A stretch of 37,112 nt of DNA from IMG/VR virus record IMGVR_UViG_3300018421_000080, positions 1 through 37,112 of that record. The stretch is one strand, 5' to 3'. Numbering within the stretch: the first letter of the stretch is position 1; every line of letters begins with the position of its first letter. Both the position numbers and the translations under genes were made by a program. Positions 1 to 37,112 of the stretch are shown here, one piece after another. This stretch comes from a virus. A model generated the notes under the pieces. The model saw nothing but the letters and a program-made list of their open reading frames with translations. It had not been told where the DNA came from and searched no databases.

Positions 1-35
1 AGAAGAAAATTAATTTTTTTTAAAACTTTAATTTA

Positions 36-43
36 TATAAATA
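36..43 (+). promoter_or_regulatory. T4-type late promoter upstream of gene 21
   Basis: Exact TATAAATA, the T4 late promoter box recognised by gp55-programmed RNA polymerase. It lies 56 nt before the prohead protease start and would drive 21-22-23. Between box and gene is a perfect inverted repeat TTTACA-A-TGTAAA at 66-78, of unknown role. No gene is seen in bases 1-99. Confidence 0.75.
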
Positions 44-99
44 ATTGCATGTAAAGGGTAAATACTTTACAATGTAAAATTATTTCGAGGCGCAAAGAT

Positions 100-753
100 A
101 TGAAGCTTATTACAGAATATAAAGAATCGGATGTTCAATGTATCGTCGAGAAGAAAGAAGACGGTTCAAAGAGCTATATGATTGAAGGCATCTTTGCACA
201 AGCCGATCAAAAGAACAGAAATGGACGTGTTTATCCAAAGCCTATTATGGAACAGGCTGTTAAGAAATACGTTACAGAACAGGTTTCTAAGGGTAGAGCA
301 GTTGGTGAATTAAATCACCCATCTGGTCCTACTGTTAACTTAGATAAAGTTTCCCACAAAATTACTGAACTTAAAATGGATGGTTCTAATGTAATTGGGA
401 AAGCACGCATACTGGAAACTCCTATGGGTCAGATCGTTAGAGGTCTACTTGATGGCGAGGTTTCACTAGGCGTATCAACTCGTGGTATGGGAAGTCTTGA
501 GAATAGAAATGGTGTTATGTATGTCAAGGAAGACTTTATGTTGAATACCGTTGACATCGTCCAGGATCCATCTGCACCTAACGCATTTGTTAATGGAGTT
601 ATGGAAGGCGTAGAATGGGTATGGAATAATGGCATTATCGAAGCTCAGGAAATTGAAAAGATTGAGACTGAAATTAAAAAAGCTTCAAGAGCGGATCTGT
701 ACGAAGTACAAGTTCGTGAGTTTAAGAATTTCCTCTCGTTGTTAAAATCATAA
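100..753 (+). CDS. 21: prohead core protease (gp21)
   Basis: Serine protease of the T4 prohead that cleaves scaffold and capsid proteins during head maturation. The 217-residue protein matches the gp21 family: the catalytic His region is E-L-N-H-P-S-G-P with His73, and the catalytic Ser lies in S-L-G-V-S-T-R-G with Ser126, corresponding to His85 and Ser140 of T4 gp21. The length is close to T4's 212. A GAGG Shine-Dalgarno-like stretch lies about 12 nt before the ATG. It is followed after 15 nt by the scaffold gene and then by the capsid gene, the T4 order 21-22-23, all under the late promoter at 36-43. Confidence 0.95.
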   Translation: MKLITEYKESDVQCIVEKKEDGSKSYMIEGIFAQADQKNRNGRVYPKPIMEQAVKKYVTEQVSKGRAVGELNHPSGPTVNLDKVSHKITELKMDGSNVIGKARILETPMGQIVRGLLDGEVSLGVSTRGMGSLENRNGVMYVKEDFMLNTVDIVQDPSAPNAFVNGVMEGVEWVWNNGIIEAQEIEKIETEIKKASRADLYEVQVREFKNFLSLLKS

Positions 754-768
754 AAATAGGAGTCAAAC

Positions 769-1809
769 ATGACTGAAGATCAAATCATTGAAGATCAGGA
801 TGTTGAAACTTCCGAAGTTGAAATCGAGGAAGCTCAGGGTCACGATCCGAAAAACGCGGAAGCCCAGTCCGTAGCATCTGTTGATAAAGCAGGTGACGCA
901 ACTGGCACGGCTCCAGCTCGTAAGGGCGATAAAAAGAACAGCGAACCAATGCCAAAGACTAAAGCAGCTCTGATGGCAGGCATGGTGTCTAAAATGCAGG
1001 GCATGAATAAACAAGCTCTGATGGCTTTGTACGGTGAAGCATTTGAAGATGATCAGGAACTGGAAACAGTTGCTGAACAAGAAACTTCTTATGACTTCGA
1101 CGCTGATCTAAACGCTCTGGTAGAATCCGAAGCAACTCTCTCTGATGAGTTCAAGGGTAAAGCTGGAATCATTTTTGAAGCAGCAGTCAAATCAAAAATT
1201 GCTGAAGAAGTAGAACGTCTTGAAGAAAATTACAAGACAGAACTTCAAGAGGAAGTTGATACCTTTAAGAACCAAATGGTCGAAAAGGTAGATGGCTATC
1301 TCAACTACGTAGTTGAAAATTGGATGGAAGAAAACAAACTGGCTATCCAGTCCGGTCTTCGTACGGAAATCGCAGAAGGTTTCATGAACAAATTGAAAGA
1401 TCTGTTCACTGAATCCTACATCGAAGTTCCAGAATCCAAAGTCGACCTAGTGGACGATCTTGCGGAGCAGGTTCAAGAGCTTGAAACCAAGCTTAACGAA
1501 TCTACTGCAAAGCAGATCCAAATGACTGAAGAGCTTGAGCAGTTCAAGCGTTATGAAGTCATTAGAGAACACGCACGTGGTCTCGCCGAAACAGAAGTAG
1601 AAAAACTCGTTAAATTGACTCAGGACATCGATTATGTTAGCGAAGAAACTTTTGCAGAAAAAGTTGCTACCATTAAAGAATCCTATTTCAAGAAAGCAGT
1701 AGCTTCTGAAAACAACACTGATCTTATTGAAGAAGAAGCAGAAGACGAAGTCGAAGTTTCTGATGCAATGAATCAGTATCTCGCAGCCCTAAAGAAAACA
1801 CAACGATAA
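769..1809 (+). CDS. 22: prohead scaffold core protein (gp22)
   Basis: Major internal scaffold protein of the prohead, by position between the protease and the major capsid protein and by composition: very acidic, rich in Glu/Lys/Ala, with long predicted coiled-coil stretches around residues 135-180 and 225-265. At 346 residues it is longer than T4 gp22 (about 270); the extra length includes an N-terminal acidic region followed by a basic Ala/Lys stretch near residues 45-60. Several L-x-E or I-x-E triplets could be gp21 cleavage sites. Shine-Dalgarno GGAG lies 7 nt before the ATG. Sequence identity to gp22 is weak in this family, so synteny carries most of the call. Confidence 0.88.
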   Translation: MTEDQIIEDQDVETSEVEIEEAQGHDPKNAEAQSVASVDKAGDATGTAPARKGDKKNSEPMPKTKAALMAGMVSKMQGMNKQALMALYGEAFEDDQELETVAEQETSYDFDADLNALVESEATLSDEFKGKAGIIFEAAVKSKIAEEVERLEENYKTELQEEVDTFKNQMVEKVDGYLNYVVENWMEENKLAIQSGLRTEIAEGFMNKLKDLFTESYIEVPESKVDLVDDLAEQVQELETKLNESTAKQIQMTEELEQFKRYEVIREHARGLAETEVEKLVKLTQDIDYVSEETFAEKVATIKESYFKKAVASENNTDLIEEEAEDEVEVSDAMNQYLAALKKTQR

Positions 1810-1825
1810 TTAGGAGTCCATAGAA

Positions 1826-3169
1826 ATGCATAACGTAATTTCCTATGATAAGCTCGTCGAGAAATGGGCACCAGTTCTGAATGAAGAGACTGCTGGTTCC
1901 ATTAAAGACGCGCACAGAAAAGCGGTTACTGCCGTTGTTCTGGAAAACCAAGAAAGAGCTTTCCGTGAGGAAGCAGAGCAGGGTTCATTCCTTTCGGAAG
2001 CTGCTCCAGGTAACTCAACTTCATCTGCTGCTAACTGGAACCCAGTTCTGATTAGCCTTGTACGTCGCGCTCTTCCAAACATGATCGCATACGACGTTGC
2101 AGGTGTTCAGCCAATGACTGGTCCAACTGGTCTTATCTTCGCAATGAAGAGCCGTTACGACGGTGGTTCAACAACTAACCGTGAAGCACTGTTCAACGAA
2201 GCAGAAACAAACTTCTCCGGTGACTCTTCAGCAACTCATGATTCCGACAACGCTTCTGGCTTGTTCGGCATCGACTCAGCTGCTCAAGACTCTAACTTGG
2301 ACGATCAGCGTCTTACTTCAATCTTCGGCGGCGGTATGCCAACAGGCGACGCTGAAGGTCTTGGTTCAGCATCTGTTGATCCAAACTCTGCATTCCGCGA
2401 AATGGGCTTCACCATCGAGAAAGCTACAGTCACTGCCAAAAGCCGTGCACTGAAAGCTGAATACTCGCTGGAACTTGCTCAGGACCTTAAAGCTATCCAT
2501 GGATTGGATGCTGAAACTGAACTGGCCAACATTCTGTCAACAGAAATCTTGGCTGAAATCAACCGCGAAGTTATTCGTACTCTGAACACTCAGGCGAAAA
2601 CTGGCGCATCAACTGCAAACACTGCAGTTAATGGTATCTTCGACCTCAGCACAGACGCTGATGGCCGTTGGTCCGTTGAAAAGTTCAAAGGCTTGATCGT
2701 ACAGGTTGAGCGTGAAGCAAACATCATTGCAAAAGAAACACGTAGAGGTAAAGGTAACTTTATGATCTGTTCCTCTGACGTAGCTTCTGCACTTGCTGCT
2801 TCAGGCATGCTGGACTATGCTCCTGCAATGTCAACTAACCTGAACGTTGATGACACAGGTAACACTTTCGCTGGTACGCTCAACGGTCGCATGAAGGTCT
2901 ATATTGACCCATATGCAACTGCTGACTACGTAAACGTAGGTTATAAGGGTACAAACCCATATGACGCTGGCGTATTCTACTGCCCATACGTTCCACTAAC
3001 AATGGTACGTGCGGTTGGTGAAGACACCTTCCAGCCAAAAATCGGCTTTAAGACTCGTTACGGTATGGCTTCAAACCCATTCGTTGGCGATACTCCAGCC
3101 GATGGTCTTGCAACTGTTAAGACTAACCAGTACTACCGTATCTTCCGCGTGGACAACATCCTCGCCTAA
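1826..3169 (+). CDS. 23: major capsid protein (gp23)
   Basis: Forms the hexamers of the T4-type head. The protein (447 residues) aligns by eye with T4 gp23 across its length: G-S-F-L-S-E near the N-terminus matches the T4 G-S-F-L-T-E processing site, predicting gp21 cleavage after Glu58. Later come R-R-A-L-P-N-M-I-A-Y-D, E-M-G-F-T-I-E-K, A-K-S-R-A-L-K-A-E-Y-S-L-E-L-A-Q-D-L-K and, near the end, G-F-K-T-R-Y-G. It is shorter than T4 gp23 (521), as in marine T4-like phages. Shine-Dalgarno TAGGAG precedes the ATG. Codon use is more GC-rich and optimised than in the accessory genes, as expected of a very highly expressed protein. Confidence 0.97.
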   Translation: MHNVISYDKLVEKWAPVLNEETAGSIKDAHRKAVTAVVLENQERAFREEAEQGSFLSEAAPGNSTSSAANWNPVLISLVRRALPNMIAYDVAGVQPMTGPTGLIFAMKSRYDGGSTTNREALFNEAETNFSGDSSATHDSDNASGLFGIDSAAQDSNLDDQRLTSIFGGGMPTGDAEGLGSASVDPNSAFREMGFTIEKATVTAKSRALKAEYSLELAQDLKAIHGLDAETELANILSTEILAEINREVIRTLNTQAKTGASTANTAVNGIFDLSTDADGRWSVEKFKGLIVQVEREANIIAKETRRGKGNFMICSSDVASALAASGMLDYAPAMSTNLNVDDTGNTFAGTLNGRMKVYIDPYATADYVNVGYKGTNPYDAGVFYCPYVPLTMVRAVGEDTFQPKIGFKTRYGMASNPFVGDTPADGLATVKTNQYYRIFRVDNILA

Positions 3170-3189
3170 TCGGTATAATAATAAAAAAA

Positions 3190-3241
3190 GGGAGGGGAAT
3201 CCAACCCCTCCCAACTAAGAGCGCTTCGGCGCTCTTTTTTT
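3190..3241. terminator. double hairpin terminator after gene 23
   Basis: Two consecutive stems follow the capsid gene. The first is GGGAGGGG/CCCCTCCC (3190-3197 with 3205-3212, 7-nt loop). The second is AGAGCGC-TTCG-GCGCTCT (3218-3235), with a UUCG tetraloop and a T run at 3235-3241. The second is a classic Rho-independent terminator for the + strand. The T run overlaps the stop codon of the convergent - strand gene, so the hairpin may also slow transcription from the other side, though no T run follows it in that direction. Confidence 0.9.
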
Positions 3242-3449
3242 AATCCGTGTATTGTGATGGAACAGCTGAAGCATCCCAAACATATGGGCTATACTTAGGA
3301 TTACCAACGACTACAACGTCACTATCACCAACCTCGGTCCAGACACGATCGTCCATCCATTTATGGTAGTAAGCAGGACCACCCCAGACTTTCCGAGCCC
3401 GTTGGTAGGTAGCTTGATCCATTCCTACATAGTGTACAGTTCTAACCAT
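3240..3449 (-). CDS. small protein of unknown function (69 aa)
   Basis: Start chosen at 3449 because a clear Shine-Dalgarno (AAGGAG, 7 nt before the ATG on the - strand) precedes it; a longer reading to 3509 lacks one. The product is rich in Tyr, Trp and Val, with a K-V-W-G-G-P-A-Y-Y-H-K-W centre and no recognised domain, signal peptide or membrane segment. It is the second gene of a two-gene - strand unit read from the early promoter at 3776-3804, convergent with gene 23. An early-expressed accessory protein is likely from the promoter type; the function is unknown. Confidence 0.7.
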   Translation of the reverse strand: MVRTVHYVGMDQATYQRARKVWGGPAYYHKWMDDRVWTEVGDSDVVVVGNPKYSPYVWDASAVPSQYTD

Positions 3450-3477
3450 AATATAACTCCTTTCCTCTTTGTAACTT

Positions 3478-3726
3478 TCAATGTAACTGGCCTTTTTTTG
3501 CTTGTTCAAAACTAGTCATATCATCTTTAAAAAGAACAATCTGTTCTACGATTTTATCATAATCGTGTTCATTTAACAATGTTCTATACATGCTAAGACC
3601 CGTACTGACAAGTATAGCTGCAATCAGTAAGGGATCTTGATCTTCTTCAACTAAATCATTTGTTAAATTAATATAGTGATTATAAACTTCCGAAAAGGCC
3701 TTTTCTTCAAAATCTTCCCAGTTCAT
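3478..3726 (-). CDS. small acidic protein of unknown function (82 aa)
   Basis: Start chosen at 3726: AAGGAG lies 9 nt upstream on the - strand, whereas the longer reading from 3756 has no such signal. The product begins M-N-W-E-D-F-E-E, is acidic, and is probably all-helical, with a hydrophobic helix around L-L-I-A-A-I-L-V-S-T-G-L. No family is recognised. It is the first gene of the short - strand early unit placed between the late genes 23 and the tube protein gene, followed after 28 nt by the second small gene. Confidence 0.7.
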   Translation of the reverse strand: MNWEDFEEKAFSEVYNHYINLTNDLVEEDQDPLLIAAILVSTGLSMYRTLLNEHDYDKIVEQIVLFKDDMTSFEQAKKGQLH

Positions 3727-3775
3727 TGTACTACACTCCTTCATAGTGATCTGCAAGTACTTCCATACATTCGCT

Positions 3776-3804
3776 AATATAAGGCTTTTATAATTAAATG
3801 TAAA
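3776..3804 (-). promoter_or_regulatory. early (sigma70-like) promoter, - strand
   Basis: Read on the - strand: TTTACA (3804-3799), 17 nt, TATATT (3781-3776). The -35 is preceded by two six-G runs and then by A tracts (the + strand shows C runs and T runs at 3805-3837), which resembles a UP element of strong T4 early promoters. It drives the two small - strand genes. Confidence 0.75.
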
Positions 3805-3838
3805 CCCCCCTCCCCCCTATTTTTTTTCATTTTTTTTG

Positions 3839-3846
3839 TATAAATA
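3839..3846 (+). promoter_or_regulatory. T4-type late promoter upstream of the tube protein gene
   Basis: Exact TATAAATA ending 18 nt before the ATG at 3865, followed by an AAGGAG Shine-Dalgarno. It fits the late timing of a tail structural protein. Confidence 0.85.
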
Positions 3847-3864
3847 GACGTAAGGAGTATTGAT

Positions 3865-4374
3865 ATGGCAGTTACAGTAAATCAATTAGAAAACACAAAC
3901 TTCATGGCACCAACTGGTTTCCGTGTGGTTATTAATAGACAACGTTTTCCGAATTTAGAATTTTTTGCACAAACAGTATCACATCCAAGTGTTATTGTAA
4001 CACCAAGTGAAGCACCTTTCCGTTTCTCGAATGCGTACATCCCAGGTGATAAGATCTTTTACGAGGAGCTACAAATTACAGCTATTCTTGATGAAAACAT
4101 GACACTCTATATGGAAATGTTTGAATGGCTTAAAAGCTTCGTAGAAAATCCATTGGATCAAAATGCGACGGGTATATACAGAGAAGGTGATAAATCTTTG
4201 TACGATATTTCTGTACTAGTACTTAACAGCCACAACAACGTGGTACGTACTATTACCTATAAAGATGCCTTTCCATCTACACTTGGTAACGTAGAGTTCA
4301 GTTCTACAATCGGTGATGTTCAGTACATCACACTTCCTATTACCTTTAGATATACGACGTTTACAGTCAGCTAA
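3865..4374 (+). CDS. gp19-family tail tube-like protein
   Basis: Probable structural tail protein of the T4 gp19 tube family (169 residues; T4 gp19 is 163). The pattern N-F-x-A-P-T-G-F-R-V-V-I, then A-Q-T-V-S-H-P-S near residue 35-40, G-D-K-I-F-Y-E-E near residue 65-72, E-W-L-K-S-F near 90-95, and the alternating beta C-terminus with L-G-N-V-E-F follow the tube fold layout of gp19 and the related gp54. A late promoter lies directly upstream and AAGGAG precedes the ATG. It could be the main tube protein, the tube initiator or a paralogue; the sequence alone does not settle which. Confidence 0.72.
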   Translation: MAVTVNQLENTNFMAPTGFRVVINRQRFPNLEFFAQTVSHPSVIVTPSEAPFRFSNAYIPGDKIFYEELQITAILDENMTLYMEMFEWLKSFVENPLDQNATGIYREGDKSLYDISVLVLNSHNNVVRTITYKDAFPSTLGNVEFSSTIGDVQYITLPITFRYTTFTVS

Positions 4375-4388
4375 AAATGTGATATAAT
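4360..4388 (+). promoter_or_regulatory. early promoter for the 2OG-oxygenase gene at 4395
   Basis: TTTACA (4360-4365), exactly 17 nt, TATAAT (4383-4388), with an extended TGA before the -10. The gene's ATG begins 6 nt after the -10 box, so the predicted transcription start falls on or beside the start codon. Confidence 0.8.
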
Positions 4389-4394
4389 TATATT

Positions 4395-4910
4395 ATGATT
4401 GAGCACTACATTTATCATTATCAACAAGATCCGAAAGTAGCAAAAAGAAACAAAGAAAAGATTTTGGATCTTATCGAACAGGATAAACACAAATACAATA
4501 TCCAGCTGAATAAAGAAGGATATTGGTACGATTATCCAGATTGCGGTAAACGCAAGACCGCATACGAAAATAAAGCACTAAAAGTTATTTGGCCATTTGC
4601 AGAACAGACAGCTCTAGAATTCGGTTGTAATATTTATCGAAGACCCCCGGTATGGTTTCAACAATATCCTAAAGGCTCTAAGTTCGGTTGGCATACTCAT
4701 CCTAAATCTCATTTTGCTTGTGTTTATTTTGTAGAACTACCTAATCCTAATTATGCAACTGAATTCTTAACTTTAGGTAGATTTCCGGTTAATGAGGGTG
4801 ATATTATCTTTTTCCCAGCTTTTTTACCACATAGATCTCCTCATATAAATATTGATCAAAGGAAGACTATTATCTCTACAAATTTTGATCTTGATTTCAA
4901 AAGGTATTAA
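4395..4910 (+). CDS. 2OG-Fe(II) oxygenase-like protein
   Basis: Predicted non-haem iron, 2-oxoglutarate-dependent oxygenase of the small 2OG-FeII_Oxy_5-like type. Visible motifs are W-H-T-H-P-K-S-H with His100/His102, then E-G-D-I-I-F-F-P-A-F-L-P-H-R-S-P with distal His146, and the 2OG-binding Arg156, the last beta strand reading T-I-I-S-T-N-F-D. The substrate is unknown; relatives hydroxylate protein side chains or small molecules. There is no Shine-Dalgarno: the ATG sits 6 nt downstream of a perfect -10 box, suggesting a leaderless early mRNA. Arg codons are mostly AGA, unlike the replication genes, suggesting later acquisition. Confidence 0.78.
   Translation: MIEHYIYHYQQDPKVAKRNKEKILDLIEQDKHKYNIQLNKEGYWYDYPDCGKRKTAYENKALKVIWPFAEQTALEFGCNIYRRPPVWFQQYPKGSKFGWHTHPKSHFACVYFVELPNPNYATEFLTLGRFPVNEGDIIFFPAFLPHRSPHINIDQRKTIISTNFDLDFKRY
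4844..4851 (+). promoter_or_regulatory. possible late promoter upstream of uvsY
   Basis: Exact TATAAATA inside the end of the oxygenase gene, 64 nt before the uvsY start. The position is right for a late promoter, but it is within coding sequence (codons for His-Ile-Asn-Ile), so chance is possible. Confidence 0.4.
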
Positions 4911-4915
4911 TTATT

Positions 4916-5356
4916 ATGAATCTTGAAACTATCTTAGAAATGTGGACTGATGATTGTAAAATTACTGGTTCACTAGACGAATCTTCTAGACAAACACCTA
5001 TACTTCATGCTAAGTACTTAGCTATGCTCACACAAGCAAAGTTACAACTTAAAAGATCAGAGATGCAGCAAAAGTCTTTACTTAAAGATAAGTGGCTTTA
5101 CTACAATGGTAAAATGTCAAAAGAAGATATCGAAGAGCGGGGTTGGCAGTTCGATCCGTTTAATGGTCTAAAAGTACTGAAGGGGGAAATGGATTACTAC
5201 TACGATGCAGATGTTGACATACAAAAGTCAGAAGAAAAGGTCCAGTACTGGAAAACCATTACAGAAACCTTAACAGAAATTGTCGATAATATTAAATGGA
5301 GACACCAAACAATTGGTAATATGATCCGTTGGCGTATGTTCGAAGCTGGGGATTAA
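4916..5356 (+). CDS. uvsY: recombination mediator UvsY
   Basis: Loads the UvsX recombinase onto gp32-coated single-stranded DNA. The 146-residue protein has the T4 UvsY layout (137 residues): an N-terminal helix, L-H-A-K-Y-L-A-M-L near residues 29-37, K-W-L-Y-Y-N-G-K-M around residues 60-68, a helix S-E-E-K-V-Q-Y-W-K, and the diagnostic end I-G-N-M-I-R-W-R-M-F-E-A-G-D (T4 ends with M-R-A-F-E-A-G-K). It neighbours uvsW, the T4 pairing, but here a - strand gene separates them and its end overlaps the uvsY stop by 4 nt. Confidence 0.93.
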   Translation: MNLETILEMWTDDCKITGSLDESSRQTPILHAKYLAMLTQAKLQLKRSEMQQKSLLKDKWLYYNGKMSKEDIEERGWQFDPFNGLKVLKGEMDYYYDADVDIQKSEEKVQYWKTITETLTEIVDNIKWRHQTIGNMIRWRMFEAGD

Positions 5357-5733
5357 ACTACTTCTTCGGTTTTAGTTATATACTGATAAGTAAGATCCAT
5401 GTCGTCAAAGGATTCATCAGTATAATCTAGACCAGCTTTGATAGTTTGCCAATGATTATACACATCTTCCGATGGCCAATCAACAATATATGTAAGAGTT
5501 TGTGTAGATTGATCAAAGGTGAAGGTATGCGTGGTAGCCCAAGCGGCTTCTATATCTGTACCATGTATAGCCCAAAGACCTGTCGTGTCATTTTCTGCAA
5601 TTGCACTAAACTGAGCAGCATCGGACATTTGGTTTCCAATATAATATTCAAAAAACTCAGTGGCAGTAGCTTTTGTTTGATAACCAGCCATTGTAGAGTT
5701 GCCGACAGAAGTAACTTTAACAGAGTGTGTCAT
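5353..5733 (-). CDS. unknown protein, convergent with uvsY (126 aa)
   Basis: Not recognised. The 126-residue product is acidic, Thr-rich and low in Lys, with an N-terminal M-T-H-S-V-K-V-T-S-V and a middle T-H-T-F-T-F-D-Q-S-T-Q-T-L-T-Y-I-V-D-W that suggests beta strands. It has no signal peptide or membrane helix. It lies on the - strand between uvsY and uvsW, shares 4 nt with the end of uvsY, and has its own - strand late promoter 34 nt upstream. This argues for a late product such as a minor structural or decoration protein; that is inference. The Shine-Dalgarno is weak (GGAGAAATTTGA before the ATG). Confidence 0.75.
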   Translation of the reverse strand: MTHSVKVTSVGNSTMAGYQTKATATEFFEYYIGNQMSDAAQFSAIAENDTTGLWAIHGTDIEAAWATTHTFTFDQSTQTLTYIVDWPSEDVYNHWQTIKAGLDYTDESFDDMDLTYQYITKTEEVV

Positions 5734-5767
5734 TCAAATTTCTCCGATGGAATCTAATTTACAGTGC

Positions 5768-5775
5768 TATTTATA
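5768..5775 (-). promoter_or_regulatory. T4-type late promoter, - strand
   Basis: TATTTATA on the + strand, which is TATAAATA on the - strand, 34 nt before the start of the gene ending at 5353. It is the only late box seen on the - strand. Confidence 0.75.
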
Positions 5776-5792
5776 CGTTATAGATACTCAAG

Positions 5793-7283
5793 ATGGAAAA
5801 TATTAAAGTAAAAATGCAGAACCATTCAATGCTACAAATCGGTTGCGATTACGGTATTGCTAATGAGCTAAGTGATTTCTTTTCTTTCTTTGTTCCTGGT
5901 TATAAATTTATGCCTGCATATAAGAATAGGGTATGGGATGGTAAGATTCGTCTGTTTAATATCACACAGATGACACTGCCTGTTGGGCTATATCCGTTCC
6001 TAAAAGAATTTGCTAAACCCCGGAATTATACGATTGAGCCTATATTGGATGATCATTACGGATTGCCAGAAGTACTGAATCCTATTAATCCGGATGAGAT
6101 CTATCAATATATTAAAGATCTAAATTTGCAATCACGTGGTAATCCAATTGATATACGTGATTATCAGTTCGATGCATTCTGTCATGGATTATATAAAAAA
6201 CGAGGTGTATTGATCTCCCCAACTGGTTCTGGTAAGTCTCTTATCATCTATGCTTTTGTTCGTTACTATTTAGATATGATTGATGAACATCAGAAAGCAC
6301 TGATTGTTGTGCCTACCACATCTCTCGTCGAACAGATGTACAATGACTTTGGTGACTACGGTAATAATGAAGATTGTCATAGGATTTATTCTGGTCGGGA
6401 TAAAGACACAGATAAGCGTATTATTATATCAACATGGCAATCAATTTATAAGTTACAGCCATCTTGGTTCCAACAATTTGGTATGGTTATTGGTGATGAG
6501 TGTCATGGATTTAAATCTAAGTCACTTACTACATTAATGAATAAATGTACAGAGGCTGAATATAGGTTTGGCACCACAGGTACGCTTGATGGATCACAAA
6601 CACATGAGCTTGTATTACAAGGTTTATTTGGGAAGATATATAATGTAACAACAACAAAAAAGCTGCAGGATGAAGATACTCTTGCAAAGTTAAAAATCAA
6701 TGTGTTGTTGTTAAAGTACTCTGAAGAGATACGAAAAGATTTTGGCAAACGAACCTATCAGGAAGAAATTGATTACATTGTTAAGTATGAACGACGCAAT
6801 AATTTTATTCGTAACCTTGCTTTGGGTCTCGATGGGAACACCCTTGTTCTATTTCAATACGTTGATAAACACGGAAAACCGTTATTCGAACTCATTAGAG
6901 ATAGAGCACATGAACGAAGAAAAGTATTCTTTGTATCAGGGGAAACAGAAACGTCAGATCGTGAAGCGATCCGTAGAATAGTAGAAGGACAAAAAGATGC
7001 TATCATCGTCGCGAGCCTTGGAACTTTCTCTACTGGTATCAATATTCGTAATCTACATAATGTTATCTTTGCATCCCCTTCTAAATCACAAATCAGAGTC
7101 CTGCAATCAATTGGTAGGGGATTAAGAAAGTCAGATAATGATCGTGATACAGTACTGTACGACGTAGCTGATGATCTACATTGGAAGCTCAGAAAAAATT
7201 ATACACTAGAACATAGTGCTGAAAGAATCCGGATGTATGTTAAAGAGGAATTTCCATATAAAATTTTTGAGGTAGATATATGA
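5793..7283 (+). CDS. uvsW: RNA-DNA and branched-DNA helicase UvsW
   Basis: Superfamily 2 helicase that unwinds R-loops and branched DNA and switches T4 from origin- to recombination-dependent replication. The 496 residues match T4 UvsW (503) in layout: N-terminal domain with D-F-F-S-F-F-V-P-G-Y and V-W-D-G-K-I-R-L; Walker A T-G-S-G-K-S at 144-149; D-E-C-H at 235-238; the G-T-T-G-T motif; and C-terminal A-S-L-G-T-F-S-T-G-I and Q-S-I-G-R-G-L-R-K. The end I-F-E-V-D-I resembles the T4 end. No clear Shine-Dalgarno precedes the ATG. Its last 4 nt overlap the next gene. Confidence 0.97.
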   Translation: MENIKVKMQNHSMLQIGCDYGIANELSDFFSFFVPGYKFMPAYKNRVWDGKIRLFNITQMTLPVGLYPFLKEFAKPRNYTIEPILDDHYGLPEVLNPINPDEIYQYIKDLNLQSRGNPIDIRDYQFDAFCHGLYKKRGVLISPTGSGKSLIIYAFVRYYLDMIDEHQKALIVVPTTSLVEQMYNDFGDYGNNEDCHRIYSGRDKDTDKRIIISTWQSIYKLQPSWFQQFGMVIGDECHGFKSKSLTTLMNKCTEAEYRFGTTGTLDGSQTHELVLQGLFGKIYNVTTTKKLQDEDTLAKLKINVLLLKYSEEIRKDFGKRTYQEEIDYIVKYERRNNFIRNLALGLDGNTLVLFQYVDKHGKPLFELIRDRAHERRKVFFVSGETETSDREAIRRIVEGQKDAIIVASLGTFSTGINIRNLHNVIFASPSKSQIRVLQSIGRGLRKSDNDRDTVLYDVADDLHWKLRKNYTLEHSAERIRMYVKEEFPYKIFEVDI

Positions 7284-7639
7284 GTTACAAACAATTAAAG
7301 TTAATTAGCGGTGAAGAAATTATCTGTGAAATAGTCTATTGGCCAGATGAAAAAACAGATGACCAAACGATGGTTATACGATCTGCGGTGGAATTAGCTA
7401 TGCATGAAGATATTGAAGAGGCTATTCGATTTTATACGTTTAGACCATATATGATGTATATTCATGACGAAGAACAGCTTATCACTTTAAATGGTAATAA
7501 CATTACATCAATTACTACTCCTGCCGCGGAAATATTTAAACAATATAAAGCTCATATGAAAATGGTACGGAAAGAAGTATCTAATGATATCGATTCAGAT
7601 CAACCGAACGTTCTTAAGTTTAGGCCCAGGTATCACTAG
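7280..7639 (+). CDS. small conserved-type protein downstream of uvsW
   Basis: Begins with the K-Q-L-K-L-I-S-G-E-E-I-I-C-E-I pattern of a five-stranded barrel seen in Sm/LSm-like folds, followed by further beta strands (M-V-I-R-S-A-V-E-L) and a polar C-terminal tail. The 119-residue protein is translationally coupled to uvsW (ATGA overlap). An RNA-binding Sm-like role is a guess from the first strand pattern only. No catalytic motif, signal peptide or membrane helix is seen. Its 3' end faces the outward-firing - strand promoter at 7670-7698. Confidence 0.75.
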   Translation: MSYKQLKLISGEEIICEIVYWPDEKTDDQTMVIRSAVELAMHEDIEEAIRFYTFRPYMMYIHDEEQLITLNGNNITSITTPAAEIFKQYKAHMKMVRKEVSNDIDSDQPNVLKFRPRYH

Positions 7640-7669
7640 TACTTTATCCCTGCCTAAGATTGACATCTT

Positions 7670-7698
7670 ATTATACCGAAAAACTTATGATCTGTAAA
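7670..7698 (-). promoter_or_regulatory. early-type promoter on the - strand, antisense to the gene at 7280
   Basis: On the - strand: GGGG then TTTACA (7698-7693), exactly 17 nt, TATAAT (7675-7670), with GG just before the -10. A transcript would start near 7663 and run antisense through the gene at 7280-7639 and into uvsW. No - strand gene is seen until 5733. Confidence 0.65.
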
Positions 7699-7713
7699 CC
7701 CCCAAAAAAGATG

Positions 7714-7742
7714 TTTACAAAACTTTTTTTCTACGGTATAAT
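7714..7742 (+). promoter_or_regulatory. early promoter upstream of gene 55
   Basis: TTTACA (7714-7719), 17 nt, TATAAT (7737-7742), preceded by GG. The start of gene 55 is 26 nt downstream, with an AAGGTGA Shine-Dalgarno. It is back to back with the - strand promoter at 7670-7698. Confidence 0.88.
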
Positions 7743-7768
7743 ATAAGCTATATAAAAGGTGAATGTAA

Positions 7769-8365
7769 ATGAAACCATCAGAAAAGCCACATTATGTAAA
7801 TAATAAACAATTTTCTCACGCAGTGGTTGACTATGTAAAAGAAGTAAACGATGCAGAAAATTCTGGTACAGAACCACCAAAGGTACCGGACTATATTGCT
7901 ATGTCGTTTATGAAAATTGCTGAAGGTCTATCCCATAAGGCTAACTTTATTCGATATACCTACCGAGATGAAATGGTTATGGATGCAGTAGAGAATTGTC
8001 TAAAGGCTATTAAAAACTACAATATTAATGCTGCTACACGCACTGGTAATCCTAATGCCTTTGCCTATTTTACACAGATATCCTGGTATGCTTTTCTTCG
8101 TCGTATTGAAAAAGAAAAGCGACAGCAAGATATTAAAATGAAATATATTAGTCAATCACCTTTTGAAGACTTTGCCGTATCTGATCAGGTAGACGAAGCA
8201 TCCCTTGCTGCAGCACATCAGTATGTTGATTCACTTCGTGTAAAGATTGATCAGGTAAGGAATCGTGATGCTTATTATGATGCTATTGAAAAAGAAGAAA
8301 AGAAGAAGAAACGTAAACCTCGTGCTTCTTCTACTGACTCTGATCTTGGGGAGATATTCTCTTAA
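7769..8365 (+). CDS. 55: late sigma factor (gp55)
   Basis: Directs host RNA polymerase to TATAAATA late promoters, which are present in this window. The 198-residue protein shares with T4 gp55 (185) the N-terminal Y-V-N-N-K-x-x, the I-A-E-G-L-S-x-K-x-N-F stretch (residues 51-61), the core N-P-N-A-F-A-Y-F-T-Q near 93-102 and F-L-R-R-I-E-K-E-K-R. A Lys/Glu-rich linker leads to a C-terminal tail D-L-G-E-I-F-S. In T4 the gp55 C-terminus binds the sliding clamp gp45, and this tail resembles the end of this phage's DNA polymerase (D-D-I-F-G). It is the first gene of a + strand run starting at an early promoter. Confidence 0.93.
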   Translation: MKPSEKPHYVNNKQFSHAVVDYVKEVNDAENSGTEPPKVPDYIAMSFMKIAEGLSHKANFIRYTYRDEMVMDAVENCLKAIKNYNINAATRTGNPNAFAYFTQISWYAFLRRIEKEKRQQDIKMKYISQSPFEDFAVSDQVDEASLAAAHQYVDSLRVKIDQVRNRDAYYDAIEKEEKKKKRKPRASSTDSDLGEIFS

Positions 8366-9432
8366 TGCAAATTGCTGTCTTGAACGATACCCATTGCGGT
8401 ATCCGTAACTCTTCTGACATCTTTCATGATAATGAAGAGAGATTTTATAATGAGGTCTTTTTCCCAACCTTATTGGATATGGGGATTAAACGTATTGTAC
8501 ATCTTGGTGATGTATTCGATAACCGTAAGTTTATTAACTTTAAGTCACTCCATCGATACCGTAAAACATTCTTGGCTAAGCTACGTGAGTACGGTATGCA
8601 CATGGATGTTATTCCAGGTAACCACGACACCTTCTATAAAAATACAAATGATCTGAATAGTTTGAAAGAGCTTCTTGGTCACTATATGAATGAGGTTACT
8701 ATTCATATGGAACCTACTGTAGTAAACTACGACGGATTTAAGTTAGCACTACTACCTTGGATCTGCGCAGAGAACTACGACCGCTCTCTTGAGTTCATTA
8801 AAACGTGTAAGGCAGATTGGCTTGGTGGTCACTTAGAGCTACAAGGCTTCGAAGTCATGAAAGGGGTAGTATCGCCACATGGCTTAGATCATAAACTATT
8901 CTCCCGTTTTGAACAGGTTATATCTGGACACTTTCATACCAAATCAGAAAAAGATAATATCTTGTATCTTGGTTCCCAGATGGAATTCTTTTGGAATGAT
9001 GCACATGATCCAAAGTCATTCCATATCATTAACACTGAACGTCGTGATATTACTGCTATTCCGAATCCAAATACGTTATATGAAAAAATCGTCTATGATG
9101 ATACTAAACACGACTATATGGATTATCTACAGTATAACCAGCACTTAGATAACAAGTTTGTTAAGGTTGTAGTTATAAATAAAACTGATCTGTATATGTT
9201 CGATAAGTTCATCGATGCTATTCAGTCTAGACCAATTCATGAACTAAAGATTGCCGAGAACTTTAATGAGTTCTTAGGTGAAAACGTAGAAGATGAAAAC
9301 ATTTCGGTGGAAGACACTGCGGAACTATTAGATAATTATGTCGATGCAGTAGATACAGATCTTGACAAAGAACGTATTAAAATTTATATGAGAAATTTAC
9401 TTACCGAGGCCCAGACTCTTGAGGTCGCTTAA
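8365..9432 (+). CDS. 47: recombination endonuclease subunit gp47 (SbcD/Mre11-like)
   Basis: Nuclease subunit of the gp46-gp47 complex that resects DNA ends for recombination-dependent replication and host DNA breakdown. The calcineurin-like phosphoesterase motifs are all present: N-D-T-H (Asp8, His10), G-D-V-F-D-N-R (Asp49), G-N-H-D (85-88), G-G-H-L-E and G-H-F-H-T-K. The length of 355 residues compares with 339 in T4. The ATG overlaps the gp55 stop (TAATG). Unusually, gp46 does not follow directly: a radical-SAM gene lies between, starting in the stop codon of this gene. Confidence 0.96.
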   Translation: MQIAVLNDTHCGIRNSSDIFHDNEERFYNEVFFPTLLDMGIKRIVHLGDVFDNRKFINFKSLHRYRKTFLAKLREYGMHMDVIPGNHDTFYKNTNDLNSLKELLGHYMNEVTIHMEPTVVNYDGFKLALLPWICAENYDRSLEFIKTCKADWLGGHLELQGFEVMKGVVSPHGLDHKLFSRFEQVISGHFHTKSEKDNILYLGSQMEFFWNDAHDPKSFHIINTERRDITAIPNPNTLYEKIVYDDTKHDYMDYLQYNQHLDNKFVKVVVINKTDLYMFDKFIDAIQSRPIHELKIAENFNEFLGENVEDENISVEDTAELLDNYVDAVDTDLDKERIKIYMRNLLTEAQTLEVA

Positions 9433-10916
9433 TGGACTTTGTACTCTGCATATTACCTAAGGTATTACCAACAGCACCAACCAGCGGGGTTGGTGTTTTA
9501 AAGTCACATCTTGAGGCTGCAGGTTTTACTGCAAAAATTCTAGATTGGAATGTAAGTCTTTATAATGCTCTTGATGAGGATGAAAAGGAAGGATATATTT
9601 CTGGTACTGTTGCAGGTACGGAGAATGGAGAAAATATATGGAATAGTTATTCCAGGAAGCCTTATGGGGATAGAAATTTTATAAATTTTAGAAAATTTAC
9701 TAAAAAATACCGGGATGCTATTGATGGATGGATTTTTGAATTAAAAGAATTAAAACCTAAATGGATCGGCCTGAGTCTTTTAGCTTGGAGGACATCAAGC
9801 TCTTTTGCAGTCTATATGTGTGAACGTATCAGAAAGAATATACCTGATGCTAAAATAGTACTTGGTGGGACAGGTATTGAAGCTTCATCTTGTAAAGTGT
9901 ATAAGGAATTAGGTTTAATTGATCATTGGATCTTTGGTGATGCAGAAAACTCTTTAATTGAATTAATGAAAGGTAATATGAAATATCCTGGTATCGATTC
10001 TCTAATACCTGGTCAATTACACGATCTAGATCAGATGATGTTACCTAATTATGATGATATTGATTGGTCTTTATACAAGGAAGAAGAGATTGATACAGGA
10101 TTTAAAGGTGGCGTTGCTCATGTAACTGGATCCCGTGGATGTGTACGAAACTGTGACTTTTGTGATGTAAATAGACTTTGGCCTAAGTACAGGTTTAGAT
10201 CCTCAGAAAAGATCTTTGAGGAAATGGTTATGTACAAAGAAAAGTACAACCGAACTCTTATACATTTCAATGATTCTCTTATAAATGGTAGTATGAAAAC
10301 CTACAGAGAATTAATGAAAATAATATCATCGGATCCAAGAGCAGAAGGACTAAGATGGCATAGCCAATTTATTATTCGTAGTGAAAGACAAATGACCCCT
10401 GAAGACTGGGAGTTAACCTCAAAGGCTAACCCTGCTCTTCTTGAGATCGGTGTAGAATCTTTTTCACAAAAAGTCAGAGAAGATATGGAAAAGGGGTTTA
10501 CAAACGATGATTATTGGTATACAATGAATATGATAAAAAAATATGAGATCCCAACCTGGATTAATATCTTATTTGGTTATCCGACTGAAACAGAAGAAGA
10601 TCACGAGATAAATCTAGATAGTCTTCGGCGTATGTATAAAGACGGGTATAGCCCACTAATTCGTGTACTTCCCGTATCTACTTTTGGTATGAGTAGAGAT
10701 GAAAAAGCCTATCAAAAATATAAGTCTGAACTGACTGGTGGTTTCTGGGACTGGGAGTGGCGAGGAAACACCGAACGTGTACGAAAAAGAAGACAGCTTG
10801 AATTTTTAGAGCTTCAGGATTCGCTGGAAACAGAATATGGTGGTCCAGGCCTTTTTAGTACGGGTAAACAAAGACTCACTTATCGTAGAAAAGAACGTGA
10901 GCTCGGGTATATATAA
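9432..10916 (+). CDS. radical SAM protein with B12-binding-like N-terminus
   Basis: Radical SAM enzyme of the cobalamin-binding-domain class. Residues 1-170 have the Rossmann-like B12-binding layout (P-T-x-x-x-G-V-G-V-L-K-S-H-L-E-A-A-G, later I-V-L-G-G-T-G), but the D-x-H-x-x-G cobalamin-ligand motif is absent (I-L-D-W-N instead). The [4Fe-4S]-binding C-x3-C-x2-C is at Cys237, Cys241 and Cys244 in G-C-V-R-N-C-D-F-C, followed by a TIM-barrel region with N-D-S and E-I-G-V-E-S. The substrate is unknown. The gene is wedged between gp47 and gp46 with a TAATG overlap, and its Arg codons are mostly AGA/AGG, unlike both neighbours: an inserted accessory gene by inference. Confidence 0.9.
   Translation: MDFVLCILPKVLPTAPTSGVGVLKSHLEAAGFTAKILDWNVSLYNALDEDEKEGYISGTVAGTENGENIWNSYSRKPYGDRNFINFRKFTKKYRDAIDGWIFELKELKPKWIGLSLLAWRTSSSFAVYMCERIRKNIPDAKIVLGGTGIEASSCKVYKELGLIDHWIFGDAENSLIELMKGNMKYPGIDSLIPGQLHDLDQMMLPNYDDIDWSLYKEEEIDTGFKGGVAHVTGSRGCVRNCDFCDVNRLWPKYRFRSSEKIFEEMVMYKEKYNRTLIHFNDSLINGSMKTYRELMKIISSDPRAEGLRWHSQFIIRSERQMTPEDWELTSKANPALLEIGVESFSQKVREDMEKGFTNDDYWYTMNMIKKYEIPTWINILFGYPTETEEDHEINLDSLRRMYKDGYSPLIRVLPVSTFGMSRDEKAYQKYKSELTGGFWDWEWRGNTERVRKRRQLEFLELQDSLETEYGGPGLFSTGKQRLTYRRKERELGYI
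10497..10525 (+). promoter_or_regulatory. possible internal early promoter inside the radical-SAM gene
   Basis: GGGG then TTTACA (10497-10502), 17 nt, TACAAT (10520-10525). It would fire towards gp46, about 420 nt downstream. It has the same layout as the intergenic promoters, but lies inside coding sequence, so it is less certain. Confidence 0.5.
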
Positions 10917-10943
10917 TACTATACATTATGAAGTGAGGAATTC

Positions 10944-12683
10944 ATGATTAAGTTTGAAACCCTCCGTTGGAAGAACTTTCTTTCCACGGGTGATAACTGG
11001 ACAGAAGTCCATTTAACAAAAACTAAATCTACTCTTATTGTTGGTCAAAATGGTGCAGGTAAATCGACTATGCTCGATGCACTATCATTTGCGCTCTTCG
11101 GTAAACCACATAGAAATATTAATAAGCCACAACTGGTAAACACTATCAACCAAAAGAATTGTTCGGTTGAAGTAGAATTTATTGTTGGTAAATCACAGTT
11201 TAAAGTTGTACGTGGTATTAAGCCCCAGGTCTTTGAAATTTGGAAGAATGGTACGTTACTCAATCAGGACTCACATGCAAAAGAATACCAAAAGATTCTT
11301 GAGCAAAACATCCTGAAGCTGAATCACAAGTCATTTCACCAAATTGTTGTGCTAGGTAGTAGCAGCTTTGTTCCTTTCATGCAACTACCAGCACAACATC
11401 GACGTGACGTTATTGAAGATCTACTGGACATTAACGTATTCTCGAAGATGAACACACTAATCAAAGAGAAGCAATCTATTCTAAAGGAAACATTAAAGGA
11501 TAAAGATCACCAATTAGAATTGCTTAAAAATCGTATTGATTCTCAAAAGAAATATATTCGTGACATTACAGCAATGAACGAAGAAGAGATTGCTCAGAAG
11601 AGGACACAGATTGATGAAGCGAATGGAGAGATTAACAAACTTCAGTCAATTAACAGTGATGCGTCTAGTTACATCGAAAAGCACGCAGAAGAGACATCAA
11701 GTCGTTTGGCGGGTGCGCACGATAAAAAACAGAACCTACTTCAGTATCGGGCTCAATTCAACACCCAGATTAAAACCGTTGTTAGAGATACAAAATTTTA
11801 CGAGGAAAATCAAACGTGTCCATCCTGCGAACAAGAGATTACCGAAGAAACAAGAAGTCGTAAACTCCAAGAGGGTAAGAACAAAGCGTCGGAACTACAC
11901 TCGGCAATTCGGAAGCTTAGCGAAGAAGGGGAATCTCTCACTACGCTCCTTGATGAACTCAATACCCTATCCCAGGAGATTAAAGATAAACAGACGAGTA
12001 CACATGTTAACAATCAGACGATACAACGCTTACAAAAAACGATTTCCAGTCTGGAAGACGACATCGTTAGACTAACAGGACGTGAGGGCGACTTAGGTAA
12101 AGCCAATCAGGAACTCTCGGATATGAACAGTGACCGCAGCAACCTGATGGAAGAGAAACTAAAACTTAACGAAGAATTTTCCTATAATACTGTAATGGGT
12201 GAAATGCTTAAGGACACTGGTATCAAGACTAAGGTGATTAAGCAGTATATCCCTGTTATCAATAATCTGGTCAATAAGTACCTACAGATACTGGATTTCT
12301 TTGTACACTTTAACTTAGACGAAAGCTTCAATGAAACCATTCGCTCGCGCCACCGCGACGCGTTCTCGTACGACTCATTCTCAGAAGGCGAAAAACAACG
12401 TATCGATCTTGCACTACTATTCACATGGCGCATGATTGCTAAGATGAAGAATTCAGTTGCTACCAACCTATTGGTACTGGATGAAACATTCGATTCGTCA
12501 CTGGACCATGATGGTGTAGATAACCTAATGAAGATCCTGTACAGTCTAGAAGATGATACAAATACATTTGTTATTTCACACAAGGGTGAGATCCTTGATG
12601 GTAAGTTCCAGAACAAGTTGGAATTCTACAAAGAGAAAAATTTCTCAAGGTTGCGAGATAATGGTTTACAAATGGCTTCTTAA
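10944..12683 (+). CDS. 46: recombination endonuclease subunit gp46 (SbcC/Rad50-like)
   Basis: ATPase partner of gp47. SMC-like layout over 579 residues (T4 gp46 is 560): Walker A G-Q-N-G-A-G-K-S at 34-41; long coiled coils around 170-270 and 300-420; zinc hook C-P-S-C at Cys292/Cys295; ABC signature S-E-G-E-K-Q-R-I-D near 480; and Walker B L-L-V-L-D-E-T-F-D. Shine-Dalgarno GAGGA lies 6 nt before the ATG. It is separated from gp47 by the radical-SAM gene but has its own ribosome site and possibly the internal promoter at 10497. Confidence 0.97.
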   Translation: MIKFETLRWKNFLSTGDNWTEVHLTKTKSTLIVGQNGAGKSTMLDALSFALFGKPHRNINKPQLVNTINQKNCSVEVEFIVGKSQFKVVRGIKPQVFEIWKNGTLLNQDSHAKEYQKILEQNILKLNHKSFHQIVVLGSSSFVPFMQLPAQHRRDVIEDLLDINVFSKMNTLIKEKQSILKETLKDKDHQLELLKNRIDSQKKYIRDITAMNEEEIAQKRTQIDEANGEINKLQSINSDASSYIEKHAEETSSRLAGAHDKKQNLLQYRAQFNTQIKTVVRDTKFYEENQTCPSCEQEITEETRSRKLQEGKNKASELHSAIRKLSEEGESLTTLLDELNTLSQEIKDKQTSTHVNNQTIQRLQKTISSLEDDIVRLTGREGDLGKANQELSDMNSDRSNLMEEKLKLNEEFSYNTVMGEMLKDTGIKTKVIKQYIPVINNLVNKYLQILDFFVHFNLDESFNETIRSRHRDAFSYDSFSEGEKQRIDLALLFTWRMIAKMKNSVATNLLVLDETFDSSLDHDGVDNLMKILYSLEDDTNTFVISHKGEILDGKFQNKLEFYKEKNFSRLRDNGLQMAS

Positions 12684-12693
12684 GCGGTATAAT
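12665..12693 (+). promoter_or_regulatory. early promoter upstream of gene 45
   Basis: TTTACA (12665-12670), 17 nt, TATAAT (12688-12693), with GG before each box. The -35 lies in the last codons of gp46, and the clamp start is 29 nt beyond the -10. Confidence 0.88.
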
Positions 12694-12722
12694 GTATTAT
12701 TAATGAAACAAAGGTGAGTGAG

Positions 12723-13412
12723 ATGAAACTATCCCCATATACACAATCAGTTCTTAAGAACTTTGCTGGTATTAATACCAATCAGGTATTTAACGCCGGT
12801 GATCGTATTAACACTATCGCACCAGCCCGTAATATTCTATCAAGTGTAAAGCTTGATATTGAATTTCCAGAACGGTTTGGTGTGTATGATCTAAATGAAT
12901 TCCTTAATGTTGTATCGCTTGTCGACGAACCAGAGATTAAGTTCGAAGATAAGTATGCAGTGATCGGTGATTCTACCGGTCGTACTAAAATCAAATACTT
13001 CTTTACTGACATTGATATGCTTATTGCACCAGACGATAACATGATCAGTAAAGCAATGGATCTAGAAGATTTCGAGGTAGAATTTACCTTGGATGCTGAC
13101 ACCATCAACCGTGTCAAACGTGCACAGAGTGCACTTGGTCATCAGACTTTGTCAGTGACATCGTCTAGTGGCGCGATTGCTCTTACCGTAACAGATAAGG
13201 ACAATCCTACCTCAAACTCATTTACGATTGAGGTACCTGGAAAAAGTAAAAGTGAAAACTTTAACTTTATGATCAACCTAAATAATCTCAGAATCATCCA
13301 GGGAGATTATGAAGTTGGTATCTCCAGCAAGATGATGTCCCGTTGGAATCATACTGAACAGGACGTCATCTACTGGATCGCATGCGAAAAAACATCAGAG
13401 TATGGAGAATAA
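12723..13412 (+). CDS. 45: sliding clamp (gp45)
   Basis: Trimeric DNA polymerase processivity clamp, and in T4 also the mobile activator of late transcription through gp55. The 229-residue protein begins M-K-L-S-P-Y-T-Q-S-V-L-K-N-F-A-x-I-N, matching T4 gp45 M-K-L-S-K-D-T-T-A-L-L-K-N-F-A-T-I-N, and has Y-D-L-N-E-F-L-x-V-x-S-L-V (T4 Y-D-L-N-G-F-L-G-I-L-S-L-V) and the F-N-F-M-I-N-L-N-N near the end. The start was taken at the ATG at 12723, with AAGGTGAG just upstream, rather than an in-frame GTG at 12714, because this fits T4 exactly. It has its own early promoter. Confidence 0.96.
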   Translation: MKLSPYTQSVLKNFAGINTNQVFNAGDRINTIAPARNILSSVKLDIEFPERFGVYDLNEFLNVVSLVDEPEIKFEDKYAVIGDSTGRTKIKYFFTDIDMLIAPDDNMISKAMDLEDFEVEFTLDADTINRVKRAQSALGHQTLSVTSSSGAIALTVTDKDNPTSNSFTIEVPGKSKSENFNFMINLNNLRIIQGDYEVGISSKMMSRWNHTEQDVIYWIACEKTSEYGE

Positions 13413-13413
13413 A

Positions 13414-13611
13414 ATGGCAGAAAAGCAGAATAAGCAAGATACAGAATTTGTAGATCTTGCAAATCGTGTAGGACGCAGCACTATTGCAGTGGTTGATACG
13501 ATGGTTCAGCGTGGCGCACTCCGTGGTGAAGAACTCTCTACAATTGGTCAGCTTCGTGATCAATGTGTGCAGATCGTTGCCATGTGCGAAGCTAAACAAC
13601 AGGAAAGTTAA
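13414..13611 (+). CDS. small unknown protein between clamp and clamp loader (65 aa)
   Basis: Helical, polar 65-residue protein (M-A-E-K-Q-N-K-Q, then V-D-L-A-N-R-V-G-R-S and L-S-T-I-G-Q-L-R-D-Q-C-V-Q-I) with no recognised domain. The start at 13414 is preferred because GGAG lies 7 nt upstream; an ATG at 13402 overlaps the clamp stop and lacks a ribosome site. T4 has rpbA near this position, but the size and sequence here do not support RpbA. Its location inside the replisome block suggests an accessory role in replication or transcription, which is inference. Confidence 0.75.
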   Translation: MAEKQNKQDTEFVDLANRVGRSTIAVVDTMVQRGALRGEELSTIGQLRDQCVQIVAMCEAKQQES

Positions 13612-13640
13612 TTTACAATTAGCTCCAAATATTATATAAT
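13612..13640 (+). promoter_or_regulatory. early promoter upstream of gene 44
   Basis: TTTACA (13612-13617), 17 nt, TATAAT (13635-13640), directly after the stop of the small gene. The clamp-loader start is 24 nt beyond the -10, with a CAGGAG ribosome site. Confidence 0.88.
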
Positions 13641-13664
13641 GGACTTACTTGAACAGGAGTTAAT

Positions 13665-14597
13665 ATGTCAAACAATTTCCTATGGGTAGAAAAATATCGC
13701 CCACAAAAAGTTTCTGAAACGATCCTACCTCCTCACTTACAGCAAACGTTTCAGAAGATGGTGGATACCGGTGAGCTGCAGAATATGCTTTTCACCGGTA
13801 CTGCCGGACTTGGTAAGACCACTGTCGCTAAGGCATTATGTAAAGAGCTTGGTCTAGATTGTATTGTTATCAATGGGTCTGAAGAAGGTAACATTGATAC
13901 GTTACGTGGCAAGATCAAGCAATTTGCATCTACGGTTAGCTTCGGTGGTTCTTACAAAGTCATCATTCTAGATGAGGCAGATTATCTAAATCCACAATCA
14001 ACTCAACCAGCACTACGTGGATTCATTGAGGAGTTTAGTGATAATTGCCGATTTATCCTAACATGTAATTTTAAGAATCGTATTATTGAACCACTACATT
14101 CACGTTGTGCAATATACGAATTTAATACAAGTAAAAAAGATCTTCAGGGTTTGTGTGCGCAATTCCTTAAGCGTGCTCAAACGATTTTAGAAAATGAAGG
14201 TGTAAGCTACGATCAGATGGCTATTGTTGATCTGATCATGCGTCATGCACCAGATTGGAGGAGAGTACTCAATGAACTTCAAAGACGTTCTGTTCTGGGC
14301 GATATTGCTAGCAGCACTACTGATATGGGTGGATCCTTTAATGATCTATTCAAACACCTAAAAGAAAAAGACTTTAAGTCTATGCGCAAGTGGGTGGTTA
14401 ACAATCTGGATCTAGACACAAGTGCTATTATTCGTGGTGTATATGATAACATGAATGATAAAGTCGAATCTCAATCTATCCCACAACTTATTCTTATTTT
14501 GGCAGAATACCAGCACAAGGCAGCATTTGTTGCTGATCACGAAATCAACCTTGTTGCTTGTATGACTGAAATTATGTCTTCGGTGAAATTCTCATGA
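13665..14597 (+). CDS. 44: clamp loader large subunit (gp44)
   Basis: AAA+ ATPase that loads gp45 on DNA together with gp62. The 310 residues (T4 gp44 319) show W-V-E-K-Y-R-P near the start, Walker A G-T-A-G-L-G-K-T at 45-52, Walker B D-E-A-D at 103-106, sensor 1 L-T-C-N-F and the arginine-finger S-R-C at 146-148. Its own early promoter and Shine-Dalgarno AGGAG precede it. The gp62 start overlaps its stop by 4 nt, which couples the two loader subunits translationally as in T4. Confidence 0.97.
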   Translation: MSNNFLWVEKYRPQKVSETILPPHLQQTFQKMVDTGELQNMLFTGTAGLGKTTVAKALCKELGLDCIVINGSEEGNIDTLRGKIKQFASTVSFGGSYKVIILDEADYLNPQSTQPALRGFIEEFSDNCRFILTCNFKNRIIEPLHSRCAIYEFNTSKKDLQGLCAQFLKRAQTILENEGVSYDQMAIVDLIMRHAPDWRRVLNELQRRSVLGDIASSTTDMGGSFNDLFKHLKEKDFKSMRKWVVNNLDLDTSAIIRGVYDNMNDKVESQSIPQLILILAEYQHKAAFVADHEINLVACMTEIMSSVKFS

Positions 14598-14974
14598 ACC
14601 CATTTGAATACGTAAACAGTATTAATTACACCAAAAAAGATATTATGGAAGACGATGTTGCTGAAAAGGTGTACAATCCTTTTATGGTTAATCGTAGCTT
14701 ATCTTACTTTCAGGATACAGTTCTTGCAGCAAATGAAATGAATCGGTTGCATAATGCTGATAAGAAACTACAATATCATTTTTATATAAATATAGTTCGA
14801 AAGCGGAAACGTTTTTCAAAATGGTATAAACCTGAACTAGAAAATGATATAGAAGTGGTCAAAGAATACTATGGCTATAGTAATGAAAAAGCTCGTCAAG
14901 CTTTGGCTCTCTTATCATCAACGCAACTGAATGAGCTAAAAGAAAAGGTGAGTAAAGGTGGAAGAACAAAATAA
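14594..14974 (+). CDS. 62: clamp loader small subunit (gp62)
   Basis: Called from position between gp44 and RegA, the ATGA overlap with gp44 and the weak T4 gp62 pattern: N-terminal N-P-F-E-Y-V-N-S-I-N-Y-T-K-K near the start and P-F-M-V-N-R-S-L-S-Y-F around residues 29-38, shared by gp62 proteins of marine T4-like phages. It has 126 residues against 187 in T4, as in other divergent relatives. The last 17 nt overlap the proposed GTG start of regA. A TATAAATA at 14785-14792 inside it is probably chance. Confidence 0.88.
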   Translation: MNPFEYVNSINYTKKDIMEDDVAEKVYNPFMVNRSLSYFQDTVLAANEMNRLHNADKKLQYHFYINIVRKRKRFSKWYKPELENDIEVVKEYYGYSNEKARQALALLSSTQLNELKEKVSKGGRTK

Positions 14975-15368
14975 TAATGTCCAGTGGACTCCATCTAACA
15001 TGCTCGAGGTAACACTACGCGAGCCAGACGATTTCCTTAAAGTAAGAGAAACCCTCACGCGTATTGGTGTGGCATCTCGTAAAGACAAGAAGCTATTCCA
15101 GTCTTGTCACATTCTGCACAAACAAGGCAGATACTTCATCGTGCACTTTAAGGAACTATTTTTGTTAGATGGGAAGAAATCAAATTTAGAAGAAAACGAT
15201 ATTGCTCGTAGAAATACTATTGCTACATTGATGAGTGATTGGGGATTAGTACAAATGGCTAAGAAGGAAGATCTACAGTGTGCTCCTTTACGTCAAATTA
15301 AAATTATCCCTTTTAAAGAAAAAACACAATGGGAACTTTGTCCCAAATATAATATCGGTGCAAAGTAA
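14958..15368 (+). CDS. regA: translational repressor RegA
   Basis: RNA-binding protein that represses translation of early phage mRNAs at their initiation regions. From residue 15 it follows T4 RegA closely: M-L-E-V-T-L-R-E-P-D-D-F-L-K-V-R-E-T-L-T, then K-D-K-K-L-F-Q-S-C-H-I-L, Y-F-I-V-H-F-K-E-L, W-G-L, and the end E-L-C-P-K-Y-N-I-G. The start is ambiguous: GTG at 14958 follows an AAGGTGAG ribosome site and gives 136 residues, while ATG at 15000 matches the T4 start (122 residues) but has no clear ribosome site. The overlap with gp62 keeps the T4 order 44-62-regA. Confidence 0.95.
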   Translation: MEEQNNNVQWTPSNMLEVTLREPDDFLKVRETLTRIGVASRKDKKLFQSCHILHKQGRYFIVHFKELFLLDGKKSNLEENDIARRNTIATLMSDWGLVQMAKKEDLQCAPLRQIKIIPFKEKTQWELCPKYNIGAK

Positions 15369-15901
15369 TGACTAAACTGTTATCTCTCCCAGATACATAT
15401 TCTTTTCTCGATTCAGAAATCGGTATGAAAGAATTTACCTGGGAGAGAATGACACATCTAATAGATACACATCCACCACAAAGTACGAAAATAAAAGGTG
15501 AATGTGGTTCTGCTACATTTCTTGAATTAGAAAAAAGACCGTCTTTACCAAGAAATGCTAGAAGAATAATAGAAGATTTAAAAAGAATATTCCCTGATAA
15601 ACCTGTTACTTGTCATTTGTTTTTTGGTATTACAGATAGACATACTACATTTGGAATACATAGAGATCGTATGCATGTCTTATATCTCCAAGTATTAGGT
15701 AGAGTTGATTGGGAAATACATCGACCTAGAATAGAAGATGCAATATCATATACTCTTAAACCAGAGAGATCTGTGATGGTTGAAAATAAAATATTAGAAC
15801 CTGGGATGATGGTATGGAATCCTATGGGAACCTTTCATCACTCGAAACCTATTGGAACAAGAATGGGATTATCTTTCGGAGTCGAAGGTCTTGTCAGATA
15901 A
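15368..15901 (+). CDS. JmjC/cupin-like Fe(II) oxygenase
   Basis: Double-stranded beta-helix protein with an iron-binding triad: His98 and Asp100 in G-I-H-R-D-R-M, and His157/His158 in W-N-P-M-G-T-F-H-H. L-Y-L-Q-V-L-G-R-V-D-W and E-P-G-M-M-V-W-N-P resemble JmjC/Cupin_8 hydroxylases, which use 2-oxoglutarate. The substrate is unknown. Its ATG overlaps the regA stop (TAATG). Base composition is more AT-rich, with AGA and ATA codons, unlike the regA-side genes, marking the start of an accessory block. The next gene begins inside its end. Confidence 0.72.
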   Translation: MTKLLSLPDTYSFLDSEIGMKEFTWERMTHLIDTHPPQSTKIKGECGSATFLELEKRPSLPRNARRIIEDLKRIFPDKPVTCHLFFGITDRHTTFGIHRDRMHVLYLQVLGRVDWEIHRPRIEDAISYTLKPERSVMVENKILEPGMMVWNPMGTFHHSKPIGTRMGLSFGVEGLVR

Positions 15902-16355
15902 ACGTTTTTCAAATGTAGGATCGTGGGAAAACTGGACACGTATATGGAACACCGAGGTATTAGAGGTTATTGAAAATCTAGAAGCTCCTGCTGGTCCTAT
16001 ATACGATTTTGGTTGCTATCCTGGAATTCTTACAAGAAATTTAAGAAGAAAATATTTGCACCAACGTAAAGTAACGGGCTTTGACATACTAGAGTGTGAT
16101 ACAAAAAATACCGTGGTCTGCGATGTTTTTAGTATGCCAGAAGAGTACGACGTTCCTATCGCAATAGCAATTGATGATATTTGGTTAGAACGAAAAAAAG
16201 AACTTTTCCCATGGATCTATGAAAGGCTATTCCCAGGCGGTATATACATGACCCCGATGAAAAGCCGACATCATATTGTCCCAGAGTATGTGAGTGATTT
16301 ACAACAGCTAGATTCCCCAGTACCATGGATTTACATAGGTAGAAAAAATGTTTAA
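15891..16355 (+). CDS. SAM methyltransferase-like protein
   Basis: Shows a Rossmann methyltransferase-like start, I-Y-D-F-G-C-Y-P-G-I-L-T-R-N-L, equivalent to the SAM-binding D-x-G-x-x-x-G, then V-T-G-F-D-I and a P-G-G-I-Y-M-T-P strand resembling motif post-I. The loop is changed from the usual G-x-G-x-G, so activity is uncertain. The start is uncertain too: TTG at 15891 (GGAG and AAGG upstream, product M-S-D-K-R-F-S-N) is preferred over the in-frame ATG at 15852, which would overlap the oxygenase by 50 nt. The pairing with the oxygenase suggests a joint modification role, which is inference. Confidence 0.6.
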   Translation: MSDKRFSNVGSWENWTRIWNTEVLEVIENLEAPAGPIYDFGCYPGILTRNLRRKYLHQRKVTGFDILECDTKNTVVCDVFSMPEEYDVPIAIAIDDIWLERKKELFPWIYERLFPGGIYMTPMKSRHHIVPEYVSDLQQLDSPVPWIYIGRKNV

Positions 16356-16416
16356 GACCGAAAATTTAAATCCTAAGAAGCCTACTACATTTATGTATTT
16401 TCTAGAGAAAAGAACG

Positions 16417-16424
16417 TATAAATA
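16417..16424 (+). promoter_or_regulatory. T4-type late promoter upstream of hsp20
   Basis: Exact TATAAATA, 58 nt before the Hsp20 start. The leader holds a small hairpin CCGAA-TAG-TTCGG (16435-16447) and a strong AGGAGGT ribosome site (16472-16478) that could pair weakly with CCTT at 16461-16464. Confidence 0.85.
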
Positions 16425-16482
16425 ACAGCGGATGCCGAATAGTTCGGGTCCATAACATAACCTTGCTTAACAGGAGGTCACA

Positions 16483-16947
16483 ATGACTAAAGCAACTTTA
16501 TTGCCACGAAACGCATTTCTTGGTTTCGATCACATCTTCGATCAGCTGGAAAATATTCACAGCCACGCGAAGGATACCTATCCCCCACATAACGTAGTTA
16601 AACACGATGCGTATCATTACGAAATCGAATTAGCAGTGGCTGGATTTAGTAAAGAACATATTGATATTGAAGTAAAAGATCACGTTCTGACTATCAAAGG
16701 TGATAGACCACAACGTCGCCCTCAAGAACTTTATGTTCATAAAGGTATCAGTGCTCGAAATTGGAGCAAGTCATTTAGACTGTCGGAATATACCGAAGTA
16801 TCCGGAGCTGATCTAACGGATGGAATCTTGACTGTCAAACTTGAAGTCATTCTTCCCGAAGAAAAGCTGCCTCGTAAAATTTCTATTGGAAACAACGAGG
16901 TAAAAAATGACAACAATAGCGCTGAACTACTCACAGAGTCTGCTTAA
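16483..16947 (+). CDS. hsp20: small heat-shock protein (Hsp20/IbpA family)
   Basis: Alpha-crystallin-type chaperone, widespread in marine T4-like phages and thought to help virion protein folding. The 154 residues include Y-E-I-E-L-A-V-A-G-F-S-K-E-H-I-D-I-E-V (around 46-64), L-T-I-K-G-D, then the G-I-S-A-R-N-W-S-K-S-F-R-L segment and the closing A-D-L-T-D-G-I-L-T-V-K-L motif of Hsp20. The late promoter puts it with structural genes in time. The Shine-Dalgarno AGGAGGT is the strongest in the window. The next gene overlaps its 3' end by 41 nt. Confidence 0.95.
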   Translation: MTKATLLPRNAFLGFDHIFDQLENIHSHAKDTYPPHNVVKHDAYHYEIELAVAGFSKEHIDIEVKDHVLTIKGDRPQRRPQELYVHKGISARNWSKSFRLSEYTEVSGADLTDGILTVKLEVILPEEKLPRKISIGNNEVKNDNNSAELLTESA

Positions 16948-17143
16948 CGGATTTTGGAGAGTATTTAAAAACATTCTTCGAGGTGTAATGATAGGATGGA
17001 TTCTGTCTCGTCAGACTAAAGCAAATCAATATATTGCTGCCCAGATGATTCATGAATATCCTGGTCACACAGTTGAATCACTTACACATGAACTTAATTC
17101 AAAATCTCTTGAAAAAATTAGAAGGGAATTTGGATATGAGTAA
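16907..17143 (+). CDS. unknown small protein overlapping hsp20 (78 aa)
   Basis: Starts at an ATG after GAGGT within the hsp20 coding region. An amphipathic or weakly hydrophobic stretch, F-W-R-V-F-K-N-I-L-R-G-V-M-I-G-W-I-L near residues 16-33, could be a membrane-associated helix, followed by a polar helical half ending K-I-R-R-E-F-G-Y-E. No family is recognised. It is transcribed from the hsp20 late promoter and overlaps the following small gene by 8 nt, so it is probably part of a three-gene late unit closed by the terminator at 17323. Confidence 0.7.
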   Translation: MTTIALNYSQSLLNGFWRVFKNILRGVMIGWILSRQTKANQYIAAQMIHEYPGHTVESLTHELNSKSLEKIRREFGYE

Positions 17144-17273
17144 GTGGTTTAAAGACTTGATTAGAATGATTAATATGACCCCAACTGAAAGATATCTGTC
17201 ACAAGCTACAGATCGTTATGATCTTGAGCAAAGACAAAAAAATCTTGCACTTGGAAAGGTGAATTTATTCTAA
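17136..17273 (+). CDS. DUF3563-like small protein (45 aa)
   Basis: The 45-residue product M-S-K-W-F-K-D-L-I-R followed by P-T-E-R-Y-L-S-Q-A-T-D-R-Y-D-L-E-Q-R resembles DUF3563, a short proteobacterial family whose members carry a Y-L-x-x-A/S-x-D-x-x-D-L-E-x-R core. The start at 17136 is chosen because it overlaps the previous stop and follows an AAGGGA site. Function is unknown. Family assignment is from the core pattern only. Confidence 0.6.
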   Translation: MSKWFKDLIRMINMTPTERYLSQATDRYDLEQRQKNLALGKVNLF

Positions 17274-17314
17274 TGTGGCCTTATACTGACGAAGAAGTGG
17301 ATTTTATTTCTTAA
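17273..17314 (+). CDS. possible 13-residue peptide gene
   Basis: TAATG coupling to the previous gene and an AAGGTGA stretch 14 nt upstream open a 13-codon frame, MWPYTDEEVDFIS, ending 8 nt before the terminator stem. It may be a real micro-peptide, a translational end cap, or chance. Nothing else occupies 17274-17322. Confidence 0.3.
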   Translation: MWPYTDEEVDFIS

Positions 17315-17322
17315 CATATATA

Positions 17323-17352
17323 AAGGGAGACGGGAAACTGTCTTCCTTTTTT
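17323..17352 (+). terminator. Rho-independent terminator after the hsp20 unit
   Basis: AAGGGAGAC (17323-17331) pairs with GTCTTCCTT (17340-17348), with one G-T pair, 8-nt loop GGGAAACT and a T run at 17347-17352. It closes the late hsp20 unit just before the methyltransferase-like gene. Confidence 0.82.
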
Positions 17353-17365
17353 ATTGGAGATTATT

Positions 17366-17965
17366 ATGTGGACACAAATTGACGTATCATTTTTACCAGT
17401 ACCAGATCCTAACCAACACGATCCTGAAGTAGGTAAACAGGCCTGGGGTTATCTACCCTACAATGATCCAGATCTTCTTGAATGGTTTGAATCTGTTGGT
17501 TATCAGAATAAAATTAAAACAGTTTTCGAGATAGGAACATTTGCAGGTTATTCTGCAACAATGTTCTTAGAAATGTTTCCTTTCCTAGAAAAAATAACAA
17601 CTATTGATCCCAATCTCTTTTCTGTAAAAGCGGGTGTTGCACTAAAAGAAAAGTATGGTGATAGGGTAGAGTTCATACCGTCCAGTTCTGGTATGTACAA
17701 GGAGCGTGACCAAGTTGATCTAGTTTATATTGATGGTGATCATATACACCCTAAGCCAATGGAAGATATAGATATGGCTTTGGAAATGAAGCCCAGATTT
17801 ATTATGATGGATAACGTAGAATTACCAGATGTTAGAAGAGCAATAAAAAGATTTGAACTTATGGATCTAAAGTATGATCCTCAGTATTTCTATTACACCA
17901 ACACCCACAAGAATAGAAGATCTCCTGGCATTATAGGATTATTCAAAAATGTTACTGACAGATGA
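17366..17965 (+). CDS. class I SAM-dependent methyltransferase-like protein
   Basis: SAM-binding motif F-E-I-G-T-F-A-G-Y-S-A (around residues 53-63), followed by T-T-I-D-P-N (motif II acidic residue) and V-D-L-V-Y-I-D-G-D-H, the pattern of O-methyltransferase-like and Methyltransf_24 proteins. The start at 17366 follows a TTGGAGA ribosome site; a TTG at 17354 is less likely. The substrate is unknown; Methyltransf_24 relatives often act on sugars. Its end overlaps the PP-loop gene by 17 nt, so the two are probably co-translated. It follows a terminator, and no promoter is obvious in front. Confidence 0.8.
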   Translation: MWTQIDVSFLPVPDPNQHDPEVGKQAWGYLPYNDPDLLEWFESVGYQNKIKTVFEIGTFAGYSATMFLEMFPFLEKITTIDPNLFSVKAGVALKEKYGDRVEFIPSSSGMYKERDQVDLVYIDGDHIHPKPMEDIDMALEMKPRFIMMDNVELPDVRRAIKRFELMDLKYDPQYFYYTNTHKNRRSPGIIGLFKNVTDR

Positions 17966-18623
17966 TAGTGGTAATACTGTAGATTACTTTAATCGTTTTC
18001 CTGAAGGACATAATATCGGTCTTGCATTATCCGGTGGTACGGATTCTGCATTACTCCTTTTTCTTTTAATTGAAATGGTATACCGTAGAAAAGAAAGAGT
18101 AAACATATATCCTATTCACGGATATGATACCTCTCGTAAAAATACTCAAAGCTGGCAAGCAGCAGAAAACGTACATTCCTGGATAGAATCATATTATTTA
18201 GATGCATGGGAAATGAAATCATTAAATTATTTGAAGCCTCTGGAAATCTTTTCATATGAAAAGGACGGTGATAGCAAAGAGAAATATCACCAACCACATT
18301 ACCGTTATATGAAAGAAAGATATGATATACCATTTATCATCCGGGGTATGAGCCAAGGTATGCCAGAGGAGACTAGACCAAACCAAGACATTATACAAGA
18401 CAAAGATCTGTATGAAATGGGGAACGATCCGAACAGTTGGGTCGTAATGCCATGGGCACAGGTCGACAAGAAATTTATATATCATCAGTACAAAAAATAT
18501 GATATAATGGAGTTATCAAAACTAACTGTGAGCTGTATAGGTGATCCGGGTCCTTGCCGAAAGTGCTTTTGGTGTCGTGAAAGAAAATGGGCATTTGGTA
18601 ACTATGATGGGGGTTTACTTTAA
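17949..18623 (+). CDS. PP-loop ATPase, QueC-like
   Basis: N-type ATP pyrophosphatase: L-A-L-S-G-G-T-D-S-A with S-G-G-T-D-S at 28-33. A zinc-binding C-terminus, Cys196-x6-Cys203-x2-Cys206-x2-Cys209 followed by R-E-R-K, is the pattern of QueC (7-cyano-7-deazaguanine synthase). QueC makes preQ0 for queuosine or for deazaguanine DNA modification in some phages, but no QueD, QueE or DNA-transglycosylase gene is in the window. Other PP-loop roles such as amidation or tRNA thiolation remain possible. It overlaps the methyltransferase-like gene upstream; the polymerase promoter overlaps its end. Confidence 0.7.
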   Translation: MLLTDDSGNTVDYFNRFPEGHNIGLALSGGTDSALLLFLLIEMVYRRKERVNIYPIHGYDTSRKNTQSWQAAENVHSWIESYYLDAWEMKSLNYLKPLEIFSYEKDGDSKEKYHQPHYRYMKERYDIPFIIRGMSQGMPEETRPNQDIIQDKDLYEMGNDPNSWVVMPWAQVDKKFIYHQYKKYDIMELSKLTVSCIGDPGPCRKCFWCRERKWAFGNYDGGLL

Positions 18624-18642
18624 TCACATCCTGCGGTATAAT
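18614..18642 (+). promoter_or_regulatory. early promoter upstream of gene 43
   Basis: GGGGG then TTTACT (18614-18619), 17 nt, TATAAT (18637-18642), preceded by CGG. The polymerase TTG start is 26 nt downstream. Confidence 0.88.
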
Positions 18643-18668
18643 ACTATCTACATTATGGGAGAATTGCA

Positions 18669-21209
18669 TTGAGCTTTTACACATCAGTTGACGTCTATAT
18701 GAATCGTATCCTGTACCGTGGATACAACGATTCTGGCAAACGTATCACCGGACGATACGAATTTAAACCTACCCTATTCCTACCTGACCCTCAGGATTCT
18801 ACAGACTGGAAGACCATGGACGGTGATCCAGTGGCTCCGTTACAATTCAATTCACCATCTGACATGCGTGACTTCACCAAGAAGTACGATGGTGTAGAAG
18901 GCTTTCAGTACTTCGGTATGGATCGTGCAGTCTTCCAGTTCCTTGCCGAAAAGTTTCCCAATGATATTAAATTCAACAAAGGTCATGTCAATGTGGTCAA
19001 CCTTGACATTGAGGTTCACTCCGAAGATGGTTTCCCTTATCCAGAAGACGCACTTCATCCCATCACAGCTATTACTGCTAAGTCGTCACGGTCTGGTATC
19101 TACCACGTCTGGGGTCTAAAAGACTACGACGTATCACAATCCCCACACGATCATCTCATGATCAAGTACGTCAAGTGTGAATCTGAAACAGAATTACTCG
19201 TACGTTTCCTTAAGTGGTGGAAGGATGACTATCCAGATATTATTACTGGTTGGAACATCCGCTTCTTTGACATACCATATATCATCAACCGTATTCTCCG
19301 TATTGGTTCAGAAGAAGCTGTTAAGTCTCTATCACCTTGGGGCGTTGTTCGTGAGAAAAAGGTTCAGTTCAAGAACAAGAATATGGATTCGTACATGATC
19401 GTTGGTATCAACGCATTAGATTACTACGATCTGTTTACTAAGTTCGGTTACAGTTACGGTGCACAAGAATCATATGCGCTTAACCATATTGCAAACGTTG
19501 TCCTTGGTGAACGTAAACTATCCTATGAAGAGTTCGGTTCACTACGTAATCTGTACAACGAAAACCATCAGCTTTATATCGACTATAATATTAAAGACGT
19601 TGAACTTGTAGAACGTATTGATGAAAAGATGGGTCTAATTGAACTTGCTATGACACTAGCTTACAAAGCTGGCGTCAACCTCACAGATGTATTTGGTACT
19701 ACATCTATCTGGGATTCTATTGTATATCGTGAACTAAATAAGAAAAAGATCGTGGTACCAACTATGGATCGTGCTAAGGCATCAGAGATTGCTGTAAAGT
19801 TTGCGGGTGGATACGTAAAAGAACCACAGATTGGTATACACGAATGGGTGGTTAGCTTTGACTTGAACTCACTGTATCCTAATATCATTGTACAGAACAA
19901 TATGTCACCAGAGACATTAATTCGAGATGGATTGTTACCCCTTGTTCCTGGAACATTGAATGTTAAGGTACCTAATCCAGATAAAGAAGGCGAAATGATT
20001 GAAGTACCGGTGTCTAGCCAAAATCCTAAAGGTGCAGTTGCGGCAAACGGTTCAATGTACTCACACGACCGTCAGGGTGTTATGCCAGAGATCATTGTCA
20101 AGTACTATGATGAACGTAAGACTACTAAGCAGGCTATGCTTGCTGCACAACGTAAGTATCAGAAGGAAAAGACAAAAGAGTTGGAACGTGAGATTAGTCA
20201 GCTCGAAAACAAACAGATGGCTATTAAGATTCTACTCAATAGTTTGTTTGGTGCACTCGGTAACAAATACTATCGTTACTTTGATCTACGGATTGCCGAA
20301 GGTATTACTCTTCATGGTCAGTTCATTATCAAATGGTGTGAACGTACAATCAATGATGAACTGAATAAACTTCTTGATACTAACGAGGATTATGTTATCG
20401 CTATCGATACTGATTCGGTATACGTTAACTTCTCTAAGTTTGTAGAAAAGTTTCAACCCGAAGATCCTGTTCAGTTCCTATCCAAAGTCTGTGAAGAACA
20501 CTTCAACCCTATGTTTGAAAAGTCCATGGAAGAATTGGCTGAACACAGTAACGCATACACGAACCGTATGGTTATGGAGCGTGAAGTTATTGCAGATCGT
20601 GGTATTTGGCAGGCAAAGAAACGTTATATCCTCAACGTACATAACTCTGAAGGTGTTCAGTATGCTGAACCGAAGATGAAGATCATGGGTATTGAAGCTA
20701 TCAAGTCTTCAACCCCACAAGTCTGTCGGGATAAGTTCAAAGACGCTTTCAAGCTTATGATCGCTGGTGATAAAGATGCTACCCAAAAGTTCATCCAGGA
20801 CTTCAAAAAAGAATTCAAATCTCTTCGCCCAGAAGAAGCAGCATTCCCTCGCGGTGTTACAGAGTTAGATAAGTGGGCTGATCGTCGTACCATTTATTCA
20901 AAAGGTACACCGATCCATGTACGTGGGTCACTGCTCTATAACCACTTGCTGCAGCATCACAGTCTAAAGAACTACGAAGAGATCAAGAAGGGTAACAAGA
21001 TCAAGTGGGCTTATATGCTTATCCCTAATCCAATCCGTGAAAATGTTATCGCATTCCCTGATTACCTTCCAGTAGAATTTGGATTAGATAAGTACATCGA
21101 TTACAACAAACAGTTCGAGAAAACATTCCTTGAACCTCTCGAACCTATTCTTGAAGCCATTGGCTGGCAAGCAGAAGAACAATTAACTATGGATGATATT
21201 TTCGGATGA
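18669..21209 (+). CDS. 43: DNA polymerase (gp43, family B)
   Basis: Replicative polymerase with 3'-5' exonuclease. Exo I D-I-E (113-115), Exo II N-I-R-F-F-D, Exo III Y-N-I-K-D; polymerase motif A D-L-N-S-L-Y-P, motif B K-I-L-L-N-S-L-F-G and motif C I-D-T-D-S are all intact over 846 residues (T4 898). The start is a TTG: GGGAGA precedes it, and M-S-F-Y-T-S-V-D-V aligns with the T4 N-terminus, whereas no ATG fits. The C-terminal tail T-M-D-D-I-F-G is the expected clamp-binding peptide. The rare start codon may lower initiation. Confidence 0.98.
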   Translation: MSFYTSVDVYMNRILYRGYNDSGKRITGRYEFKPTLFLPDPQDSTDWKTMDGDPVAPLQFNSPSDMRDFTKKYDGVEGFQYFGMDRAVFQFLAEKFPNDIKFNKGHVNVVNLDIEVHSEDGFPYPEDALHPITAITAKSSRSGIYHVWGLKDYDVSQSPHDHLMIKYVKCESETELLVRFLKWWKDDYPDIITGWNIRFFDIPYIINRILRIGSEEAVKSLSPWGVVREKKVQFKNKNMDSYMIVGINALDYYDLFTKFGYSYGAQESYALNHIANVVLGERKLSYEEFGSLRNLYNENHQLYIDYNIKDVELVERIDEKMGLIELAMTLAYKAGVNLTDVFGTTSIWDSIVYRELNKKKIVVPTMDRAKASEIAVKFAGGYVKEPQIGIHEWVVSFDLNSLYPNIIVQNNMSPETLIRDGLLPLVPGTLNVKVPNPDKEGEMIEVPVSSQNPKGAVAANGSMYSHDRQGVMPEIIVKYYDERKTTKQAMLAAQRKYQKEKTKELEREISQLENKQMAIKILLNSLFGALGNKYYRYFDLRIAEGITLHGQFIIKWCERTINDELNKLLDTNEDYVIAIDTDSVYVNFSKFVEKFQPEDPVQFLSKVCEEHFNPMFEKSMEELAEHSNAYTNRMVMEREVIADRGIWQAKKRYILNVHNSEGVQYAEPKMKIMGIEAIKSSTPQVCRDKFKDAFKLMIAGDKDATQKFIQDFKKEFKSLRPEEAAFPRGVTELDKWADRRTIYSKGTPIHVRGSLLYNHLLQHHSLKNYEEIKKGNKIKWAYMLIPNPIRENVIAFPDYLPVEFGLDKYIDYNKQFEKTFLEPLEPILEAIGWQAEEQLTMDDIFG

Positions 21210-21913
21210 GGAATTACATATTTGATGTAGACGGTACGCTCACACCTAGCCGGGGTCAGATGGACAAAGAGTTCGCAAACTTCTTTGAACATTTTGCTAC
21301 ACACAATGCAGTGTACCTCGTAACAGGAAGTGATAGGTATAAAACTCTAGAACAAATACCGATTGAGCTTTATTATCTTTGTATTAGCGTATACCAACAG
21401 TCTGGCAATGAAGCGTGGCAACAAGATCACTGTGGTTATCGATATGAATGGAAAGTTCCAGAAGATCTTATGTTCTTCTTAAATGAAAAGTTAGCTGAAA
21501 GTAAGTTCCATAATAAAGCTACTAATAATATAGAAGTTCGTGGTGGGATGGTTAACTTTGCGATTCCAGGTCGGCCATGTTCACTCGAAACACGACATCT
21601 ATATAAAGAATGGGACGAGCACAAACGCGAACGTGAAAACATTGCAGCAGAGGTAATGGAAAAATTCCCTGGTATTACTGCTCAAGTAGCTGGCGAGACT
21701 GGGATCGATATCTTTGAAGAAGGTAAGGATAAGGGGCAGGTAGCAGAATGGTTACCACATCCTATTACGTTCTTTGGTGACAATATGCAGGTTGGCGGCA
21801 ACGATCATCCACTTGCAGTAAAGCTTGAAGGTTACAGTGGATCTAAATCTGTTCAAGTAAATAACTGGGAAGACACATTTAGGTGTTTACAAATGATTGA
21901 AAATGGGGTATAA
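21206..21913 (+). CDS. phosphomannomutase-like HAD enzyme
   Basis: Eukaryotic-type phosphomannomutase (HAD-IIB) pattern: catalytic F-D-V-D-G-T-L-T (Asp7, Asp9), V-T-G-S-D near 39-43, the cap motif G-G-M-V-N-F-A-I-P-G-R-P-C-S-L-E-T-R resembling human PMM2 G-M-L-N-V-S-P-I-G-R-S-C-T-L-E-E-R, then G-I-D-I-F-E-E-G-K-D-K-G and F-F-G-D. It would interconvert mannose-6-P and mannose-1-P, feeding GDP-mannose. The 235 residues are near family length (about 245). The ATG overlaps the polymerase stop. Other sugar-nucleotide-type genes (25625, 28469, 33797) make a glycan role plausible. Confidence 0.78.
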   Translation: MRNYIFDVDGTLTPSRGQMDKEFANFFEHFATHNAVYLVTGSDRYKTLEQIPIELYYLCISVYQQSGNEAWQQDHCGYRYEWKVPEDLMFFLNEKLAESKFHNKATNNIEVRGGMVNFAIPGRPCSLETRHLYKEWDEHKRERENIAAEVMEKFPGITAQVAGETGIDIFEEGKDKGQVAEWLPHPITFFGDNMQVGGNDHPLAVKLEGYSGSKSVQVNNWEDTFRCLQMIENGV

Positions 21914-21914
21914 T
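21886..21914 (+). promoter_or_regulatory. early promoter for the MazG-like gene
   Basis: TTTACA (21886-21891), 17 nt, TATAAT (21909-21914), preceded by GGGG. The ATG at 21921 is only 6 nt from the -10, predicting a leaderless transcript. Confidence 0.85.
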
Positions 21915-21920
21915 AGAATT

Positions 21921-22331
21921 ATGAAAAATTGGCATGAAGATATTTGGGATATGCATTTCAAGTTTGGTGTTCATGAATGGATCATGAATAACATCAACGA
22001 TAAAGAAAAGCTGGCCAAGTTCCTAGAATTCCGTATGAACTTTTTACGTGAAGAGCTAGATGAAACACAGAGTGCAATCGACAATAAAGATCCACAGGAA
22101 ATCGTAGATGGCCTAATTGATCTTTGCGTTGTTGCTATTGGTACACTTGACGCTTTCGGTGTTGAACCACAGCGTGCTTGGGAGCAGGTACATAATGCAA
22201 ATATGGCTAAGAAGGCAGGCATTAAGAAAGAACGTCCTAACCCTCTTGGTCTTCCCGATTTGATGAAACCTGAGGGATGGACAGCACCAGATCATGATGA
22301 CAACACAGGGTATTTCCCTAACGCTCTTTAA
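21921..22331 (+). CDS. MazG-like NTP pyrophosphohydrolase
   Basis: All-alpha NTP pyrophosphatase pattern: metal-binding E-E-x-x-E (Glu44, Glu45, Glu48) in R-E-E-L-D-E and E-x-x-D (Glu60, Asp63) in Q-E-I-V-D-G-L-I-D. Members remove pyrophosphate from dUTP, dCTP or other NTPs; in T4 the analogous step on dCTP (gp56) supplies dCMP for hydroxymethylation. The start at 21921 gives 136 residues, M-K-N-W-H-E-D; an upstream TTG frame is less likely because the promoter's -10 box lies inside it. The ATG has no ribosome site and sits 6 nt after the -10. Confidence 0.85.
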   Translation: MKNWHEDIWDMHFKFGVHEWIMNNINDKEKLAKFLEFRMNFLREELDETQSAIDNKDPQEIVDGLIDLCVVAIGTLDAFGVEPQRAWEQVHNANMAKKAGIKKERPNPLGLPDLMKPEGWTAPDHDDNTGYFPNAL

Positions 22332-23244
22332 GAGTCAGTTTGACAACAAGACTGATAAACGTATGGATCTCTCTAACTTTGACGAGTTAGAGAAACTTCT
22401 CTATGGTTTGTCTAAGCAACCAAAGAAAGGCAAAAAAGATGCAGAACTTATTTCGCCTGCTGTATACGAAGCTGGTACTACTCGGGCCAACAAAAACGTT
22501 ACTGCTTGGGCAGGTTGGTGTGCTGTTGATGTTGATGACCTTACGATTGATGGCAACGTAAAAGATGTTGTTGATAATTGGTGTGGTGATTGGCGTTATA
22601 TTTGTTATAGTACCGCCAGCTCTAAAGAACATCAACCTAAGTTTCGAATTGTCTTCCCAGTGTCACGAGATATTGGATCCGAAGAAATTGGACATTTCTG
22701 GCACGCACTCAACACTCACCTTGACTCTGCCGGAGATCGTCAAACTAAAGATCTTAGCAGAATGTACTATGTTCCTGCGACTTACGATAGCGCTTTTAAT
22801 TTTATTTTCTCTGGTGGAAGCATCCCTATTGATGTGGATGATCTTCTTATCAGGTATCCATATGTAGATAGGGCTAAGAGTGGTGGTACGTTTCTCGATC
22901 GACTACCTCCTGAACTTGCAGACGCCGTAGTACAACATCGTAAATCTAACATTGAATCCAAAAATAACGATGTTGTTTGGTCAGGTTATGCAGACTGTCC
23001 GTTCTTCCCAAAGAAACTTGCATTGGAATATAGAGTTATTACAGGAACTGGTTGGTACCACAAAATGTACCAGATAATGGTAGCAACTGCAGCAAATGCA
23101 ATCAAACGTGAGTATCCTATTACTGCACAACAGATTGCAGAACTATGTCGAGAACTGGACGTCGAGACAGGTAACTGGTACGAAAATCGTCCATTGGAAA
23201 CTGAAGCAGATCGTGCTTTAGAATATGCTTATAGGAACTGTTAA
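22294..23244 (+). CDS. possible archaeo-eukaryotic primase-fold protein
   Basis: The 316-residue protein shows L-I-S-P-A-V-Y near residue 52, A-V-D-V-D-D with Asp79/Asp81, C-Y-S-T-A-S-S-K-x-x-x-P-K-F-R-I-V-F-P-V-S-R (about 104-125) and D-L-S-R-M-Y-Y-V-P-A-T-Y. This D-x-D, then S-T-x-S-x-x-x-x-K-x-R, then S-R-x-x-Y-x-P order is seen in AEP-type primases attached to phage and plasmid helicases. No helicase domain follows. A bacterial-type gp61 primase is not in the window, so a replication role is possible but unproven. Its ATG overlaps the MazG-like gene by 38 nt; the ribosome site is poor. Confidence 0.6.
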   Translation: MMTTQGISLTLFKSQFDNKTDKRMDLSNFDELEKLLYGLSKQPKKGKKDAELISPAVYEAGTTRANKNVTAWAGWCAVDVDDLTIDGNVKDVVDNWCGDWRYICYSTASSKEHQPKFRIVFPVSRDIGSEEIGHFWHALNTHLDSAGDRQTKDLSRMYYVPATYDSAFNFIFSGGSIPIDVDDLLIRYPYVDRAKSGGTFLDRLPPELADAVVQHRKSNIESKNNDVVWSGYADCPFFPKKLALEYRVITGTGWYHKMYQIMVATAANAIKREYPITAQQIAELCRELDVETGNWYENRPLETEADRALEYAYRNC

Positions 23245-23412
23245 ATGAAAATGAATCTTATGACAAAGCTGGAAGCTCTTGATGAAATCATTGAGGATCT
23301 TAGAGATCACATACAACCTCATGATACAGGACATATCCATACAACTATTAATGTTCTTACACACGAACGTAATAAACTACGAGATAAAATTGCAGAGGCG
23401 ATACAGCGATGA
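23245..23412 (+). CDS. small helical protein of unknown function (55 aa)
   Basis: Short frame beginning directly after the previous stop and overlapping the next ATG by 4 nt (ATGA), filling the gap exactly. The product M-K-M-N-L-M-T-K-L-E-A-L-D-E-I-I-E-D-L is predicted helical, with a central H-D-T-G-H-I-H-T-T and a basic coiled C-terminal helix. No domain is recognised. The internal ATG at codon 6 is another possible start. Confidence 0.65.
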   Translation: MKMNLMTKLEALDEIIEDLRDHIQPHDTGHIHTTINVLTHERNKLRDKIAEAIQR

Positions 23413-23903
23413 AAGCGGGAAAAGTATGGGGCACAACAGAGCTCATTGAAGCTAATGGTGCATTAGAGTTTCACCGTATTGAAATGGAAGCAGGTGGGGT
23501 ATGCTCTAAGCATCTACACCGTTATAAATGGAATGGATTCTATGTAGAGTCTGGTAAGATGCTCGTACGCGTGTGGCAGCGCGACTATGATCTTGTAGAT
23601 GAAACCGTTGTTGGACCTAATCAATACACAAAGGTAAAGCCTGGTCTATATCATCAGTTCGAATGTTTAGAGTCAGGTGTAGCTTATGAACTATACTGGG
23701 CAGAATTTAATCACAATGATATTGTACGTGAGACTGTTGGCGAAATGAAATATGAATTAACAGAATCGCCTGGTATTACAATAGATATTGATAACGATGA
23801 ATTCCCTGATATTACAATAGGTATTGATAACGATGGTAGCTACATCAGCTGGCCTGGTGAAGATGGTGGTCCAGAAGATTTTAGTACTGGAGGGAGAGTA
23901 TGA
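23409..23903 (+). CDS. cupin-domain protein with a duplicated acidic tail
   Basis: Single-domain cupin: metal ligands H-L-H (His35, His37) in S-K-H-L-H-R-Y-K-W-N-G-F, Glu47 in V-E-S-G-K and His82 in G-L-Y-H-Q-F, a layout like sugar-phosphate isomerase or epimerase cupins. After the cupin comes an acidic tail with a 12-residue tandem duplication (I-T-I-D-I-D-N-D and I-T-I-G-I-D-N-D). Coupled by ATGA overlaps on both sides. It may act on a sugar phosphate, given the phosphomannomutase-like gene upstream; that is inference. Confidence 0.75.
   Translation: MKAGKVWGTTELIEANGALEFHRIEMEAGGVCSKHLHRYKWNGFYVESGKMLVRVWQRDYDLVDETVVGPNQYTKVKPGLYHQFECLESGVAYELYWAEFNHNDIVRETVGEMKYELTESPGITIDIDNDEFPDITIGIDNDGSYISWPGEDGGPEDFSTGGRV
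23774..23835 (+). repeat. 26-bp tandem repeat within the cupin gene
   Basis: TATTACAATAG followed by TATTGATAACGATG-type sequence occurs at 23774-23799 and again at 23810-23835, differing at one base (A/G), at a 36-nt period. This encodes the duplicated 12-residue acidic unit in the tail. Confidence 0.85.
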
Positions 23904-24349
23904 TGTACAAAGGGAAAGTTACAAAGGAATTTATTGAACGTAGAAACCAGTTGGTTGCTGAAGATAATAGACCAGAGAGCCAAGAGTGGAAAGAACGGCA
24001 ATGGGACTTTGAATTTCCCGAACATCATCAGTGTTCTATCCCCTCATCTGGTCATAAGATCTTTGAAGGCTATGAAGCAGATACCGAACATGACTTCTTT
24101 GGTCGGTGTGACTTCAAACATGTAAATCGATTTAATGAAATCCATATTTCTAAGTATATCCGTAAGGCTATGGAGAAGGGTAAGATCGATCACATTGTCC
24201 CTTGGAAGTTTTCTCCACATCCATCCCTCTGGGCTAATACACTACAGGAAGGTGACGTAGTCAAATATGAAATTATTGACTATATCCCAGTAGATGAAAT
24301 TTTATCTGGAAAAAATCAAATTAGGGGGTTTACAATTAATATGAAATAG
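23900..24349 (+). CDS. unknown protein (149 aa)
   Basis: Not recognised. It is a mixed alpha/beta, charged protein with several His and Trp residues: H-H-Q-C-S-I-P-S-S-G-H near 42-52, H-D-F-F-G-R-C-D-F-K-H and P-W-K-F-S-P-H-P-S-L-W. The His/Cys content might allow metal binding but no classical motif is complete. The start overlaps the cupin stop (ATGATG; either ATG is possible). Its last codons contain the -35 box of the next promoter. Confidence 0.78.
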   Translation: MMYKGKVTKEFIERRNQLVAEDNRPESQEWKERQWDFEFPEHHQCSIPSSGHKIFEGYEADTEHDFFGRCDFKHVNRFNEIHISKYIRKAMEKGKIDHIVPWKFSPHPSLWANTLQEGDVVKYEIIDYIPVDEILSGKNQIRGFTINMK

Positions 24350-24357
24350 TGTATACT
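24329..24357 (+). promoter_or_regulatory. early promoter upstream of the gene at 24388
   Basis: GGGGG then TTTACA (24329-24334), 17 nt, TATACT (24352-24357). A leader of about 24 nt with a TTAGGAG ribosome site leads to the ATG at 24388. Confidence 0.82.
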
Positions 24358-24387
24358 AGTATAGTAACAATTAGGAGACACTATATC

Positions 24388-24576
24388 ATGGGTAAACTCA
24401 AAAACTACGTAATGGAAGCAGACGAATTCGCTCAAGAGCATTATAATGCACCTCGTGAGGAATTTGTCATGATGACTAAATTCTACTTCGACGATCGTTT
24501 GCTAGAACAACGAGCTATTCAGCAGTTCGATGAAATTCGCTCTGAGCTCAATGCATATTTCCAGGGAGTACTATAA
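24388..24576 (+). CDS. small unknown protein (62 aa)
   Basis: Begins M-G-K-L-K-N-Y-V-M-E-A-D-E-F-A-Q-E-H-Y-N-A-P, a helical, acidic protein of a type common in the early regions of marine T4-like phages. The start is fixed by TTAGGAG 11 nt upstream; an earlier in-frame GTG overlaps the -10 box. It heads a run of four tightly coupled genes (24388-25628) transcribed from its own early promoter. No function is known. Confidence 0.82.
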   Translation: MGKLKNYVMEADEFAQEHYNAPREEFVMMTKFYFDDRLLEQRAIQQFDEIRSELNAYFQGVL

Positions 24577-24827
24577 TGGATACTAAAGCTATGGACCTAA
24601 TCCAAAAGATGCCAGAAGACGTTGCTCGTGCATATGCTATTTCCATTATTGAAAAGCGGAGTGCACGTACCATCAATCAGAAGACTGCAAAGAACAGAGT
24701 AATCTATGATTTGCATGGTGCACCAGATAAAGGTGAAATTGTTCGTATTATGTACAATCAGCTTCTAGCATCTGAAGGTCTTCGCACTACTGGCTCAGCA
24801 TGGGGTAAGCATTATGACAACATATAG
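24576..24827 (+). CDS. small unknown protein (83 aa)
   Basis: Helical, mildly basic protein (M-D-T-K-A-M-D-L-I-Q-K-M-P-E-D-V-A, later K-T-A-K-N-R-V-I-Y-D-L-H-G) without a recognised domain. Its ATG shares a base with the previous stop (TAATG), and its end overlaps the next gene by 14 nt. It belongs to the early unit that starts at 24329. Confidence 0.8.
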   Translation: MDTKAMDLIQKMPEDVARAYAISIIEKRSARTINQKTAKNRVIYDLHGAPDKGEIVRIMYNQLLASEGLRTTGSAWGKHYDNI

Positions 24828-25110
24828 TTGGGAAAGATATGCATCACATAAGATTTCTCAAAATGTTAACATGACTGTTCCATTCTATCTTATGGCTGCA
24901 TATGCTTACTATCAGGAAGACGATCCAATCTTCTCTGATTCGTTTTTTGACAACCTATCCCAGAAGCTTCTGAAAGAATGGGATAACGTTACACACTGGC
25001 ATAAAGATCTTCTTACTAAATCAGATCTTGAAGCTGGTACCTATCTGGGTGAATATCCAGAACGTGTAAAAGGTGGTCTGAAAGCTCTTCGTCAAGTGAG
25101 GATTCGATAA
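24814..25110 (+). CDS. unknown protein with a LigA Ia-like helical pattern
   Basis: The stretch A-Y-Y-Q-E-D-D-P-I-F-S-D-S-F-F-D-N-L (residues 30-47) recalls the N-terminal Ia domain of NAD-dependent DNA ligase, where Y-Y-x-x-D-x-P-x-I-S-D-x-E-Y-D-x-L binds the NMN part of NAD. Here the conserved E-Y is S-F-F, and no adenylation domain follows. It may be a stand-alone fragment fold or a chance resemblance. It is 98 residues, coupled at both ends (14-nt overlap upstream, TAATG downstream), in the early unit. Confidence 0.78.
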   Translation: MTTYSWERYASHKISQNVNMTVPFYLMAAYAYYQEDDPIFSDSFFDNLSQKLLKEWDNVTHWHKDLLTKSDLEAGTYLGEYPERVKGGLKALRQVRIR

Positions 25111-25628
25111 TGTTTAAGAAGATCATATCAGCTGTACTATCTGCAGCACTTGTTACTGGATGTATGAAAGCTGCACATTCAACAGATCACTTCTCAGAGT
25201 CTATTAAATGTCTTGCAGACAATATGTACTGGGAAGCTAGGAATCAGCCATTTGCTGGCCAGGTAGCAGTGAGCAACGTGGTGTTGAACAGAGTAGATGA
25301 TCCACGTTTTCCTAATACTGTCTGTGAGGTAATTCATCAAGGACCAACTAAAAAGTCTTGGAGTGATCCCACAGTATATTATCCAGTACGTCATCGTTGT
25401 CAGTTCTCTTGGTACTGTGACGGTAAAAGTGATGAGATACCAGAATCTGATCGGGAGATGTACCAGCACATGCGAAGTGCAGCACTCAAGGTTTATACTG
25501 GTTGGTTCGGTGACAACACATTTGGTGCAACACACTACCATGCAAGTTACGTTAAACCAGATTGGGCTGCAAGTAAAACAAGAACGACTAAGATCGGTCT
25601 TCATATATTTTATAAGTGGGAACAATGA
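25110..25628 (+). CDS. SleB/CwlJ-type cell wall hydrolase, putative lipoprotein
   Basis: Hydrolase_2 family domain: C-L-A-D-N-M-Y-W-E-A-R-N-Q (with Glu near 43), G-Q-V-A-V-S-N-V-V-L-N-R-V, F-P-N-T-V-C-E-V-I, C-Q-F-S-W-Y-C-D-G-K and the C-terminal A-T-H-Y-H-A-S-Y-V-K-P-x-W-A. The N-terminus is a lipoprotein signal peptide, M-F-K-K-I-I-S-A-V-L with lipobox L-V-T-G-C (Cys18), predicting export and lipid anchoring in the envelope. Relatives cleave peptidoglycan. It sits in an early unit, so it could remodel the wall during infection rather than only cause lysis. Confidence 0.88.
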   Translation: MFKKIISAVLSAALVTGCMKAAHSTDHFSESIKCLADNMYWEARNQPFAGQVAVSNVVLNRVDDPRFPNTVCEVIHQGPTKKSWSDPTVYYPVRHRCQFSWYCDGKSDEIPESDREMYQHMRSAALKVYTGWFGDNTFGATHYHASYVKPDWAASKTRTTKIGLHIFYKWEQ

Positions 25629-26056
25629 AAATAGGATTTACAGCGTCTACATTTGACTTGCTACACGCTGGACACATTTCTATGTTGCGAGAAGCAAAAA
25701 GTGTATGTGATTATCTAATTTGTGGTTTACAAGTAGACCCAAGCTATGATAGAATAGAAAAGAATAAACCGATACAAACACTTGTTGAACGTTACACACA
25801 GCTTCAGGCTGTAGGATATGTCGATGAAATCGTACCTTATCAAAGCGAAGCAGATCTGCTCGATATCATTCAGATGTATCCAATCAATGTACGTATCATT
25901 GGTGAAGAGTATCGCACTAAAGATTACACTGGTAAATCAGAATGTACTATGCTTGGTATTGAGATTTACTATAACGAACGGAACCACCGGTTCTCTTCTA
26001 GCGACCTGAGACAGAGAGTAGCTAATGAACAAAGTAACAGGAAGAAATCTGGGTGA
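25625..26056 (+). CDS. cytidylyltransferase-like nucleotidyltransferase
   Basis: Nucleotidyltransferase of the TagD/RfaE type: T-A-S-T-F-D-L-L-H-A-G-H with His14/His17, and the C-terminal S-S-S-D-L-R-Q-R-V matching I-S-S-T-x-I-R. The family transfers CMP or AMP to sugar or glycerol phosphates. The start at 25625 overlaps the hydrolase stop (ATGA); a GTG 9 nt earlier is less likely. It is 143 residues, near TagD length (about 130). The end overlaps the gp42-like gene by 32 nt. Confidence 0.85.
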   Translation: MKIGFTASTFDLLHAGHISMLREAKSVCDYLICGLQVDPSYDRIEKNKPIQTLVERYTQLQAVGYVDEIVPYQSEADLLDIIQMYPINVRIIGEEYRTKDYTGKSECTMLGIEIYYNERNHRFSSSDLRQRVANEQSNRKKSG

Positions 26057-26762
26057 AGGCTTATTCAAGCTACGTCACCTACTATATCATCAAGGTTATG
26101 AAATACAGACAGCATCGTGGCAGGGTACCGAGTCTCCTCCTGTTTTTTTAGAGGTACTACATGCTGATCTGACAGCAAAGATGAGTGATGATCCGCAAGA
26201 AGCCTCCGATCTTTGTAATGCCACGCAACCGTGGGCAGATGTCCACTTTGCAGAACGTGTTGGTGGTGAACCACTTAATCCACCACCTTCACATACGATG
26301 TGGCTGAAAGATACTGATCAGTATTTGTCTGGTCAGGCTTTCAGTCACTCGTACCCTGAACGTATGTGGGCACCAAGTATGGATGGTATCAGGTTCAAAA
26401 CTGGTAACCTTGGTGATGCAGTAGAACTTCTAAAGAAAGATCCTACTACTCGTCAATGTTATATCCCTATGTGGTTTCCAGAAGATATTGTAGCTGCCAA
26501 TGAAGGTGAACGTGTACCTTGTTCCTTTGGTTGGCACTTTATGGAACGTGGTGATGAACTACATTGTTCTTATCACATGCGTTCGTGTGACGTAGTTCGT
26601 CACTTACACAACGATCTGTACTTCGCAAACAGACTTGGTCTATGGTTAATTGAGCAAAGTGGTCTCACCTGTAAAATGGGGTATTTACATTTCAGCTCAA
26701 CTAGTTTACACTGTTTTAGTAATGATCGTTTCGCACTTGGTAGATTGATTGGAGTAGAATAA
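26025..26762 (+). CDS. gp42-like dCMP hydroxymethylase candidate (thymidylate synthase fold)
   Basis: Thymidylate synthase superfamily: T-R-Q-C-Y-I-P-M-W-F-P-E-D-I (about 142-155) equals the S-R-R-I-x-x-x-W-N-P-x-D block; the catalytic Cys166 is in V-P-C; and M-R-S-C-D-V-V-R-H-L-H-N-D (185-197) aligns without gaps to T4 dCMP hydroxymethylase M-R-S-N-D-V-V-F-G-F-R-N-D. The final Asp197 replaces the Asn that selects dUMP in thymidylate synthase; this Asp is the cytosine-specificity residue in gp42. The length of 245 equals gp42 (246). ThyX elsewhere in the window already provides dTMP. It probably makes 5-hydroxymethyl-dCMP; a methylase activity is the alternative. Confidence 0.8.
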   Translation: MNKVTGRNLGEGLFKLRHLLYHQGYEIQTASWQGTESPPVFLEVLHADLTAKMSDDPQEASDLCNATQPWADVHFAERVGGEPLNPPPSHTMWLKDTDQYLSGQAFSHSYPERMWAPSMDGIRFKTGNLGDAVELLKKDPTTRQCYIPMWFPEDIVAANEGERVPCSFGWHFMERGDELHCSYHMRSCDVVRHLHNDLYFANRLGLWLIEQSGLTCKMGYLHFSSTSLHCFSNDRFALGRLIGVE

Positions 26763-28054
26763 TGTGTGGCTTTGTAGCTTATCCTGTTGGTAAGAATCCA
26801 GAAACAGTAATACGTTCTATTGGCTATCGTGGCCTAGAGAATTACATTGGTTATAGAGACTGGCAAGGTTTTACATTTGCACACACGTCACTACCATTTG
26901 TTAATCTAGACCCACTCTTTGCTATCCAGCCGAACACATACAGTGTCCCAGGATTATTCGTTGGCGAAGTATTCAATTATGACACAGATTATGCTTCTGA
27001 CGTAGAATATGTTCATAATGCATTTCATAATCATGGTACAGATTGTTTTCATGACTTTGATGGATTCTGGACATATGTCACAATGATTGATAATCATTTG
27101 TTTGGTATGACAGACTTCCTGGGTATTAAACCATTATATTACCGTACTGATGTAGAAGCAATGGCTTCTGAGATTGAGGTATTAAAGCTATTTGGTAAAG
27201 TTACACTCGACGAAACATTTATGTCGAACACAATGAAATGGGGTTACTCCCCTGATCCACGTACACCGTACAATGAGATCAAACAAGTTCCACCTGGTCA
27301 TTATGTACATAAAGGCCAGGTACACAGTTACTGGAATTGGGACAAAGTTGAGTATGGAGACCTATACCAAGACATGAAGCGTTCTGTCTCCGCGCGTCTT
27401 GGTGGTCAGAGAGAAGTTTCTATTCTTCTCTCAGGTGGTCTCGATTCCAGTATCATCTACGGACTGCTGAAAGAACTTGGTCGTGATGTTACCACGATCC
27501 ACGTAGATAATCATGAGAAAGACTTCGCACACTTAGTCTCCTCCTCCCTCGTCGACGTCACTCTTGATGAAGTCAGTGATCTTGACGCAGTCCGTATCCA
27601 CCAATCACCAGTCGACCTCGGGTCCGTTAAACCACAAATTGCTATGGCTAGAAAGCTACGTGAGTTAGGATTCCATGCAGTGTTGACTGGTGATGGTGCT
27701 GATGAATTATTCGGTGGTTACCGACGTGCAAAAGAATATGATAGTCAATATTCAGATATATTCTGTGAACTACCATATTATCACCTTCCGAAGTTAGATC
27801 GTACTATGATGCGTTCTACAATCGAACTTCGTGCACCTTTCCTCGCACCTTATATTGTAAAGCACGCACTAAAAACGCCATACATATTAAGAGACGGTGA
27901 AAAGAAGGTTCTAAAAGAAACCTTTAAGGACATTGTTCCAAAGGAGATTATTGATCGTGATAAACATCCTCTCAAAACTAAAGAAATCCACGCCTCCCCA
28001 ACCGCCAAAAGAGGTACCAATGACAACCTCTTCAGACAACTCCAAGTGGGATAG
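26762..28054 (+). CDS. asnB: asparagine synthetase, glutamine-hydrolysing (AsnB-like)
   Basis: N-terminal glutaminase domain starting M-C-G-F with nucleophile Cys2 exposed after Met removal, and a shortened class II amidotransferase domain (G-Y-R-G, D-F-D-G-F-W, D-F-L-G-I-K-P-L-Y-Y). The C-terminal synthetase domain has the PP-loop S-G-G-L-D-S-S, then L-T-G-D-G-A-D-E-L-F-G-G-Y and E-L-R-A-P-F. At 430 residues it is shorter than bacterial AsnB (about 550), like phage versions. It may support asparagine supply or amidate another carboxylate. The ATG shares a base with the previous stop (TAATG). Confidence 0.92.
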   Translation: MCGFVAYPVGKNPETVIRSIGYRGLENYIGYRDWQGFTFAHTSLPFVNLDPLFAIQPNTYSVPGLFVGEVFNYDTDYASDVEYVHNAFHNHGTDCFHDFDGFWTYVTMIDNHLFGMTDFLGIKPLYYRTDVEAMASEIEVLKLFGKVTLDETFMSNTMKWGYSPDPRTPYNEIKQVPPGHYVHKGQVHSYWNWDKVEYGDLYQDMKRSVSARLGGQREVSILLSGGLDSSIIYGLLKELGRDVTTIHVDNHEKDFAHLVSSSLVDVTLDEVSDLDAVRIHQSPVDLGSVKPQIAMARKLRELGFHAVLTGDGADELFGGYRRAKEYDSQYSDIFCELPYYHLPKLDRTMMRSTIELRAPFLAPYIVKHALKTPYILRDGEKKVLKETFKDIVPKEIIDRDKHPLKTKEIHASPTAKRGTNDNLFRQLQVG

Positions 28055-28472
28055 TAGATATATGCAACTTGCTAAGACTGTAGCAGGTTGGTCAAAAGAT
28101 CCTTCAAGTAAGATTGGCGCCGTTGCTGTAAGTAGCAAAGGCCAAGTTTTGTGTACAGGATATAACGGATTCCCGCGTGGTGTTGATGATAGTCTTACAA
28201 GATATTACGATAGAGAACTAAAATATAAGATGGTAGTTCATGCAGAAACGAACGCTATCTTTAACGCTACATATAATGGTGTATCACTCGATGGTGCTAC
28301 AATGTATGTTTATGGATTACCTGTTTGTTCAGACTGTGCAAAAGGACTAATCCAAGTAGGGATTAAACGAGTCGTTATCCATGGCGAGATTGCTGATCGA
28401 TGGAAAGAATCATGGAAACTAACAGAGCAGCTATTTAGAGAAGCTGGTGTAAAATGGGAATTTATTAAATGA
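28020..28472 (+). CDS. dCMP deaminase
   Basis: Zinc-dependent cytidine/dCMP deaminase: H-A-E-T-N-A-I with His74 and Glu76, and P-V-C-S-D-C-A-K with Cys103/Cys106, plus the N-terminal D-P-S-S-K-I-G-A-V and G-Y-N-G-F-P-R-G typical of dCMP deaminases. It converts dCMP to dUMP for ThyX. The start at 28020 follows AGAGG and gives 150 residues, overlapping asnB by 35 nt; a longer in-frame reading lacks family similarity. If the gp42-like enzyme uses dCMP, the two enzymes compete for the same pool. P-V-C replaces the usual P-C at the zinc site. Confidence 0.93.
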   Translation: MTTSSDNSKWDSRYMQLAKTVAGWSKDPSSKIGAVAVSSKGQVLCTGYNGFPRGVDDSLTRYYDRELKYKMVVHAETNAIFNATYNGVSLDGATMYVYGLPVCSDCAKGLIQVGIKRVVIHGEIADRWKESWKLTEQLFREAGVKWEFIK

Positions 28473-29284
28473 CAGAAGAATTTGAAGTAGAACAAAAACA
28501 CCTTGATGCTGAATATTTTAATATCGGTATTGTTGGTACTAATACAGCAGCTAAAACACTGGAATATGCTTTTAAACATAAACCACGTAATGCTGTAATG
28601 GTAGTTGATAATATCAATAAGCATATTGAAGATCTTATTGAGTTCGAACCACAGATTACTTTCCTTTGTAATGAAGTTACTATGGATGATGATGGTGTAG
28701 TAGAAGCATCGCAGCTTGAAGATGCTATACTACAACTATCAGCCAAGACCAATGGTGGTATTGTTATTAAAACCCCGTTACCTATGGATTTGGTAGAAAG
28801 AAATTGTAAGAATCAGAAAGTGGTTTACTATCCTGATCTGTATTTCGGTAAAGATAACATCGAGTCTCGACTAAATGTTCCTTATACATGTCTTGGTGGT
28901 ACACCGAACAGTACAATGGCAGTTGCAGAGATTATTCATAGATTCTCTACATTTTCAATTGGACATTTTCATCATATTACACCAACAGAGGTATGTTTTA
29001 TTGAACAGGTAACTGGTGCTATGCTTACTATGAATTCTGTGTTTGCTGCACAGCTACATGATACTGTAAAAGAATTTGGTGGGGATTATCACACTATTGC
29101 TAGTATCCTAGCATCTGATGGACGTATTGGTACACATGGACTTCGGCAACCTAACACAGATGATACTATGGGTGAAAGCTCACAACAGGCAAAGGATGCA
29201 CTAAAGTCACTGAAAAAGTTCAGTGATAGGTTTACTTTACTTGAAGAGTGTGGTATAATGAATGATCGTTACCAGGAAAGATAA
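28469..29284 (+). CDS. UDP-glucose/GDP-mannose dehydrogenase-like protein, active-site Cys missing
   Basis: N-terminal Rossmann strand F-N-I-G-I-V-G-T-N-T-A-A (17-28), then I-K-T-P-L-P (T-P-x-P motif) and the central T-P-T-E-V-C-F-I-E-Q-V-T-G-A-M-L-T-M-N-S helix and S-D-G-R-I-G-T-H-G-L, corresponding to the D-x-R-I-G of UDP-glucose dehydrogenase. The usual G-G-x-C-F-P-K-D with catalytic Cys is absent (R-Q-P-N-T-D-D-T-M-G instead), and the C-terminal domain is lost at 271 residues. It may be a non-oxidising derivative. Coupled by ATGA overlaps; the next promoter lies in its end. Confidence 0.65.
   Translation: MTEEFEVEQKHLDAEYFNIGIVGTNTAAKTLEYAFKHKPRNAVMVVDNINKHIEDLIEFEPQITFLCNEVTMDDDGVVEASQLEDAILQLSAKTNGGIVIKTPLPMDLVERNCKNQKVVYYPDLYFGKDNIESRLNVPYTCLGGTPNSTMAVAEIIHRFSTFSIGHFHHITPTEVCFIEQVTGAMLTMNSVFAAQLHDTVKEFGGDYHTIASILASDGRIGTHGLRQPNTDDTMGESSQQAKDALKSLKKFSDRFTLLEECGIMNDRYQER
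29231..29259 (+). promoter_or_regulatory. early promoter upstream of the uvsX unit
   Basis: GG then TTTACT (29231-29236), 17 nt, TATAAT (29254-29259), preceded by GG. It serves the small gene at 29284 and uvsX, with an AGGAAAG ribosome site before 29284. Confidence 0.85.
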
Positions 29285-29490
29285 TGTCTGTACTTAAACT
29301 AAAAATTCATAAACGTATGGATGAATTGCAAGAGATGATGGAAAGTAATCGTCATCTGGAAGATCCTGACAGTGTTCAGGAACATTTGTACACAGTATCT
29401 AAATTCTGGTCAGTACTCTCAGAAGAGGATCGTGATTATATTCACTGTGCTCAACACGCTATTGAAGAAAAGACGAAGTGGAATGTATAA
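29284..29490 (+). CDS. small acidic protein upstream of uvsX (68 aa)
   Basis: Helical protein M-S-V-L-K-L-K-I-H-K-R-M-D-E-L-Q-E-M-M, with E-D-R-D-Y-I-H-C-A-Q-H-A-I-E-E-K-T-K-W near its end. Small proteins of this type sit beside uvsX in marine T4-like phages, but no function is recognised. It has its own early promoter and AGGAAAG ribosome site, shares a base with the previous stop, and its stop overlaps the uvsX ATG (TAATG). Confidence 0.82.
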   Translation: MSVLKLKIHKRMDELQEMMESNRHLEDPDSVQEHLYTVSKFWSVLSEEDRDYIHCAQHAIEEKTKWNV

Positions 29491-30527
29491 TGTCAATTAT
29501 GGATAAATTGAAAAAGAACTCAAAGATCAAGTCAACATCTGTGTTGGCTGATTCCCAGTTCTTTAATAAAAAAGATATGATCACGACCGATGTGCCAATG
29601 ATTAACGTTGCACTATCTGGTGATCTAGAGGGTGGGCTAACACCAGGACTTACAGTTCTTGCTGGTCCATCCAAACACTTTAAGACGTCATTTGCGTTGC
29701 TAATGGCTTCTGCTTATTTGAAAAAGTATGATGATGCAGTCATCCTATTCTACGATTCAGAATTTGGTTCACCCCAATCATACTTCCAACAGTTCGGTAT
29801 CGATACCAACCGTGTACTGCACACACCAATCACCAACGTCGAAGAGCTCAAGTTTGATATTATTAATCAGCTTGAACAGATTGACCGGGAAGACAAGGTC
29901 ATTGTTGTTATCGATTCGATTGGTAACGTAGCATCAAAGAAAGAACTTGAAGATGCTATCAATGAAAAGTCTGTGGCAGATATGAGTCGTGCTAAAGCAC
30001 TAAAAGGTTTGTTCCGTATGTGTACACCTTACCTTGCTATGAAAGATATTCCAATGTTGGCTGTCAATCATACATATCAGGAAATGGGTCTGTTCCCTAA
30101 AGCTATCGTTTCTGGTGGTACTGGTATCTACTATTCAGCAGATAATATCTGGATCATTGGGCGTCAGCAGGACAAAAAAGGTACAGAGATTAAAGGTTAC
30201 CACTTTGTTATTAACGTAGAGAAATCACGTTATGTGAAAGAGAAATCTAAAATCCCTATTAGTGTATCTTGGGAAGGTGGTGTACAACGTTGGTCTGGTC
30301 TACTTGAAGTAGGTATGGCTGGTGGTTATGTAGAAAAGCCATCACCTGGTTGGTATCAGCAGGCTGGATCTGAAAACAAAGTACGTGAAGCAGATACACT
30401 GAAGTCCGACTTCTGGTTACCTATTATTCAGAATACAGACTTCAAAGATTTTGTTGCTAAACAATATAAGATTGGGGAACAATCTGTTGTGTCTATGGAC
30501 GAGATTGTCGAAGAGGACATGTCATGA
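29490..30527 (+). CDS. uvsX: RecA-like recombinase UvsX
   Basis: Strand-exchange recombinase. The 345 residues match T4 UvsX (391): F-F-N-K-K-D-M, M-I-N-V-A-L-S-G, Walker A A-G-P-S-K-H-F-K-T (58-66; T4 A-G-P-S-K-S-F-K-S), F-Y-D-S-E-F-G, Walker B V-I-V-V-I-D-S-I-G-N, A-V-N-H-T-Y, G-G-T-G-I-Y-Y-S-A-D and N-V-E-K-S-R-x-V-K-E-K-S-K. The start was taken at 29490 (TAATG coupling); an ATG at 29499 or an upstream GTG is possible. The C-terminal tail is acidic as in T4. It works with UvsY (4916). Confidence 0.97.
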   Translation: MSIMDKLKKNSKIKSTSVLADSQFFNKKDMITTDVPMINVALSGDLEGGLTPGLTVLAGPSKHFKTSFALLMASAYLKKYDDAVILFYDSEFGSPQSYFQQFGIDTNRVLHTPITNVEELKFDIINQLEQIDREDKVIVVIDSIGNVASKKELEDAINEKSVADMSRAKALKGLFRMCTPYLAMKDIPMLAVNHTYQEMGLFPKAIVSGGTGIYYSADNIWIIGRQQDKKGTEIKGYHFVINVEKSRYVKEKSKIPISVSWEGGVQRWSGLLEVGMAGGYVEKPSPGWYQQAGSENKVREADTLKSDFWLPIIQNTDFKDFVAKQYKIGEQSVVSMDEIVEEDMS

Positions 30528-30856
30528 AACAGAATAAAGATTACGAATTAGTTCCTGCAGATGAAGATCAATGGCACGTTCGTATCCTAACTGGCGAATT
30601 CACTGAAACTGTATTTCAATTTGGATCAATTACTATTGATGAAGATTATGAAGATAGTGATGAAGGTGGTCTAATGAGATATAACTTTGATATTATCTCA
30701 ACACCAGATCCTATGATTGCTTCTGATAATATTGATGAGAATATGCCACTACAAGAAACCGTTGCAAACATTTTGGTTAGTATCATGGAGGACATTGTAG
30801 CTCCTGGTCTAGCGGAAGAAGCTAATGAAAATTCTGATAATGGGTCTGCCGGGTAG
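30524..30856 (+). CDS. acidic protein of unknown function after uvsX (110 aa)
   Basis: Very acidic 110-residue protein with mixed strands (Y-E-L-V-P-A-D-E-D-Q-W-H-V-R-I-L-T-G-E-F) and a helical C-terminal half (L-Q-E-T-V-A-N-I-L-V-S-I-M-E-D-I). No family is recognised, but acidic proteins occur at this place in related phages. Coupled to uvsX by ATGA; its end overlaps the P-loop kinase gene by 32 nt. The acidity might suggest DNA mimicry, but there is no direct evidence. Confidence 0.82.
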   Translation: MKQNKDYELVPADEDQWHVRILTGEFTETVFQFGSITIDEDYEDSDEGGLMRYNFDIISTPDPMIASDNIDENMPLQETVANILVSIMEDIVAPGLAEEANENSDNGSAG

Positions 30857-31271
30857 TGGTAAGACCTGGTTAGCAAAACAATTAGCATACCACTTTCTAG
30901 TACCACATCACAATGCTGATACCTATCGTGAATATAATGATGATTGGGACTTCAGCGAAATGGGTCGTGCTCGTCAGGCAAGACGTATGAGTATGCAGTG
31001 GGGCATTTTAGATTTTGTTTGTCCAACTGAAGCACTTCGTCGTATTACCAAGCCTGACTATATAATATGGATGGATACGATCACAGAAGGTCGGTACCAG
31101 GATACAAATAAATTATTTCAATCTCCAGAAGTGTACGATGTAAGGATCATAGAATGGATTGGACAAAACCTACTACACAACTACTTGGAAGATTTCAACC
31201 CTGGCATCAAGGGCATACAGAGCTTTTTAAACGAGCGCATGCCACTACTGGGCAGTGTGTTCTCCTCGTAA
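30825..31271 (+). CDS. P-loop kinase (APS kinase/RNK-like), tail overprinted
   Basis: P-loop kinase with Walker A G-L-P-G-S-G-K-T (7-14), an A-D-T-Y-R-E-Y-N-D-D-W-D-F segment (32-44) and R-Q-A-R-R-M, resembling adenylylsulfate-kinase-like phage proteins. In remembered homologues the kinase continues into a nucleotidyltransferase domain. Here the equivalent domain is encoded in a different frame from 31154, so residues 111-148 of this product are read from DNA that encodes the next protein and probably form an unrelated tail. It overlaps the previous gene by 32 nt and the next by 118 nt. Confidence 0.72.
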   Translation: MKILIMGLPGSGKTWLAKQLAYHFLVPHHNADTYREYNDDWDFSEMGRARQARRMSMQWGILDFVCPTEALRRITKPDYIIWMDTITEGRYQDTNKLFQSPEVYDVRIIEWIGQNLLHNYLEDFNPGIKGIQSFLNERMPLLGSVFSS

Positions 31272-31522
31272 GAAAAACCCCACTTGACGAAAATAACCCC
31301 CTCGACGTAGTTAAGGTCATGGACAATATTGTCGAAGCTTTAACTACCGAGGGGTTTACTTTGGATGAAGATTATATTATAATGGTAGTACCAAACATCA
31401 CTGATATTTCTTATGGTCGTGATGTCGGTTACTCTATTACACAACATGATCTTGGTGAAGACGTACATAAAATCTCTGCAACAGAGATCAGAAAACAAAT
31501 GAGAGCACGCGGAGAGATATGA
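31154..31522 (+). CDS. nucleotidyltransferase (HxGH type)
   Basis: Adenylyl/cytidylyltransferase fold: L-L-G-R-F-Q-P-W-H-Q-G-H with His18/His21 and the C-terminal I-S-A-T-E-I-R-K-Q-M, as in NMN adenylyltransferase and ATP-sulfurylase-like proteins. It initiates independently: a TAAGGA ribosome site lies 8 nt before the ATG. It starts 118 nt before the end of the kinase gene, in the -1 frame relative to it, and seems to be the second half of a split kinase-nucleotidyltransferase fusion. Its end overlaps gp41 by 4 nt. The substrate is unknown; NAD or sulfate metabolism are options. Confidence 0.78.
   Translation: MDWTKPTTQLLGRFQPWHQGHTELFKRAHATTGQCVLLVRKTPLDENNPLDVVKVMDNIVEALTTEGFTLDEDYIIMVVPNITDISYGRDVGYSITQHDLGEDVHKISATEIRKQMRARGEI
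31355..31383 (+). promoter_or_regulatory. early promoter upstream of gene 41, inside the nucleotidyltransferase gene
   Basis: GGGG then TTTACT (31355-31360), 17 nt, TATAAT (31378-31383). It is 135 nt before the helicase start. It lies within coding sequence but fits the exact pattern of the intergenic promoters. Confidence 0.65.
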
Positions 31523-32883
31523 TAGCAAATATAGAACAAACTGTCCTTCGTAACCTACTGGTCAACGAACCGTATATGCGCAAAGTGTTACCGTTCATCA
31601 AACCAGAATACTTCGAAGGTGTATACCAAAAGCTATTCAAAGAAGTAGCTAAGTATGTGGCAAAGTACAACCGATTGCCAACTGCAGAATCATTTAAGAT
31701 TGAACTTGATGATTCCAATCTAACCGAAGAACAATACCGTCACGCAGTAGAAATCATCCCAGAGATCTTTAAGAAAGAAGAAGTGGATGATGAATGGCTA
31801 TATGACAAGACAGAGAAATGGTGTCAGGATCGTGCACTGTATAATGCAGTCATGGAATCAATCAATATTATTGATGGTAAGCATGCCACACTAACAAAGA
31901 ATGCACTACCAGATATCCTTACAAAGGCACTTGGTGTTTCATTTGATACAAATATTGGTCACGACTATATTGAAGATGTGGAATCACGTTACGAATTCTA
32001 TCACAACAAAGAAGAACGTATCCCATTCGATCTACATCTATTCAATGAGATCACTAAAGATGGTGTACCGAATAAGACACTCAACATTGCTCTGGCTGGT
32101 ACTGGCGTTGGTAAGTCTTTGTTTATGTGTCACGTTGCTGCAAGTGTACTATCACTCGGTAAGAATGTTCTTTATATTACCATGGAGATGGCAGAAGAAC
32201 GTATTGCTGAACGTATCGACGCTAATCTATTGAACATCCCTATTGACCAGATGGAAAATGTATCAAAGGGTATGCTTACTGAAAAGGTAAACCGTCTAAA
32301 GACAAAGACAAATGGTAAACTGATTATTAAGGAATATCCAACAGGTGCAGCGAATGCTAACCACTTCCGAGCACTACTCAACGAACTGAAGCTAAAGAAA
32401 TCCTTTGAACCAGATATGATCTTTATTGATTATCTAAATATCTGTGCATCATCACGTATGAAAGCCATGGGAGGATCTATCAATTCATACACTTACATTA
32501 AAGCAATTGCTGAAGAGTTACGTGGTCTTGCGGTCGAGTTCGACTTACCGATCTTCTCTGCAACGCAGACGACTCGTTCAGGTTATACTAACTCGGATCC
32601 TGGGCTTGAAGATACGTCCGAGTCTTTTGGATTACCCGCTACCGCTGATCTAATGTTTGCCCTTGTATCTAGTGAAGAACTAGAACAACAAGGACAGATT
32701 ATGGTCAAGCAATTAAAAAATAGATATAATGATCCAAACAAGCACAAAAGGTTCATTCTAAATATAGATAGAAGTAGGATGAGACTTTTCGACGCAGAGG
32801 CACAAGATCATGATTTAGTACAAGACACACCAGCGTTCGATAACGGTGAGATAGCAGAACGATTTGCAGATTTTAAATTATAG
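31519..32883 (+). CDS. 41: replicative helicase (gp41, DnaB-like)
   Basis: Hexameric 5'-3' helicase of the replisome. 454 residues (T4 gp41 475): N-terminal helical domain (residues 1-150), then the RecA-like domain with Walker A A-G-T-G-V-G-K-S (193-200), Y-I-T-M-E-M-A-E-E-R-I-A-E-R-I, Walker B M-I-F-I-D-Y-L-N-I-C and S-A-T-Q-T-T-R-S-G, which correspond to the DnaB-family H1-H4 motifs. The ATG overlaps the nucleotidyltransferase stop. Primase gp61, often adjacent in T4, is not in this window. Confidence 0.96.
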   Translation: MIANIEQTVLRNLLVNEPYMRKVLPFIKPEYFEGVYQKLFKEVAKYVAKYNRLPTAESFKIELDDSNLTEEQYRHAVEIIPEIFKKEEVDDEWLYDKTEKWCQDRALYNAVMESINIIDGKHATLTKNALPDILTKALGVSFDTNIGHDYIEDVESRYEFYHNKEERIPFDLHLFNEITKDGVPNKTLNIALAGTGVGKSLFMCHVAASVLSLGKNVLYITMEMAEERIAERIDANLLNIPIDQMENVSKGMLTEKVNRLKTKTNGKLIIKEYPTGAANANHFRALLNELKLKKSFEPDMIFIDYLNICASSRMKAMGGSINSYTYIKAIAEELRGLAVEFDLPIFSATQTTRSGYTNSDPGLEDTSESFGLPATADLMFALVSSEELEQQGQIMVKQLKNRYNDPNKHKRFILNIDRSRMRLFDAEAQDHDLVQDTPAFDNGEIAERFADFKL

Positions 32884-32892
32884 GAGAATATT

Positions 32893-33138
32893 ATGGGAAA
32901 GAAAAGATCACGGGCACATCAGGTATCAAAAGGTGAACGACGGCCACTCGATCGTGCAATACAAAAGGCTACACGTCGTGAATACAGAAACCGCTTTGAA
33001 CGTCATATGAATCAGCTTCGAGCACATCTTGCTGGTAAGCCAACAATGATTACTATTGCTAATCCTAACCCACAGGAAACCAATAAGCCATTCATTCGTG
33101 TTCCTGGTAAAGAATATTTTAATAAAACAGGTCGATAA
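32893..33138 (+). CDS. small basic protein after gp41 (81 aa)
   Basis: Basic protein M-G-K-K-R-S-R-A-H-Q-V-S-K-G-E-R-R with a helical middle and a closing I-A-N-P-N-P-Q-E-T-N-K-P-F-I-R-V. The N-P-N-x-x-E-T-N-K-x-F-I end recalls a conserved small protein of marine T4-like phages at this location. The many Arg and Lys residues suggest nucleic acid binding, which is inference. GGAG lies 7 nt before the ATG. It is 9 nt after gp41 and 3 nt before thyX. Confidence 0.82.
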   Translation: MGKKRSRAHQVSKGERRPLDRAIQKATRREYRNRFERHMNQLRAHLAGKPTMITIANPNPQETNKPFIRVPGKEYFNKTGR

Positions 33139-33141
33139 ATT

Positions 33142-33816
33142 ATGAAAGCACGTTTGATATCTGCAAGCTCTCCTACCAATCACTTTGTTGGTATTGAAAG
33201 CGTACAAGATCTTATTGCACACGCAGCACGTGTGTCCAATCCAGGTAATCAGAATAATAGTGATACAGCAGGCAAGCTACTCAACTACTTGATTAAGCAC
33301 AAACACTGGTCACCGTTTGAAATGGCTAGTGCATGTATTGAGGTGGAAACTACACGTGATATTGCACGACAGTTATTGCGTCACCGTAGCTTTTCTTTTC
33401 AAGAGTTCAGCCAACGTTATGCTGATCCTACTAATGAGCTTTCATTTGTAACACGTGATGCACGTCTGCAAGATCCAAAGAATAGACAAAATAGTATTGA
33501 AACATCTGATACAGCCTTACAGGCTTGGTGGCATGCACAACAAGAATTTTTAATTGAGCACACTAAAAGAATATATATTGAGGCAATAGAAAGAGGTATA
33601 GCAAAAGAACAGGCACGTGCCGTACTACCAGAAGGTAACACTGTTTCACGACTATATGTAAATGGTACTATCCGTTCCTGGATTCATTACGTTGAACTAC
33701 GTAGTGGCCATGGTACACAACTAGAACATATTGAACTCGCGCGCGAGATCGGCCGGGCGATCACAGCTATCTTTCCAATGATAGAGGATTTTATTCATGG
33801 AAGTACAGATTCGTAA
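33142..33816 (+). CDS. thyX: FAD-dependent thymidylate synthase (ThyX)
   Basis: Flavin-dependent methylation of dUMP to dTMP. The signature R-H-R-S-F-S-F-Q-E-F-S-Q-R (80-92) is the ThyX motif R-H-R-x-x-S-x-N-E-x-S-x-R with N changed to Q; upstream W-S-P-F-E (56-60) and downstream R-S-W-I-H-Y are also typical. 224 residues, normal length. Its last 20 nt form the direct repeat shared with 34623-34642, so the protein ends G-S-T-D-S and the next gene starts inside it. Confidence 0.96.
   Translation: MKARLISASSPTNHFVGIESVQDLIAHAARVSNPGNQNNSDTAGKLLNYLIKHKHWSPFEMASACIEVETTRDIARQLLRHRSFSFQEFSQRYADPTNELSFVTRDARLQDPKNRQNSIETSDTALQAWWHAQQEFLIEHTKRIYIEAIERGIAKEQARAVLPEGNTVSRLYVNGTIRSWIHYVELRSGHGTQLEHIELAREIGRAITAIFPMIEDFIHGSTDS
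33797..33816 (+). repeat. 20-bp direct repeat, left copy
   Basis: ATGGAAGTACAGATTCGTAA, identical to 34623-34642. It contains the stop codon of thyX and the start codon of the glycosyltransferase gene in different frames. Confidence 0.97.
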
Positions 33817-34642
33817 TAAAGAAATCCTTACAGACCCCGACAGCTATATTGATCTTAAACCTTTAAATGATTTAAAAGTCTTAATCTGGCAAACCCACGT
33901 AGAACATTCTTATAACTATTTTGGTACATCGCCAGAACAGATAGAAGATTATAGAACAAATAGGAGCAGCTATAGTAACTTTTATAAGTTTAGTTCTTAT
34001 ACATGTAAAAGATATGCTGAACGATGGGGATTTGATTACAGATTTGATCTGTACGAAGAAGAAGAATATGAGCCTTTTGTATTTGGCCAATCAAACTTCG
34101 ATCAGTTTAAAGCTACAACATTTTTTAAAAAATATGATGCTGTTTTATATTTAGATACTGATGTTTTAATTATGCCATGGGCAGATAATATTATAGAAGA
34201 ATATTCACCAGAAAGAGATTGGAGTAATATATTTGTTAATACCATAATTGGGAATAAGTTAAAAAATGTTTATCTGCATCGATCCGGTTCCTGTAATACT
34301 GGTGTAGTTCTATACTTTAAAGAAGCTGCTGGGGGTGCAATAGATGTAAAACTTAGATCCAAAAGGTTTCTGAAAAACATAATTGAGGAAAATGCAGGTT
34401 TGTTAACCACCTTTCGATCTGGGCAATTTGATGACGATAAATTTTTTTATCTATTACATAATAAACTAGATGGATCTAGACTATGCCATTTGGATGCCAA
34501 GTATAATACGGATTTTTATAGTTATAATCAAAATCTAGAAAATATATCGTTTTTACATTGTTCTGGCGAGATGAAACAGTATATAGAAAGAATATATAAT
34601 AAAGTATACGATGGAGATCGAGATGGAAGTACAGATTCGTAA
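33797..34642 (+). CDS. glycosyltransferase-like protein (GT8-type)
   Basis: Nucleotide-sugar glycosyltransferase pattern: V-L-Y-L-D-T-D-V-L-I-M with the metal-binding D-T-D at 120-122, a central S-G-S-C-N-T-G-V-V-L and F-L-H-C-S-G-E-M-K near residue 252-260, like the H-x-x-G-x-x-K of GT8 enzymes. Acceptor unknown: phage DNA, virion or host glycan. It starts at a Shine-Dalgarno-preceded ATG (AGAGGA) inside the thyX end and stops inside the next gene, and both junctions are the same 20-bp repeat. AGA is the main Arg codon, unlike thyX, supporting insertion as a cassette. Confidence 0.8.
   Translation: MEVQIRNKEILTDPDSYIDLKPLNDLKVLIWQTHVEHSYNYFGTSPEQIEDYRTNRSSYSNFYKFSSYTCKRYAERWGFDYRFDLYEEEEYEPFVFGQSNFDQFKATTFFKKYDAVLYLDTDVLIMPWADNIIEEYSPERDWSNIFVNTIIGNKLKNVYLHRSGSCNTGVVLYFKEAAGGAIDVKLRSKRFLKNIIEENAGLLTTFRSGQFDDDKFFYLLHNKLDGSRLCHLDAKYNTDFYSYNQNLENISFLHCSGEMKQYIERIYNKVYDGDRDGSTDS
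34623..34642 (+). repeat. 20-bp direct repeat, right copy
   Basis: Second exact copy of the repeat at 33797-33816. It carries the stop of the glycosyltransferase gene and the start of the following oxygenase gene. The copies are 826 bp apart start to start. Confidence 0.97.
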
Positions 34643-35294
34643 CAGTGAGCTGATTGAACAGCTTGATGGTTTTATAAATGACTTTTATGCCATTGAGGGA
34701 TTCGATGATCCTGTATTCCACATGTACGACCCAAAGGATGCCAGAGAAAATGGTATTCTATATACGTCAGAAGAATATCTTCACAAACAAATGGCACTTG
34801 GAAGTAAGCACACTGGATTCCCTGAACAACACTTTTCACAACCTGTTGGTCAGATGGCACAAAGGAATCCGGATCAGTTTGCTGATGTTGCTTTCCGTGT
34901 AAGAAAAAAATTCCCAGAAGTTTTAGGCGTTCACTCGAGCGCACTATTCAACTATTATCCACCCGGTGGTTTCGTTGGTTGGCATACTAACTGGAATGCT
35001 AATGCCTACCAGATTCTTTTCACTTGGTCTAAGACTGGTGACGGATATTTCCGTTACTGGGATAATCAAGAAAAGAAAATTGTTCACATCGAGGATAAAC
35101 CAGGTTGGCAATGTAGATGGTACTACTTCGGAAGAGAGGATGAACCAGATTATCATTGCTGGCACGCAGCCTATGCAGGATGTGATAGATTTACACTTGC
35201 ATATAAATTTGTCAACGATAAGATTGGTACCGATAAGGATAGACAAGCTATTATCATGAGGGACCAGCTCATAGAAGAAATCGAGGAAGAATAA
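34623..35294 (+). CDS. 2OG-Fe(II) oxygenase-like protein, H-x-N variant
   Basis: Oxygenase-like double-stranded beta-helix: Y-Y-P-P-G-G-F-V-G-W-H-T-N-W-N (111-125) with His121 and Asn123 where the iron-binding H-x-D usually lies, distal His181 in C-W-H-A-A and Arg189 in D-R-F-T-L-A-Y-K-F. This W-H-T-N pattern occurs in phage oxygenase-like proteins, so either it is not the metal site or the site is altered. The substrate is unknown. The start at 34623 follows GGAG by 7 nt and sits in the right repeat; the ancestral neighbour was probably thyX. Confidence 0.75.
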   Translation: MEVQIRNSELIEQLDGFINDFYAIEGFDDPVFHMYDPKDARENGILYTSEEYLHKQMALGSKHTGFPEQHFSQPVGQMAQRNPDQFADVAFRVRKKFPEVLGVHSSALFNYYPPGGFVGWHTNWNANAYQILFTWSKTGDGYFRYWDNQEKKIVHIEDKPGWQCRWYYFGREDEPDYHCWHAAYAGCDRFTLAYKFVNDKIGTDKDRQAIIMRDQLIEEIEEE

Positions 35295-35295
35295 A

Positions 35296-35520
35296 ATGGC
35301 ACACATTTCTACTTACTGGGCCGGAAACGGTAAAGAAGGTTACGCAGAAGTTCATAAAAATATTGAAGAAGGAGGATGCTTCATTCGTTATTTTGATAGT
35401 AATGGTGTAAGATTTTTCACAGAAGAGTTTCCTGGTAAATCGATTCATTATGTTGAGGATGCTGCAGAGAATTGGGCACTAGGTATAAAAAAACTCGGAG
35501 GGGATTTACTTCTAGGTTAA
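35296..35520 (+). CDS. small unknown protein (74 aa)
   Basis: Compact predicted alpha/beta protein, M-A-H-I-S-T-Y-W-A-G-N-G-K-E-G-Y-A-E-V-H-K-N, then C-F-I-R-Y-F-D-S-N-G-V-R-F-F-T-E-E-F and a closing helix. No known domain. GGAAG precedes the ATG, one nt after the oxygenase stop. Its 3' end holds the -35 box of the next promoter. Confidence 0.8.
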   Translation: MAHISTYWAGNGKEGYAEVHKNIEEGGCFIRYFDSNGVRFFTEEFPGKSIHYVEDAAENWALGIKKLGGDLLLG

Positions 35521-35533
35521 CATTTGGTATAAT
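35505..35533 (+). promoter_or_regulatory. early promoter for the dNMP-kinase-like gene
   Basis: GGGGA then TTTACT (35505-35510), 17 nt, TATAAT (35528-35533), preceded by GG. The ATG is 9 nt after the -10, so the leader would be zero to a few nucleotides. Confidence 0.85.
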
Positions 35534-35542
35534 AGTTTTATT

Positions 35543-36037
35543 ATGAAAATATTGATAATTGGATATGGTCGGCATGGCAAAGATACAGTAGCAGAGTATC
35601 TCCGTGACCACTATGGCTTAACGTTTAAGTCTTCATCTATGCATTGTGCAGAGAATGCAGTATTCCCTGCACTCAAAGATATGTACGGTTATAATACTGT
35701 AGAAGAATGCTTTGCCGATCGTTCTAACCACCGCACAGAATGGTATGATCTTATCTCAAAGTATTGTGAATCAGATCCTGCCCGTATTGGTCGTGAGATC
35801 TTCGAAGTCTCTGATATGTACTGTGGTCTGAGAAACAAACGTGAGTTTCATGCCATTCGCAATAATGGTCTTGTAGATGTTACTATCTGGGTTGATCGTT
35901 CAGATTGGTTACCAGCTGAAGATAAATCAAGTAATACACTTGAACCTTGGATGGCTGATTATGTTATCGATAACAATCGTGACCTTGATGAGCTTTATTG
36001 TAACGTAGATGATCTAATGAGGAACATATGCAAATAA
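35543..36037 (+). CDS. deoxynucleoside monophosphate kinase-like P-loop protein
   Basis: P-loop kinase G-Y-G-R-H-G-K-D-T-V-A-E-Y-L (7-20), resembling T4 gp1 V-K-R-S-G-K-D-T-T-A-D-F. Later come V-S-D-M-Y-C-G-L-R-N-K-R-E-F, the counterpart of the gp1 P-D-T-R-Q segment, and V-T-I-W-V-D-R-S. T4 gp1 phosphorylates hydroxymethyl-dCMP, dTMP and dGMP. At 164 residues it is shorter than gp1 (241), so the exact substrate is open. It has its own early promoter and probably a leaderless mRNA, and overlaps the next gene by 10 nt. Confidence 0.72.
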   Translation: MKILIIGYGRHGKDTVAEYLRDHYGLTFKSSSMHCAENAVFPALKDMYGYNTVEECFADRSNHRTEWYDLISKYCESDPARIGREIFEVSDMYCGLRNKREFHAIRNNGLVDVTIWVDRSDWLPAEDKSSNTLEPWMADYVIDNNRDLDELYCNVDDLMRNICK

Positions 36038-36933
36038 AACCTATACAAAATGGTGTGGCTGTTGAGATAACAGATATTGATATTACAGCCTTTGATAAGA
36101 GTAGTGATTATGATTTTGTAAGAGATACATTACATAAACATCTTGTTGTGGTTATTAAAAATCAATCTACTAATCCATGGGAATATACACGTTTCATAGA
36201 AAATATAGGTAGAGTTGCTAACTATAATCAATTTGGATTTACTATAGATGCTGAAGAATATCCACGGGATCAAGTAGTTCCTACTAATCGGTTTAAAGGT
36301 GATACTTGGCGTTATCCTGTACAACGAGTAACAGGAAAAAAGAAAAAAGGTAAGTTTACTGGTATATTTGGTACAGGTAAACTAGATTGGCATGCTAACT
36401 TAAATGGGCCAGACCGCGCTGATGGTGTTGCACTACAAGGATGGGAACATTGTGAAAATACATCGACATCATTCCTGAACACTAATCTAGCATATAATGA
36501 CTTGGATCCGGGTATGTTAGATGAAATAAAAGATCTCTATTGTGAATATGAATATGCACCTGAAGTTTGGGCTGAAGGCTTACCTGAAGACCAACTTCGT
36601 CGTATGAAACAAAATTCAAATAAGTATAAAATGTGGTTAATCCAAGAGAACCTAAAAGGCGTAAAGGGTCTTTATTTTTATACGAATAATAGATGTAAAC
36701 TCATTTGTCCTGATCAGAGCCTTTATAATGAAATACATGATCATCTGTTTCAGGACAAATACATATATCAACACTGGTGGGAACCCGGTGATATTGTATT
36801 AATGGATCAGCTCTTGACTTTGCATAAGCGTGACCAAAATGATACAGAAATATTACAAAAGCGGGTATTACATAGAATTACTTTCAGAATTTCTAATGAA
36901 AATGGTTTTATAGCACGTAGAAACGATATATAA
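36028..36933 (+). CDS. TauD/TfdA-family oxygenase-like protein, H-x-N variant
   Basis: Taurine-dioxygenase-like 2OG oxygenase: N-terminal H-L-V-V-V-I-K-N-Q, then L-D-W-H-A-N-L-N-G-P-x-R (120-130) in the place of the family W-H-x-D, with His122 and Asn124, and a late I-V-L-M-D-Q-L-L-T-L-H-K-R with the distal His, followed by L-H-R-I-T-F-R-I. The iron-ligand Asp is replaced by Asn, an uncommon change. 301 residues, family length about 280. The substrate is unknown; relatives hydroxylate amino acids, sulfonates or carnitine precursors. The tmRNA-like piece follows. Confidence 0.8.
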   Translation: MQIKPIQNGVAVEITDIDITAFDKSSDYDFVRDTLHKHLVVVIKNQSTNPWEYTRFIENIGRVANYNQFGFTIDAEEYPRDQVVPTNRFKGDTWRYPVQRVTGKKKKGKFTGIFGTGKLDWHANLNGPDRADGVALQGWEHCENTSTSFLNTNLAYNDLDPGMLDEIKDLYCEYEYAPEVWAEGLPEDQLRRMKQNSNKYKMWLIQENLKGVKGLYFYTNNRCKLICPDQSLYNEIHDHLFQDKYIYQHWWEPGDIVLMDQLLTLHKRDQNDTEILQKRVLHRITFRISNENGFIARRNDI

Positions 36934-36935
36934 AG

Positions 36936-37000
36936 ATTGTAACGGTGAAGCAAACCAAAAGGTATACTGGACACGGGGGCAGTACCCGTCGCCTCCACCA
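36936..37000 (+). ncRNA. ssrA: tmRNA-like acceptor piece (permuted, two-piece type), partial
   Basis: Ends in a complete tRNA-like 3' half: a 5-bp T-stem ACGGG/CCCGT (36973-36977 with 36985-36989), a 7-nt loop GGCAGTA, an acceptor strand CGCCTCC (36990-36996), discriminator A and an encoded CCA (36998-37000). No matching GGAGGCG or GGGGGCG lies in the 90 nt upstream, so it is not a tRNA. In circularly permuted alphaproteobacterial tmRNA genes the acceptor piece precedes the coding piece, and the GGCAGTA-type loop fits what I recall of that family. The 5' boundary is approximate. The window ends with GGA, which could begin the partner strand. An integration site copied from a host ssrA gene is the alternative. 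Confidence 0.65.
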
Positions 37001-37112
37001 TAAACACATTGGAATATCATTGAAGGCAACAAAAAAAAGAACCTTAGTCAAAGCACTTATATACAGATGTTGGGTTATACTTTCAACTTATATTATGTTA
37101 TTGATTACTGGA

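Follow-up and report, generated by a model that had tools for sequence, protein, structure and literature searches.

Putative small protein genes in the linker of permuted two-piece tmRNAs of phages

Two-piece tmRNAs have already been described in the phages Melnitz and Mosig, and 50 of the 53 two-piece phage tmRNAs surveyed came from marine or aquatic samples (PMC9004378). tmRNA group I introns with homing endonuclease genes are also known, as are one nominally archaeal permuted tmRNA with a tRNA gene in its intervening sequence (IVS, or linker) and one repetitive element in a linker (PMC11915505). The terms ORF and open reading are absent from the main text of that 2025 tmRNA database paper (PMC11915505), and no earlier report of protein genes in permuted tmRNA linkers was found in the open-licence PMC literature.

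The viral locus described here holds the acceptor piece of a tmRNA of the permuted, two-piece type, and is as such of a known kind. From comparison of related sequences, what appears to be new is a conserved small protein gene in the linker, the use of this one slot by several unrelated families, and the occurrence of nearly unchanged linkers between different tmRNA halves.

The truncated tmRNA gene and its complete copies

The window, i.e., the whole stretch of DNA analysed, is a complete IMG/VR virus record of 37112 bases; the record ends inside the tmRNA gene, which is therefore cut off (Table 1). Bases 36973-37000 form a perfect T-arm (36973-36989: T-stem ACGGG 36973-36977, 7-nt loop GGCAGTA 36978-36984, CCCGT 36985-36989), followed by the acceptor strand CGCCTCC (36990-36996), an A (36997) and CCA (36998-37000). 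With E-values allowed, this end is matched by the Rfam models RF01849 (alpha_tmRNA; 36957-37112, 31 bits, E 2.4e-7, 3' cut off) and RF04321 (tmRNA_permuted; 36944-37112, 35.3 bits, E 1.4e-5), both below their gathering scores of 50 and 47, respectively; at gathering score Rfam gives no match to the truncated copy, and ARAGORN reports no tRNA and no tmRNA in the window. Of the domains recognised in the 10 window proteins scanned, Gp23, UvsW-like, family B polymerase and DnaB-like ones are also those of T4-like phages. The window further encodes, at 9432-10916 and 26762-28054, a radical SAM protein that has a B12-binding domain and a protein resembling asparagine synthase. C48C1, the closest named phage by DNA, has no RF04321 match.

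Table 1. Features at the 3' end of the window
Feature	Position	Strand	Remarks
TauD-family dioxygenase gene directly upstream of the acceptor piece	36028..36933	+	PF02668 (TauD), E 2.5e-25
Acceptor piece of permuted tmRNA	36934..37000	+	5' limit approximate (Rfam match begins at 36944)
First 112 of 238 nt of the intervening sequence (IVS, linker)	37001..37112	+	Other 126 nt and coding piece seen in L122/L136
TAAACACA, 5' strand of the IVS-end helix	37001..37008	+	Partner TGTGCTTA beyond the window, seen in L122
First 31 of 68 codons of a putative small protein gene nested in the IVS	37020..37112	+	TTG start, DUF2061-like, family A

The upstream TauD-family protein was used as query for contigs extending past the window end. 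It has 15 related loci in IMG/VR, three of which are identical over the whole protein: L122 and L136, which extend past the window end, and L123, which stops inside the linker. Over the last 3112 bases, the window shares 3097 with L122. L122 and L136 hold the full permuted tmRNA (RF04321 106.2 bits, RF01849 100.5 bits, over the gathering cutoff), which ARAGORN missed in both contigs; neither has an intron family match in Rfam. The coding piece begins with GGGGGCGAACTAGGATCGAC, 238 nt after the CCA, and encodes, beyond the window, the tag ANDNFAPQDMRLAA (L122). Its strand GGGGGCG is complementary to CGCCTCC, G3-U70 included (L122). This G-U pair is the alanine identity. Although a gene lies between the two, acceptor strand and coding piece match each other within every contig (CGCCTCC/GGGGGCG, CAGCTCC/GGGGCTG).

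The initial annotation had taken the tRNA-like 3' half ending at 37000 as a tmRNA acceptor piece, which the sequence, Rfam and the full gene in L122/L136 confirm. It had further read the gene as a permuted, alphaproteobacterial-type, two-piece tmRNA of a T4-like phage, in agreement with the RF01849 and RF04321 matches, the full gene and the window's protein domains; the coding piece that it looked for within 300 nt, with a complementary strand and a tag ending in Ala-Ala, is present in L122/L136. The strand itself was guessed wrongly, as GGAGGCG 108 nt after the CCA and beginning with the terminal GGA; GGA 37110-37112 is instead codon 31 (Gly) of the IVS frame. An alphaproteobacterial host does not follow either, as Melnitz has an alphaproteobacterial-type two-piece tmRNA yet is described as infecting OM43 (PMC9004378).

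Putative small protein families in the linker slot

In L122 the family A frame runs for 68 codons from the TTG at window position 37020, fills most of the IVS, and leaves 15 nt between its last sense codon and the coding piece. DUF2061 (PF09834) matches 10/10 family A members at E<=0.01 (best E 1.1e-17), and the window relative L137 by itself scores 19.6 bits vs a cutoff of 23.1. The structure predicted from 10 family A sequences consists of two helices (mean pLDDT 73, pTM 0.48). No Shine-Dalgarno-like 4-mer lies at the usual distance from the TTG start of the window relative, and tblastn of family A (68 aa, E<=0.001) gave no matches in the named-phage collection. Relatives are encoded at 16 viral loci: seven share this nested position (L137, L138, L139, L140 and L142 by script, L144 by Rfam, and L150, whose contig ends in the linker), and nine are freestanding, comprising L141 and L143, where the linker end sequences are kept and no tmRNA is seen, L145, directly upstream of a tmRNA, and L146-L149, L151 and L152, in other contexts. 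Rfam scans of five of the non-nested loci (L141, L145, L146, L148 and L152) gave a tmRNA in L145 only. The window record and the L123/L150 contig both stop inside the linker; a cassette common to different phages in one sample could break assemblies there.

Judging from the homologous frames collected, at least four unrelated small-protein families (A-D) appear to occupy the linker slot of phage permuted tmRNAs, the loci counted within a family including near-copies. Family B (35 aa, ICINNYS motif) is nested in 48/72 loci; Rfam scans of 19 of the 24 non-nested ones gave a tmRNA in L339 alone, where it lies apart from the frame. Family C (38-44 aa) comes with a short upstream frame that overlaps it and has AAGGAG directly after the CCA. 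It is nested in 70 of the best 80 of 275 relatives, 63 of them identified by script and another 7 by Rfam, which was applied to all of the 17 that the script did not call nested except L364 and L370. Family D (VITRDYF..KADAKIPKYLSG), whose peptide starts MFKWLSKTRLVV, is nested in 18/18 loci and matches four Melnitz records only in the named-phage collection, where tblastn of family C (44 aa, E<=0.1) finds no matches. The linker frame of L022 matches DUF6356 above cutoff (E 4.8e-8). PHROGs gave only weak matches of unknown function for linker frames, and no endonuclease profile matched those scanned. In L373 and L374 a family C frame stands free on the strand opposite to a permuted tmRNA, at a distance of no more than about 1 kb.

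The same acceptor pattern was scanned in viral and cellular collections, with counts taken from the matches listed, after dropping duplicates and loci whose pieces the script could not recognise. At least 120 viral loci gave 101 unique permuted genes by script, with 40 linkers of at least 100 nt and 18 of at least 150 nt, and at least 118 cellular loci gave 112 unique genes, with a median linker of 34.5 nt, the longest being 116 nt (one of at least 100 nt, none of at least 150 nt). Among the matches listed, frames of families A-D occur in 15/101 viral vs 0/112 cellular linkers; the viral count had been 16 before the removal of an apparent family B match in L025, a chance match in a frame other than L025's own long frame. 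Again among the matches listed, 20/40 viral linkers of at least 100 nt have a frame longer than in dinucleotide shuffles (p<0.05) and the other 20 no unusual frame (p>=0.05), as opposed to 0/13 cellular linkers of at least 60 nt at p<0.05, a weak control because cellular linkers are mostly short. In a second cellular sample (289 members of the class to which one of these genomes belongs) 270 matched, 263 of them over the cutoff. Four of the longest cellular linkers among the matches listed (115, 165, 89 and 48 nt by script) have no A-D frame by eye, and the bases of two, L446 (115 nt) and L447 (165 nt), look repeat-like by eye.

Some loci are unusual in other ways. By script, the linker of the permuted tmRNA in L050 measures just 9 nt; the candidate tag of the tmRNA in L090 and L100 is unusually long, at 29 residues (ANDNALSNVTFVDFSAPVTAVNEDFALAA); and in L274 (RcRudolph) an annotated hypothetical protein gene at 1425-1760 overlaps the acceptor piece of the RcRudolph permuted tmRNA.

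Apparent linker exchange, precursor folding and coding potential

Three linker cassettes are 99-100% identical between tmRNAs (Rfam tmRNAs in all cases) with coding pieces 53-61% identical. Between L137 and L139, 237/238 linker bases are identical, as opposed to 54/68 aligned bases in the acceptor and 126/171 in the coding pieces, and the flanks are no more alike than those of other pairs; the linkers of L089/L291 (109 nt) and L025/L373 (266 nt) are 99% identical and the coding pieces 53% and 61%, by the same gap-counting measure that gives 60% for L122/L139. In all three pairs, exact identity extends past the linker by a further 8-11 nt to the left and 4-22 nt to the right. Linkers are at least 90% identical in 143 pairs, and in 60 of these the coding pieces are at most 80% identical, with many of the strongest sharing L291. 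Close tmRNAs also occur with and without a long frame (L103, 121 nt, vs L112, 50 nt; L023, 117 nt, vs L064, 24 nt). As L138 and L139 come from one metagenome, chimeric assembly was considered; the fit of the acceptor strand to its own, and not its partner's, coding piece in L137/L139 and L025/L373 argues against it, while the strands of L089/L291 are equal and thus of no help.

Pairing between the two ends of the IVS lengthens the acceptor helix, which places the frame in the loop of a precursor hairpin. Mean pairing energies are -12.0 kcal/mol for own vs -3.8 for swapped partners in viruses (110 unique end pairs), and -11.0 vs -5.6 in cells (36 unique end pairs). Compared with 100 shuffles, the L122 precursor has a better fold (z -3.58), in which the acceptor helix continues into the linker. 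Closure of the Shine-Dalgarno sequence is predicted in 41/41 full and 0/41 nascent precursors of family C, as compared to 4/15 vs 1/15 in family B, 0/11 vs 0/11 in family D and 0/2 vs 0/2 in family A; predicted gating thus applies to family C and not to family A, to which the window's frame belongs.

The IVS may be a dedicated cassette site, where small genes enter, leave and swap as precise units from one set of tmRNA halves to another, and where folding of the precursor would gate translation (open in nascent RNA, closed once the coding piece is made), a proposal that we put forward tentatively. If true, one transcript would yield first a small protein and then a ribosome-rescue RNA. Odds that we regard as even attach to the nested gene being a passive passenger, with the linker tolerating inserts that homologous recombination between phages moves and with translation unlinked to processing. 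This would agree with the small phage genes that stand free in varied places, with exchange junctions in conserved tmRNA bases, which are possible short homologies, and with the lack of predicted gating in A and D. Against it, the family C ribosome-binding site lies within the conserved IVS-end helix in 41/41 unique precursors, and the identity that extends beyond the IVS in the three pairs is just the few bases given above.

That the cassette is a site-specific mobile element, with its ends forming the inverted repeat TAAACACA...TGTGTTTA, is unlikely: the end repeats are explained by the precursor helix, likewise present in cells that lack such genes, the end sequences differ between families, and no recombinase has been tied to the cassette so far, although in L141 and L143 the family A gene is flanked by these ends where no tmRNA is seen (L141 having no Rfam match) and identity stops near the IVS ends in the three exchanged pairs. 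A slightly smaller chance is left for self-targeting, whereby a frame without a stop before the coding piece would become a nonstop mRNA upon the RNase P cut and the small protein would be tagged by the tmRNA of the same transcript. Frames do reach into the coding piece, by 10 nt for the family B match in 42/48 nested loci (copies with AAATAGG end at that TAG, and L089, with AAACAGG, runs on) and by 13 codons in 13/18 family D loci; yet the window's family A, family C and the D loci L441-L444 stop before it, and the shared tail ATGGGGGCGAAATAG ends any frame in that register there.

For families A, B, C and C-short, pN/pS was computed from copies matched over a fixed length only, and among unique nested copies amounts to 0.22 in A (n=4), 0.26 in B (n=22), 0.215 in C (n=15) and 0.21 in C-short (n=22), vs 1.06-1.88 in the two wrong frames of the same DNA of A, B and C, these values being descriptive because pairs are not independent and A rests on four sequences. 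This pattern indicates purifying selection on families A, B and C, all of which also have freestanding homologues. Shine-Dalgarno-like 4-mers precede the start in 5/5 cases in family D (expected 0.9), 7/20 in B (1.8) and 2/3 in A (0.2), and are not enriched before the main family C frame (8/27, expected 8.5). A long noncoding linker with chance frames, in an otherwise ordinary phage two-piece tmRNA, would be in line with the phage two-piece tmRNAs already known, with the half of viral linkers of at least 100 nt (among the matches listed) that have no significant frame, and with the long cellular linkers of 115 and 165 nt devoid of A-D frames; it was rejected as very improbable, because codon-level conservation is confined to the right frame, homologous frames exist outside tmRNA, and Pfam domains are matched. 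An attachment site or a tmRNA fragment left by integration, which the window by itself could suggest with its acceptor piece only, has next to no probability and was dismissed because L122/L136 hold the complete tmRNA, with tag and matching strands.

A proposed mechanism and its relation to known systems

We regard it as quite probable that this is a two-piece (circularly permuted) phage tmRNA whose IVS became a slot for small protein genes. One transcript would carry the acceptor piece, the small gene and the coding piece, with translation of the small gene by ribosomes taking place while the RNA is nascent or still unprocessed. RNase P would then cut before GGGGGCG and 3' trimming would proceed to the CCA, with removal of the IVS, after which the two pieces would pair, receive alanine, and mark stalled proteins for proteolysis by adding ANDNFAPQDMRLAA. 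For family C alone, the Shine-Dalgarno sequence would form one strand of the IVS-end helix, so that completion of the transcript should shut the ribosome-binding site and confine translation to nascent RNA. The lack of a Shine-Dalgarno-like motif in the window relative and the restriction of predicted gating to family C slightly lower our confidence in both this core reading and the gated cassette site.

If true, the gene-within-gene layout would mean that the message for a protein is a segment discarded from a processed stable RNA. Nested genes would offer a reason for keeping permuted tmRNA genes in aquatic phages, and would add small proteins of phages that can escape annotation, since this stops at SsrA. 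As Melnitz is in culture and has a family D frame in its IVS, the idea is directly testable.

The alphaproteobacterial permuted tmRNA (RF01849/RF04321) shares with the locus an acceptor piece upstream and a coding piece downstream, complementary strands, an ANDN...LAA tag and paired IVS ends, but differs from it in the linker, which here comprises 238 nt with a protein gene, whereas the sampled cellular genes have a median of 34.5 nt and a longest of 116 nt (112 genes among the matches listed), plus 115 and 165 nt in the second sample. Melnitz and Mosig are likewise T4-like marine phages with alphaproteobacterial-type two-piece tmRNAs (PMC9004378); only SsrA is annotated over the family D frame in the four Melnitz records, and Mosig differs in having a 44-nt IVS. 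Just downstream of the tmRNA in L273 (Melnitz-1), a glutamine riboswitch match lies at 1856-1904, in agreement with PMC9004378. The tmRNA group I intron system also has a protein gene within a segment removed from the tmRNA, but is described as located in the T-loop region, self-splicing and encoding an endonuclease (PMC11915505), in contrast with the lack of intron family matches in L122/L136 and of endonuclease profiles in the frames scanned. Finally, the nominally archaeal permuted tmRNA resembles the phage genes in holding a second gene inside the IVS, but this is an RNA gene and a single case as reported in PMC11915505, as opposed to the several protein families in phages.
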